Virus record (IMG/VR): IMGVR_UViG_3300036785_001212
Coordinates: 1 to 39,410 of that record
Reading direction: 5' to 3' (one strand)
DNA: 39,410 nt
From: a virus
In this document: one piece after another, positions 1 to 39,410 of the stretch
Position numbering within the stretch: the stretch's first letter is position 1
Layout: the number at the start of each line of letters is the position of its first letter
Notes under the pieces: generated by a model
What the model was told of the DNA's origin: nothing
The model's input: only the letters and a program-made list of their open reading frames with translations
The model's database searches: none
Position numbers and translations under genes: made by a program

Positions 1-62
1 GGTTCCGGATCGCCTGACCTCGAAGCATTTTGACCACCCCTGGGGTCGGCCGGAGCCGCGCT

Positions 63-248
63 TCACCGCGCCGAGACCGGCCGCGGCCGCTTGTCTCGGA
101 TCAACTCATAGAGCGCGATCCGCACCAACGTTGGCGCGCCCTTATCGCTCGCGAACCAACACTGCCGGCAGGTACGTCTCGGAAGCTCACAGCGACCGAG
201 TAATACGCCGATACATTCATAACTAAGAGGCACAGTGAGAATAGGCAA
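63..248 (-). CDS. Hypothetical small protein (TTG start)
   Basis: Open frame of 61 codons starting with TTG, preceded by GGAG at a 7-base spacing. The product carries C-E-L-P-R-R-T-C-R-Q-C near its middle, a possible partial metal-binding cluster, followed by a helix-like segment ending in a basic tail. It lies 21 bases downstream of a small membrane-protein gene in the same direction, so it would be the last gene of the early run inside this window. I do not recognise a family. The non-ATG start and short length make it uncertain; the 62 bases left of it hold only a short palindrome (ACCCC T GGGGT). Confidence 0.35.
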   Translation of the reverse strand: MPILTVPLSYECIGVLLGRCELPRRTCRQCWFASDKGAPTLVRIALYELIRDKRPRPVSAR

Positions 249-269
249 CGAAGAGCTCCAGACAATCAG

Positions 270-425
270 TTATGGAAAGTGAAGAGTACCCGTCCAACGC
301 AGCAGGAATACGAGTAACCCGACCCAGAAACAATGAAGCGAGACGGCTTGAACCTTCGCGCTTGAACTAAACGCATAGACGATAACGCCCGCGATCGCGA
401 TGATGAGAGCGGTTGCTAATGCCAT
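270..425 (-). CDS. Small two-segment membrane protein
   Basis: A 51-codon gene starting ATG at 425 with GAGGAG eight bases upstream, only three bases after the HNH nuclease stop codon, so almost certainly co-translated. The product is mostly hydrophobic. An N-terminal segment (about residues 2-19, LATALIIAIAGVIVYAF) and a second (about residues 32-44, FWVGLLVFLLRW) are separated by a short polar turn. It resembles the very small two-helix membrane proteins common in soil siphoviruses. Its role is unknown; a holin-like or membrane-signalling role is only a guess. It lies next to the probable packaging region if the genome is circular. Confidence 0.6.
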   Translation of the reverse strand: MALATALIIAIAGVIVYAFSSSAKVQAVSLHCFWVGLLVFLLRWTGTLHFP

Positions 426-428
426 CGG

Positions 429-761
429 TCATTCTCCTCTCGACGTTCGCTTGGTATGGCACGCCTTGCATAACGCCATACAGTTCGCTTCCACCAACTT
501 TAGAGTGGGATCGATCTTTACCTTGCATACGTGGTGAACCTCGGTCGCGAGCCGCGCGCAATCGTTACAGAACGGATGACGCGCCAAATACCACTTCCGG
601 TATCGCTCCCAATTCCGGTCATAGCCGCGCTCGCGCGATGAACCACGGTTGCGATCGAGAGCATCCCACCGTTGAAGATCCGCCGCTTTGCGGTGCCCTT
701 CGCAATAGCCACGCAATACGAGCTCCGGACAACCCGGCTGAAGACACGGCCGCTTGATCAT
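429..761 (-). CDS. HNH endonuclease
   Basis: A 110-residue protein with an early Cys pair region (CLQPGCPE, about residues 6-11), a basic middle (RGYDRNWERYRKWYLARHPFCNDC) and the HNH core near residues 76-103: VHH, then an Asn-containing stretch (EANCMALCKACHTKRT). The spaced Cys pairs CNDC and CKAC would bind the structural zinc. The length fits free-standing phage HNH nucleases, which in cos-type phages cooperate with terminase during packaging. Its ATG overlaps the stop of the upstream gene (ATGA at 758-761). If the window is circular it lies about 1.5 kb upstream of the small terminase gene, the usual position for this type. Confidence 0.88.
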   Translation of the reverse strand: MIKRPCLQPGCPELVLRGYCEGHRKAADLQRWDALDRNRGSSRERGYDRNWERYRKWYLARHPFCNDCARLATEVHHVCKVKIDPTLKLVEANCMALCKACHTKRTSRGE

Positions 762-1285
762 TTAGGCAGCGCGGGCGGATAGACGCGAAGCGCACGGTCA
801 CCATACTCACCAACGCGCGAATAAATCTTAGTAGGTAATGGATCGCGACCGTTATCAATACGCGAAGCCGGGAATGGCCACTCTTTTACCTTTTGTTGCG
901 CGCGCTCGATCCAATCTTCCGGCGGTTGTGCGGTGCCCGTTATCGGGTGATGGCGATCAATACGAAAATCTTCGCTCTGTCCAAACGTCATCGATGGACC
1001 ATCGAGACCGGCATTCTGTTTCGATTCGGATGCCGTAATCGTTGTCGCGGAATCTTCATCGCTCATAAGATCCATATCGCAACGCACAGCGGCAACGACC
1101 TGAACGCCATAAAAATTTCCGAAGTCATCGAAGAGCTCATGCCACTTGCCGAGCGCAACCTTGTCGTATGCATAAAGCGGCGTCACCTGTCGTACGACTC
1201 GCCAACCGCGCGAAGTATCAGCCGCATACACATCGATACAGCGGTCGGCTATTGCACGCCGCCCATTTCGGCTCATATGACCCAT
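758..1285 (-). CDS. Hypothetical protein
   Basis: I chose the ATG at 1285 (175 codons) because AAGGA lies eight bases upstream. The open frame continues to 1453, but those extra residues look unlike protein and have no good ribosome site; ATGs at 1291 and 1276 are alternatives. The product begins MGHMSRNGRRAIADRC and has a central hydrophobic strand (FYGVQVVAAVRCDMDLM) followed by a polar, Ser/Thr-rich linker and a C-terminal segment rich in Arg and Pro. The 3' end overlaps the HNH gene by ATGA. No family recognised. Position between DNA-binding proteins and HNH suggests an early or middle phage function. Confidence 0.6.
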   Translation of the reverse strand: MGHMSRNGRRAIADRCIDVYAADTSRGWRVVRQVTPLYAYDKVALGKWHELFDDFGNFYGVQVVAAVRCDMDLMSDEDSATTITASESKQNAGLDGPSMTFGQSEDFRIDRHHPITGTAQPPEDWIERAQQKVKEWPFPASRIDNGRDPLPTKIYSRVGEYGDRALRVYPPALPK

Positions 1286-1510
1286 ATGCATTTTCCTTCG
1301 GACCGGGAAGAGACGCGCGAAAGCTCCTGTCAGCTTTTTTAAGCCGCGGGAATAGAGCTCGGCATTATAGGGGTGTTTCAGTGAGAGATCGAGTACCGCT
1401 TTACAACTGCCCGCTAACGTGGTGCTGATCAGGCTTGCTGATCCCGAGATCATTCTTGCTTGATCCGAATCAGACCTTAACGGATTCAGGACTGCTGCGC
1501 AAATATTTTT

Positions 1511-2059
1511 TTATTCTTTCTCTTCATCCCGCGCTTTTAGCATCTCCGTACCAAAGATTGCCGCGGGCGCAATTATCAAATCCTCACTCCCGATCCGTGC
1601 CGGTACCGGCGTCGTAAGCCGGTCTCTCAGCTTCCGGTAGTCGGTTCGAATTCTCCAGATCGTTGCCTTTGAAATATGATATTTGGCCGCGAGTTGTGCC
1701 GCGCTCTGTTTCCGGCTGTCCCTGATAATCGCTGCCCGCACTTCCGGCCCGATCATATTTGACCGGCCGTCTTCTCCCTTCGTTGCGTGAATCGATGTAA
1801 TCCGCGGCATCTCTCGGATTGCCTTGCGATCGGCGCGCGTGACTTCCGGAACCTCGCACGGATCGACAACCGCAGCGAGCCGCTCCGCGCGCGAAGCCGC
1901 GGCCGCGGATACATACGCACACGGCTCATCGTCCGCACAACGAAGACAGAGCGCACCTTCATCTGTCGAGATCTGCGCTTGACACCGATGACCAGCCACG
2001 CGACACCGAACACATTCCACACCAAAGAGCTTTCTCAAAACAGGCAAATCTATCCTCAC
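1511..2059 (-). CDS. Zinc-ribbon plus helix-turn-helix DNA-binding protein
   Basis: 182 codons, GTG start that overlaps the upstream stop (GTGA). Residues 16-42 hold two Cys pairs (CVRC and CLRC) with an intervening Cys, a zinc-binding arrangement resembling fungal-type or ribbon clusters (C-x2-C-x6-C-x11-C-x2-C). Around residues 117-142 a helix-turn-helix is visible: SAAQLAAKYHISKATIWRIR, with the Ala-Gly-like turn replaced by YHIS. This resembles Hin/resolvase-type or MerR-like recognition helices. A regulator of phage transcription is the natural reading; it is the only classic helix-turn-helix besides the replication protein, so it is a candidate for a late activator. No target site is evident. 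Confidence 0.65.
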   Translation of the reverse strand: MRIDLPVLRKLFGVECVRCRVAGHRCQAQISTDEGALCLRCADDEPCAYVSAAAASRAERLAAVVDPCEVPEVTRADRKAIREMPRITSIHATKGEDGRSNMIGPEVRAAIIRDSRKQSAAQLAAKYHISKATIWRIRTDYRKLRDRLTTPVPARIGSEDLIIAPAAIFGTEMLKARDEEKE

Positions 2060-2385
2060 TTTACGAGCCGGTATTCATATGCCCGCGATCCGGCCCGCTT
2101 GCGGAGCTCGATCGTATGCCCGCCGAATTCCACTTTGCGTAAGTCGCGTAAGCGAGCCGTAACCGACGAATCGCTGGCCCGCAGTTGCCAGCTATAGCGG
2201 AGCTTCTCACAAATTTCCCACGGCATAATCCACTGGCCATCGGCGAGAATTTCCAGCATAAGCGCGTTGAGTGTTCCGCTCGTCGGAGCATTATTAGCGG
2301 CCGGGCGTTTCTCCGGCCGGGTTCGCTTGCGCGGCTCCGGCTCGCCAGTTATCGCGAAGCCGAAACTGGTTTGGGTGGCGTCCAC
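2056..2385 (-). CDS. Winged-helix-like small protein
   Basis: I place the start at GTG 2385 because GGCGGAGAAG lies eight bases before it; an in-frame upstream extension to 2499 lacks such a site. The 109-residue product has a basic, disordered N-terminus (PRKRTRPEKRP) and a C-terminal domain LNALMLEILADGQWIMPWEI, then SVTARLRDLRK, then a beta-hairpin (GGHTIELRKRAGSRAYEYRL). That succession of helices and wing is typical of winged-helix DNA-binding domains. It overlaps its upstream neighbour by 37 bases and its downstream neighbour by GTGA, so the three genes are tightly coupled. Likely DNA-binding; the specific job is unknown. Confidence 0.65.
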   Translation of the reverse strand: MDATQTSFGFAITGEPEPRKRTRPEKRPAANNAPTSGTLNALMLEILADGQWIMPWEICEKLRYSWQLRASDSSVTARLRDLRKVEFGGHTIELRKRAGSRAYEYRLVK

Positions 2386-2765
2386 GTTGTCTTCTCCGCC
2401 GATTGTTTTGCTGGTCCGCGCTTTCGCGCTAACGCAAACCGCAGGACTAACAACAACTGATCGTAAAAGCGCAAACCGTCGCGTACCGTAACGTCGCAAA
2501 CCGGCTCCCGCTTCTGCTCTTCCCGCGGAGCAATAAGAATCTTCCTGGCAGAGATCGGGAACCGGCGAAGATAGTTCACGACCTTCCGTGCCAACATCGG
2601 CGCGTCCCGATAATCCACAATCACCGCGTCGATCGTGACCGCGCGAAGCCGGACAAATTCCGGCATCGTCTCAACTGACCAAACTCTGACCCGCCCCGCG
2701 ATCCGCAGCGTGTAGCGGAGCTCCGGCCGAATTCCGACGACAACCACGTTTGATTTGGGTCTCAT
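2349..2765 (-). CDS. Receiver-like (response-regulator fold) protein, probably degenerate
   Basis: 138 residues, GGAGG ten bases upstream of ATG. Residues 6-80 follow the beta-alpha pattern of a response-regulator receiver: strand 1 NVVVVGIRPEL, helix, strand 2 RVRVWSVE, helix, strand 3 IDAVIVDYRD with Asp51 where the phospho-acceptor normally sits, helix, and strand 4 ARKILIAPREE. The acidic pair that coordinates Mg after strand 1 is missing, so phosphorylation is doubtful and a pseudo-receiver is more likely. Strand 5 is unclear and the C-terminus is basic. No output domain is attached. The stop codon region overlaps the next gene and the start overlaps the previous one by ATGA. Fold assignment is by eye. 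Confidence 0.55.
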   Translation of the reverse strand: MRPKSNVVVVGIRPELRYTLRIAGRVRVWSVETMPEFVRLRAVTIDAVIVDYRDAPMLARKVVNYLRRFPISARKILIAPREEQKREPVCDVTVRDGLRFYDQLLLVLRFALARKRGPAKQSAEKTTWTPPKPVSASR

Positions 2766-2986
2766 ATTCCCGCTTCCTCCCTTAACATTTCATTCTCGGC
2801 GCGGAGCCGCGCGAGCTCCCGCTTCAGCTTCGCGATCTCATCTGCATTTCTCTGCCGATACGCGCGCGTCGTAGCCGCGTGGCAGACGTTACATTCCCGC
2901 TGGCCGCGCCGCCGCTCCCGGCCGCATCCTCGAATACAAAACTTCGGGTACTTCGGGAGCTCATAGCGACGTTTGCCACGCGTCAT
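2762..2986 (-). CDS. Zinc-finger plus coiled-coil small protein
   Basis: 74 residues, ATG preceded by GGAG at eight bases. The N-terminal half is very basic with four Cys (C-x3-C then C-x2-C plus His: FCIRGCGRERRRGQRECNVC). The C-terminal half is a long charged helix with Leu/Ile at heptad-like spacing (IAKLKRELARLRAENEMLRE), a clear coiled coil. Together this looks like a dimeric nucleic-acid-binding protein, bZIP-like in layout. It is the first gene after the replication initiator and its palindrome-rich downstream gap, so it may act on replication or transcription. Family not recognised. Confidence 0.65.
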   Translation of the reverse strand: MTRGKRRYELPKYPKFCIRGCGRERRRGQRECNVCHAATTRAYRQRNADEIAKLKRELARLRAENEMLREEAGI

Positions 2987-3000
2987 TTCGTTCGCTCCAT

Positions 3001-3064
3001 TTCTACGTAGAATCGGTAACGGATTTCTGTTCCACGTGGACCAATTGTTCCTCGGGGAACAATT
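3001..3064. promoter_or_regulatory. Cluster of three palindromes, one parS-like
   Basis: The gap between the replication gene and the next gene (2987-3068) holds three dyads in 64 bases: TTCTACGTAGAA at 3001-3012 (perfect), a parS-like site TGTTCCACGTGGACCA at 3028-3043 (central TCCACGTGGA perfect), and AATTGTTCC / GGAACAATT at 3043-3051 and 3056-3064 with a four-base loop. The last could form a hairpin right after the replication gene stop. Operator, partition-protein binding site or attenuator are all possible; no T-run supports a simple terminator. Confidence 0.5.
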
Positions 3065-3068
3065 TCGC

Positions 3069-3896
3069 TCACAGGGACCGTAAACCGCGATCGATGAGAA
3101 ACGGCTGTTTTACTTCGGGCCAACTCTCCGGCTTATTCCAATACCCTTCGCCGAAAAACTTCGATGCGCTCCACTTGAATCGAAGCTCCGCGCGACAATA
3201 TCGCTGCCAGCACGTCATAAGCTGGAGCGCGGTCGTTGCTGGTGCCTCGCCTTTATCCGCTTCCTGCTGGATTACTTTCCGGATGATGCGCGCGAGCCGG
3301 GAAGACGTGAAACCGCATCCCTGCGTTGTTGCTGTCACGGCATAGTCGATCTTTCGCAGCTCCTCGATCCGTTCTGGACTCGTTGGCAGCTTTTGGGGAC
3401 TATGGGGTTGGGTCTTTAATGGGTCTATAACGGGTCTACCTAATAGGGGGTGTGGGGGAAATGTCTCTGAGACGTTTTCGTGTGTCTCTGAGACGTTTTC
3501 GTGTGTCTCTGAGACGTTTTCGTGTGTCTCTGAGACGTTGTTTTCCTCGATGTCTCTGAGACGTTTCCCGCTCCCCGATGTTTTCCCCTGCGCCAATCGG
3601 AATTGCTCCGCATACCGCTCGACAAGATTCGCCCCAAGGAGCTCGGTATTTAACTGGATCCCGGGAGTACGCCGCGGGCCGCGATCGATTTTGATGATGA
3701 GCCCGATCTCGATAAATACCTGTATGACCCGAAGCACGGTGCGCTTGTTCTGCTCGGTTAATCTCACGATGAAATCAATCGACGGCCACCCGTAACCCTC
3801 GCCGTTCATCTGATCGGCAATCAGGGCGAGTACACCCTTCGCGATCGGATTCCCGAGCCGGGTCTCATACGCCGGTTTTATCCATTCGTGGCTCAC
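3069..3896 (-). CDS. Phage replication initiator (winged-helix, lambda O-like role)
   Basis: 275 codons from GTG 3896 (GAGG eleven bases upstream); the open frame extends to a TTG at 4040, but that part overlaps the previous gene and looks non-coding. Residues 4-70 match the HTH_36-type winged helix of phage replication proteins: NPIAKGVLALIADQMNGEGY, then WPSIDFIVRLTEQNKRTVLR, then a wing ending GLIIKIDRG. A flexible middle contains four copies of the heptad NVSETHE, produced by DNA repeats that look like iterons (see repeat entry). The C-terminal domain ends with KFFGEGYWNKPESW, common in such proteins. It would bind the origin inside its own gene and recruit host helicase; no phage helicase or primase is visible nearby. 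Confidence 0.75.
   Translation of the reverse strand: MSHEWIKPAYETRLGNPIAKGVLALIADQMNGEGYGWPSIDFIVRLTEQNKRTVLRVIQVFIEIGLIIKIDRGPRRTPGIQLNTELLGANLVERYAEQFRLAQGKTSGSGKRLRDIEENNVSETHENVSETHENVSETHENVSETFPPHPLLGRPVIDPLKTQPHSPQKLPTSPERIEELRKIDYAVTATTQGCGFTSSRLARIIRKVIQQEADKGEAPATTALQLMTCWQRYCRAELRFKWSASKFFGEGYWNKPESWPEVKQPFLIDRGLRSL
3410..3442. repeat. Three 11-bp direct repeats beside the iterons
   Basis: GGGTCT occurs at 3410, 3421 and 3432, exactly 11 bases apart, each followed by an A/T-richer pentamer (TTAAT, ATAAC, ACCTA). Eleven is not a multiple of three, so the encoded residues differ between copies. This points to selection on the DNA rather than on the protein. The array sits 21 bases from the first 21-bp repeat and could be the AT-richer unwinding side or an accessory protein site of an origin. 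Confidence 0.5.
3463..3562. repeat. Iteron array: five copies of GTCTCTGAGAC, candidate replication origin
   Basis: The 11-bp palindrome GTCTC-T-GAGAC starts at 3463, 3484, 3505, 3526 and 3552. The first four are part of a perfect 21-bp tandem repeat (palindrome plus GTTTTCGTGT); the fifth is 26 bases on and followed by GTTTCC. Copies 1-4 encode NVSET in one frame, but copy 5 is read in another frame as R-L-R-D, so the DNA motif is conserved independent of the peptide. Symmetric iterons inside an initiator gene are the layout of the lambda origin within gene O. Confidence 0.7.
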
Positions 3897-4032
3897 CGCG
3901 GAATTAACCTCATTGTCTACATCAGAAAGGAGCCCGCGGCATCGCAAGCGCCGGACAGGGAGTGTACAGCGCATGAAACACCGCGGACCTCCCACACCGG
4001 TCCGGGTAAACTCGGTGCGGAAGCCAGAAACG

Positions 4033-4779
4033 TTAGGCAATAATCAATGCTTCGGGAAGTTGCTCGCGCAGATAATCGCGAACCGAATTCATCGTGTCAC
4101 GAATCCACTTTTCATCGATCTCAAAGAGTGCGATCCGCGGCAGGCTATCCTTCGCGGTCTTCATTCGTAGCAGGAATTTACTCTCGACCGGCGTCGCTTC
4201 ACGGAAGGTGCGCCATGGAATCAGAGGAACACCTTCGGCCGGTAGCGTTACCGGAGCTTTGTTGATCGTTCCGGTAGAGATTACAACCGTCTGCGACATT
4301 CCGTCATCGGCGATGCTCACCGTTGAACCAGTTTCGAGCTTCGAACATAGCTGCTGGACCTTCGTCGCCTCGTCGTTGAAGTAAAAGCCCGCGCGGAATT
4401 TGATGATGAAATCTTCGGGAAGATAGTAGTTGTCAAAAGCAAAATCGGTCTCAGCATCGTGGCGCGCGCTTACGTACTGATGCCGGTTCCCGAAGTCATC
4501 GGCAACAATATCCACGATTCGCACCGTTCTAGGATCGACAACGCAGACGGCCACTTTAGACGACTCAAGTCCATCGAGTTGTGCCTTGTACGCTGCCACC
4601 ACCGCGGACAATGTTGAAACACAGAGTGTCGGCTTCTGAATCGTTGGGTCCGGGTCTCGGACGTATTCGCCAAGTGTCCCGTCAACCCGGACGGCATAAT
4701 TCTTGCCGTTCACTTCGACGGTGATCGGATTCTTCGGCGTTTGTAGTTTCGCAAGATATTGGAGAGCTTCAGCGATCAC
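4033..4779 (-). CDS. Conserved phage protein of unknown function
   Basis: About 249 codons; GTG 4779 has AGGG seven bases upstream, while a TTG two codons earlier (4785) is the alternative. The middle (ALCVSTLSAVVAAYK, VCVVDPRTVRIVD, HQYVSARHDAE, FAFDNYYLPEDFIIKF) and C-terminus (PWRTFREATPVESKFLLRMK, then ALFEIDEKWIRDTMNSVRDY) resemble a protein found in many Gram-positive siphovirus and prophage early regions, next to the protein annotated as replication terminator. Both are present here. It has mixed alpha/beta character and no catalytic motif I can name. A role in replication or recombination is inferred from neighbours only. Confidence 0.7.
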   Translation of the reverse strand: MIAEALQYLAKLQTPKNPITVEVNGKNYAVRVDGTLGEYVRDPDPTIQKPTLCVSTLSAVVAAYKAQLDGLESSKVAVCVVDPRTVRIVDIVADDFGNRHQYVSARHDAETDFAFDNYYLPEDFIIKFRAGFYFNDEATKVQQLCSKLETGSTVSIADDGMSQTVVISTGTINKAPVTLPAEGVPLIPWRTFREATPVESKFLLRMKTAKDSLPRIALFEIDEKWIRDTMNSVRDYLREQLPEALIIA

Positions 4780-4848
4780 GTTCAATCCCTGTCTGCGGAG
4801 CTCCGGCTCCGCTCCGGTTAATCAGAATGAATAGACAGAAGCCGGGCG

Positions 4849-5064
4849 CTAACCCGGCTCCCTGACCGCCGCATGAGCAGATTTGTCGTCCCTGTTTTGA
4901 GCACTCGTTTCTCCCTTCCCGCTTGCGGCGGATCCCCAATCAAAAGCGCCCCGTAGTCGGCGGCAGCACTCGCGCGTGTGAAGTATTCCCGTGTCACAGT
5001 CAGCGCAAAAGTCAGTCCGTTTGAGATTGACTTCTCCGCACGCGCACATCACTCTTCGGCTCAA
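4849..5064 (-). CDS. Small zinc-ribbon protein
   Basis: 71 residues whose first half holds C-A-C-G, then C-A-D-C about ten residues later, then a C-C pair (MCACGEVNLKRTDFCADC); two CxC/CxxC knuckles suggest one zinc. The second half is polar and probably disordered. The start overlaps the stop of the upstream gene by ATGA, which supports it being translated. The stretch downstream (4780-4848) holds no gene. Family not recognised. Confidence 0.55.
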   Translation of the reverse strand: MSRRVMCACGEVNLKRTDFCADCDTGILHTRECCRRLRGAFDWGSAASGKGETSAQNRDDKSAHAAVREPG

Positions 5065-5438
5065 TTCCCGGCCCTGAATTCAATCGGGTCCGGAGCTTTC
5101 GCGGGCTTCGGTGGACTCCAGAGCGGCATCTGCCGCGGATCGGCGTCAAAGGCAACCAGCGCACCCTCTTCGGCCCGACCGAGAAAGATTTTAGATTTGT
5201 GTGTTTCGATCGAGGCGAGCTTCGAGCCGCACTTGAATTCTGTCTCGATAACGACGCGATCGGAGTGAGGTTTGAGAATCAATTCGAGCCGTACCGCGCG
5301 TACTGCCGTGGCCGGAGTATTTAGGTCAGCGATGTTTTCAAGTGCCTTGCGAAGCTCGATCGCAAAGCCATCGATCATCGCGCCTTCATTGATAGTGTTG
5401 ATGTCGATAACAGCCAGGTCGCCCTGTAGTTCCGGCAT
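5061..5438 (-). CDS. Phage protein of the so-called replication terminator family
   Basis: 125 residues from ATG 5438, preceded by GGAGGT at seven bases; an upstream in-frame TTG is less likely. The sequence DINTINEGAMIDGFAIELRK, then ALENIADLNT, then VRLELILKPHSDRVVIETEF, matches by memory a family annotated as replication terminator protein in Firmicutes phages: a helix, an NxADPNT-like turn and two long beta strands. The title is historical and not a proven function. It lies two genes upstream of the conserved protein at 4033-4779, the usual pairing. The C-terminus is Pro-rich (LWSPPKPAKAPDP). It overlaps both neighbours (TAATG upstream, ATGA downstream). Confidence 0.75.
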   Translation of the reverse strand: MPELQGDLAVIDINTINEGAMIDGFAIELRKALENIADLNTPATAVRAVRLELILKPHSDRVVIETEFKCGSKLASIETHKSKIFLGRAEEGALVAFDADPRQMPLWSPPKPAKAPDPIEFRAGN

Positions 5439-5677
5439 TATTGCCACCTCCAATAAAAACGGCGGGCGCGCTCTCGTTCGCGCTTTTCCCGCGCCTTTAC
5501 CCTCAGTCGTTGGTTCCGTTCCCGTCGTTGCAGCATCATCTCCGCGTCATAATCGGAGAGCTGCTCCGAAACAATAGAAAACTCGTCTAACGGCCGATCC
5601 CTGTCAAAGCCAACCGCTCGAAGGTCTCTCGCAATTTTCATATCGGCGATTAAGCAATCCACACACCACTTGAGCAT
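5438..5677 (-). CDS. Hypothetical small helical protein
   Basis: 79 residues, ATG directly after the stop of the upstream gene with AAGG eight bases before it. The N-terminus has a Cys pair (WCVDC), the middle is acidic, and the last 35 residues are a strongly charged Arg/Glu helix (RRERNQRLRVKAREKRERER) ending in FYWRWQ. Looks like a small nucleic-acid-associated or scaffold-type protein. Not recognised. Confidence 0.6.
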   Translation of the reverse strand: MLKWCVDCLIADMKIARDLRAVGFDRDRPLDEFSIVSEQLSDYDAEMMLQRRERNQRLRVKAREKRERERARRFYWRWQ

Positions 5678-5920
5678 TTATGCTGCCTTTCGCGTTTTCT
5701 TACGCCGCCGAATTAGTTGATGAATATCGGCTGACGTCAGCGGCCGCGGCCGGTCCCTAATCTTTCGCTCGGTCTCAGCTTTAATACATCCCGGCGACGA
5801 ACAAACGGTGCGCGTCTTATCGATCCAGCCGCACGTATCACCGCCACCCGAAGGAAGCGCGCACGGCGAGCTTTCAGTACAGCCACAATGACGACACGTT
5901 CCCGGTACCGGTTCGGCCAT
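5678..5920 (-). CDS. Zinc-ribbon protein
   Basis: 80 residues with GGGAGG eight bases before ATG. Residues 9-45 hold C-R-H-C-G-C, then C, then C-G-W, then C-S-S-P-G-C, the pattern of the common phage and plasmid ribbon CRxCGCTExxPC...CxW...CSxC. The C-terminal third is basic (RRRKKTRKAA). Likely binds one or two zincs and nucleic acid or a partner protein. It directly abuts the next gene (stop TAA, then ATG). Confidence 0.7.
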   Translation of the reverse strand: MAEPVPGTCRHCGCTESSPCALPSGGGDTCGWIDKTRTVCSSPGCIKAETERKIRDRPRPLTSADIHQLIRRRKKTRKAA

Positions 5921-5923
5921 GAG

Positions 5924-6115
5924 TTAAACCTCCCGCTTCCCGAAGGCTTTCCAAAACGATTCGGAACATTGCGATTCCCAACACATCTGACAAAGCTCTC
6001 CGCGGTCATCCTTATCGGGCCATCCCTCGTGCCGGTTGGCACACCTACAACACCGGCCGGAATCCCGCGGTGAAGGCTGAGTCTGCTTCAGCTTGCGTGG
6101 AATACGAATTGACAT
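5924..6115 (-). CDS. Zinc-binding small protein
   Basis: I take the ATG at 6115 (63 codons) since the extension to 6208 lies inside another good gene, although the 6208 ATG has the better ribosome site (GAGGT). The product holds CCRCANRH and CQMCWESQC: two Cys pairs about 27 residues apart with a His, a zinc ribbon. The end, SFWKAFGKREV, is basic and aromatic. It overlaps the upstream gene by about 70 bases, which is unusual and leaves the true start open. Confidence 0.5.
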   Translation of the reverse strand: MSIRIPRKLKQTQPSPRDSGRCCRCANRHEGWPDKDDRGELCQMCWESQCSESFWKAFGKREV

Positions 6116-6251
6116 AAACCGTTGACCCGAGTCGAAGAAATCTGTAATAGCGCATCGGGTCCGAATTAACCAACGTCGCCAAAACCTGAAGAGAAATCCG
6201 CGCGCCATCGATGATCACCTCTTCGAATTCGCTGTCAAACTGGATCTTCAT
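6045..6251 (-). CDS. Hypothetical small protein
   Basis: 68 residues from ATG 6251 (weak ribosome site; the frame is open to 6362). The text MKIQFDSEFEEVIIDGARIS, then LQVLATLVNSDPMRYYRFLR, then LGSTVYVNSYSTQAEADSAF, has the balanced beta-alpha-beta composition of a folded domain. It ends FRPVL. No family recognised. It partly overlaps the downstream zinc protein in another frame. Confidence 0.5.
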   Translation of the reverse strand: MKIQFDSEFEEVIIDGARISLQVLATLVNSDPMRYYRFLRLGSTVYVNSYSTQAEADSAFTAGFRPVL

Positions 6252-6277
6252 AACTTTACGCCGAAGGGAATCGAAGC

Positions 6278-6472
6278 TCAGGCTCTTGCGGATGCGATGC
6301 GTCTTTGGCAAAACCGGAAGCTGGCGGATTGAAAGTGAACCTGCGGATTGATCTTGATCCAAAATTCGACGACCTCGGGAGCGGTCGCGTCCTGAGCTCT
6401 CAAGACGAAAAGCGGCTCATCTAAATCCGCTTTTTCCCAACAAGAATCTCCCGCACGTTTTGTACTCATCAT
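6278..6472 (-). CDS. Small conserved phage-type protein
   Basis: 64 residues; ATG overlaps the TGA of the reading frame upstream (ATGATG at 6467-6472). The core DLDEPLFVLRAQDATAPEVV, then EFWIKINP, resembles a short protein seen in many phages and mobile elements (DEPVFVLRAQDxxAP..V..W). Its function is unknown. The last 20 residues are basic and may be variable. The overlap is useful evidence that the frame upstream (6469-6720) is also translated. Confidence 0.6.
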   Translation of the reverse strand: MMSTKRAGDSCWEKADLDEPLFVLRAQDATAPEVVEFWIKINPQVHFQSASFRFCQRRIASARA

Positions 6473-6720
6473 TCCACCCCTACAATGTCAAAACCGTGAA
6501 GCTCGTTCAGGAGCTCCGTGGTATTCCCCATACAAAAATTGACGCAAGCCGTGATCCGTTCCGCGATCGCGAGCCGGTTCAAAAATCGTCCCGAGATGAT
6601 CGCCAAAGTACAGCCGTCGCCATCGACAATCTGGAACGTACCGGGCTCCGATCCGGAGTAAAAATTCCACGGCTCACGGAAAGCGGAGCGCGGCCGATTG
6701 CCGTCCCATCTGTTCCCGTC
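6469..6720 (-). pseudogene. Start-less reading frame, probable frameshifted small gene
   Basis: Reading the minus strand in the frame that ends TGA at 6471-6469 gives REPWNFYSGSEPGTFQIVDG, then DGCTLAIISGRFLNRLAIAE, then RITACVNFCMGNTTELLNEL. This looks like a real phage protein (Trp-rich N-terminus, a strand DADG turn, and the RI.ACVN helix). An in-frame TAG lies just upstream (6723-6721) and there is no ATG, GTG or TTG before the conserved part. A well-placed GGGAGG-ATG lies at 6731-6729 but in another frame. A single indel between about 6670 and 6725 would join them. Either a sequencing error, real decay or recoding. Confidence 0.5.
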
Positions 6721-7085
6721 CTAGCATCCTCCCTTCCGTCAAGATTTGAATTCAGACTTCCGGCACGCTTTAGTTCGTCTACCAGCCGGATAACTTCGGC
6801 ACCGAGACAGCCCGGCCGATGGTTCCATACGCTCCCGTTCGAAGTCGTTTCACCGCAGCTAGTACAGATCGCAACCCGGTCCCCATTCGATCGGATTTCA
6901 AGCTGAGATGTTGCGAGGGCCAACGCGACGAGCGCAAGCCTGTACATGAGCCTGCCAGCTTCATCGGGTACGTCCGGACCGGCCGCATCGGACGACGGCC
7001 AAGAGCGGCCGTTAGAGCGGCCGGGCATATCGGTTCTCACGCGACCGTCTATGGCCGGATCGGGCTCCTCATTTATCATTTGCAT
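6579..7085 (-). CDS. Hypothetical zinc-binding protein
   Basis: Start ATG 7085 with GGAGGAG five bases upstream, just after the integrase terminator. The N-terminal 45 residues are polar and disordered. A hydrophobic helix follows (RLMYRLALVALALATSQLEI) and then a Cys/His cluster CTSCGETTSNGSVWNHRPGC, followed by a helix (GAEVIRLVDELKR). The last 50 residues read like an out-of-frame translation of the conserved frame below them (6469-6720), so the real C-terminus is uncertain and a frameshift near 6720 is likely. Not recognised. Confidence 0.55.
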   Translation of the reverse strand: MQMINEEPDPAIDGRVRTDMPGRSNGRSWPSSDAAGPDVPDEAGRLMYRLALVALALATSQLEIRSNGDRVAICTSCGETTSNGSVWNHRPGCLGAEVIRLVDELKRAGSLNSNLDGREDARTGTDGTAIGRAPLSVSRGIFTPDRSPVRSRLSMATAVLWRSSRDDF

Positions 7086-7109
7086 ATGCTCCTCCGGAAC
7101 GAAATTAGC

Positions 7110-7149
7110 GCCAAAATCAAAATGGGCAGCCCGCCGAAGCGAGCCGCCC
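7110..7149 (-). terminator. Rho-independent terminator after the integrase gene
   Basis: On the minus strand GGGCGGCTCGC - TTCG - GCGGGCTGCCC forms an 11-pair stem (two G-U pairs) closed by a C(UUCG)G tetraloop, followed by ATTTTGATTTT. It begins 13 bases after the integrase stop codon. The U-rich tail and super-stable loop make this a convincing intrinsic terminator that would separate the integrase from the early genes. Confidence 0.85.
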
Positions 7150-7161
7150 AATTGCTAAACC

Positions 7162-8907
7162 TTATAGAGTCAGATACATGGTGGATTGGTTTCTATCGCT
7201 GGCCGAATACGTTGGGCTTCCAATAGGAACCAATCCGGTCACGCCGGAGCCGTCATCGAGATCGGCAGACAGCTCCGCGGATTTGTTATCGCCCTGACCA
7301 CCTAAGCTCAAGCGGAATCCCTTCACCTTGATGATCGTCTCGTGATACTTCTTGCCCGGGTATCCGGCGACCTCGAAGTGAGAACCGAGCGAAGCAAGGA
7401 TCATTCGCTTCTCGTTATTCACGAGCCGCTTCCAGAGCTTAAACTTCCTCGCGATCGGCACCCACATCTCCGGCGTCATCCGGCTGAGATTCGGACGGAT
7501 TTTCTCACGTGCCGCGCGAGCCGCTTGGAGCTCTAATTTGAGCTCTTTATCATTCCGGTCAAATCCTTCCGGGCTGATCTTCCCGCGGACAACTGCATCT
7601 TCGAGACGAGCCTGAGAACGCAAGAGCTCTTCGATCTCCTCATCGAGACGTTTGAGGCGCTCTAGCGTGTCCGCTTGCGAGTGCTCGGAGAGACCTTTAG
7701 CGAGCTCATCGATGAGCTTAGGATTCGCAAGACGCTGAACAACCTTATCGTCGATAATCTCCTCCAATTTCTCTCTGCGAATTCGCCTAGTCGGACAAGT
7801 ACCGCACTTTACTCTCCAAGTGCCCTTCGCGGTCCGCGCTCCGTGAGCACCTTGACAGACATAGTACTGAGCTTCATAGTGGTGCGCGCTCTTGTTCGTA
7901 TAGGCAACCGTGATCATCTTCCGGCCGCACTCGGCACACCTAAGCAAGCCTCGATAGACGAACGGATCATCACCTCTGTCTTCGCGAGTCTTCAAGCGCA
8001 TCTCCTCCCGTAACGCTAGCAACCGCTGAGCTTGAGCAAAGAGCGCCTCCGAGATCGGAGGATTGTCGAACATCTTAATCCGCTCACGCTCTTCAACAGG
8101 AATGATAATACGCCTCTGGTAGCGCAGAGAGCCGTCTTCACGAAGGACATTCATTTTCTTGCCCTTTGGACTTCCGGCCGTCTTCTTGGGAACGTGATAG
8201 CCGGTATAGATTTCGTTCTTGAGAATGTACGTCACCGCTTTATAGGGTATCCGTGTCTTGGTCGCGAGCTCTCCGAAGGAAATAAAGCCACCGCTCGTCA
8301 CGAAGGTCTCGAATAGCTCGATGACTTTCTCGATCTCTGCTCCCGGCCGGAGCTTGTCCGCTTTACCATCCTTGTAGAGCTCCAGACCGAAGGCGACAGA
8401 CTTTCGTCCGCTGGCCCACTCTCCGCTCCTCCGCTTGGAAAACTTTCCGCCCGTCATCCGAGCGCAGATAACGTCTCGCTCGTAGTCCGAGAACAGATAT
8501 TTAATCCCGGTGAGGAGCTTCGAAGAGCTCTCACCTTGGTCAAGCATCCCGTCCAGAAGATAGAGCTTGACCCTATGCTCTTTCAGTACGTCAAGCACTT
8601 CGGAATCGAGCTTGCGCATCAGTCTCGATTCCTCTTTCATCACGATCCCGCCGCAAGCTCCGCTCTCCACGATGCGGAGAATCTTTTGCATTTTCGGAGA
8701 GCTTCTCACCGCGGAGCCGCTCACGTCTTCGATCTGAAATTTCCACTGCGGCGGAATCACTAGGTTGTGTTGAAGCGCGATCCGCGCACAGGCTTCCTCC
8801 TGTGCCGGTATCCCATATTTCCCTTCGTCTGCCTGAGCTAAAGTCGAGACCCGGATCAACTGGATCACGGGTCGGCTTTTAAGCTCTGGCTTTCTCTTCG
8901 CTTTCAT
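7162..8907 (-). CDS. int: Large serine recombinase (phage integrase)
   Basis: 581 residues, the usual size for large serine integrases. The resolvase-type catalytic domain spans about residues 14-155 with the nucleophile Ser21 in LIRVSTLAQADEGKYGIPAQ and the Arg-rich active-site stretch KEESRLMRK near residues 91-99. A recombinase domain follows (about 168-300), then a zinc beta-ribbon with CAEC (324-327), C351 and CGTC (368-371). A coiled coil spans about 395-475 (charged, Leu-rich), as in phiC31/Bxb1-type enzymes, where it controls directionality. It acts on attP x attB with no cofactor; a separate directionality factor would be needed for excision. Its 5' end overlaps the small gene upstream by 29 bases. 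attP is expected close by but could not be identified without attB. Confidence 0.95.
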   Translation of the reverse strand: MKAKRKPELKSRPVIQLIRVSTLAQADEGKYGIPAQEEACARIALQHNLVIPPQWKFQIEDVSGSAVRSSPKMQKILRIVESGACGGIVMKEESRLMRKLDSEVLDVLKEHRVKLYLLDGMLDQGESSSKLLTGIKYLFSDYERDVICARMTGGKFSKRRSGEWASGRKSVAFGLELYKDGKADKLRPGAEIEKVIELFETFVTSGGFISFGELATKTRIPYKAVTYILKNEIYTGYHVPKKTAGSPKGKKMNVLREDGSLRYQRRIIIPVEERERIKMFDNPPISEALFAQAQRLLALREEMRLKTREDRGDDPFVYRGLLRCAECGRKMITVAYTNKSAHHYEAQYYVCQGAHGARTAKGTWRVKCGTCPTRRIRREKLEEIIDDKVVQRLANPKLIDELAKGLSEHSQADTLERLKRLDEEIEELLRSQARLEDAVVRGKISPEGFDRNDKELKLELQAARAAREKIRPNLSRMTPEMWVPIARKFKLWKRLVNNEKRMILASLGSHFEVAGYPGKKYHETIIKVKGFRLSLGGQGDNKSAELSADLDDGSGVTGLVPIGSPTYSASDRNQSTMYLTL

Positions 8908-9091
8908 ATTGCTCCCTGTCTACTGGTTTTTTTGGTTTCAAGTGCGTAGTGAAATACTTTCTCATCCCGGCCAGCGCTTCGGCTTCCCGGCCCGCCAACA
9001 GATCATCCTCGATCCGGAGGAGCTCTACCGTTTCCGCTTCGGCAATTTCCATGGCCCGTTTGCCCAGCCCGCTATATGCTCCCTGCGTCAT
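8879..9091 (-). CDS. Small helical protein upstream of integrase
   Basis: 70 residues, GAGG seven bases before ATG. The central part is acidic and helical (MEIAEAETVELLRIEDDLLA, then GREAEALAGMRKYFTTHLKP) and the tail is charged (KKPVDREQYESEEKARA). It overlaps the integrase start, so the two are probably translated together. Such a position would suit a recombination directionality factor or a regulator of the integrase, but there is no motif to prove it. Confidence 0.6.
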   Translation of the reverse strand: MTQGAYSGLGKRAMEIAEAETVELLRIEDDLLAGREAEALAGMRKYFTTHLKPKKPVDREQYESEEKARA

Positions 9092-9556
9092 TTTTCAACC
9101 TCGCTGGCCCGGGTAGTCAGGTCAGAAAACCCAACCCCCGATCCTAACCCTTGGGCTTCCGATTATCCATCAGAAAATACGGACCCGGAGCAAAACCGGA
9201 CCGGCCGGAGCCGTATCAGGTAACTTTCGGTGCCTTTCGAGACGTTTCGAACCATTCCCCGGGTAACGAATCGAGCCCGGGCTGATAGCTTGCGACCCTC
9301 GATCCTTGCACCCTTTTGCAGCTTTTGGCGATACTCTTTCCCTGTGGAAATATGAACAACTTCGATCGGACAGCCCGTATTATTCATGAAGTGAAAATGA
9401 AGTTGTTAACTTTCTGTTACATCCGTTGGCATACCCGGGAGGATAAGAGGAGAATCATCGGTCCGATCCCAAGAGCCCCACCGAGGGCCAGAAAAAATAA
9501 ATTTCCTGTACGCAATTTCCCCACCGAAATTCACCGAGTAAAGGAAGACACAAGGA
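9092..9556. promoter_or_regulatory. Divergent control region
   Basis: This 465-base stretch separates the leftward integrase/early run from the rightward small-gene run. It holds a dyad AAGTT-GTT-AACTT at 9400-9412, a palindrome TTCATGAA at 9383-9390, and three (C/G)TTTCG blocks exactly ten bases apart at 9224, 9234 and 9244. A leftward open frame (9163-9387) exists but has no ribosome site. No repressor gene is encoded here. It probably contains the lysogeny/early promoters and operators. Confidence 0.5.
9379..9409 (-). promoter_or_regulatory. Candidate leftward promoter
   Basis: On the minus strand TTAACA (9409-9404, five of six to TTGACA) and AATAAT (9384-9379, five of six to TATAAT) are separated by 19 bases, slightly longer than ideal. 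The -35 element lies inside the dyad at 9400-9412, so a protein bound there would block it. It would drive the 70-residue gene and the integrase. Confidence 0.35.
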
Positions 9557-10117
9557 GTGAAACTACATGACGCGAAACCTCGCCAGATCCGCGATGCCGT
9601 CCAGTATCTCCACGGACGCATCGAGCTCGAAATCGAATACTACTGCTTCAACAAGGGCATTGATCCCTTGGAAGTTACCCCACTCGTGGGATCGGCACTT
9701 GTCGGAACGCCAGTGGATAACATGCCAAGTGCCCGGTTGCCACATGCGCCCCGGCAAGCACATCCCGCAGCACCAGAGGTGGAAGTGGTTGACCGAACAC
9801 ATGGTCGCCGAACACCGGCTGCAACCGAGCACCCCACCCGCGAAGCTGCGCCGGATAAAGTGAAGCGGCGAACCGGCCAAGGCGGATATTGGGATTCGAT
9901 GACGGCCACGCAGAAGTCGGCAGAGATGAAGCGGCGGCGGAGAAAAGCCAAACGGAAGAAAGCCGCAACCGCGGCCGCGGATGCGCGCTGGAAGAAATCG
10001 AAGCCCAAAACCAAAAACCGCGATCTGGCCAAACAGAAAATCTATGCGGAGCGGAGCCGTCAACGGAAGGAAGGTCAACCGCTCACACCGCTCCCGGGCT
10101 CGGAGGTGAAAACGTGA
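9557..10117 (+). CDS. Hypothetical protein, first rightward gene (frame assignment partly uncertain)
   Basis: 186 codons from GTG 9557. The first 40 residues (PRQIRDAVQYLHGRIELEIE, then YYCFNKGIDPLE) look like a real helical domain. The last 85 (GYWDSMTATQKSAEMKRRRR, then KAKRKKAATAAADARWKKSK) resemble the GYWxSMTPEERSAEM-type basic tail proteins of phages. The middle 60 residues are Pro/Ala/His-rich and may be out of frame, because another frame there encodes a zinc finger (see 9567-9863). An internal GTG at 9860 overlaps that frame's stop, so the C-terminal part could be its own gene, 9860-10117. The stop overlaps the next GTG start. Confidence 0.5.
   Translation: MKLHDAKPRQIRDAVQYLHGRIELEIEYYCFNKGIDPLEVTPLVGSALVGTPVDNMPSARLPHAPRQAHPAAPEVEVVDRTHGRRTPAATEHPTREAAPDKVKRRTGQGGYWDSMTATQKSAEMKRRRRKAKRKKAATAAADARWKKSKPKTKNRDLAKQKIYAERSRQRKEGQPLTPLPGSEVKT
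9567..9863 (+). CDS. Overlapping zinc-finger reading frame
   Basis: 98 codons from ATG 9567 with the best ribosome site of the region (AAGGAG, nine bases). The C-terminal half is a convincing C2H2-like finger: QWITCQVPGCHMRPGKHIPQ then HQRWKWLTEHMVAEH, with two Cys and paired His. The N-terminal 30 residues are Ser/Thr-rich and may be out of frame. Its TGA at 9861-9863 overlaps a GTG (9860) that begins the basic C-terminal part of the other frame, a typical coupled junction. A TTG at 9657 could be the actual start. Either two overlapping genes or one indel in this segment. Confidence 0.45.
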   Translation: MTRNLARSAMPSSISTDASSSKSNTTASTRALIPWKLPHSWDRHLSERQWITCQVPGCHMRPGKHIPQHQRWKWLTEHMVAEHRLQPSTPPAKLRRIK

Positions 10118-10305
10118 AAACCTATCTGCTGGTTCAGGGCGGTACCGCGATCCTTTGTCTGCGTTGCGGCTTTCGCTCTTTTCACCCGGAGGATATCCGC
10201 CAGCGGTATTGCGGCCACTGCCATCAATTCCACGTGGAGCCGCGGGAACCGGTCCCGGCCGGGAGCTTATCCGGCCGGGATGAACGGAAGGATTTCCAGA
10301 AGTGA
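10114..10305 (+). CDS. Zinc-ribbon protein, common phage type
   Basis: 63 residues from GTG 10114, with GGAGG seven bases upstream and overlapping the previous stop (GTGA). The body ILCLRCGFRSFHPEDIRQRY then CGHCHQFH gives two CxxC knuckles about 17 residues apart. This matches a small protein very frequent in phages and prophages (C.xCGxxSxxPxDVxxRYCxxCHxFH). Its role is unproven; it is too short for an enzyme and may dock onto a host or phage nucleic-acid protein. Stop overlaps the next GTG. Confidence 0.75.
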   Translation: MKTYLLVQGGTAILCLRCGFRSFHPEDIRQRYCGHCHQFHVEPREPVPAGSLSGRDERKDFQK

Positions 10306-10613
10306 ATAACGAAGACTTTCTCCAGATGTGCGGCAAATTCTGGGATATCAACGGCAACCGGGTGGAAGCTCCCGGGCCGCAAGCCGCGGTCGTCATTGTG
10401 GCCGGGCCGTGGGAGCACATGCCGGTAGGCGCGATGCAAACCCAGTGCCGGGTCTGCGAGCGGCTCTTGGGTGTAGACGCGCGATCGCAAACCATGCTGA
10501 ACGAGCCCGGCCGGGTGGTCTGCGTCCTGTGCCGGAATTGCTGGACCGCTTTCGGCCATTGGCGCCAGGGCGATACCGCGGCCATGCTGCGCGCCATCGA
10601 AGGAAGGGAATGA
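10302..10613 (+). CDS. Zinc-binding hypothetical protein
   Basis: 103 residues, GTG start overlapping the upstream stop. It has a beta-rich first half (AAVVIVAGPWEHMPVG) and a zinc ribbon in the second half (QCRVCERLLGVD, then VVCVLCRNCWTAFGHW: CxxC and CxxCxxC about 30 residues apart). The C-terminus is a short helix. A four-base overlap (ATGA) leads into a 10-codon frame, MMIFKTPDWW, which may be a leader or chance. Family not recognised. Confidence 0.65.
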   Translation: MNNEDFLQMCGKFWDINGNRVEAPGPQAAVVIVAGPWEHMPVGAMQTQCRVCERLLGVDARSQTMLNEPGRVVCVLCRNCWTAFGHWRQGDTAAMLRAIEGRE

Positions 10614-10645
10614 TGATTTTCAAAACGCCGGACTGGTGGTGATCG

Positions 10646-10819
10646 ATGGCTGAACCTGAGACTATCTCGATCGAGCTCACACGCATGGAGCGCGCCGCTC
10701 TGATCTGCATTCTGATCGATTATCTGCGCACACCTAACAACGCCCGGGAATGGTATGACGTCACGAGCGAAAAAACTACGACCCTTGATGACCTCATGAC
10801 CAAGATCGCGAACCTTTGA
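10646..10819 (+). CDS. Very small helical protein
   Basis: 57 codons, ATG to TGA: MAEPETISIELTRMERAALI, then CILIDYLRTPNNAREWYDVT, then SEKTTTLDDLMTKIANL. The amphipathic first helix and acidic C-terminal helix look like true protein; the gap between neighbours fits exactly one gene here. The ribosome site is weak, though the gene may be read through coupling with the 10-codon frame ending at 10642. No family recognised. Confidence 0.55.
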   Translation: MAEPETISIELTRMERAALICILIDYLRTPNNAREWYDVTSEKTTTLDDLMTKIANL

Positions 10820-10834
10820 AACGGGGAGGAAACG

Positions 10835-11134
10835 ATGTTAAACCAAGCCGATCATGACGCGATCTGCCGCGCGCTTATCAATCAGGGAAAGCTGATCGAA
10901 GCCGGATTCGCCGCCCTGCGCTTCATCTCGATCCCGGCCGATGCTCCGGAGATCCAGATTGAGGAAATGCGCAACGCGTTTTTTGCCGGAGCCCAACACC
11001 TCTTCGCTACCATTAACTCGATCCTCGATCCGGGTATGGAGCCGACCGCGAATGATCTCAATCATATGAGTATGATCCAGACCGAGCTCGATGAATTCAT
11101 CCTGCGCTACAAGACGCGATGGGAACCGCAATGA
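10835..11134 (+). CDS. Conserved hypothetical phage protein
   Basis: 99 residues with a strong ribosome site (GGGGAGGAAACG). All-helical: residues 5-28 (DHDAICRALINQGKLIEAGF), 42-66 (EEMRNAFFAGAQHLFATINS) and 72-94 (TANDLNHMSMIQTELDEFIL). The AFFAGAQHLFA...ILDPGxEPT segment recurs, by memory, in proteins of soil phages. Function unknown. The stop overlaps the next ATG. Confidence 0.7.
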   Translation: MLNQADHDAICRALINQGKLIEAGFAALRFISIPADAPEIQIEEMRNAFFAGAQHLFATINSILDPGMEPTANDLNHMSMIQTELDEFILRYKTRWEPQ

Positions 11135-11430
11135 CCGACTTCAATCCTTATCTCGAACACTTCGAAAACGTGGTACTGCCGCAGATGGCAGAGACGTTCG
11201 TCGCCATGGTAATCCTGACCGACCGCATTGACTCCAAGCTTGCGCTCGAAGTCGGCGCGGCCATACTTCTGGACAAGCCCATCCTGATCGTCACCCGCCA
11301 TCGCAGTCTGGTCAACGCGCAGCTAGCCAAAGTCGCGGCCAAGATTGTGGTCATACCGATGGAGTCGTGGAAGGGACCGGGAGCCCGGGCTCTGATTCAA
11401 GCCGCAATCGAGGAGATGATCCCGCGATGA
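11131..11430 (+). CDS. Small protein with Rossmann-like, deoxyribosyltransferase/TIR-type fold
   Basis: I use ATG 11131, which overlaps the preceding stop (ATGA); an ATG four codons earlier is possible. 99 residues: strand FVAMVILTDRID, then KLALEVGAAILLDKPILIVT, then QLAKVAAKIVVIPME. The D-x3-K-x-A-x-E-x-G-A-A-I-x-L-x-K-P-I arrangement is the hallmark turn of the nucleoside 2-deoxyribosyltransferase / SMODS-SAVED / TIR superfamily (E then G-A then K-P). The protein is shorter than known enzymes and the N-terminal nucleotide motif is incomplete. It may be a binding domain that senses or sequesters a nucleotide-like ligand. Same shape is seen, by memory, in small actinophage proteins. Confidence 0.6.
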   Translation: MTDFNPYLEHFENVVLPQMAETFVAMVILTDRIDSKLALEVGAAILLDKPILIVTRHRSLVNAQLAKVAAKIVVIPMESWKGPGARALIQAAIEEMIPR

Positions 11431-11645
11431 AGACCGGTGATCTGGTGTGGATCGAGAGCGGAGGGCAGCGTGTCGAGGCGACCGTGTTTCTGGTATCGAG
11501 CGGCGAAGATTCTCTGGCCCTGAAGTTTGAGGGCATATTTTTAGACTATGTGCGCTGGGTCGCGCTGCGGCGCGCGCCCGACGGAAAATATCGCGATCTG
11601 GTCGGGGACAGAACGGTCAAGGTGGAAGCCAAGAGGCAGGTATGA
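11427..11645 (+). CDS. Small beta-rich hypothetical protein
   Basis: 72 residues from ATG 11427, overlapping the upstream stop by ATGA, with GAGGAG eleven bases upstream; the longer open frame from 11367 is not needed. Short strands alternate (DLVWIESGGQRVEATVFLVS, then SLALKFEGIFLDYVRWVALR), giving an SH3-like or small barrel appearance. C-terminal end is charged. Not recognised. Confidence 0.6.
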   Translation: MKTGDLVWIESGGQRVEATVFLVSSGEDSLALKFEGIFLDYVRWVALRRAPDGKYRDLVGDRTVKVEAKRQV

Positions 11646-11977
11646 AAACGACCAGCTATTTAGAGGTGAGTGTCTACTGGCCTAACGACGGCAGCTATGG
11701 GATTCCCTATCTGGTACGCTCCGGCACCCTGAAAGAGGCAGAGGAAATCGTAAAGAAACTGAAGCGCGGACACTACGGCGAGCCGGGCAGCAAGACGCCT
11801 TCGGAAATCCATGTTTGGCGAACTACGGTCAAGACATTCGAGGTCCGTACCTGCGCAGGGTGCGAGAACACCTTCATCCCGATCCGCCGCGGGCAGAAAT
11901 TCTGTTCCCAGAAGTGCGCAGTCCGGATTAACGTGCGTAAGTTCCGCGCAAGGAAGGAAGGGAGAAACGATGCCTGA
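11642..11977 (+). CDS. Zinc-finger protein with N-terminal alpha/beta domain
   Basis: 111 residues; ATG overlaps the previous stop. Residues 5-45 form a beta-strand and amphipathic helix (SGTLKEAEEIVKKLKRG). Residues 68-108 hold RTCAGCENTFIPIRRGQKFC then SQKCAVRINVRKFRARK. The CxxCxxxFxPxRxxQxFCSxxCxxRxxxRxxR pattern is that of small zinc-binding domains also present in host and phage proteins. The basic tail suggests nucleic-acid contact. Neighbouring genes add no function. Confidence 0.65.
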   Translation: MKTTSYLEVSVYWPNDGSYGIPYLVRSGTLKEAEEIVKKLKRGHYGEPGSKTPSEIHVWRTTVKTFEVRTCAGCENTFIPIRRGQKFCSQKCAVRINVRKFRARKEGRNDA

Positions 11978-12059
11978 AACTATCGAAAAGACATTTCAAG
12001 AATGGGATAATTTCAGCGAGACGAAGGGTTTCGAGCGCGACCAGATCCTTGTGCTCTAA
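11970..12059 (+). CDS. Mini-protein of 29 residues
   Basis: ATG 11970 follows GGAAGGGAGAAACG, an excellent ribosome site, and overlaps the previous stop. The product is MPETIEKTFQEWDNFSETKG then FERDQILVL. It may stand alone or continue, in another frame, as the fragment at 12049-12153 after one indel: the C-terminal QILVL would run well into HIARCLAGIEVKLALIADC. Without homologues I cannot decide. Confidence 0.45.
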   Translation: MPETIEKTFQEWDNFSETKGFERDQILVL

Positions 12060-12153
12060 TCACATTGCCCGCTGCCTCGCCGGGATCGAGGTGAAATTGG
12101 CCCTGATCGCGGACTGCATTATGGAAAATACAGAGGCTACACGGCAGCAATAA
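12049..12153 (+). CDS. Mini-protein or continuation of the previous frame
   Basis: A 34-codon frame from TTG 12049 to TAA 12153 reading SNHIARCLAGIEVKLALIAD then CIMENTEATRQQ, a convincing amphipathic helix of a kind common in small phage proteins. It overlaps the 29-residue gene before it. The TTG start has no clear ribosome site, so coupling or a frameshift from 11970-12059 is plausible. Confidence 0.35.
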   Translation: MCSNHIARCLAGIEVKLALIADCIMENTEATRQQ

Positions 12154-12717
12154 AATCGCGTCCGATAATGCCTCTTTCGTCAACCCGACCCCAGAATGAC
12201 CGCGGCCGGTCTCGGATACTCCCGGGACCGGCCGCTTCGCTTCTCTATTCGTGGCACGCTCTCCTCAGGTGGCTCGCTCCTCTGGTATGGCACTCTCGCG
12301 CTTATGGCTCTTCCGGCCCGGCCGGGTACGAAAACCGCGGAGACAGATTCCCACCCCCATGCCTGAAGGCGAAGAAAGCCGCGGCCAACTACACCGGCCG
12401 GAACCGACTGACACGATAACACCCCTGCCGCGGGCCGTGCAAGCCCGGTGGCACGCCTGACAGGCCCGGGCCGGGCTTATCCATCCTCCCCGAGACGGCC
12501 GGGAGCCGCGCGGCTCGTTTCGGCTCGATGGGCCACTTCGACCGCCCGCGGCTCCCGAAATCCGTCTCACCCCTCCATACGCAGAAGCGTGACAGGCTTC
12601 CGATTACCTGCGTACCTGAAGACCGGAAAGTATTGCAGGGACAGGGGATGGACAGATTAACCGGTTAATCGGTACCCTGAAAGGGTACCGATTAACGGTA
12701 CAGAGGAGAAACACCTA
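12154..12717. other. 564-base stretch without a convincing gene
   Basis: Open frames exist here in several phases but all read as Arg/Pro/Ser-rich low-complexity text without ribosome sites. The stretch is very CCGG-rich. It contains an imperfectly terminator-like hairpin with arms GCGGCCGGTC (12202-12211) and GACCGGCCGC (12226-12235), not followed by a T-run, and the strong inverted repeat at 12664-12696. A weak promoter-like pair TTGCAG (12633-12638) and GATTAA (12655-12660) with 16 bases between lies just upstream of that repeat. Candidate for a control region, phage attachment site or small RNA. Confidence 0.4.
12664..12696 (+). promoter_or_regulatory. Perfect 14-bp inverted repeat in a 5' leader
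   Basis: GTTAATCGGTACCC (12664-12677), TGAAA loop, GGGTACCGATTAAC (12683-12696). The repeat ends 21 bases before the ATG at 12718 and nine bases before its GAGGAG-type ribosome site. It could be an operator on DNA or, in RNA, a hairpin with a five-base loop that controls the next two genes. Confidence 0.6.
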
Positions 12718-12906
12718 ATGAAAATACCCGGCAAATGGTTCCCGACCGAAGCGAAGAAACAGACCAACGGGCTCGAATACCGGCATTGGGTCATCACCAT
12801 TCACCCGGAATACGTTTGCGCGCACAAGCCCGGCCCGTTCCAGATGTTGAAAGCCGCGAATATGACCGAGCTCCACCAGATGATCGACCAGAAGGAAGGA
12901 AAGTAA
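12718..12906 (+). CDS. Hypothetical small protein
   Basis: 62 residues with AGAGGAG upstream and a strong hairpin in its leader. The sequence FPTEAKKQTNGLEYRHWVIT, then IHPEYVCAHKPGPFQMLK, then a short helix (MTELHQMIDQKEGK), looks like a compact domain of two strands and a helix. No family recognised. It is followed after three bases by the next gene, so both would share control by the inverted repeat. Confidence 0.6.
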   Translation: MKIPGKWFPTEAKKQTNGLEYRHWVITIHPEYVCAHKPGPFQMLKAANMTELHQMIDQKEGK

Positions 12907-12909
12907 AAA

Positions 12910-13206
12910 ATGAAATCGAAAATCAAACAGCTTCCGATTCCGGAACAGTTCCGGATCGAATTCAAAAGCGCGGCGTATGCCGTCTACGCCATGATCGGGC
13001 AGGACGTTCCGGAGATCGAAGACGGCCGGAAGTATTCCAAGACCGCGGTCGTGGAGCTCGTACGCGATGCCAACCGACTCCGCATGGAAGTCGTAGAACG
13101 GCGCGACCGCGGCTATAGTCCGCAATTTGCGGAATGGATCCGGACGAACGAATATAACCAGCAGTACCGCGCGGATATGAACCGCGCGGTTCGGGAAGTG
13201 CTATGA
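12910..13206 (+). CDS. Hypothetical protein
   Basis: 98 residues, GGAAGGAAAG before ATG. The middle is helical and basic (AAYAVYAMIGQDVPEIEDGR, then KTAVVELVRDANRLRMEVVE), the end acidic/aromatic (FAEWIRTNEYNQQYRADMNR). Overlaps the following start by ATGA. Not recognised; a helical adaptor or DNA-associated protein is possible. Confidence 0.6.
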   Translation: MKSKIKQLPIPEQFRIEFKSAAYAVYAMIGQDVPEIEDGRKYSKTAVVELVRDANRLRMEVVERRDRGYSPQFAEWIRTNEYNQQYRADMNRAVREVL

Positions 13207-13447
13207 AGCCGCGCTTCGCGCTCGGCGCGCTCGTATCCACACCGGGCGCGCTGGACGCGCTCGATCGCAATAACGTCTCCTGCTTCGCGTACGTAGCGCG
13301 CCACGCCAGCGGCGATTTTGGGGCGAGCTCTCCGCGAACGACCGCAAAGCCAACGAGACCGCGATCCAGACCGATCCCGAATTGTGCGCGCGCATCCTGA
13401 GCGCGTACCATCTCGCCGACGGCACCAATACTGAAAGGGAAACATCG
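13203..13447 (+). pseudogene. Frameshifted and truncated small phage/plasmid protein
   Basis: The frame starting at 13203 (ATGA overlap) gives MKPRFALGALVSTPGALDAL then DRNNVSCFAYVARHASGDFG. This matches by memory a widespread small protein family (RHxSGDWGELSAxDRxANDxAL...LLSAYHLxDGT..IWIITEADRS). The rest, GELSANDRKANETAIQ then ARILSAYHLADGT, is found in another frame from about 13320. The break lies at TTTTGGGG (13317-13324), a run prone to indels. The usual C-terminal ITEADRS...LLPE part is absent: the second frame runs straight into the next gene. A damaged gene or sequencing errors. As written, the first frame stops at 13400. Confidence 0.55.
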
Positions 13448-13663
13448 ATGATCTGCCCTCATTGTCATCAGGAGATCGAAGACGCGCTCATCCTCGCTGC
13501 CCGCAACCAAGCGATTGCCCGCCGTCCGCGACCGGGCGCGCGCGGGCTGGTACGGAATCCGGCCGGGAAACCAAAACTATTCACGTTTGAAAGCTATGAA
13601 CAGGAGCTCGCGCAGAAATCCAAGCCGAGCCGCAACCGCAAAAAGAAAACGGAGAAACTATGA
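13448..13663 (+). CDS. Small zinc-knuckle protein with basic tail
   Basis: 71 residues from ATG 13448 with GAAAGGGAAAC upstream. Begins MICPHCHQEIEDALILAARN, a CPHC knuckle followed by a helix, then an Arg/Pro-rich linker, FTFESYEQELAQK, and a very basic end (RNRKKKTEKL). Such MxCPHCxxEI-type short proteins are frequent in phages. Overlaps the next gene start by ATGA. Confidence 0.6.
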   Translation: MICPHCHQEIEDALILAARNQAIARRPRPGARGLVRNPAGKPKLFTFESYEQELAQKSKPSRNRKKKTEKL

Positions 13664-13905
13664 CATCCTATCAACTCTTTGCCCTCATCGCGGGCTTATT
13701 CTGCGCTGGTATTGTCGGCTTCGGCATCTGGAGCACGCGGCGCAACCATCAAGCGAATCCGCTCCCTGCTCCCGCAGGCTTATTAACCACCGCGGCTCCG
13801 GCTCCGCGGCTTACCTTCGGGAAGGTCGTTCTGGCCGTCATTGCCGGCAATCTCGTAACCGCGATCGCGGCTGCTCTGATCTATCTTCTGATCACCGCAA
13901 AATAA
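13660..13905 (+). CDS. Small membrane protein, holin candidate
   Basis: 81 residues with two predicted membrane helices: about 5-24 (QLFALIAGLFCAGIVGFGIW) and 56-78 (VVLAVIAGNLVTAIAAALIY), joined by a Pro/Ala-rich loop with Arg-Arg after helix 1. Size and two-helix plan are those of class II holins, and it ends the rightward run next to the late tail genes. No endolysin gene follows, so the label is tentative; other phage inner-membrane proteins share this build. Confidence 0.55.
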   Translation: MTSYQLFALIAGLFCAGIVGFGIWSTRRNHQANPLPAPAGLLTTAAPAPRLTFGKVVLAVIAGNLVTAIAAALIYLLITAK

Positions 13906-13909
13906 ACTT

Positions 13910-14191
13910 TTACGTAAACAAGTGCCCGGTTCCCGTTGCGCGTCCTGACGAGAGCCGGGCAATTTTATGCCCCGCCTTGCCATAATCTTCCGTGATCTCA
14001 TACTTGTTCCGGCCCGCAGGCGTCCAGTACCACACGCCCGGCCCGGCCGGAGCCATCGCTCCACCCTCGGGATCGGCTCCGATCAGGTCTTTCAGATACC
14101 CAAGCTGGCGCGTGGTGATACGGCGCTCGTGCGAAGCCCGGCCGGGCTGCGGCCGCGCGAAGAATGAATCGATCAATTCAAATGCCGTCAT
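13910..14191 (-). CDS. Small protein at the end of the late operon
   Basis: 93 residues. The middle (ERRITTRQLGYLKDLIGADP, then GPGVWYWTPAGRNKYEITED) looks real: an ITxRQLxYLxDLIGADP helix seen in several phage and bacterial proteins, plus an aromatic strand. The ribosome site is weak (GAG nine bases upstream). It is the last gene of the tail block, five bases after the tail-tip gene stop. The C-terminus overlaps the probable terminator. Function unknown. Confidence 0.55.
   Translation of the reverse strand: MTAFELIDSFFARPQPGRASHERRITTRQLGYLKDLIGADPEGGAMAPAGPGVWYWTPAGRNKYEITEDYGKAGHKIARLSSGRATGTGHLFT
13923..13966. terminator. Candidate terminator between convergent runs
   Basis: TGCCCGG (13923-13929) and CCGGGCA (13955-13961) form a 7-pair stem with a long loop, followed on the plus strand by ATTTT. 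It lies 18 bases after the rightward run and within the last codons of the leftward gene ending at 13910. Moderate evidence. Confidence 0.4.
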
Positions 14192-14196
14192 CGCAG

Positions 14197-17100
14197 TTAC
14201 TCGATGTAGATTTCAAAGATTTCAAGATGGGCGTACTGGCTCAGGTTGGTAGAGCTCGGACTGGGCGCGACGATGGAAGCCGTGCCCTCCACGCTGATGG
14301 TATTGAGAGCCGTTCCGGAAGCGATCGACAACGTGTAATCGGCTTTCGCGCTCGAAGCGGACAGCGATACTAGTGTGGTCGTAGTCCCGCCCACGTGCGC
14401 AATGATGTTCATCGTACAGTTGGTGCCGGAAACAACATCGGTCGCGACGAGTACGTGCAGGGTCATCGTCGCCGGAGCCGCGATCGCCGGGAAGCCGCTC
14501 CAGACGCAATCTCCGCTCGCCGTACTCGGAACATATTCGTTGATCCCTGACTGATAGGTACTCCAGAGCACGGCACCGACCTGCGCGTCGGTGGTCACAT
14601 CGTTGTCATATGCACCGCTCGGCGTCTGCGTTCCATTAGCTCCCGAATCGTGCGAAGTGCTGGGATGATAGCGCGGGGTGTAGCTCGGCGTCACGATCGA
14701 GCCAATCAGGAAGTAACCCACCTTATTGACAAAATCGGTACTGTTCCCGGTTGCCACCGGAGTAATCGCGCCACCCGCAAAGGTGGGATCGACATAATAC
14801 ACGTAATACAACTGCGACTGATTCAAGCCCCCGAGGATATGCGGTGACGGCGTACAGAAGACGCTCAAGTTTCCCCACACCGCAGTGAACGTGTTCACGG
14901 TAATCTGCGCGGTCCCATCCGAAAGAGCCTGCGCGCTCAGAGTGCCCGCGGGCGCGACCGCGTACCCGATCCCGGTGGTATTGGAAAGCGTGATGCTGAT
15001 CACCGCGCCATCGACTTCTACCCATGCAGACCATACGCCCGGGCGGCGGATGGAGCGAATCCGGAAGTTGTAAGTCTGCCCGGCAATCACGCCGGAGATG
15101 AAGCCCACGAACAGGCCCACGTCTACCTGCCCAGCTTCGATCCACGCGCTCGCTCCCGCGGCCTGATACTGCATCTGGATGTAGGTCACGGAAATATCCA
15201 GAGGCGAATTCCACTGGAGCTCGGCGCGCGGGATCACGACCCCATCGGCTCCGATCACGGCCGTAGCCGCGGAGCTCGTCACCGTGAAGACGGTGGGAGG
15301 AGCGGGCACGGTCGGAATCTGATTAGCAAATGCCGGTACATCGTAGACGGTGAGCTCCTCCGCGATCGCCCACTCATAGACGGTCGGGTCGGTCTCGATC
15401 ACCGATAGCTGCACGGTAAGAGCCAGAGCGGAATCTTCCTCGCTGCCACCCTGACGATTCTGCAAAGGCGCGCACGTAAAATTAGCGGAGATTACTTCGA
15501 GGAGATGATCCGTCCAGCCGAAGATATTCCACGTGAACGCGATCACGTCGCAGGGCTGGATCTTCCACGCATCCGCGCTCATCAGGAAGGTACCCGAGCC
15601 CTGAAACCGGTTCCGCATCAGCGTAATCTTGGCGATACGCTGCGCCTGAACAATCGAGATCACGCCGCGCAGAGAGAGCTCTTTGGGCAGCGGAATACCG
15701 CCGTCCTGCTCCAGATACTCATCGGCCGCATAGCCGTGGAGCGAATCGGCGGCATACTCGGGAAAGTTGGTCGGTTGCCACGCCAGCGGCCAGACGTTAT
15801 CCCGGGTGCCGTAATACCAGCCGTTTTTGTCGTACAGGTTCCCGGCCGTGGCATAAGGAAAGTTGGGCGCGGTGTACGTCCCGCTGACCTTGTTAAACAA
15901 TTCTTTGAAGCTGCGATAGGGAGCCCACGAGGGCGTATCGATCAGATCGCCCACGCCGGAGTAAAAGCTCGGACCCTGCCAGTAAGCGGGCCAGATCCAC
16001 CATTCCCCGCCCACGCGCCCCAGACGGCCCGCCGCCGAAGGCATCATCATCTGCAGCGCGTCACCGGGCCCCATCGAAGTGTCGTAATGAAGGTGCTGCC
16101 CATAACGCTGCTCCGCTCCCTGCGAAGTGGTCACGAGCTCGTCGCAGACGTTGGCCGCGGCGATCAACTGGGCGTTGTTTACCGAAGGATCGTTCAGCCC
16201 GAAGAGCGAATCATTGATTACGTCCGCAACCTGAAGCGCCCAGTTCGCGGTGAAGCCGGATAGACCGGTGCGCGGATCGAGGATGGTATTTTTCCCGTTG
16301 ACGGTGATGCGGATTTCCGGCAGCGAAGGAAAGAGTTGGGTGTCATATCCGATATTCAGGTAGAGATACGCCACCCCGCCCGCGTTGGCCGTCGTCGGCC
16401 AGTTGGGATCGTTGGCCGTGAGTGACGTCATGCTGTCGCCGGGAAGCTGATCCCCGAAGCGAACCTCCGCGAATACCTTGCCGCTGAAGTTGTAATGCTC
16501 GCCGCTGGGCGCGATCCCATAACCGCTTCCGTATCCGACGTGGGACGGGTCTTGATCGTCGGCTGCGGCTACGCCTCCGAAGACGTACGCGCCCTGCACC
16601 TCGGCGAAGGGTGGGGAAGTATAGCCGGAGCCGCCCGCGGTCACATGGACGGTGAAAACCGGGATGGAACCGGTACCGGAGTTAGTCGCATAAGCGGCCG
16701 CGCCCGATCCCCCGCCGCCCGCGATCCGGACCCGGTACCGCGCTGCCTTGATAGGGCTGTATCCGGAAGGCGTCCCGGCAACCGTAATCCCGGTCACGGA
16801 GCCACCTGCGATCGCTACCGTACAAGTCAGAACCGGCGCGAGCGGCCCGGCCGCGCCCCCCACCGAAGACTTCCAGACCGAACCGCAGCCCACGTTGGCG
16901 GCATTCCCGTCCTGACGCCAGAAGACCTGCCGGGCATCGAGATACAAATTGATGAAAGCATCGATCTCGTGGGTGGCGATCGCAATAACGAAGTTATAGA
17001 CGTAGTTGCCGCCGCTGCCGCCCGCGCCGGTCGTGGACTGATAGAGAATCGCGCCCCCGACCCGCTGCTGTCCATAAATGATCTGGCGCAGCCCGGCCGC

Positions 17101-17322
17101 AACCCGGGTGGTAATGTTCTGGCCGCGATTCGAAGTCAGAGCTTGAGCCAGAGCTCCGGCTTCCATCGAGAGCCCGCCGCCGAACAGTCCCATGATGACA
17201 CCGTTCAGGAGGCTGACGCCCAACGGGCTGAAGGCAAGGATCAACTCCGGCTGGAGAAAGAGAATAGTGCCGATCGCGAGAGCGCCCGCGATCATCGACG
17301 CGCCCGCAATGGCCTTAGACAT
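14197..17322 (-). CDS. Central tail tip / host-specificity protein (lambda J-like)
   Basis: 1041 residues. Start overlaps the upstream gene by eight bases (ATGTCTAA). Residues 1-65 are hydrophobic and Gly-rich (SKAIAGASMIAGALAIGTIL), as in tail-tip proteins with membrane-active N-termini. The middle (about 430-640) holds the J-like core: FNKVSGTYTAPNFPYATAG, WYYGTRDNVWPLAW, EDGGIPLPKELSLRGV (with Q), QAQRIAKITLMRNRFQGSGT. A fibronectin-III-like domain follows (about 675-785; QMQYQAAGASAWIEAGQVDV, TYNFRIRSIRRPGVWSAW) and a C-terminal beta-rich domain (THDSGANGTQTPSG-like) ends at the stop. It would form the tail tip hub and contact the host receptor. It is last of the tail genes, the classic position. 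Confidence 0.85.
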   Translation of the reverse strand: MSKAIAGASMIAGALAIGTILFLQPELILAFSPLGVSLLNGVIMGLFGGGLSMEAGALAQALTSNRGQNITTRVAAGLRQIIYGQQRVGGAILYQSTTGAGGSGGNYVYNFVIAIATHEIDAFINLYLDARQVFWRQDGNAANVGCGSVWKSSVGGAAGPLAPVLTCTVAIAGGSVTGITVAGTPSGYSPIKAARYRVRIAGGGGSGAAAYATNSGTGSIPVFTVHVTAGGSGYTSPPFAEVQGAYVFGGVAAADDQDPSHVGYGSGYGIAPSGEHYNFSGKVFAEVRFGDQLPGDSMTSLTANDPNWPTTANAGGVAYLYLNIGYDTQLFPSLPEIRITVNGKNTILDPRTGLSGFTANWALQVADVINDSLFGLNDPSVNNAQLIAAANVCDELVTTSQGAEQRYGQHLHYDTSMGPGDALQMMMPSAAGRLGRVGGEWWIWPAYWQGPSFYSGVGDLIDTPSWAPYRSFKELFNKVSGTYTAPNFPYATAGNLYDKNGWYYGTRDNVWPLAWQPTNFPEYAADSLHGYAADEYLEQDGGIPLPKELSLRGVISIVQAQRIAKITLMRNRFQGSGTFLMSADAWKIQPCDVIAFTWNIFGWTDHLLEVISANFTCAPLQNRQGGSEEDSALALTVQLSVIETDPTVYEWAIAEELTVYDVPAFANQIPTVPAPPTVFTVTSSAATAVIGADGVVIPRAELQWNSPLDISVTYIQMQYQAAGASAWIEAGQVDVGLFVGFISGVIAGQTYNFRIRSIRRPGVWSAWVEVDGAVISITLSNTTGIGYAVAPAGTLSAQALSDGTAQITVNTFTAVWGNLSVFCTPSPHILGGLNQSQLYYVYYVDPTFAGGAITPVATGNSTDFVNKVGYFLIGSIVTPSYTPRYHPSTSHDSGANGTQTPSGAYDNDVTTDAQVGAVLWSTYQSGINEYVPSTASGDCVWSGFPAIAAPATMTLHVLVATDVVSGTNCTMNIIAHVGGTTTTLVSLSASSAKADYTLSIASGTALNTISVEGTASIVAPSPSSTNLSQYAHLEIFEIYIE

Positions 17323-17752
17323 GCCAAGCCCTTACGATGGAAGTAAACGAGAGCCGCTTTAAACCCTCTTCCCCCACCGCAACCACATCGCGGCCATTCA
17401 GATGTACCAACCCGCTGATTAACCTGCCCTGATCGGGCAGAATAACTAGATCACCGCGCGAAGCTCCCCACGGATACACCCATTCGGGAAGATCGAACTG
17501 AGCCGCACAGTAAGCCGCGGCATCTTCGACCGTCTCGCCTCCGGTGACCGCGCGAATCAGAGCGAAGGCTTCCGCCTCGGTCGAATAGCGGCCGCGAAAA
17601 TCAGCCGCGATATCGACGCCGGTCATGGCTTCGATCCCGTCCGCGGCCATTAAGGCGCAATCGTTCGATCCCCACGCGAACGGCTCCCGCGCACGGGCCA
17701 TGAGAAAATCATTGAAGGCGCGCGTCGCCCAGTGCTCTTTCCTGACTAACAT
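17315..17752 (-). CDS. NlpC/P60-like tail assembly protein (DUF6950 type)
   Basis: 145 residues. EPFAWGSNDCALMAADGIEA carries the catalytic Cys of the NlpC/P60-like fold (Asn-Asp-Cys), and a second block SGLVHLNGRDVVAVGEEGL holds the expected His of the triad. The FRGRYSTEAEAFALI segment is typical of DUF6950-type tail proteins (known of the family, by memory). In lambda-like phages the equivalent K protein lies just before I and J and processes the tip or cleaves peptidoglycan on entry; here it is directly upstream of the J-like gene. It is not a lysis enzyme by position. Confidence 0.75.
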   Translation of the reverse strand: MLVRKEHWATRAFNDFLMARAREPFAWGSNDCALMAADGIEAMTGVDIAADFRGRYSTEAEAFALIRAVTGGETVEDAAAYCAAQFDLPEWVYPWGASRGDLVILPDQGRLISGLVHLNGRDVVAVGEEGLKRLSFTSIVRAWHV

Positions 17753-17753
17753 T

Positions 17754-18308
17754 TCAACCCCACTTCAAAGCCAGATCGTTCCCGAGCTCCACAAAGTTGA
17801 AAGCGGTATCGGCGGGATAATACCGGCGCTGATCCGCGGCCGTGTAGCGGCGCATATTGGCGCGCTGCAAATTGATGAGCTTGTTTTCGAGCTTGAGCGA
17901 GATCGACATGGTATCCGTCCCGATCGCGATCACCGGCTGATCGACGGTACCGACGAAAAGCGGATAGGGCGTACCGATGATATTAAGAGCAGCATCGAAG
18001 AGCGCAAAGTAAATCGCGGCGGGAGCTCCCAGTTGAATATCGGAGAGACACTCGGCGAGCAAAACCGGATCGATCCCGCTCAGGGTCACGGTGGTTCCGC
18101 TGGCCCTCACTTCGGTACCTTCGTCAATCGCGCCGATCGTACCAAGCGAGCCCACGCCCTCATAGGTATTGCCCGCGTAGACAAGATTACCGAGACCGGT
18201 CCAGACGTAGCGCGTCCCGGTATGGAACGTGAGCATGGCGAGGAAGCCGGGCCGGATCAGGTTGGAGGTCAACGACGAGAGCATCGTTGCCTCGATATTG
18301 CGCGGCAC
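17754..18308 (-). CDS. Minor tail protein (L-like / DUF2163 type)
   Basis: 184 residues, between the distal tail-like protein and the NlpC-like protein, the slot of lambda L. The body is beta-rich (FLAMLTFHTGTRYVWTGLGN, then NLVYAGNTYEGVG) with a TVTLSGIDPVLLAECLSD helix and a C-terminal RYTAADQRRYYPADTAFNFV characteristic of tail-tip base proteins of this type. The Cys motif binding iron-sulphur in lambda L is not seen. Assigned mainly by order and by that C-terminal segment. Confidence 0.7.
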   Translation of the reverse strand: MPRNIEATMLSSLTSNLIRPGFLAMLTFHTGTRYVWTGLGNLVYAGNTYEGVGSLGTIGAIDEGTEVRASGTTVTLSGIDPVLLAECLSDIQLGAPAAIYFALFDAALNIIGTPYPLFVGTVDQPVIAIGTDTMSISLKLENKLINLQRANMRRYTAADQRRYYPADTAFNFVELGNDLALKWG

Positions 18309-18309
18309 G

Positions 18310-18957
18310 CTAGACCACCTCGTTACAACTGAAACCGAGCTCGGTCAGGCTCGCGGGCGAAGCGTGCCACTGGCGCTTGTTCGAAGAGAGCCGGAAAACA
18401 CCGACCGGATTAACCAGCCCCACCGCGGTCCCGTCCGCGGGCGTCTCGCGCAGGGACGGCCAGATGGCCAGCGTAGCGTTGCCGCTGGCATCGGCATTGA
18501 CCTGCGCGGTGATCTGATAGAGCCGGAGCCCGATCTGGACGTAATCGCCCGGCAATAGCTGGCCGTACTTGTTCGGCGTCCAGCCGCGCGTCGAAAGCGC
18601 GATCGCGCCCACCGCATTGAGCACACTCCCGGCCGCGACGACCGGTGTACCTTCAGCGATACCGGTCGGGCGCTTCCCCAGTGGATCCCCGATCTGAAAA
18701 ACATTCGTGAGCCCTTGGAGCGCGGCTAAAAACGCAATCCACGCCACCGCGGTCGCGCGCTGCATCTTAGGCAAAGAGATATCCATGCTCCAGCGATCGG
18801 CCGCGGGCCAGACCATCGTCTGAGCCTGAGCAGGAACGAATGGCGATTCAACCACCGCGACCGTATCCGTCATCGCAATCGAGATCGCCGAAGGCGCAGG
18901 AGTAACAGGCAACGTAATCAGCGTGTACGTGTTACCGCTCAGGGTGATCGTTGCCAT
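18310..18957 (-). CDS. Minor tail protein, probable distal tail component
   Basis: 215 residues from ATG 18957 with GGGGAAG upstream (a GTG six codons earlier is weaker). Beta-rich N-terminus (TITLSGNTYTLITLPVTPAP) and PFVPAQAQTMVWPAADRWSM, a segment usual in siphovirus minor tail proteins that join the tube to the tip. Residues near 90-150 (FQIGDPLGKRPTG, TPNKYGQLLPGDYVQIGLRL) form a small barrel-like domain. It sits after the tape measure and the fibre-like insert, before the L-like gene. Exact function by analogy only. Confidence 0.65.
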   Translation of the reverse strand: MATITLSGNTYTLITLPVTPAPSAISIAMTDTVAVVESPFVPAQAQTMVWPAADRWSMDISLPKMQRATAVAWIAFLAALQGLTNVFQIGDPLGKRPTGIAEGTPVVAAGSVLNAVGAIALSTRGWTPNKYGQLLPGDYVQIGLRLYQITAQVNADASGNATLAIWPSLRETPADGTAVGLVNPVGVFRLSSNKRQWHASPASLTELGFSCNEVV

Positions 18958-18958
18958 A

Positions 18959-21900
18959 TTAGTTTCTTCCCCCACCCGGGCGACGGCGCGGCGGAGCCGG
19001 TAGCTGCTGGTTAGGCGGATGATGACGCGGCGGAGCCGGTAGCTGCTGGTTAGGCGGATGATGACGCGGAGGACCGCGGCGCGTCGGTGAGGTTGCGTTC
19101 ACTAGGCATTGATAGGTTCCGGCAATCGTCCCGCTCGTATGTACATTGACCGTAAAGCCACTGGTCGTCAGCGATGTATACCAGATCGCACCTACAGCGG
19201 TCGGGTCTGCCGTCGGAGTTACCGCGCAACTGGTCGGAGTCACGTTGAAAGCAGGCGAAAACGTAACCGGTACCGAAGTTGCAGAAGAGATTGACCACGA
19301 GCCCGCGCGGACCGCAACAATCTGCGCGGTCAGCGCCAGCGTGCCGGTTGCCGCTGGAAGCGTAGTCGTAGTATTTACAGCCTGACTCGCCGAAGGCTGG
19401 ACAGTATTGACAAAAGCCGTTCCCGGCACGGTCATCTTTACGAAAGCCGCTCCGACTGGCCCCGTATAAGATGAATCGGTTAGGCCCGGACACGTGCCCG
19501 TCGGCATGGTTCCAATGTCTTCATACGAGGTTTGATTTAGTCCCACATTGATAAGTTGAGTTTCTCCATTGCTCGATGTGCCCTCGCAAACATAGGTGGC
19601 GACGGTCGCGCCCGGCACGCGTTTCCATTGGATGTGATTGCGATTCGTCGAGCCGCTCCCCGTGGTCAATTGGAATTCGGGAGAGCGCAGGCTAAAACCT
19701 GCGCCGTTACGAGATACAAGATAGTAGTAATAAGTCGTGCTCGCGACGAGCGTGCCATCGGTCCCGAAAGTTGCCGAACCGTTGTTCACCGGCGGCGCCA
19801 CGTTCGAAAAGGTCAGATTATCGGCCATCGTGAAACCGTCGAGTTTTGCGGTATAGAAGTGAAACGCGGTTGAAATAATCCCGACTTCATCGGCATAAGG
19901 TCGATACTGGAAACTCGAATTTACACCGTTTCCCGCCATGATAATCGGGCTATAGGTAAAATTCTGATCTGTGCAACCTGAAACCGGACAACCTATGTAA
20001 GTGACGGCTGACCCCGATGGATCCGGCGCATACTGCGATGATTGGAAGTAATTCCACAATCCGACAATGTAACGCCCGCCCGGCGTCGTCAAAGAGCCGC
20101 CGTGCGCCTGATACATCGACGCCGCATTACCGTTACTCAGATAGTCAAAGAAACCGGACCCGCCGCCCTGAACATTACCGCCGTTGACTCCCGCGCCGTA
20201 GTAGGTTTGCAAATGGCCGCTTATGTAAGCCGCGTTCGGATTATCATAAACGGAATTAGTTTTGAGCGAACTAAACGCGGCGGCATAGTGGTGCGATTCT
20301 TCAACAGGATCATTATCGGCCCAGGCCGCATTGTTTTCCTCGCACGCAAACGTCCCATCAACCGTCGGCGGGCTCGTCGCACTGTTCGTCACATCCCAAA
20401 CCATACACCCCGGCCATAGATTGAAATTCGTATTTCCGTTAGGGGTCGTCCCGTAAGCAACCGTGCCGGTCACACCCGCCGCCGTCTGCCCGATCGAACT
20501 CGCCTGCATGCATGACATGGTGCTGGCAAGAGAATTCCACGTCACGCCCGTACATGCTCCCACAAATGTTCCGCCTACATCGGACGAACTAGCAATGTAA
20601 ATACTCGCGCCGACATACCTCTGCCATTGCGCAATTGCACCCACCGAAAACGTCACGCGCCCGCCGTAGTTAACCATATTGCTCACCGACGTAGTTCCCG
20701 GAAGCATTGCCCCGCTCGACTGTCCGAGCCCGCCGCCTTTTGAAAACACTCGATACACAAGCGTATGCGCATCGGTCGCGCCAAGTATCTCATAGGGATA
20801 ACGAAGTAACTGACTTGCCGGACCCGTAGTTACACTCATCGACTGGTTTGCCGTGTAATCGATATAGGTTCCGCACGGCCCGCCCGTCATCACCCAACTA
20901 GACGCCTCATGCGCAAAGCGCAGTTTCGCTTGCAACGTATACGGCCCCGTGCCGCTCACGCTCGTAAGTTTCGCTTGCTCGTGATACTGGCCGCCAAAGC
21001 ACGCCAAGTCGCCAACCGCAGGCCCAGTGCCGCCGAGCCTATTCACAACAAAGGTCATCAAAGTTGAACCCGTTCCGAGCGGCACGGGCGTCGGCGTTAC
21101 CACGTTGGCATTTAAGGTTCCCCATAACGTTGACGGCGTAACCGTCGCGGTCACGGTATAAGTTCCCGGCGTGAATGTTCCAACGGGCGCGGTCTGCGCC
21201 GTCATATAACCCGACGCGGCTCCCGCCTTCATGTCAAGCAGGATGCGCCCGTCACCCTGATTACCGCAATCGGTCGCGCAAGTCGTGTGAATCACGGTCG
21301 CGCCCGCGCCGCCGCCGCCTATGCTCACCGTTCCCGTATAGGTTCCACTCCACTCGCCATTTCCAATAAACAAACTTCCGTTTCCCTCGCCTGATCCATC
21401 AACCGCGCCCCCCATGCTGTAGTGATAAATGTAATTGGCAAAATCTCCCGCGCCGCCCTTGACGTTATAAAACGAAATCGGATTGTGAATCCCGTTTGTG
21501 CTAATTTGTCCGTTCATGTAGAAACTTGACGACGACGACCAACCCGTCGGCCCAACCGGATCATTGCCCAGATTTAAACCAGGACTGCGAAAATTAGAAT
21601 ACATATGCAAACAATGGTCGCCGCGCGTTTCCTGGCCCGTTCCCCCAAACTGATTCTGAAAGAGCGTATTGTTGCAACCGATCAAAAAGTTTACAAAGTA
21701 GTTTGGATTTATCCCCGGAGCCGGACCCGGATCATGCGAAATGTACGTCATCGCGCCGCTGCGAAAATCGAGCGTACCGGCCTGCGATGCCCCCATCGAA
21801 GCATTCACGCCCGTCGCCGTGTATGGCGTATAGTGGTCACCGTATGCGTAAGAGCTATCGACAAAAGCAAAGCAAGGTTTACTCGCTCCGTTGCAATTGG

Positions 21901-22693
21901 CAGTATTGCCAAAAAAACCGACGAGGTTATTCGAACCTGAGCCCCAAAGCTGAGGCGTAACATAACCGAGCGTGCCAAGCATTTTCGCAGTTACCGATCC
22001 CGATGAAACATTGAGCCCACTATTACCGTCCGTAACTACCCCCGGATAACTCAACGAGCCGCCCGGCACGCCCGCAGGAATCCCAAAATCAAACGTATAG
22101 TTGGGCGTCGTTCCACGCATAGTAACGGTTGCATTCTGACCCCCAGAAAGTGTCGTCGTAATTCCGGCATAGACGTTGGGTGGCGGTCCGGTCGGGCCGG
22201 TCTGCTGGATTACGAGCCCGGGAAGGTTTGGCGGGAATTTATCCCAGTTGCACGTGCCGCCCGCGGAGCTCGTAGACGCCGTGCAGATTCCGCTCGTTAC
22301 GTATGACCCTGACCCGGCCGGTTGAAAGCACGTGTACCCGGGTCCGAGATAACTCTTGCCGCTCACGTTATCCGTGACCGTAACCGAAAAACAAACGTTG
22401 ACGGGATTAGTCAGAGACGTATCCGCAAGCCGGATGCCGAAAGCCCCGCTAGTCACCAGCGTCGTAACCGGCGAGGTGATCGCCTGACCCGCCCCGTTAA
22501 CCTGATAGCCGATCGGCTGGCCGGAACTGTTGACCGGCGCAAAGGCAATCGTAGCGTTAGCAACTACGACCCCAGACGAATCGGCAATATTGGTGCCAGT
22601 CACTTGAACGTAGCCAACCGGAACCTGCGCGAGCGCGGGCAGGGAGAGAAATACCAGAGCCGCGGCCGCGCGGCATCGAATCGTGAGCTTCAT
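18959..22693 (-). CDS. Large fibre-like protein with Sec-type leader
   Basis: 1244 residues. The N-terminus MKLTIRCRAAAALVFLSLPA then LAQVP is a full signal peptide: two basic residues, a hydrophobic core and an Ala-x-Ala cleavage site near residue 22. A beta-sandwich-like repeat (residues 27-110, GYVQVTGTNIADSSGVVVAN) precedes a collagen-like stretch (GPTGPPPNVYAGITTTLSGG). A long Gly/Ser/Thr/Asn-rich beta region follows, then a fibronectin-like module (about 1000-1090; TTYYYYLVSRNGAGFSLRSP) and a Pro/His-rich tail with 13-residue repeats. Between tape measure and minor tail genes it would be the tail fibre or receptor-binding protein. The leader and composition are odd for a virion protein and could instead indicate a secreted, lysogeny-expressed adhesin. 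Confidence 0.7.
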   Translation of the reverse strand: MKLTIRCRAAAALVFLSLPALAQVPVGYVQVTGTNIADSSGVVVANATIAFAPVNSSGQPIGYQVNGAGQAITSPVTTLVTSGAFGIRLADTSLTNPVNVCFSVTVTDNVSGKSYLGPGYTCFQPAGSGSYVTSGICTASTSSAGGTCNWDKFPPNLPGLVIQQTGPTGPPPNVYAGITTTLSGGQNATVTMRGTTPNYTFDFGIPAGVPGGSLSYPGVVTDGNSGLNVSSGSVTAKMLGTLGYVTPQLWGSGSNNLVGFFGNTANCNGASKPCFAFVDSSYAYGDHYTPYTATGVNASMGASQAGTLDFRSGAMTYISHDPGPAPGINPNYFVNFLIGCNNTLFQNQFGGTGQETRGDHCLHMYSNFRSPGLNLGNDPVGPTGWSSSSSFYMNGQISTNGIHNPISFYNVKGGAGDFANYIYHYSMGGAVDGSGEGNGSLFIGNGEWSGTYTGTVSIGGGGAGATVIHTTCATDCGNQGDGRILLDMKAGAASGYMTAQTAPVGTFTPGTYTVTATVTPSTLWGTLNANVVTPTPVPLGTGSTLMTFVVNRLGGTGPAVGDLACFGGQYHEQAKLTSVSGTGPYTLQAKLRFAHEASSWVMTGGPCGTYIDYTANQSMSVTTGPASQLLRYPYEILGATDAHTLVYRVFSKGGGLGQSSGAMLPGTTSVSNMVNYGGRVTFSVGAIAQWQRYVGASIYIASSSDVGGTFVGACTGVTWNSLASTMSCMQASSIGQTAAGVTGTVAYGTTPNGNTNFNLWPGCMVWDVTNSATSPPTVDGTFACEENNAAWADNDPVEESHHYAAAFSSLKTNSVYDNPNAAYISGHLQTYYGAGVNGGNVQGGGSGFFDYLSNGNAASMYQAHGGSLTTPGGRYIVGLWNYFQSSQYAPDPSGSAVTYIGCPVSGCTDQNFTYSPIIMAGNGVNSSFQYRPYADEVGIISTAFHFYTAKLDGFTMADNLTFSNVAPPVNNGSATFGTDGTLVASTTYYYYLVSRNGAGFSLRSPEFQLTTGSGSTNRNHIQWKRVPGATVATYVCEGTSSNGETQLINVGLNQTSYEDIGTMPTGTCPGLTDSSYTGPVGAAFVKMTVPGTAFVNTVQPSASQAVNTTTTLPAATGTLALTAQIVAVRAGSWSISSATSVPVTFSPAFNVTPTSCAVTPTADPTAVGAIWYTSLTTSGFTVNVHTSGTIAGTYQCLVNATSPTRRGPPRHHPPNQQLPAPPRHHPPNQQLPAPPRRRPGGGRN
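18988..19065. repeat. 39-bp tandem repeat, two copies
   Basis: Two exact 39-bp copies (18988-19026 and 19027-19065) encode the 13-residue unit PPRHHPPNQQLPA near the end of the fibre-like protein; a partial third follows. In-frame and a multiple of three, so it lengthens or shortens the Pro/His/Gln tail without breaking the gene. Confidence 0.8.
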
Positions 22694-22811
22694 AGGGATT
22701 TCTCCGAAGAGCGGGCAAGCCGCTTTTGAGGATGGAATTACCTAGCACCCGGCCTGAAAAGCGCGCCATGGGGCTGTAGCAGGGTGCGGCGGGGTATTTT
22801 AACGCGCTTTT
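22694..22811. promoter_or_regulatory. Gap before the fibre gene with inverted repeats
   Basis: The 118-base gap between tape measure and fibre genes is one of the longest in the late block. GAAAAGCGCG (22756-22765) and CGCGCTTTTC (22803-22812) are perfect 10-bp complements 37 bases apart, with an inner pair GCACCC (22745-22750) and GGGTGC (22783-22788) interlocking. The repeat starts at the tape measure stop. It may give a separate transcription start or stop for the fibre gene; no clean promoter can be named. Confidence 0.4.
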
Positions 22812-25202
22812 CTACTTGGACATGGTCGGCTTACGGCTATCCATATCCCGCGCGGCCGCGATCGAGCCCGCCGCGATCCGCGGAGCGGCTTCCATGATCC
22901 CGCGCTGGACGGCCAGACGAACCGCCCCCGGGTTGGTAGAACCGCGGGCATCGATATTCCAGACGTGCTGCGTTCCACCGTTCCGCAACTGGTCGTTGGG
23001 GATGACCCGGCCGGAACCGCTCGGAATGAAGAGCTCCGGCCCGCGCTCCCCGACGATAGCGGGCATTCCGGCCGGGAGCGAACCGCCCGCCGCCAAAAAC
23101 GGAATACTTGCGGCCAGCCCGAACGCCTTGGCAATCGCGTTGCCTGTCCCGCTCCCGGCCATCAACGTGGTATCGACTACGGATTTCAGAACGCTGCCGC
23201 CCGCGGCTCCCACCGCGGTCCCGGCATCACGCACCCACATGGGATTGTCGCGCGTGCCCATCTTCCCGCCGAACCCGAGAGCTTTCCCGATCGAGCCCTC
23301 CGCGAAGCTCAGCCCGGCTCCGGCCACGTTAGCCGCAATCGACTTCCCCGCCGCTTTCCAATCGCCGCGGTGGTATTTCTCGGTCATCGTCTGAAGAATC
23401 GCATTATTGACCGTACTCAGGGTCTGCTCGAAGAGCCCGGCCATTGCCTGACGTACGTCGGTAGCTCGCGCAATCCACTCGGTAAACATCTGTTTCATTT
23501 CCCCGCCGAAGGTATCGCGCTCAGTCTGATACTGGAGAGTCTGTTGAGCCGCTCCCAACTGGGCCTGTTTCAACGCGATCTGATTATCCAAGGCTTCCGG
23601 ATTCATGCCCGGCGTATAGAGCGATGAAGGCAGATTAGCCACGGCCGCGCGCTTTCCCTGAAGGTCTTCGAGCTCATCCTGAAGCCGCTCGACTACATGC
23701 TGTTGCTTGATCGCCTCTTCGGTCTGTTTCGTCATCAGACCTGACGAGACCATCTCCGCGGCGTTCAACTCTTCCTGCTGGTTGGTGATCTGCCGCAATA
23801 CATCCGGCCGGTCATGGAGCGCGGCTATACGCGCGGCATCGGTCTCGCCCCGGGTCCGCTGTTGCGCGCGATCGGCCGCGAAGGGATCGGAAGCGGCAAA
23901 CATCCGGTCCGCTTCCTGCTGGAGCGCGGCCATCATCGCCAGCCATTCCTTCATATCCGCGGTCTGCTTTTTGAAAATCTCCTGACTGAGCGGCGCGATC
24001 CGTTTGACGATCAGTTCATTGATGGGATCGGCTAACTGCGTCCCGGCCATATACCGCTTCTGCCAGAAGCTCCGCTCCTCTTCGAGTGTCATCGCATGGA
24101 TGGCTTTCTCGTTGGCGAGCTCGGCTTCCATCGCGCTCATGCGCTCCGCGGTTTGCCGCTTGAGAGCCGCAGCCGCTTCCTTGGCCAGGTCTTCCCGCTC
24201 TTTCGCGGCCGTGAGCGCGTCAGCCTTCGCCTGACTCTCTATATGCTCCTGCGAAGCCTGAGCGTAATCGGATTGTTCCTCTACCATCGCCTGAAAGACT
24301 TTTAAGCCGCGCAGCGCTTCGGTCTGGTCAACGGCCGGGAATCTTTTATCCAAGGTACCGTATTCGGTTCTCTCCGCGGCGGTCATATCCCGGGTATCAT
24401 TCTGAAACTTTTTCTGGAGCTCCCCGAGCCGCTCGCGCGCCGCGATCTCTTCGTTCAGCTTCGCGACCTGCGCGCCGGTCAGCTTGACCATCTCCGCGGT
24501 ACGCTGCGTCGGATCCACGATTTTCGAAATCTCTGCAACCTGCTTTTTATAGTCCGCGAGTTGTTCAAGGGTGCCTTCACTCCCGGCCGCGCCCGCCATT
24601 CGCTTCAATATGCCCGCGGAAAATTGGGTCTCGATCAGCTTCTGTGCCTGTTCAATATCTGCGCCCAACTGTTGCCCGAGCTTGAAGGCTTCGAGCCGCG
24701 CCTCGGCAAGCGCGGTCTTCAATCCGTCGCCCGGCTTTTTTTCGAGTCGGGCGATCTGCTCATCCAGCTTGGCCGTCGATGCTTCGAGCTCCAGCGTGGC
24801 GAGGTGCCGCCCTTCCACCAATTTCTCGGTAGCCGCACGCGCTTCCTCCGCGGCTTTCTTCTGCTTCTCCATAAACTCAACAACTTTTTTCCCGGCTTCG
24901 AAAATCGCCAGCCCCAGACCGACGACCGCGGCCGCGCTGAACGCGCTCGCCATGATCTCCGCAACGCCGGGCAGCTTGGCCACGAATCCCTGAACGGCCC
25001 GCGGCAGATGGATGCCGATTTCATCGCCGAGCAGATGGATCGCGTGACGCGCTTCGGTCATCTCCGCGCGCGTAACCCGGGCCGCTTCCGTGGTCTTCCC
25101 TTTGAGCTTGTCTATTTCCCGCTGGGCCTGATCGATGGCTTTCGACCACGTTGTACCATCAACCGTCAGCAGCAGTTTTACTTCGCCCGCAACTTCAGCC
25201 AT
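22812..25202 (-). CDS. Tail tape measure protein
   Basis: 796 residues. Starts MAEVAGEVKLLLTVDGTTWS, followed by a long helical body with coiled-coil character (EEARAATEKLVEGRHLATLE and many Lys/Glu/Gln heptads). A hydrophobic stretch around residues 80-105 (IMASAFSAAAVVGLGLAIFE) may insert in membranes during injection. The C-terminus has the family signature of many siphovirus tape measures: AAGGSLPAGMPAIVGERGPE, then LFIPSGSGRVIPN. Its length would predict a tail of roughly 0.12 micrometre by the usual 1.5 angstrom per residue relation, an inference. It follows the chaperone genes, as expected. Confidence 0.9.
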   Translation of the reverse strand: MAEVAGEVKLLLTVDGTTWSKAIDQAQREIDKLKGKTTEAARVTRAEMTEARHAIHLLGDEIGIHLPRAVQGFVAKLPGVAEIMASAFSAAAVVGLGLAIFEAGKKVVEFMEKQKKAAEEARAATEKLVEGRHLATLELEASTAKLDEQIARLEKKPGDGLKTALAEARLEAFKLGQQLGADIEQAQKLIETQFSAGILKRMAGAAGSEGTLEQLADYKKQVAEISKIVDPTQRTAEMVKLTGAQVAKLNEEIAARERLGELQKKFQNDTRDMTAAERTEYGTLDKRFPAVDQTEALRGLKVFQAMVEEQSDYAQASQEHIESQAKADALTAAKEREDLAKEAAAALKRQTAERMSAMEAELANEKAIHAMTLEEERSFWQKRYMAGTQLADPINELIVKRIAPLSQEIFKKQTADMKEWLAMMAALQQEADRMFAASDPFAADRAQQRTRGETDAARIAALHDRPDVLRQITNQQEELNAAEMVSSGLMTKQTEEAIKQQHVVERLQDELEDLQGKRAAVANLPSSLYTPGMNPEALDNQIALKQAQLGAAQQTLQYQTERDTFGGEMKQMFTEWIARATDVRQAMAGLFEQTLSTVNNAILQTMTEKYHRGDWKAAGKSIAANVAGAGLSFAEGSIGKALGFGGKMGTRDNPMWVRDAGTAVGAAGGSVLKSVVDTTLMAGSGTGNAIAKAFGLAASIPFLAAGGSLPAGMPAIVGERGPELFIPSGSGRVIPNDQLRNGGTQHVWNIDARGSTNPGAVRLAVQRGIMEAAPRIAAGSIAAARDMDSRKPTMSK

Positions 25203-25760
25203 TTACTCTTCCTCTCCTGACGTCAATCCTTCGCCTTCGCTCTCGGCTCCGGAAATCGTGCCCTTCTGAATTGCATCGGGCAGGTTATGACGCAACGATT
25301 CCACCGTTGCCTGAACCGCAGGAGCGCGCGCGGTCTCGAAAGCCGGGCGGATAAACGGATACGGTTGCACGGCTCCCACCTCTTGACCGCGGCCGCGCGT
25401 ACTACGGCCACCGGGCAACAACTTGCTATAGCCGCCGCGTACCAGCCGGTGACCGTATTCCACCCACCGGGCCACATGCGCGGTATACTTTCCCGGCTTC
25501 ACGATAGCCGCGGGAAGACCTTCCTCGGTGATCCCAAAGTGAAGCTCGATATCATTCTTCAGCACGCCGGGCGGAAGGGCATTGCCGTGACCTGTAGAGA
25601 CGCGCTCCGGAGCGCGCAGCCTGACTTCGGTCTGAAGCACCTTCCCGCCCGCCAAGACCGCTTCGCGGATAAGCTGGCGCGCGGCCGGTCCCTTGAGCGC
25701 GGAGAGCTTCGCGTCCAGTTCCCTCAAGCCCTCGAAACTGGCCGTAAAACCACCCATCAC
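25203..25760 (-). CDS. HK97 gp10-like tail completion protein
   Basis: 185 residues. GLRELDAKLSALKGPAARQL, then ARWVEYGHRLVRGGYSKLL and PYPFIRPAFETARA are the hallmark blocks of the HK97 gp10 family (WVExG then PxxFxRPA(F/L)). These proteins cap the neck and help tail joining. It overlaps the upstream chaperone gene by four bases and is followed directly by the tape measure. In most relatives the gene lies upstream near the connectors, so this position after the chaperones is unusual. Confidence 0.8.
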   Translation of the reverse strand: MMGGFTASFEGLRELDAKLSALKGPAARQLIREAVLAGGKVLQTEVRLRAPERVSTGHGNALPPGVLKNDIELHFGITEEGLPAAIVKPGKYTAHVARWVEYGHRLVRGGYSKLLPGGRSTRGRGQEVGAVQPYPFIRPAFETARAPAVQATVESLRHNLPDAIQKGTISGAESEGEGLTSGEEE

Positions 25761-26062
25761 TTCTCCCTGACAACACAGTGCGCAAACAGCCGCCTGATCC
25801 CGTCCGCGATCTGCTGCCGCCGCTTCGCGGTCAGCCGCGGCCGCTTCGCCGGAGGTTGTTCCGGATCGCTCTCGGGCGGAATGAGATCATCGAGCCTGAC
25901 CAATTCCTTCGGAGCGCGCTGGCTGAAATTGATAACGTCCAGCCGGAGCAGCGCCAGCATCGTGTGAACTTCCCTCTGGCCGCGCAGGTATTGCTTGCGA
26001 AGCTCGGCGAAGAGCCGCGGCGTTAGTAAAAAAAATTCGTCTTTCGAAAGCCCCATCCGCAT
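25757..26062 (-). CDS. Tail assembly chaperone, second (frameshift-type) part
   Basis: 101 residues from ATG 26062, but the same frame is open upstream and reads EITWGEHYAFARMRMGLSKD then EFFLLTPRLFAELRKQY. This is the W...lG.s..eFw.lTpr.L signature of phage tail chaperones of the lambda T or TAC type. No start codon precedes the ITWGEH part, so a -1 shift near the end of the first chaperone gene (26092) would be needed to include it; otherwise translation restarts at 26062. The C-terminus is basic and Pro-rich (EQPPAKRPRLTAKRRQQ). It overlaps the gp10-like start by ATGA. Confidence 0.65.
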   Translation of the reverse strand: MRMGLSKDEFFLLTPRLFAELRKQYLRGQREVHTMLALLRLDVINFSQRAPKELVRLDDLIPPESDPEQPPAKRPRLTAKRRQQIADGIRRLFAHCVVREK

Positions 26063-26091
26063 ACGCGCGAACGCATAGTGCTCGCCCCACG

Positions 26092-26517
26092 TTATTTCGC
26101 GCTGACGTATTCCTCGCCCGCCACCGCCGCGGCGGGCTCGGAAGGGTCAGAGGATTTCTCCGCGGGCGGGGTAGCTACGATCCACGCCATCTCGATCGCG
26201 GACCATACCCGGAAGACATCGGTACCGAACTGCGGGAGCTCCAGCGCTTCGCTGAAACTGATCTCGGGATGAAAGGTGCGCAGCCCGGCCGCGAAGAGCA
26301 CCATCGTGTTTCTGAGATTGAGCTCCGTCATCGCAACTAACAGGTTGACGCGCTCCGGCAATTTGGCGCGCTCCTGTTCGGAATTGATCCTAATCTCCGC
26401 TTCCGATAAAGCGGCGATCGTAAAACAGAGGTTGTATTCCTTCCCTCGCAGTACAATCGGCGTCCGCGGTAACGTCGCGTCATCGATCGTGCCGACAATC
26501 TCACGCTTCCCCATCAT
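26092..26517 (-). CDS. Tail assembly chaperone, first part (lambda G-like role)
   Basis: 141 residues (or 140 from the second Met). PIVLRGKEYNLCFTIAALSE then AEIRIN fits the start of phage tail chaperones: a short strand, hydrophobic helix and glutamates. The middle (ERVNLLVAMTELNLRNTMVL) and SFSEALELPQFGTDVFRVWS are helical, and the tail Ala/Glu-rich. It lies directly between the tail tube gene (with a small membrane gene in between) and the tape measure. The last codons are GCG AAA TAA; the C-terminal partner is in the -1 frame. Confidence 0.7.
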   Translation of the reverse strand: MMGKREIVGTIDDATLPRTPIVLRGKEYNLCFTIAALSEAEIRINSEQERAKLPERVNLLVAMTELNLRNTMVLFAAGLRTFHPEISFSEALELPQFGTDVFRVWSAIEMAWIVATPPAEKSSDPSEPAAAVAGEEYVSAK

Positions 26518-26780
26518 TTCTCTCCTGTTATATTCCGGCCCGCTGTTTTTTCTTCCTCCGCTGGCTTCATCGCGGTCATCATCGCAGTTCCAAGCGGAGA
26601 TCGAATAAAGAGCGCAGCCAGTCCTACCAGTGCCCCTTGAATGGCTATCAACGTTTCATCTTTCAGCCCATTCGAAAGATTAAATTTGGTGGGATCCATT
26701 ACTGCCGCTGAAAGCGCGGCTGCTGCCCCGCCGCCAATCGCCACTGCCGCCGACTTTAACCATTCCCTTATATGCACGGA
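26514..26780 (-). CDS. Small membrane protein (holin-like)
   Basis: 88 residues from GTG 26780, with GGGAGGTG five bases upstream; the open frame reaches 26816 but without a ribosome site. Two hydrophobic segments, about 8-26 (SAAVAIGGGAAAALSAAVMD) and 42-60 (ALVGLAALFIRSPLG), followed by a charged Glu/Lys tail. By memory similar DPxKFN-containing two-helix proteins lie in tail regions of soil phages and are sometimes called holins. Position within the tail genes makes a tail role as likely. It overlaps the chaperone start by ATGA. Confidence 0.6.
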   Translation of the reverse strand, partial: SVHIREWLKSAAVAIGGGAAAALSAAVMDPTKFNLSNGLKDETLIAIQGALVGLAALFIRSPLGTAMMTAMKPAEEEKTAGRNITGEK

Positions 26781-26856
26781 GTCACCTCCCGCGAAAAAAG
26801 CGTGAGCCGCACCCATGACGCGAAGCGCGGCTCACCGAGAATAGGCAGAGACAAAC

Positions 26857-27321
26857 TCAGGAACCGGGCGTGAGAGTAACCGGTCCGCTGGTTTGAAGGT
26901 TGAGCGTAAATTCGACTTTCGCGGTCGGGCTCACCTTGAAATTCGATCCCTTTACGTAAGCCTTGAAAGTGTAGGTATCACCGGTCGTCGTCTGCGCGGT
27001 CGTCTTCGGCAACGCGAAAACAAACGACGCTAGCGCGCCGGACTGATACGCAGTCTCTGCGGCTGTCTGCCCGGCATCCGAGCTCACCCGGTTGCCGGTA
27101 ATCGAAAACGTTGCCGCCTTGCGGATCGTCACCAGTTGCTCTTCGTCCGAGCCCGAATCAAAATTGGTGATATCAACCGTGTCCCACTCCGGCCGGTTGA
27201 ACGGCACGTCCGAGCATTCGCCGATGGGCGTCGGCGTTGACCCGATCGAGAGCAGTGAGCCGCGGCCCGCCTGTGCCTTGCTGCCCGTATATGCCAACGG
27301 TGTTACTACGTCAGTTCCCAT
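26857..27321 (-). CDS. Major tail (tube) protein
   Basis: 154 residues from ATG 27321, with AAGGAG nine bases upstream; an upstream in-frame ATG at 27363 lacks one and overlaps the preceding gene. The protein is beta-rich with a Gly/Ser-rich start (YTGSKAQAGRGSLLSIGS), an EWDTVDITNFDSGSDEEQLV loop and a C-terminal strand pair (GSNFKVSPTAKVEFTLNLQT). This resembles lambda V-like and DUF-type tail tube proteins, with a Thr-rich, immunoglobulin-like tail. Location after DUF3168-type and before the chaperone genes is the tube slot. Confidence 0.75.
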   Translation of the reverse strand: MGTDVVTPLAYTGSKAQAGRGSLLSIGSTPTPIGECSDVPFNRPEWDTVDITNFDSGSDEEQLVTIRKAATFSITGNRVSSDAGQTAAETAYQSGALASFVFALPKTTAQTTTGDTYTFKAYVKGSNFKVSPTAKVEFTLNLQTSGPVTLTPGS

Positions 27322-27337
27322 CGCGTTGTGCTCCTTG

Positions 27338-27736
27338 TTATGTGGGTGAGTTGTAATCGACATAGAATTCGACCAGACAGCGAAAAATACGATCTTCGCT
27401 CCCGAAGTCGATTCCCGGGTTAGCGAGAAATGTTCCGGTCACGTCGGTCCCGTCCGAAAGAACTTCCTTCCAATCCCTCAGAGCGAAAATGACGGCCTGA
27501 CGAAGTTGCGCGGCCGCGGCATAAGTAAACGCAAGCGCGTTGAGCTCCACCCGCTGATGCTCGTTCCCGTTGTTCCGCAGGGTGAGAAATTCGGAACCGC
27601 CCACGAGGGAATAACTCACGCAGGGATAATTCGCCTGTGAGTCACTCGGACCGAGCATGGCGTAAATATTCCTGCCCGCGATCGCGCTCACGCCGGGATC
27701 GGCAAGCAACCGAGCGACGAGACCTTCCTGAATCAA
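27338..27736 (-). CDS. Tail completion protein (DUF3168 / gp17-like)
   Basis: 132 residues, TTG start overlapping the previous stop (TTGA) with GAGGCGGAG before it. MIQEGLVARLLADPGVSAIA then GRNIYAMLGPSDSQANYPCV followed by VSYSLVGG matches DUF3168-type neck proteins: an LxxLLxxxxxVxALxGxRIYxxxxPxxxxxPxVxxxxxG pattern. Late strands CLVEFYVDYNSP close the domain. These proteins sit at the tail-neck junction. Order head closure, this gene, tail tube is standard. Confidence 0.8.
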   Translation of the reverse strand: MIQEGLVARLLADPGVSAIAGRNIYAMLGPSDSQANYPCVSYSLVGGSEFLTLRNNGNEHQRVELNALAFTYAAAAQLRQAVIFALRDWKEVLSDGTDVTGTFLANPGIDFGSEDRIFRCLVEFYVDYNSPT

Positions 27737-28116
27737 ACTCCGCCTCGATCGATCTCGGTGGCGTAGAGCAGCAGGACGAAGTTGCGTTCTTTCACATTCT
27801 CGACATAGGCGACCGTGAAATACCGCGGTCCCAACACCACCCGATAGTTCGCGCGCATAATGATCGTCGGCGTCCAGCGAATCTTAACTACGTGCGAGAC
27901 CGCAGAAACGATATGAGACGCCATCGAGGTTTCCCGACCGCCCGCGGTATAGAGCGCGGCCCAGGTCTGAAATACGTCGTCCCACTGGACCGGGTTGATC
28001 GATTGCCCGAAGCTGTCGCCCAGAGTCGAAGCGCGCTGAATGGTAATAAAGTGATGGAGCTCTCCCGCTTCGACAATGAGCGGATCGCGGCGGGTAAAAA
28101 TAGGCGTTTCGGGCAT
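27733..28116 (-). CDS. Head closure / head-tail joining protein
   Basis: 127 residues. ELHHFITIQRASTLGDSFGQ, then QTWAALYTAGGRETSMASHI, then YRVVLGPRYFTVAYVENVKE are the blocks of the phage head-tail joining family (Phage_H_T_join; HxVxIQ..., W......G.E......, G.R.F.V......E.........E). The small beta barrel closes the portal after packaging. It is between the connector gene and the DUF3168-type gene, the usual order. It starts four bases after the stop of the connector gene. Confidence 0.8.
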   Translation of the reverse strand: MPETPIFTRRDPLIVEAGELHHFITIQRASTLGDSFGQSINPVQWDDVFQTWAALYTAGGRETSMASHIVSAVSHVVKIRWTPTIIMRANYRVVLGPRYFTVAYVENVKERNFVLLLYATEIDRGGV

Positions 28117-28120
28117 CGAG

Positions 28121-28972
28121 TTACATCCTGCAATCGCGATACGGCCAGAGAGACACTTTCACCCCATCGGGAATATCGCTGGCATCCGGAATACGCTTTT
28201 CAAACCAGTAATAAGCCAGCGCGAGAATCGCCAACTGAATCTGTTCGGGCACGTTGCCGAAGCTCGTCGCGGTCGTATTCGGCACGGTCGTACCTGCGGT
28301 GTCGGCGATCGTCGCCTGACCGTTCGCATCAACGGCCGTAATCGCGCTCACGAGATCGGCTCCGGCCGCGCCCGCGCCGGGAATCGTAAGCAGCGCACCC
28401 ACATCCCGCGGCAGAAACACGAATGACGAATTGACGACGGCCGATCCCTGCGTGATCCCGGCCGCGATCGGTCCCGCATACCCGGTCAGATAATCGACCT
28501 GAACCGCGTTCACGATCACCCGCGCCACCGGCCACATCTGACCAAAAAGCGGCGTCAGGCGCGCCGGCTGAGAATCTATATCGGCAGTAAAATCGGTGCC
28601 CGGCCGCATCACCGTATAGTTCCCATTCGCGTCCTGATACTGAAAACCGATCACCTGACGGACACTGGGCCACGGAAGCGCGATCGCATAGCGAATCCCG
28701 ACCAAGACCGCATTCGAGCCCGAGACAAACGGGGAGCTCACCCGCTGCCCGGCCATTTTGAAATCCACGTAGCCGGGAAAGAAATCCATCAACAGCCGCT
28801 TGGTCTGAAAGATGAAAGCGCGCTCGCAGAATGCTTCGCACCAGAGCCGCGCGGCCGTGAGGAGTGTGGTCAGAATTGATACGCTCTCGTTCGGGTCAAG
28901 CTTGCCGTATGCGATCAGTTGCGCTGCCGTGACCGGTTCGATCGCCGGTTGCTTTAGCGTGAGGAATCCCAT
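28121..28972 (-). CDS. Head-tail connector protein (Phage_connect_1, gp6-like)
   Basis: 283 residues from ATG 28972 (GGGAAG before it); the frame is open to 29161 but the extra residues are Arg/Ser-rich and overlap another gene. The N-terminal part (MGFLTLKQPAIEPVTAAQLI, then SILTTLLTAARLWCEAFCER, AFIFQTKRLLMDFFP) matches gp6-like connectors that form the ring under the portal. An inserted beta domain of about 80 residues (around residues 165-240, GITQGSAVVNSSFVFLPRDV) makes it longer than the usual 100-200. The C-terminus AILALAYYWFEKRIPDASDI is the family end. Confidence 0.8.
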   Translation of the reverse strand: MGFLTLKQPAIEPVTAAQLIAYGKLDPNESVSILTTLLTAARLWCEAFCERAFIFQTKRLLMDFFPGYVDFKMAGQRVSSPFVSGSNAVLVGIRYAIALPWPSVRQVIGFQYQDANGNYTVMRPGTDFTADIDSQPARLTPLFGQMWPVARVIVNAVQVDYLTGYAGPIAAGITQGSAVVNSSFVFLPRDVGALLTIPGAGAAGADLVSAITAVDANGQATIADTAGTTVPNTTATSFGNVPEQIQLAILALAYYWFEKRIPDASDIPDGVKVSLWPYRDCRM

Positions 28973-28985
28973 TTTGCTCTTCCCT

Positions 28986-29219
28986 TTACTTCGCGCGCTG
29001 CGGCTGTTTCTTGGAGTAGTGACCGTGATGAGTCTCTTCAACCGGTGGCTCTTCAACCGGTGGCTCTTGCTCCGGCAGAACGGCAATACCGGAATCGAGC
29101 CACGCCTGAGCCAGCGCGTCATCGAGCTCGATAATCTCGCCCGGGCGATAGGAATGGGCATCGAGGTTATAACGTTCGTCGGCGTGACCGGCGATTGCTT
29201 CGCGAATCTTGATTCTCAT
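28986..29219 (-). CDS. Small protein downstream of capsid, Rho-N / head-decoration type
   Basis: 77 residues from ATG 29219, GGGGAG five bases before it. Core YNLDAHSYRPGEIIELDDAL then AQAWLDSGIAVL resembles the short LxPGxxxxLxDxxAxxWxxxGxAE motif proteins next to capsid genes in many siphoviruses. A Pro/Glu linker with two EEPPV repeats (from 15-bp direct repeats at about 29036-29070) and a His/Lys tail follow. Possible head accessory protein, unproven. Confidence 0.6.
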   Translation of the reverse strand: MRIKIREAIAGHADERYNLDAHSYRPGEIIELDDALAQAWLDSGIAVLPEQEPPVEEPPVEETHHGHYSKKQPQRAK

Positions 29220-29298
29220 TTGGCTCCCCCGAGAATTCATGTAAGAGGGAGCCCGAAGCCGCGAACGGCTCCGAGCTCCGGCCGCGCTTCAGGTTGAT

Positions 29299-30621
29299 TT
29301 AGGTTGCCGAATTTTGCCACGCGCCGATCGGATGGGTGCCAGCATCGAGTAACTGACCGTCGAACCGCTCGAAGCCAAGGAAGCCGACTTGCAGGTAATC
29401 GGCATAACGTTCCACGAGCCGCATGATCGTCACGCCTCCGGCAACGCGCCGCACCTTGTAGAGCGACATATCGCCGAAGAGCACCGCATAGGCCGACGCA
29501 GCCATCACCGGCATATCGTTGTTCACGACATACGGCTTGTCGAGAATCGTAGGCGGGAACCCGTTCCCGAATCCCGCCGAGATGCCCGGCTGCCAGAGCG
29601 GACGGCCCGCCTGATCGACTAACTGCCGGATCGCGCGCAGGGTTGTGTCATGGAACATAAACTTGGCAGACGGCCGCTCGCGGTATGCCGGATCGACCAA
29701 GTGGTAGACGTTCACGAGGTCTTTGTAACCGATCGATGTACTCGACCCCACCGCACCCTGAACCGTCAGGCCCGCCGCGACGACCGCGGGCTGAATCCCG
29801 TTCGGAGCATTCCCGGCTCCGGCTCCCATCGTGCATTGGAAATTCATCAAGCGGCCAAGCCGGATACCGAGCTTTCGGGCGACATAGGTATCCATGTCGA
29901 AGTAGGAATCCTGCATCAGTTGGATAGGCACGAGAACAATATCCGACGTGCCCATATAGGCGTTAAAGGTCACCTGACCAAAGACCAGATCAGTCGTGGT
30001 TAGCTGCGTATTAATCGCCAGCAGCCGACCTTTATTCACCGTGTCGTTATCCGTCGGCCACGGAAGAGGCGCACCGGTATCAGTCTCGAATACATCGACC
30101 ACACCCAAGATTCCGCCATACCATTTCAACGCCTCTTCGAGCGCGTCCGAGAATCCCTGCGGGATCAGATACCCGCCGCCACTGGTCGTAACAGTCTGCG
30201 CGTTCTGGATACCCATACTTTCAAGCCCGATCGAGCGGCTCTGCATCAGGGTTTGCTCATCCGGCAATAGAGCAGACATTCCGCCGCGGAGCCACTTCGC
30301 AAAGGCTTTCCCATGCGGGCTGTTATCTTTCTGCCGACCGCGCGGCCGGGTACTGAAGCGCGGATCGACCGGCTGATCCGCGGCGAACGCCGGGACAAGC
30401 TGATCTTCCGGAATCGATCCGAGCCCGGTCTCGATGCTCACGATCCGCTCTTCAGCTTTGATCGTCTCTTCGTTCGCGTCAAACTCGGTAAGCATGTTCT
30501 GCCACTGAGTACGCTCTTCGGTATTCAGACCGCGGTCCGCTTTCTTGGCCGTGTCCACGAGGGCGCGCATCTGAGTTGCGAGGCGCGCTTGCTTCTGACG
30601 CAATTCCTTCGCGTAAGACAT
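29299..30621 (-). CDS. Major capsid protein (HK97 fold)
   Basis: 440 residues with GAGGAGAAAAGGTA before ATG. Residues 1-100 are a charged coiled coil (LRQKQARLATQMRALVDTAK) acting as the scaffolding delta domain. It is normally removed by the protease encoded upstream. From about residue 140 the HK97 fold is clear: TTSGGGYLIPQGFSDALEEA, then ILGVVDVFETDTGAPLPWPT (N-arm and E-loop), then SAKFMFHDTTLRAIRQLVDQ and AGRPLWQPG, and AYAVLFGDMSLYKVRRVAGG. Many phages have the Lys/Asn crosslink pair; I cannot confirm it here. The position right after the ClpP-like protease is standard. Confidence 0.9.
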   Translation of the reverse strand: MSYAKELRQKQARLATQMRALVDTAKKADRGLNTEERTQWQNMLTEFDANEETIKAEERIVSIETGLGSIPEDQLVPAFAADQPVDPRFSTRPRGRQKDNSPHGKAFAKWLRGGMSALLPDEQTLMQSRSIGLESMGIQNAQTVTTSGGGYLIPQGFSDALEEALKWYGGILGVVDVFETDTGAPLPWPTDNDTVNKGRLLAINTQLTTTDLVFGQVTFNAYMGTSDIVLVPIQLMQDSYFDMDTYVARKLGIRLGRLMNFQCTMGAGAGNAPNGIQPAVVAAGLTVQGAVGSSTSIGYKDLVNVYHLVDPAYRERPSAKFMFHDTTLRAIRQLVDQAGRPLWQPGISAGFGNGFPPTILDKPYVVNNDMPVMAASAYAVLFGDMSLYKVRRVAGGVTIMRLVERYADYLQVGFLGFERFDGQLLDAGTHPIGAWQNSAT

Positions 30622-30747
30622 TACCTTTTCTCCTCATCGATGGATTCGCGCGCCCACCAGAGCCCGGGCTCCGGCCGCATTTCGCACACGTCACTCTGTC
30701 GGTCCCGCGGACCGGTTGTGCAGAGCTCTGTTTTTTGGGAAACCTTG

Positions 30748-31593
30748 TTAGCTGCGGAGGGTGAGCTCTAAGGCTTCGAGCTCCGCTTCAAAGATGGACA
30801 GCGGCACCTTGTCTTCAGCCGGTGACGCGCAATTACAGGCCGCGGCTTCGCAGGTCATCGATGGGCAACCGCTACAATCGCACCCGTCGCAATTACCATC
30901 CGAGCAGGACGCGCACGAACACGTACACGGCTGCTCTTCGCTCTGGAGAACAGCCGGAACCGACTTCAGCCGCTTCAGAGCCTTGAAACTCCGAGCCAGC
31001 GCCAGCGCGCTCTCGCTCTCTTCAGGCTCCGGCTCGGTGATACCCGTCGCCAGCCCGAGCTCCAGCGCTTCGCTCGCGCCCAGCCAGCTTTCGGCATCCA
31101 TAAGCTCTTTGGCTTTCTCCGCGGTCAGCCCGGCCCGCTGGACATAGGTCTCGGCAACCGAGCTCGATACTTTATCCAGTACGTCGCCCATCTTTCTCAT
31201 ATCTTGGGCATACCCAACGCAGGTTCCCCAAGCGTTATGAATCATCAGCATGGAGCCGGAGCCCATCACCCGGGTATCGCCCGCCATCGCGATAATCGAT
31301 GCGGCAGAAGCCGCGATTCCATCCACGAAGACCTCGACCGGCTTTCCCTGCGCGCGGATCACGTTGAAAATCGCGATCCCTTCGAAAGCATCGCCGCCCG
31401 GCGAGTTGATCCGCACCGCGATCTTATTGAATGGCCCGGCCGAATCGATTTCCTGCTTGACCGTCTTCGCGGTAATCCCGCCGCCCGTCCACCAGTCGAT
31501 ACCGATGTCTTCGTACACGAGGAGCTCTAACGTTCCATCCGGTTGTATAGCGGCCCGGAACTGCGGCTTTAATCTGGCTCGATGCTTGTTCAT
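30748..31593 (-). CDS. ClpP-like head maturation protease with Cys-rich tail
   Basis: 281 residues. Blocks typical of phage ClpP/S49-type prohead proteases: INSPGGDAFEGIAIFNVIRA (60s), DGIAASAASIIAMAGDTRVM with nucleophile Ser96, MLMIHNAWGTCVGYAQDMRK with His119, and MDAESWLGASEALELGLA with Asp166. Up to about residue 215 it is a normal head protease cutting the scaffold domain off capsid. After that come 33 residues (223-255) containing eleven Cys (CTCSCASCSDGNCDGCDCSG and on) before a helical end (LSIFEAELEALELTLRS). The insert is not part of the catalytic fold. It starts on the portal stop (ATGA). Confidence 0.9.
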   Translation of the reverse strand: MNKHRARLKPQFRAAIQPDGTLELLVYEDIGIDWWTGGGITAKTVKQEIDSAGPFNKIAVRINSPGGDAFEGIAIFNVIRAQGKPVEVFVDGIAASAASIIAMAGDTRVMGSGSMLMIHNAWGTCVGYAQDMRKMGDVLDKVSSSVAETYVQRAGLTAEKAKELMDAESWLGASEALELGLATGITEPEPEESESALALARSFKALKRLKSVPAVLQSEEQPCTCSCASCSDGNCDGCDCSGCPSMTCEAAACNCASPAEDKVPLSIFEAELEALELTLRS

Positions 31594-33215
31594 ATGAGCT
31601 CCTCGAAGAGCGCGTCATAGGCCCGGTCGGTAATCGAGACCGCAAGCGCGCTCGTATCTGGTTTTGTCCACGTCAACGACTCAGCAGCAAACTCTTTCCC
31701 GAGCCGGTTCGATTCCCGCTCCGCTTTGGCTTTCATTTCTTCGTCGGGAGTGAAGTACATCGTCATGATCGAGTCAGCCATCGACGCGATCGCGGGCTGA
31801 AGCGCGCGATAAGCAAAGAGCTCATCCGGCTTTTTTCGATTCGCGATCCGTCCAACCGCATCGCGAAAGAGCCGCCGGAACACGTTCGTGATCCGGTCCC
31901 GGCGATGATCGCTCACGATCTCCTGCTCTTGGTCATCCGTAACCGGCCCGCCTTGCGTGGGCTCGGTTCCGTCTTCCTTGTCCAACATACTTTCGAGCGG
32001 AACCATATTTAGCGGAGCAAGGCGAACATCTCCACCCTCATCGGCCGGGATCGGATTCTGGCGAAGACTGCGCAGGATATCGTTTGCCGAGTACACACCG
32101 CAATTGCGCAGAAGCGCGTAACCGGTCGTCTGGGAAGCGAAGTCACCGCGCTGGAAAGCATTGAAATCGTGCTCCGCGAAATAGGGTGGTGCCAATAGCT
32201 TGCGGTTGATCTCCTGCTCGATCCGTACTGCCCACATACGGAGACAGGTGCGCATATAGTCAAGCGATTGGTGCTCGATGTTGTTATTGGTCGCGCGCTG
32301 GAGCGACTGAAGCAGATGCATCGGCATCCGGAAGAGCGCGGCGACTTCCTCGCGCTGAAAGTTGCGCGTCTCCAAAAATTGCGCGTCATCGGGATTGATC
32401 GTGGTCTGTTCCCACTTCATTCCCTCTTCGAGCACCAGCGGCCGGAGCGCGTTTTCTCCGGTGATGATCTCGCGGATCGACTTCTTGAGATTCTCCAGCG
32501 CTTCGGTCCCGAGCGTACCGGGATGAGACAGGATGCCCGAAGCCTTGGCGCCATTGGCGAAGAGCCGCGCCCCGAATTTCTCCGCGGCCAGCCCGATCCC
32601 GAAAGCATTCTGACAGGTCCGGATCGGCGACATACCCACATAACCGTCATATGACAAGCCCGAAATATGAAGTATGTTCTCGGGATCGATGTAACTCGGC
32701 AACCCGTCCTGTGTCGCGGTCGTCGCGTACATCAGCGTCTTCTTGACCAGTCCATTCGATTGATTCAGCGGCAGCAGGACGGGACAAGTCTTTTCAGAGG
32801 GCAAAGGAATAAGCTCGGTCACGCGCGCGGCATTATCGCGCTTAATGAAGCTATAACTGTTCCCCCAACCGAGCACCGAAGCCAACATGGAGCCGCGGAA
32901 AACGATCGCGGTCATATTCTTATTCGAGGCTGAATTCAAGATCGGAAAGAGCCGGTGCTCGGTCGCTTCCCGCACCGAGTCATCGGACAGTTTTTGATAT
33001 ACCGGGAGCGGGAGCCCGCCAAGATCGGCCGCGATGTTCTGGATACAAGCGTAAGCGGTCGTCAGCCGCATCGCCTGTTTCTCGTTGACCATTTCCCCGG
33101 CATCAGAGCGGCCGATCCCGAGAGATTCCATCAGCGCGGAGGGTGGCAGCAAAGGCTGCGCTGGATCTTCCAGCGAGTAATTCTGGATGCCGATAGACCG
33201 CGCGAGTACGCCCAT
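31590..33215 (-). CDS. Portal protein (HK97 family)
   Basis: 541 residues. VNEKQAMRLTTAYACIQNIA then ADLGGLPLPVYQKL is the start of the Phage_portal family (many begin VxxxxAMxxxxVxACIxxIAxxIAxLPL). NMTAIVFRGSMLASVLGWGN, then SKLIPLP-like ELIPLPSEKTCPVLLPL, and EVAALFRMPMHLLQSLQRAT then NNNIEHQSLDYMRTCLRMW are the conserved centre and the wing/clip region. The C-terminal 100 residues are helical (barrel-like). It forms the twelve-subunit DNA entry ring. It overlaps the protease by ATGA and the small membrane protein before it. Confidence 0.93.
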   Translation of the reverse strand: MGVLARSIGIQNYSLEDPAQPLLPPSALMESLGIGRSDAGEMVNEKQAMRLTTAYACIQNIAADLGGLPLPVYQKLSDDSVREATEHRLFPILNSASNKNMTAIVFRGSMLASVLGWGNSYSFIKRDNAARVTELIPLPSEKTCPVLLPLNQSNGLVKKTLMYATTATQDGLPSYIDPENILHISGLSYDGYVGMSPIRTCQNAFGIGLAAEKFGARLFANGAKASGILSHPGTLGTEALENLKKSIREIITGENALRPLVLEEGMKWEQTTINPDDAQFLETRNFQREEVAALFRMPMHLLQSLQRATNNNIEHQSLDYMRTCLRMWAVRIEQEINRKLLAPPYFAEHDFNAFQRGDFASQTTGYALLRNCGVYSANDILRSLRQNPIPADEGGDVRLAPLNMVPLESMLDKEDGTEPTQGGPVTDDQEQEIVSDHRRDRITNVFRRLFRDAVGRIANRKKPDELFAYRALQPAIASMADSIMTMYFTPDEEMKAKAERESNRLGKEFAAESLTWTKPDTSALAVSITDRAYDALFEELI

Positions 33216-33397
33216 CAGAGTGTCCCTTCCCGCTTATTTGGTGCGCGCGCTTTTTGGTGCGCGATCGCGTAAACGGCCGCAAGACAGAAGAGCCCTAGAA
33301 CGATGGCCGCGGCCGCGCGACTCCACGCAGCTATCCCACCGACGATCAGAAGCACTCCCGAGACCAGCAACACGTCCTGAAGGTCAATGTGCCTCAT
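33215..33397 (-). CDS. Small membrane protein upstream of portal
   Basis: 60 residues, two hydrophobic helices (about 8-26, DVLLVSGVLLIVGGIAAWSR, and 27-46, AAAAIVLGLFCLAAVYAIAH) and a basic tail. A protein of this type with a DVLxVxGVxLxVGGxWxxxPAAAxIxxGxFCL pattern is commonly found before the portal gene of siphoviruses. It overlaps the portal start by one base and the glycosyltransferase end by 14. Role unknown; not necessarily lysis. Confidence 0.65.
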   Translation of the reverse strand: MRHIDLQDVLLVSGVLLIVGGIAAWSRAAAAIVLGLFCLAAVYAIAHQKARAPNKREGTL

Positions 33398-34238
33398 TTG
33401 TCTCCATCGGCTCGGGATCGATCTGCAAGATCATGTTGTAGTCGTTAATGCCTTCCTCGATCACCACGCCCGGCCGGAGCTTCAGGAGATTGCGCTTGAA
33501 GCCGGAGTAATCAACCTGATGCTGCCACCGGTCCCACTTCCACGTGATCGTGGTTACGTCCGGGTGTTGCTCGCGAAGGGATTCGGCCATCTTCAGACGG
33601 CCGTCATCCTTGTAGAGCTCCGCGGTATTCCCACCCTTCACGCTCATCGTCGGAAGCTTCCCGGCAAGGAAGGCAAAAAACAGGATTGTGCACCAGCCAT
33701 CCTTTAAGACCCGGAGTGACAGGTCTGTGTCTTCGTTGTAGCGGCCGCGCCAGCGGTACGGGATATCTGTTTTGATCAAAATACAGGAATAGATACGCCG
33801 GTTACGGAGGAAGGGCGGCATCTTTGTTTTCCGCGAAGCAAACATGTGGTAATGAAACCCGGCAATCGCAACGTTTTCGTAGCGGTCAACGAAATCCTCC
33901 GCGGCACGAAAGATCGAGCCGGTCGCCGAAGGCACTTTCAGATTGTGATGTAAGCGGTAAAAGCCTTCGATGTTATCGTCCAGAATCCAATACCGCGAAG
34001 CGAGCCGCGCGGCCGCGTGTTCCCAGACGAAATTGCGGGCCGGGATCGAGCCCTGCCCAAGATTACTGAACGGAAGCGTGATGATTCTCTGCCGATCAAT
34101 GACCGCTGCATACTGGTCACACTCCTGCGGCTCGATCACGATACTGTACGGCACTTTCATCCGTTCCAGTGCCTTCGCGGTGTGCCGCGATTCCCAACGA
34201 CCCTTGGAAATGATATACACCGGATAAAACGGAATCAT
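33384..34238 (-). CDS. TAGT-family glycosyltransferase, intact copy
   Basis: 284 residues from ATG 34238, which overlaps the methyltransferase stop (ATGA); an extension to 34307 would overlap that gene and is unlikely. Motifs: PVYIISKGRWESRHTAKALE (nucleotide-sugar N-terminal strand/helix), PYSIVIEPQECDQYAAVI, LPFSNLGQGSIPARNFVWEH, YWILDDNIEGFY with the DDN metal-binding motif (residues 87-89), RIYSCILIKTDIPYRWRGRY then NEDTDLSLRVLKDGWCTILF, and KGGNTAELYKDDGRLKMAES. These are by memory those of the TET/JBP-associated glycosyltransferase (TAGT) family of phages. Expected to add a sugar to a modified base or another hydroxyl. No hydroxylating partner is visible in the window. Confidence 0.85.
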   Translation of the reverse strand: MIPFYPVYIISKGRWESRHTAKALERMKVPYSIVIEPQECDQYAAVIDRQRIITLPFSNLGQGSIPARNFVWEHAAARLASRYWILDDNIEGFYRLHHNLKVPSATGSIFRAAEDFVDRYENVAIAGFHYHMFASRKTKMPPFLRNRRIYSCILIKTDIPYRWRGRYNEDTDLSLRVLKDGWCTILFFAFLAGKLPTMSVKGGNTAELYKDDGRLKMAESLREQHPDVTTITWKWDRWQHQVDYSGFKRNLLKLRPGVVIEEGINDYNMILQIDPEPMETNEAH

Positions 34239-35047
34239 TCCGGCTCGGAAAACAACGGCAGAGTGTAGCTTTCGTCCCGCATCCATAGCGCGGGCCGGTT
34301 GTTCCACGCTCCGGTTGGGATATGACGATACCCACTCAGCCGCAACGTCTTGTTGAACAGCTTCGAGGTCTCAGGACCGCTCAGCCCGTCTTCGTACGTG
34401 GGAAAATGACCAATCGCGGATTGATTGAACGTATTCGCGATCAGCAACGCGCGCGGCTGAGTCTGTTCCAAGAGATCGCGCAGATGATCGACCGGCCGCG
34501 GGAAGTGTTCAAAATACTCCGACGCGAAGAGTAGATCGACCGGGCTCGTGACGCGCTCTTCCATCTTGAACTTGAATTCTCCCCCAAGACGCATCGCAAT
34601 CCGTGCCTGATACGAATCGATCAGGTTGGTACCGATGACTTCGGCTCCCGGGAATACTTCCGTCAAAGCAGCCGTCGTAAGACCGACTCCACAGCCGAGA
34701 TCGGCGACCCGTCTTATATCTTCCAGCGATCCGGCAATACCCGCGGGCGGCAACGGCTTGACGTCACGAATCACCTTTAGATAGCGCCGCGAATAGACGG
34801 CCCAACATGCCCACGCTTCGGCGAAATAGATCGATTCGCCATAGACGCCGTAGTCAGGCCGGGCGCGCTCCAGCGAAGCGTACCAGCGGCGCTCTAATTC
34901 TCCCGAGAGCGCACCGTCGCCTTTATTCAAACTGGCTACACTCTTCAAAGCGACGTGCTCAATCGCCTCGATTTCTTCTATGCCCTCCGCGCTCACGAGA
35001 TCGAGGAACATATGAAACACGTCACGGCTCGGCGTATCCAGTATCAT
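34235..35047 (-). CDS. Class I SAM-dependent methyltransferase
   Basis: 270 residues, GGAGCCGGAAGCG upstream of ATG 35047. Motif I at residues 114-122 (VADLGCGVG followed by LTTAALTEVF and an acidic strand end GAEVIGTNL) binds SAM; a motif IV-like ASEYFEHFPRPVDHLRDLLE follows, then ALLIANTFN and HIPTGAWNNRP. The first 100 residues form a helical cap (HMFLDLVSAEGIEEIEAIEH). No N-6 adenine (DPPY) or C-5 cytosine (PC) signature is present, so a canonical restriction-type DNA methylase is unlikely. Substrate could be small, sugar-like or a modified base. It sits between the two glycosyltransferase copies and overlaps both. Confidence 0.8.
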   Translation of the reverse strand: MILDTPSRDVFHMFLDLVSAEGIEEIEAIEHVALKSVASLNKGDGALSGELERRWYASLERARPDYGVYGESIYFAEAWACWAVYSRRYLKVIRDVKPLPPAGIAGSLEDIRRVADLGCGVGLTTAALTEVFPGAEVIGTNLIDSYQARIAMRLGGEFKFKMEERVTSPVDLLFASEYFEHFPRPVDHLRDLLEQTQPRALLIANTFNQSAIGHFPTYEDGLSGPETSKLFNKTLRLSGYRHIPTGAWNNRPALWMRDESYTLPLFSEPE

Positions 35048-35885
35048 TCTCGATCGCTTCCGGCTCCGGATCGGTATGCAGAACCATGTTGTAGTTATTC
35101 ACACCCTCAGGAAGCACTATGCCCGGCCGCAGGATCGGCTTATTCTGCTTGAAGCCGGAGGTAATCAACCTGATGTTGCCATCGTCCCCACTTCCATGTG
35201 ATCGTTGCCACGTCCGGATGTTGTTCTCGAAGAGACTCAGCCATCTTCAGACGACCGTCACCCTGATAGAGCTCCGCGGTATTCCCGCCCCGGTTGGTCA
35301 CCGCTTCTTGGCAAGGAAAACGTTAAAGAGAACTGTGCACCAACCATCCTTGAGAGCCCGCAGAGACAGATCCGTGTCTTCGTTGTAGCGGCCGCGCCAG
35401 CGGTACGGGATATCATTCTTGATCAGGATGCACGAATAAATACGCCGGTTAAACCGGAAGGGTGGTGTCTTCGCTTTCCGCGGCGTCAGACTCTCGTACT
35501 GGAAGCCCGCGAGCGCAATGTTTTCGTAGCGGTCAACGAAATTCTCCGCGACCCGGAAGATGGTGCCGCTCCCGACCGGATACTTCGTGTTGCGGTTCAG
35601 CCAGATGAAACGGTCAATGTTATCGTCAAGAATCCAGTGCCGCGGGGCTCCGATCGAGACCGCGTGCTCCCATACCCAATTACGAGCCGGGATCGAGCCC
35701 TGACCGAGATTACTAAAGGGCAGACGGATGATCTGGACCGGATTCCCGGCCGCGGCATATTCGTCATACTCCTGCGGCTCGATTACTTCGCGGAACGGTA
35801 CACCGATCCGGGTCAGATAGCGGGCCGTCTGCCGGTTTCTCCATCTTCCCTTCGAGATCACGTAGACCGGATACCCGGGATTCAT
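35022..35885 (-). pseudogene. TAGT-family glycosyltransferase, second copy, broken by two indels
   Basis: From ATG 35885 (overlapping the upstream gene by ATGA) the frame gives MNPGYPVYVISKGRWRNRQT, then LPFSNLGQGSIPARNWVWEH, HWILDDNIDRFIWLN and RGRYNEDTDLSLRALKDGWC, but stops at TGA 35300-35298 after FLAKKR. A missing base near 35303 puts the next part (GGNTAELYQGDGRLKMAESL) in another frame, which then ends at a TAA. An extra base near 35160 (GGAGG where the intact copy has GGAG) restores the first frame, ending VLPEGVNNYNMVLHTDPEPE at TGA 35022. The two errors cancel and the whole length is 288 codons, as in the intact copy. True pseudogene or sequencing errors. Confidence 0.75.
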
Positions 35886-36322
35886 TCCATGATCTCTATA
35901 TCGTCGCTGATCTCTTCGGGCGGCGGGGCATCGATATACCGCTTGTTGAACGTTCGTCCAATCTCCGCTTCCGGATACCAAATCGAGCGCGTATTCATCG
36001 TCAGGCTCTGCCCCACGAGCGCGGCAAAGGCTTGATAGTCTTCCTTGGTCTCGAAGTGAACATAAATCGTTTTGACCGGAGCCAGGTCTTCCTGAACAAA
36101 CTCCGGCATTCCCTTCCAGTAGTTATCCCACCATTCGCCTTTCTCAAAGAGCGCGGGCTGTACCGGCAGCTTGGCAAGCTCTTCGGGAGAAAGCTCCACG
36201 GCCGCGGTCTGAACCTCACCCGGCTCCGCGGGCTGGCCGTTCGTCGGCTGGAGCTCCTCCGCGCGCGGCTCCGGCTCGTCAAGCGAATACGTACGCCTGA
36301 ATAGTGACAGTTGCGATGACAT
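35882..36322 (-). CDS. Conserved protein of the TAGT module
   Basis: 146 residues. N-terminal 45 are polar/disordered. Then ALFEKGEWWDNYWKGMPEFV, QEDLAPVKTIYVHFETKEDY, QAFAALVGQSLTMNTRSIWY and PEAEIGRTFNKRY. This WWxxxWxGMPEFVQEDLxPxxTIxVHF...RSxWFP pattern is, by memory, a small domain commonly adjacent to TAGT or ParB-like genes in phages and mobile elements. It has no recognised catalytic residues. It begins one base after the large terminase stop and overlaps the glycosyltransferase copy. Partner or specificity protein is a reasonable guess. Confidence 0.65.
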   Translation of the reverse strand: MSSQLSLFRRTYSLDEPEPRAEELQPTNGQPAEPGEVQTAAVELSPEELAKLPVQPALFEKGEWWDNYWKGMPEFVQEDLAPVKTIYVHFETKEDYQAFAALVGQSLTMNTRSIWYPEAEIGRTFNKRYIDAPPPEEISDDIEIME

Positions 36323-36323
36323 T

Positions 36324-38108
36324 TCAAATCACGACCAGCCCGCGGGACGCATAGACAGATACCTTCGTCTTGTTCACCATCGCGCGTGAGATCGCATTGA
36401 GAAGCGCAGATACCGGATCGATTTTGCTGATGCCGTTTTTCTCTTTCCGCGGGAAGATATTGTCATTGAAATCGGCGCGCGCGATGACGCAACTCATCGC
36501 CCACGAGAGAACCGGATCACCGTTGTGATGAAACCGCCGTCCCAAGACCGCGGCTTCCACTTCCTTCATAGCTTCGGAAAGATATTGCGTCGTCTGGGGG
36601 ATGGACACGATCGTATCCTCGCCCATCTTCGCGGCCAAGTCTTGCTGCATCTGGAGCGCGCTCCACGGATCGAACGCAATACACTTCCGATCAAATCCCG
36701 GGATTTCTTCCTCGATCTGTTTCTGGATCGACGCAAGTTGAATCTCCGGCCCGGGCATCGCTTCGAGCGATCCATCCTCCACCCATCGCGCGTAGTGTTC
36801 GTGCTCGCCATCCTGTACTCGATCGAGCGGTACATAGTGATGACCGAAAACATAGTAATGAAGAGCTCCACCTTCGAACCGCGGGAAGACCTTACAACGC
36901 GAAGCCAGATCAATCTTCGCGGCCAGATCGACGCCTTCGTAACAAACTTGCTTCGCGAAGCTCTCCAGCTTCAGAGCCGGGTCCGCGCAGGTATCCCACG
37001 CAGCCATATTCATCCAGCCCGATGCCGCATTAACCCAGAGATTCAGGTGTTTTGTCTTGAATACGTTTTGTTTGTGGTTTGACTGGATCGCGCCCACCTG
37101 TGCGTCGAGCAGGAAGCTCTCCGAGACGGATACGCCGAAGTTTGGGTTTGCTTTTTGGAGTGCGGATTTTGACTTCCAATCATCCCCCTTGTCAATCGTG
37201 AAAATGATCCCGAAGCGCCGCTCGTTTTCGATCCGGCCCTCAAGCATCATCTCCACTTCACGCTGCATGGTGTGACACGGACCTTCGATGCTCGATCCGG
37301 CCGTGGAGATTACGAACAGAAGCGCCTGAGACCGCGCGCCCATTCCCGTCTGCATCGTGTCGAGAAGCGAGCTCGTCGGGTGTTCGTGGTATTCATCGAT
37401 GATCGCGCAACTCGGCGAGCTTCCGTCACCGGGATCACCGACCATCGGCTGAAAGCGGCTCCCGTCACCCTCGATGTAGAGACTCTTGGCCGCGGCTTTT
37501 ACGCCGAAGACGTCATACAGGTCGGGCGTCTTGCGGGCCATCTGCCACGCGGACCGGAAAACCTCCATCGCCTGACGTTCCGTCGTGGCGCCAGAGTAAA
37601 TCTCCGCGGACTGCTCTTTGTCCATGCAGAGCATATAGAGACCGATTGCCGCGGCCAGCGTTGACTTACCATTCTTCCGTGGAACCAAGACCAATACTTC
37701 CCGAAAGCGGCGTTTCCCGCTCCGCTTCTCTACCCACCCGAAGATAGACGCGACAATGAAGACCTGCCACGACCCAAGACGAAAGCGGTCCGTGCGGCCG
37801 GTCCCGACCCGGGCCCACTCGCCGCGAACGTGGGGGAGCTCCTCAATGAAACGACAGGCTCGCCCGGCGAGCTTGCCGTCAAACCGGAAGGAGAAATCCT
37901 TCGTGCGCTGCCGTTCAAGGTCAGCGAGATGCCGCTGGCACGCCAGCTTGACCCATACGCAAGCCGGGATCAATCCCTCTGCGACCTCCCGGGCATACCG
38001 GTGCGCGACCTCCGCGTGACGAAGATCAGGCCCGATCCCGGCCGCGAATTTCCTGCGCGAGGCCGGCGAGGGCACTTCCGCGGGCGGAATTTGGATTGCT
38101 TCCTGCAT
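36324..38108 (-). CDS. terL: Large terminase subunit
   Basis: 594 residues. ATPase: Walker A-like VLVPRKNGKSTLAAAIGLYM (residues 141-160), Walker B CAIIDEYHE (234-242), coupling motif LLFVISTAGSS. Nuclease domain: VDLAAKIDLASRCKVFPRFE, which carries acidic metal ligands, plus later KCIAFDPWSALQMQ. The ordering and LVPRKNGKS motif are of the Terminase_1 (HK97-like) family. It docks on the portal and pumps DNA. Overlaps the small terminase gene by 83 bases (an internal start is possible, but ATG 38108 has AAGG three bases upstream). Confidence 0.93.
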   Translation of the reverse strand: MQEAIQIPPAEVPSPASRRKFAAGIGPDLRHAEVAHRYAREVAEGLIPACVWVKLACQRHLADLERQRTKDFSFRFDGKLAGRACRFIEELPHVRGEWARVGTGRTDRFRLGSWQVFIVASIFGWVEKRSGKRRFREVLVLVPRKNGKSTLAAAIGLYMLCMDKEQSAEIYSGATTERQAMEVFRSAWQMARKTPDLYDVFGVKAAAKSLYIEGDGSRFQPMVGDPGDGSSPSCAIIDEYHEHPTSSLLDTMQTGMGARSQALLFVISTAGSSIEGPCHTMQREVEMMLEGRIENERRFGIIFTIDKGDDWKSKSALQKANPNFGVSVSESFLLDAQVGAIQSNHKQNVFKTKHLNLWVNAASGWMNMAAWDTCADPALKLESFAKQVCYEGVDLAAKIDLASRCKVFPRFEGGALHYYVFGHHYVPLDRVQDGEHEHYARWVEDGSLEAMPGPEIQLASIQKQIEEEIPGFDRKCIAFDPWSALQMQQDLAAKMGEDTIVSIPQTTQYLSEAMKEVEAAVLGRRFHHNGDPVLSWAMSCVIARADFNDNIFPRKEKNGISKIDPVSALLNAISRAMVNKTKVSVYASRGLVVI

Positions 38109-38496
38109 TGACCTTCGGTCGGCTCACTTCCGTCAATCCGAGCGAGCTCCTGAGCTTGTCTTCCGTGTTCATCAGCCGCGACAACTCTTTGGATCCCGAC
38201 GCGATCCGCAACATATTCGCCTTCAGGATGCAAAGACTGATAACCGTCCCGCGCGATCCATAGCCGATGTACGGACCTTCGAGCGCGAGTTCCTGCCACT
38301 GACGAAGACAGCGCGCGGCGAACTGATAACCGAGCTCCGGCTCCGGAATTAAAAACTCCGGAGGCGGCGCACTATCAAAACACTTTCCCGTCTGCGGCTC
38401 GTTAGCGCGCGCCCGCTTGCGCGAAGGATTGTGCTGAAACGAGCCGTTCATTTCGAGCACGCGCGATGGCTTCGGCGGTCTTCCCTTCAACGGCAT
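38026..38496 (-). CDS. Small terminase subunit (P27 family type)
   Basis: 156 residues from ATG 38496; an in-frame ATG at 38541 overlaps the preceding gene. Begins MPLKGRPPKPSRVLEMNGSF then QHNPSRKRARANEPQTGKCF, the GRPPKPxxxLxxxGxxxxNPxRxxxREPxP start of P27-family small terminases. The middle is helical (QFAARCLRQWQELALEGPYI) and RIASGSKELSRLMNTEDKLR follows. These proteins recognise cos or pac on the DNA and load the large subunit. Order small then large terminase is standard. Confidence 0.8.
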   Translation of the reverse strand: MPLKGRPPKPSRVLEMNGSFQHNPSRKRARANEPQTGKCFDSAPPPEFLIPEPELGYQFAARCLRQWQELALEGPYIGYGSRGTVISLCILKANMLRIASGSKELSRLMNTEDKLRSSLGLTEVSRPKVNAGSNPNSARGSALAGLAQEIRGRDRA

Positions 38497-38500
38497 CGGA

Positions 38501-39271
38501 TTACCACATCCCAACAGGAATCGGCTCGTGGCTCCATCCAAGCTGAACCAGATCGAATACCACCAGCGATGAGCCCGGCTTGTAATTCTCGGTCTGTAAC
38601 TGAATTGATCTAACCTCTTCCCAATTCGTATTCTGCGCGGGCACGTTCTGCTTATCCGTGGGCACGCTGAACGGGTTGTCGTCGAGGTCGATACTGGTCA
38701 CCGAGAATCGAGGGTCGTCCGGGTTGGGATCGTACCAGAAGCGGAAATCCGCGGTGTGATGCCGGTCCGGAGCGATCTCCTCAACTACATAGCCGGAATC
38801 GATCCACGCGGGCGGATCATTATCAATCTGCCACTGCTTCCGGTCCCGATTCCACTGCGTACTGAAATTGCCCACGTTGCGGATTTTCGTCTGCGAATTC
38901 GGCCGGGTCCGGAAACAGACTTTCAGATCGAGCTCCAGCCGCGCGATCTGGTCATGAACATGTTTCGACCAACTGAAACCGATCTTCATAGCGACGTACT
39001 GAAAGAGATTGCCCTGCGCGTCCCGCGGCGGCAATTTCTTATGGCTGACCAACCCACCCGGAAAGTCTTTCGTGCCACCGTACCCATTAGTCACGACCAG
39101 CGAGCCGTCCGCGCCGGGCATCGAGCCAAAGTAATCGGAGGGCGGGTCATTGATATCCGGCGAAGTATTCCCGTGCCAGTTCGCCGCGTCTCGTTGTATC
39201 TGCGGATCGAGCAAAATCAACCCGGACACGTTCGCCTTCCAGCGTTTGGATTCCTCAAGCAGATTCGGCAT
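38501..39271 (-). CDS. Unknown protein at the head of the late block
   Basis: 256 residues, GGAGTGGAGTT before ATG 39271. It is beta-rich with repeated polar/aromatic strands (HVHDQIARLELDLKVCFRTR, RHHTADFRFWYDPNPDDPRF, NWEEVRSIQLQTENYKPGSS). Many Trp/Asp/Asn/Pro residues give it the look of a beta-sandwich or lectin-like domain. No signal peptide or membrane segment. I do not recognise the family. It is transcribed with the terminase genes; a packaging, head-decoration or cargo role cannot be separated by sequence. Confidence 0.6.
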   Translation of the reverse strand: MPNLLEESKRWKANVSGLILLDPQIQRDAANWHGNTSPDINDPPSDYFGSMPGADGSLVVTNGYGGTKDFPGGLVSHKKLPPRDAQGNLFQYVAMKIGFSWSKHVHDQIARLELDLKVCFRTRPNSQTKIRNVGNFSTQWNRDRKQWQIDNDPPAWIDSGYVVEEIAPDRHHTADFRFWYDPNPDDPRFSVTSIDLDDNPFSVPTDKQNVPAQNTNWEEVRSIQLQTENYKPGSSLVVFDLVQLGWSHEPIPVGMW

Positions 39272-39281
39272 AACTCCACTC

Positions 39282-39294
39282 CTGTTTGAAACAG
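39282..39294. promoter_or_regulatory. Palindrome upstream of the late block
   Basis: CTGTTT-G-AAACAG is a perfect 13-bp dyad directly upstream of the ribosome site of the first late gene. The remaining 115 bases to the window edge hold no other clear feature; an ATG at 39388 opens a plus-strand frame that leaves the window after seven codons (MEGKKIK). The dyad may be an operator. Confidence 0.35.
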
Positions 39295-39410
39295 CGTGCC
39301 GCGATACCGCCGCAGCGCACGGCCGCGCTTTTGGCTTGCCGGTCAGACCAACGACCTGATTTGGTACCTGTTTTCCAGAGCACTAGTATGGAGGGCAAGA
39401 AAATCAAGCT

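Follow-up and report, generated by a model that had tools for sequence, protein, structure and literature searches.

Replication origins that lie inside the gene of their own initiator and carry symmetric iterons are already known from phage lambda and the Stx phages. Dimers of the lambda O protein occupy inverted-repeat iterons, and on supercoiled DNA they open the region next to these (PMC5043065; PMC7466680). Phage SPP1 likewise carries an origin in an initiator gene: its oriL comprises direct repeats inside gene 38 that are bound by gp38, plus an unwinding element (PMC6316719). In repABC plasmids, silent mutations located the origin within the repC coding sequence (PMC3155836). Plasmids offer known cases of short repeats in unwinding elements being held single-stranded by initiators, and repeats have been noted for the lambda origin (PMC10797057). 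Most origins of temperate phages are unannotated.

The subject of this analysis is the virus record IMGVR_UViG_3300036785_001212 of IMG/VR, whose 39,410 bases are referred to as the window. We are confident that this temperate tailed phage has a lambda-like replication origin inside its initiator gene, where the initiator would bind the iterons and replication would begin.

The initiator gene and its surroundings

The terminase, portal and tail genes of the window lie on a common strand, and a serine recombinase has an integrase match; on these grounds the window is regarded as a temperate tailed phage. The large terminase (36324-38108, minus strand) occupies the right end of the window, and its left end holds an HNH nuclease (429-761, minus strand). 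Because the order of initiator, HNH nuclease and terminase is uninterrupted in relatives, as judged by eye, the window probably represents a nearly complete genome in circularly permuted form. The gene at 4033-4785 (minus strand), the initiator's immediate upstream neighbour, matches PHROG 1029 (E 9e-40), and by eye the loci L004 and L139 seem to possess a similar gene in the same place; farther upstream, some 1.2 kb from the initiator, 5061-5453 (minus strand) matches PHROG 997, 'replication terminator'. No helicase or loader gene adjoining the initiator was recognised among the window ORFs tested. GC skew, an uninformative measure in a 39-kb phage, shows no turn near 3.5 kb. The gene and its parts are the following:

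3069-3896, minus strand: O-like replication initiator gene (HTH_36 and PHROG matches; probable start GTG at 3896)
3696-3851, minus strand: winged helix-turn-helix (HTH_36) DNA-binding domain (Pfam, residues 64-115; AlphaFold2 pLDDT above 90)
3405-3578, minus strand: disordered linker with the putative origin DNA (residues 112-169; AlphaFold2 pLDDT mostly below 50)
3150-3377, minus strand: helical C-terminal domain (AlphaFold2 pLDDT mostly above 90), exchanged among relatives

The mechanical ORF extends over 3069-4040, from a TTG at 4040. Relatives begin at the residue that matches GTG 3896, (V/M)S(H/N)(E/D), and a GAGG-type ribosome site is visible by eye upstream of 3896. A preliminary description of the window had taken the enclosing gene for that of a replication protein, and the matches to HTH_36 (Pfam, E 1.5e-6) and to phrog_1032, phrog_8540 and phrog_391, 'replication initiation O-like', bear this out; nearly all PHROG matches are to replication initiators. 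The protein falls within the O-like/HTH_36 initiator class (PHROG 1032, 8540, 391), and HTH_36 is matched by 13 of the 15 family members. In Pfam-A, searched to E 0.1, HTH_36 is the only match of the window initiator, with neither the lambda O family (Phage_rep_O) nor any plasmid Rep family among the hits; the protein family of the relatives has no Phage_rep_O match to E 0.01. A search of solved structures gave no sequence match. Since Foldseek and VIA-align returned generic winged-helix matches only (best E 0.02, Z 8.6), from comparisons that hardly took in the C-terminal domain, no structural relative is claimed.

Iterons in the window

The linker region contains five exact copies of GTCTCTGAGAC, spaced 21, 21, 21 and 26 bp from start to start. 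The 11-mer, which reads GTCTCAGAGAC on the gene strand, is a perfect dyad about one central base:

3552-3562, unstranded: iteron 1 in gene order, frame +1, encoding RLRD, 26 bp from the next copy
3526-3536, unstranded: iteron 2, frame 0, encoding VSET
3505-3515, unstranded: iteron 3, frame 0, encoding VSET
3484-3494, unstranded: iteron 4, frame 0, encoding VSET
3463-3473, unstranded: iteron 5, beside the C box, frame 0, encoding VSET

These data agree with the preliminary description, which had reported five symmetric 11-mers in the initiator linker, four of them at a 21-bp period (exact copies begin at 3463, 3484, 3505, 3526 and 3552), and had noticed that the copy at 3552-3562 is translated in a different frame, as RLRD instead of VSET. 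No further copy of GTCTCTGAGAC with 0 or 1 mismatch is present in the 39.4-kb window; the few additional similar sites all have two mismatches, i.e. the level of chance. With the same settings, a repeat detector found five copies in the initiator gene, four in one other large ORF and three or fewer in each of the remaining ORFs. Copies 2-5 are separated by an identical 10-bp spacer, HEN is encoded between the VSET copies, and the 21-bp units of the window look freshly copied, unlike those of relatives. The residues encoded by the repeats lie within the disordered stretch.

Conservation of the iterons among relatives

When 2.9 million viral contigs of IMG/VR were scanned for 11-mer pairs with a T/A centre, four contigs emerged, and each has the pair in the linker region of an O-like initiator; L098, a betaproteobacterial MAG contig, is a fifth relative with the motif of the window. 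The initiators of these five relatives (phages or MAG contigs) are 33-57% identical to that of the window, and their genes contain 20 perfect iteron copies. In the six loci including the window, 25 of 25 copies are perfect, and no copy with one or two mismatches occurs. A profile search added eight distinct iteron-bearing loci, which brings the family to 14.

In these eight loci, the palindrome is changed to GTCGCAGCGAC, GTCCCAGGGAC, GTCTGTGAGAC or GTCTCACAGAC, or is mixed (L121, L124). Most loci have every copy changed in concert, and positions 4 and 8 covary as a complementary pair (T-A, G-C, C-G); just a 4-bp palindrome arm is retained in L116, L122, L126 and part of L124. A single initiator gene of L124 (1083-2207) carries three iteron flavours, GTCTCAGAGAC, GTCTGTGAGAC and GTCTCACAGAC, possibly a site set in transition. 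Beside the C box, all 14 loci have spacings of 21 and 21 bp, with a first-copy offset of 23, 24, 26 or 54 bp; in the eight loci with a changed motif, the preceding copy is offset by 23, 24 or 54 bp.

Within the iterons, the third codon positions of identical degenerate residues agree in 153 of 153 cases, as opposed to 675 of 1265 (53%) outside. The first copy is out of frame in seven of the 14 loci (the window, L003, L004, L115, L116, L118, L121), and the encoded peptide varies among relatives (VSET, VAAT, VPGT, VSQT, VCET). Judged by these sequence comparisons, it is the DNA of the iterons that is conserved and not the peptide, as had been proposed at the outset. Repeats drifting while the protein stays conserved had been named as evidence to the contrary; what is found favours the proposal, namely a protein that drifts to 29-57% identity, and a palindrome that is either perfect or changes in both arms in step. 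Spacers vary among the relatives around an identical 11-mer, so the array is no recent duplication.

Relaxed scans for 11-mer pairs also matched unrelated repeats, namely those of L011-L013 and of almost every one of 100 bacterial stretches; a full relative is encoded by just one of these stretches, L098. In bacterial genomes, an 11-mer pair by itself is therefore not diagnostic. A search of the class of the MAG revealed seven more distant winged-helix genes, and two of the three analysed have iterons resembling the layout rule. Cultured phages gave no DNA match.

Association of iterons with the DNA-binding domain

The loci L002, L122 and L126 combine a different C-terminal domain with iterons of the type described above, which in L002 are those of the window. 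The initiator of L010 (3269-4306) shows the reverse combination: its C-terminal domain is 51% identical to that of the window, whereas its winged helix differs, and so do its repeats, a AAGGGTGACA array at an 11-bp period. These exchanges indicate that the iteron goes with the DNA-binding domain and not with the C-terminal domain, as would be expected if the winged helix reads the iteron. A comparison by eye of recognition-helix residues with iteron type in 14 sequences revealed no clear code. As the natural exchanges (L002, L010) show, recombination can join a given iteron specificity to another C-terminal domain, and the natural pairs of winged helix and palindrome offer material for a recognition code.

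A second module adjoining the iterons

The preliminary description had confined the feature to 3463-3562. The iterons are indeed found there, but the feature reaches on to a second module at 3404-3458:

3446-3458, minus strand: C box CCCCCACACCCCC, 4 nt past the last iteron; same position in 14 of 14 loci, identical in 12 of 14
3441-3445, minus strand: A/T-rich pentanucleotide TATTA; A/T only in 13 of 14 loci
3426-3436, minus strand: 11-bp repeat unit 1, GACCCGTTATA; fixed register in the family loci
3415-3425, minus strand: 11-bp repeat unit 2, GACCCATTAAA; fixed register in the family loci
3404-3414, minus strand: 11-bp repeat unit 3, core GACCC at 3410-3414; fixed register

In all 14 loci, the arrangement of 4 bases, C box, 5 bases, 4 bases and three 11-bp units is preserved without an indel. 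The units of the window are GACCCGTTATA, GACCCATTAAA and GACCC; elsewhere in the family they begin with GAACC, GTCCC or GAACT. Because 11 is not a multiple of 3, they pass through all reading frames. Their similarity to one another is unreached by random gene stretches in 13 of 14 loci, and third-codon identity is raised in the module (57/60 in the C box zone; 28/33). The A+T fraction after the iterons (+15 to +60) is 0.53 in the window and 0.36-0.58 across the family, i.e. not strongly A+T-rich. This region holds the least stable 31-mer of the window gene, which is untrue of most relatives.

A scan for the C box found nine stretches, eight of them within family loci; at the ninth, L136, no initiator reading frame spans the box, and this match is attributed to chance. 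Past the 11-bp repeats, a G+C-rich hairpin (e.g. CCCCCGCAAGCGGGGG) was observed in several relatives (L001 4950-5060, L003 2740-2840, L004 11185-11260, L098 5230-5310, L116 near 3500) and in the Stenotrophomonas phage BUCT708; none is evident in the window.

GAACC-type repeats in other phages

Initiator genes from cultured phages were chosen by protein similarity alone, with lambda added for comparison. Most of these relatives possess their own iterons, about 21-24 bp apart, followed by GAACC-type repeats; GAACC is present two to four times within 60 bp in seven of 11 genes and is absent from lambda. The Arthrobacter phage RedFox, for example, has four iterons 22 bp apart, in all three frames, and then GAACCGTCCTT at an 11-bp period.

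Two scans of IMG/VR searched for the repeats alone; their counts are lower bounds and are selected for the repeat. GAACC-type repeats occur in O-like ORFs in at least 174 places, which reduce to at least 64 distinct phage initiator genes, beside unrelated iterons. Among the matches listed, three or more direct repeats lie within 200 bp upstream in 173 of 174 places, compared with 16 of 400 random stretches; the iterons occupy at least two frames in 47 of 64 distinct genes, and all 32 sampled proteins match HTH_36. For the 39 distinct 11-bp cases among these matches, the first unit starts in the three frames 19, 11 and 9 times, and the columns that the search had not fixed are strongly biased (position 6 G/A, position 8 C/A, position 9 A). 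Among the matches listed, about half of the 11-bp places are not in a recognised O-like ORF; these comprise fragments as well as unrelated repeats. The box takes the forms GAACCRTMAND (11-bp) and GAACCNGTCA (12-bp), with GACCC and GTCCC variants in the family of the window.

An evenly balanced proposal is that HTH_36 phage initiators of very different hosts share about three repeats of a box far more conserved than their iterons: the iterons would set identity, whereas the box would serve opening or helicase loading, being read, probably as single strand, either by a host factor or by some conserved portion of the initiator. A strand-opening role of the shared element is testable in cultured phages. 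Furthermore, the rule of own linker iterons at 21-24 bp, followed by GAACC-type repeats, makes origins and initiators findable from raw sequence.

Proposed mechanism and alternative explanations

Comparison with lambda O and with plasmid unwinding elements suggests the following order of events. An initiator dimer would bind each palindrome via its winged helix, and neighbouring dimers would stack along a single face of the DNA, which they would wrap. The strands may begin to open at the adjoining 11-bp repeats, with one strand held by the initiator. The exchangeable C-terminal domain, the probable point of contact with the helicase or its loader, would then recruit the host DnaB helicase or that loader.

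The repeats might instead be operators through which the helix-turn-helix protein controls its own or neighbouring transcription, with no origin involved. Palindromes are typical of operators, and the winged helix fold resembles MarR-type repressors. We consider this improbable, because the repeats lie more than 300 bp into the gene, away from its start, and have no copy elsewhere in the window, because nearly all PHROG matches are to replication initiators, and because a second module in fixed register and a layout like that of lambda suit an origin. Even less credit is given to a partition (centromere) or packaging site for the same protein: the weak resemblance in fold to winged helices that bind plasmid centromeres (4rs8, 5k5q) is countered by the lack of a recognised partition ATPase, by homology to replication initiators, and by the genes of the same kind in BUCT708, PseuP_222 and PseuP_224, which adjoin a replicative helicase or replisome organizer.

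The conservation data leave next to no room for the array as a functional VSET peptide repeat with secondary DNA similarity, or as a recent tandem duplication without function. The former could appeal to the common frame of four window copies; it is refuted by the displaced first copy in half of the loci and by the invariant wobble positions, and the differing peptides of relatives and the predicted disorder of the linker also oppose it. The latter, to which the identical 10-bp spacer in copies 2-5 lends itself, is refuted by relatives whose spacers differ around the same 11-mer, and by conservation across divergent loci. A lambda-like origin is the reading we retain. What weighs against it is the moderate A+T content after the iterons, the lack of a GC-skew turn, the lack of a recognised helicase or loader gene beside the initiator in the ORFs tested, and the reduction of the palindrome to a 4-bp arm in four relatives.

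Comparison with known systems

In the literature searched, which included few subscription journals, the iteron, the C box and the GAACC-type box are undescribed as origin elements; searches with the letters of the iteron and of the GAACC box returned only papers seemingly unrelated by title or abstract, and topical searches nothing on the box. The shared GAACC-type second element is apparently undescribed. The repeat unit had initially been called new, and within this literature its sequence is undescribed; the layout is not confined to this phage and is widespread among HTH_36-type initiators. The phages ST64B, BUCT708, AsXd-1, PseuP_222, PseuP_224 and RedFox possess the protein class of the window, with their own linker iterons, mostly 21-24 bp apart, and GAACC-type repeats directly past them; they differ in the iterons, in a 12-bp period in several of them, and in having no C box. 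The regions of their records that were read contain no origin annotation at the iterons.

SPP1 oriL is similar in having repeats within the initiator's own gene, but belongs to a Bacillus subtilis phage and has an AT-rich unwinding element and a second origin, oriR. The repABC plasmids likewise have their origin in the initiator coding sequence, though repC has no iterons and a large A+T region. Like the window, the iteron plasmids RK2 and F combine iterons with short direct repeats, which in these plasmids lie in the opening region and are bound there by the initiator as single strand (PMC10797057). Their iterons are direct repeats bound by monomers; the window has palindromes inside the gene and no plasmid Rep family match in Pfam, which places it outside the iteron plasmids.

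With lambda ori in gene O, and with the Stx phages P27 and 933W, the window shares an origin between the DNA-binding and C-terminal parts of the initiator, four to six dyad-symmetric iterons in more than one reading frame (20-24 bp apart in lambda), and a second element directly downstream of them. The likeness to lambda ori that had been drawn beforehand holds in layout, with the lambda iterons lying inside gene O at 20, 24 and 23 bp. Two properties of the lambda type recur: several repeats inside the initiator gene (five in an O-like gene, with putative initiator binding), and dyad iterons about two helical turns apart that are constrained as DNA (symmetry, 21-bp spacing, wobble, frame). The third, about 40 bp of strongly A+T-rich DNA next to the iterons, is replaced by the C box and the 11-bp repeats; the iteron sequence is different, the spacing is a regular 21 bp, and the winged helix is HTH_36 instead of lambda's own O family. 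Because the initiator is outside lambda's Pfam family and the A+T tract is missing, we describe the locus as lambda-ori-like in its putative action, and as a variant of that type.

Follow-up and report, generated by a model that had tools for sequence, protein, structure and literature searches.

Systems that combine a TET/JBP oxygenase, a TAGT-family glycosyltransferase, and a DNA methylase have reportedly been described by Iyer and colleagues, and Nonlabens phage P12024L has consecutive genes for a TET, a TAGT, and a DNA methyltransferase. Temperate phages such as Psychrobacter phage pOW20-A carry ParB-DNA methyltransferase genes, which have a ParB N-terminus and are located beside terminase genes. 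In T-even phages, a dCMP hydroxymethylase and an alpha-GT prepare the acceptor for the TAGT. The latter (beta-glucosyl-HMC-alpha-glucosyltransferase of T2/T6) is a DNA-acting phage glycosyltransferase of Pfam family PF20691, whose characterized T6 member transfers glucose onto glucosylated 5hmC in DNA and has a reported GT-A fold (PMC13216743). Solitary phage TAGTs, i.e., without alpha- or beta-GT, were noted in 288 of 753 genomes in the same work (PMC13216743); a search of its text turned up no mention of a partner domain, ParB, or methyltransferases.

The locus described here, found in a 39,410-nt virus record (hereafter “the window”, meaning this whole stretch of DNA), is such a solitary case, and its TAGT belongs to the same family as those of T-even phages and P12024L. 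Neither the dCMP hydroxymethylase nor the alpha-GT of T-even phages was found, whereas a partner with a conserved “GMPEF” domain and an O-methyltransferase-like gene are present. In comparison with P12024L, the window lacks the oxygenase and the DNA methylase, its methyltransferase is apparently of a small-molecule type, and the GMPEF domain is absent from P12024L. Many GMPEF partners in related phages share the ParB N-terminus and the terminase-adjacent position of the ParB-DNA methyltransferases, with the GMPEF domain and TAGT replacing the methyltransferase domain, but a Pfam search detected no ParB domain in the GMPEF protein of the window. While TAGTs are known from phages that hydroxylate their bases first, this large subfamily associates with an uncharacterized partner domain and interchangeable, putatively sugar-tailoring enzymes, mostly without a known acceptor-making enzyme. 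We lean towards a reading in which the core of the block glycosylates phage DNA and a further enzyme tailors the sugar, i.e., DNA glycosylation followed by O-methylation of the sugar. Literature searches for TAGT with ParB, or for methylated sugars with phage DNA, returned nothing relevant, and the module may still have been described.

Gene layout between terminase and portal

A check of open reading frames across the window placed all four ORFs of the block (4/4) on the minus strand, at the positions below; flanking genes are from the annotation of the window.

36324-38108: TerL, flanking gene
35882..36322, minus strand: GMPEF-domain protein, 146 aa, predicted TAGT partner, with almost all relatives fused to TAGT or encoded next to it
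35298..35885, minus strand: TAGT1, 5' part, TAGT-family glycosyltransferase ending at a stop at 35298-35300 (PF20691, 136.8 bits)
35022..35297, minus strand: TAGT1, 3' remnant, matching the C-terminal part of intact TAGT1 and severed by the stop
34235..35047, minus strand: class I SAM methyltransferase, 270 aa, from a phage family accompanying TAGT
33384..34238, minus strand: TAGT2, intact TAGT-family glycosyltransferase (PF20691, 152.3 bits), with an ATG at 34238 overlapping the methyltransferase stop
31590-33215: portal, flanking gene

With TerL and the portal located, this layout bears out the original prediction of a small protein, two TAGTs, and a class I methyltransferase between terminase and portal. 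ATGA-like junctions had been proposed throughout, and two are true overlaps (small-protein stop/TAGT1 ATG, 35882-35885; methyltransferase stop/TAGT2 ATG, 34235-34238), but the TAGT1/methyltransferase junction is not intact here because the methyltransferase start lies inside the broken TAGT1, at its 3' end. A small membrane protein gene and then the portal gene come after the block.

Both glycosyltransferases score well above the Pfam cut-off for PF20691 (27.5 bits), in line with the two TAGTs predicted, but the upstream copy is frame-broken, which the first reading had overlooked. Relative to intact orthologues (loci L003 and L005; L numbers denote loci of relatives), TAGT1 has a 7-nt deletion at the TGA at 35298-35300 and a 1-nt insertion near 35160. 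The sequence is out of frame between these indels, after which the extra C restores the original frame and the remainder runs to the stop near 35022. The truncated product lacks the invariant TAGT positions GGN, HPD, and W/R/H, and the TAGT1 copy here is probably inactive. An old pseudogene was ruled out by the dN/dS of the out-of-frame part (0.01-0.02, strongly purifying), so that the break is either very recent or an assembly error. TAGT2 retains every position conserved in the subfamily (DDN, GRYNEDTD, GGN, HPD, RxxH) within an intact frame; its long GTG start is probably wrong, the ATG at 34238 being the one that agrees with relatives.

The window is a linear record without proof of completeness, with an HNH gene at its left end and the small terminase at its right end. 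Since HNH precedes TerS in L013, the gene order appears to wrap around the window ends, which suggests that little sequence is missing. A serine integrase gene (7162-8907) indicates that the phage is temperate.

Partner domain, methyltransferase, and linkage to TAGT

The 146-aa protein probably has a disordered N-terminus, and its conserved GMPEF domain (~65 aa, WxxxWxGMPEFVQED...F...TxxTRSIWYP) matched no Pfam family; the protein gave a weak match to phrog_22103. In a TAGT subfamily with at least 577 IMG/VR loci, the GMPEF domain was fused to TAGT or within 150 bp of it in 116 of 123 TAGT loci; L070 is one natural GMPEF-TAGT fusion. When loci were found through the GMPEF domain alone (n = 74), TAGT was adjacent or fused in 59 and one gene away in 15. 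The structural model of the domain, of modest confidence (pLDDT 82.6, pTM 0.51), has two helices and no regular sheet, and no PDB match was obtained at E ≤ 10; the domain may need TAGT for folding.

For the middle gene, a Methyltransf_11 match (22.0 bits, cut-off 21.2) and the predicted fold agree with the class I SAM methyltransferase initially proposed. The AlphaFold2 model (pLDDT 94.3) combines a helical N-terminus with a Rossmann SAM domain and is nearest to COMT-like small-molecule O-methyltransferases (VIA Z 13-14), while the rows of a DALI-style comparison held class I enzymes only and no DNA methyltransferase, which still leaves room for a DNA methyltransferase. The DNA-methyltransferase motifs DPPY and PCQ were not found in the sequence. 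The model thus suggests a class I enzyme of the small-molecule O-methyltransferase type, with a sugar hydroxyl as the putative substrate, as backed by gene linkage and by FkbM enzymes taking the same slot.

An alignment-based scan revealed at least 255 IMG/VR loci for this methyltransferase family. TAGT was found in 72 of 80 of its loci and in 43 of 49 non-redundant ones (≤100 bp away in 34, fused in 3), and loci beyond these have divergent PF20691 proteins. Spacing of ≤100 bp between the two genes was observed in 31/40 cases, vs. 2/40 by random placement, and four TAGT-methyltransferase fusions were detected (L165, L166, L169, L184). No cultured relative of the methyltransferase was identified among 50,697 phage records. 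A one-off insertion had been considered, as single-sequence scans were empty and L003-L005, L013, and L014 have no methyltransferase, and was ruled out by the 255 relatives, nearly all beside TAGT. These same five (L003, L004, L005, L013, and L014) are the closest sibling phages and have the core without the methyltransferase, so methylation appears to be optional.

Because methyltransferase-TAGT and small-protein-TAGT pairs recur in loci found independently by each gene, the module reading is strongly supported, and the gene set sought in other genomes recurs in hundreds of uncultured phages, with the methyltransferase optional. The module spans two to four genes, and a prophage copy is present in a cultured host, Erwinia sp. 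OLFS4 (L041). The slot beside TAGT is swappable, being occupied by the methyltransferase of the window, by FkbM methyltransferases, or by other glycosyltransferases; in some loci, an FkbM methyltransferase or a Glycos_transf_1 protein is encoded between the GMPEF gene and TAGT in place of the methyltransferase. NAD-epimerases and UDP-glucose dehydrogenase adjoin other family members. PADLOC returned no defence-family match for the TAGT, the methyltransferase, or the small protein.

Candidate target and acceptor

Several domain fusions point to DNA as the target of the module, including ParB_N-GMPEF-TAGT (L031, L100) and TAGT-UDG-like (L072, L080) proteins, with some of the ParB and UDG assignments scoring below Pfam cut-offs. 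Another 27 split GMPEF partners have a ParB-like N-terminus, the same as in ParB-DNA methyltransferases, and occasional TET or C5-MTase neighbours occur in relatives. The DNA-glycosylation reading put forward at the outset is consistent with these associations, from which we infer DNA as the target.

As anticipated, profile searches detected neither a TET/JBP oxygenase (PF12851, also with a profile from three phage TETs) nor a member of the thymidylate-synthase (TS) family, including dCMP hydroxymethylase (PF00303), in the window. C5-DNA methylase (PF00145) was likewise absent, as were matches to T4 alpha-GT (PF11440) and beta-GT (PF09198), weaker absences since control genomes also gave no match. 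Across surveys of relatives that took in virus records of 100-334 kb, TET was detected in 0/50 and then 2/42 further records (one below the cut-off), and TS in 0/28 and 0/42 records. TET_JBP genes are next to TAGT in L008, L020, and L057, one of which is of the same subfamily with a GMPEF partner; TET_JBP adjoins the module in L008 and the methyltransferase in L223. TS-family genes were found in PTm1, henriette 12B8, and Kuja, and radical SAM proteins or 2OG-oxygenase-like ORFs near some members. A C5-methylase or TS-type enzyme as a general companion of the subfamily was ruled out, as neither was seen as such in the surveyed relatives. For this subfamily, lack of an oxygenase is the norm and no peculiarity of the window; the first reading did not take into account that solitary TAGTs had already been noted (PMC13216743).

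Under DNA glycosylation with sugar tailoring, the GMPEF protein and TAGT2 would work as one unit, in which the GMPEF domain might, as a guess given its modest model without a PDB match, place the glycosyltransferase on DNA. TAGT2, by family a GT-A-type enzyme, would use a nucleotide sugar as donor to glycosylate some position in phage DNA at a late stage of infection, near the time of packaging, and the methyltransferase would cap the attached sugar by O-methylation. Neither in the window nor in most of its relatives would the acceptor come from any known phage hydroxymethylating enzyme. The modified DNA would be protected against restriction and other DNA-sensing defences. Observations against this reading include that the window has no recognized source of a hydroxyl-bearing base, leaving the classical TAGT reaction without a known acceptor, and that NDP-sugar enzymes and FkbM methyltransferases are also found in surface-polysaccharide clusters. 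If the module does act on DNA, there must be either a new acceptor chemistry or a new enzyme that makes the acceptor, and the sugars on phage DNA may differ through cassette exchange, like surface glycans, which is relevant to type IV restriction and to other defences that sense modification. A more speculative form, which we regard as tentative at best, is that GMPEF-TAGT needs no prior hydroxylation to glycosylate DNA, acting for example at an exocyclic amine or elsewhere on a standard base, or else uses a hydroxyl from an unrecognized enzyme class, with the GMPEF/ParB partner providing targeting in place of a DNA methyltransferase and slot-swapped enzymes O-methylating or otherwise tailoring the sugar. 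If true, this would open a new path to DNA glycosylation in which the sugar caps vary.

A variant in which the methyltransferase modifies the base or another molecule instead of the sugar seems somewhat unlikely. A class I fold does not by itself fix the substrate, and in L168/L171 and L223/L224 the family has other partners (ParB, TET, or divergent TAGT), but a PF20691 protein is nearby even there, and the TAGT-methyltransferase fusions, the lack of DPPY/PCQ, and the FkbM replacements all argue for the sugar. It is unlikely that 5hmC or 5hmU is instead supplied to TAGT2 by the host or by phage sequence outside the linear record. The unproven completeness of the record, the TET_JBP and TS-family cases, and the radical SAM and 2OG-oxygenase-like neighbours would fit such a hidden source, whereas the near-absence of TET and TS among surveyed relatives and the wrap-around gene order do not.

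Two further alternatives take the sugar away from DNA. That TAGT and the methyltransferase change host LPS or capsule, blocking superinfection or aiding lysogeny, is improbable, even though the phage has an integrase and the genes neighbouring the module in relatives (epimerase, UDP-glucose dehydrogenase, FkbM, Glycos_transf_1) fit NDP-sugar clusters like those reported for jumbo phages (PMC7824862). We noticed neither a flippase nor a polyprenyl-sugar or membrane glycan gene in the module, the characterized PF20691 enzyme works on DNA, and both the ParB and UDG-like fusions and the placement of the module (between terminase and portal here, beside small terminases elsewhere) are at odds with a surface role. 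Decoration of capsid or tail proteins by a head-operon block is very improbable: it would suit the position of the block between terminase and portal, with the small membrane protein and portal genes next, but the domain fusions point to DNA, and in most relatives the module is located elsewhere, either beside ParB and the small terminase or, in T4-like phages, amid replication and recombination genes.

Layout of the block and the break in TAGT1

The window phage, on a linear record of 39.4 kb, is by gene content a temperate siphophage, with genes for terminase, portal, tail, O-like replication and a serine integrase. Gene order wraps round from an HNH endonuclease at the left end (429-761) to an ORF resembling a small terminase near the opposite end (38026-38541), as in the related locus L013, which suggests a circularly permuted, near-complete genome with little missing; completeness is not proven. 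As originally predicted, four genes, all on the minus strand, lie between terminase (TerL) and portal, with two TAGT enzymes (both PF20691 in Pfam) around a class I methyltransferase (MTase):

35882-36322 (-), small first protein, 146 aa, carrying the GMPEF domain; no Pfam match, weakly similar to a PHROG of unknown function
35298-35885 (-), TAGT1, upstream glycosyltransferase, frame-broken, remnant at 35022-35297
34235-35047 (-), MTase, 270 aa
33384-34238 (-), TAGT2, intact glycosyltransferase

The ATGA-like junctions predicted throughout the block were found in part, as overlaps at the small protein/TAGT1 and MTase/TAGT2 junctions. A correction to the original observation concerns TAGT1, which ends early at a stop codon (35298-35300), where 7 nt are missing compared with the intact orthologues of L003 and L005. 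Against the same references one extra C lies ~140 nt beyond the gap, and the two indels together regain the frame, yet the stop falls between them; subfamily-invariant positions fall within the part missing from the product. Since the out-of-frame part still has a dN/dS of 0.01-0.02 against relatives, the break is either a very recent event or an assembly error. The TAGT1s of the window, L003 and L005 form a single clade (support 100/100), so that two TAGTs were likely the ancestral state of these three phages; L004, L013 and L014 have only one.

Conserved partners of TAGT

Sought in other genomes, the block recurs as two pairings, GMPEF-TAGT and MTase-TAGT, each searched independently. A scan with a TAGT alignment matched 38 loci among GTDB genomes; IMG/VR gave at least 577, of which 80 were kept. 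In 17 of 123 loci the GMPEF domain (roughly 65 aa, W-x-GMPEF-x-Q-x-D ... TKSIW-x-P) forms the N-terminal part of a fusion with TAGT, and in 99/123 it lies within 150 bp of TAGT. The cultured phages PTm1 and Kuja have such a fusion. In the reverse search with the domain alone, all 74 loci had a TAGT (59 adjacent or fused, 15 one gene away), and by this co-occurrence the domain is a TAGT partner. In 27 split cases the partner bears a ParB-like N-terminus of the kind seen in ParB-DNA methyltransferases (PADLOC MTase_II); identity to the ParB portion of the DNA methyltransferase from pOW20-A is 55.6%. L031 and L100 encode ParB_N, GMPEF and TAGT in a single protein (ParB match below the Pfam cut-off), and two TAGTs (L072:9286-11022 and L080:9653-11293) carry a C-terminal UDG-superfamily domain, their matches to Pfam UDG (E 0.009 and 1e-4) falling below the cut-off. 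Joining a sugar transferase to a base-excision fold is unusual.

Single-sequence searches returned no MTase relatives; three were then found beside TAGT loci already collected, and the resulting four-sequence alignment matched at least 255 IMG/VR loci, of which 80 were kept (49 non-redundant). TAGT is present within the fetched DNA in 72/80 kept loci and in 43/49 non-redundant ones (34 within 100 bp, 3 fused), spacing of up to 100 bp being observed in 31/40 versus about 2/40 under random placement, and in four loci TAGT and MTase are fused in one ORF. By these counts the MTase belongs to the module recurrently. The association holds in one direction: a TAGT accompanies the MTase nearly always, whereas among TAGT-scan loci only L080, L102 and L120 have the MTase. 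Where this TAGT subfamily is absent, the MTase occurs, for example, with ParB and a divergent PF20691 (L168/L171, tested in L168) or with TET_JBP and two divergent PF20691-like ORFs (L223/L224, tested in L223); in L223 (925-6666) these form one cluster with the MTase, without the GMPEF domain. The MTase fold, predicted with confidence (pLDDT 94.3), most resembles that of small-molecule O-methyltransferases of the COMT type, with Z 13-14 and rmsd 3.3-4.2 over about 200 residues.

Acceptor and proposed mechanism

As predicted, profile searches of the window found no TET/JBP and no thymidylate-synthase (TS) family enzyme, nor any C5-DNA methylase. T4 alpha-GT and beta-GT had no window match in searches that matched no control genome either, and when most of the remaining window ORFs were scanned against Pfam, nothing above cut-off was an oxygenase, a radical SAM protein or a nucleotide-modifying enzyme. 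One ORF (11119-11427, +) has a sub-threshold match to nucleoside 2-deoxyribosyltransferase (17.0 against a cut-off of 28.8). By sequence the module is a TAGT system, but neither the TET/JBP-TAGT nor the T-even system, because the acceptor-making enzymes of both were sought in the window and not found. In 2026, TAGTs standing alone had been pointed out as potential novel transferases (PMC13216743); the text searched mentions no partner domain, ParB link, MTase family or tailoring slot, and priority is uncertain.

Among relatives, in records that included virus contigs of 100-334 kb, TET_JBP was found in 0/50 (the control was silent in that run, though P12024L and L008 are matched by that model) and in 2/42 MTase records, one below cut-off; it lies beside TAGT in L008, L020 and L057. 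TS-family enzymes were found in 0/28 and 0/42 records, although PTm1, henriette and Kuja have such genes, and C5-methylases in 2/36. Given this rarity, the window's TAGT subfamily mostly lacks enzymes making hydroxymethyl bases.

We propose that the GMPEF protein and TAGT2 would put a sugar on phage DNA, which the MTase would then methylate, a full statement that we hold slightly likelier to be right than wrong. DNA is the probable target, the ParB and UDG-superfamily fusions being the main evidence, and, were DNA the target, methylation of the sugar would be quite likely. The acceptor may come from a hidden enzyme (radical SAM, an unusual 2OG oxygenase) or a host source, or may be a standard base glycosylated directly. 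Because the module spans phages whose hosts differ widely and has no constant gene for making an acceptor, we infer that an acceptor present everywhere is favoured. Radical SAM/SPASM proteins adjoin TAGT, often also the MTase, in several phages, as candidate unrecognised acceptor-making enzymes.

Radical SAM/SPASM proteins near TAGT
L198:6198-7154
L199:6850-7806
L200:8124-9080
L208:2040-3005
L215:3041-3997
L218:1349-2308
L220:3287-4243
L029:10834-11814

Tailoring slot and neighbouring genes

A single gene between the GMPEF gene and TAGT is the MTase in some loci, an FkbM methyltransferase in L257, L289 and L302, a Glycos_transf_1 enzyme in L304 and a protein without assignment in L244 and L275; this slot is, on such gene content, a swappable one for tailoring enzymes. 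Elsewhere TAGT is adjoined by NAD-epimerases, UDP-glucose dehydrogenase or radical SAM/SPASM proteins, and the sugar-making or -modifying neighbours fit a glycan-building role.

In L006 (697-4924), the GMPEF-TAGT pair is preceded by QueD-like and QueE-like genes (7-deazaguanine pathway), assigned by eye; the QueE-like ORF (549 aa) has an apparent intein inside, also by eye. In three loci TAGT is immediately followed by genes for Amidoligase_2 and for proteins resembling class II glutamine amidotransferase and gamma-glutamyl-cyclotransferase, and in four a conserved ~280-aa protein family lies directly upstream of GMPEF-TAGT fusions (no Pfam match for the one member checked, from L053).

Gene clusters and proteins beside TAGT
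L009:9793-12357, amidoligase/amidotransferase-like/cyclotransferase-like cluster
L010:11117-13674, same cluster
L143:1370-4041, same cluster
L053:4478-5314, ~280-aa family
L054:1253-2083, ~280-aa family
L061:8514-9344, ~280-aa family
L062:8498-9424, ~280-aa family

A terminase-like ORF in L219 (9864-12077) has an apparent intein start, with the sequence KAQPLDAAVWTPDGPRPM...
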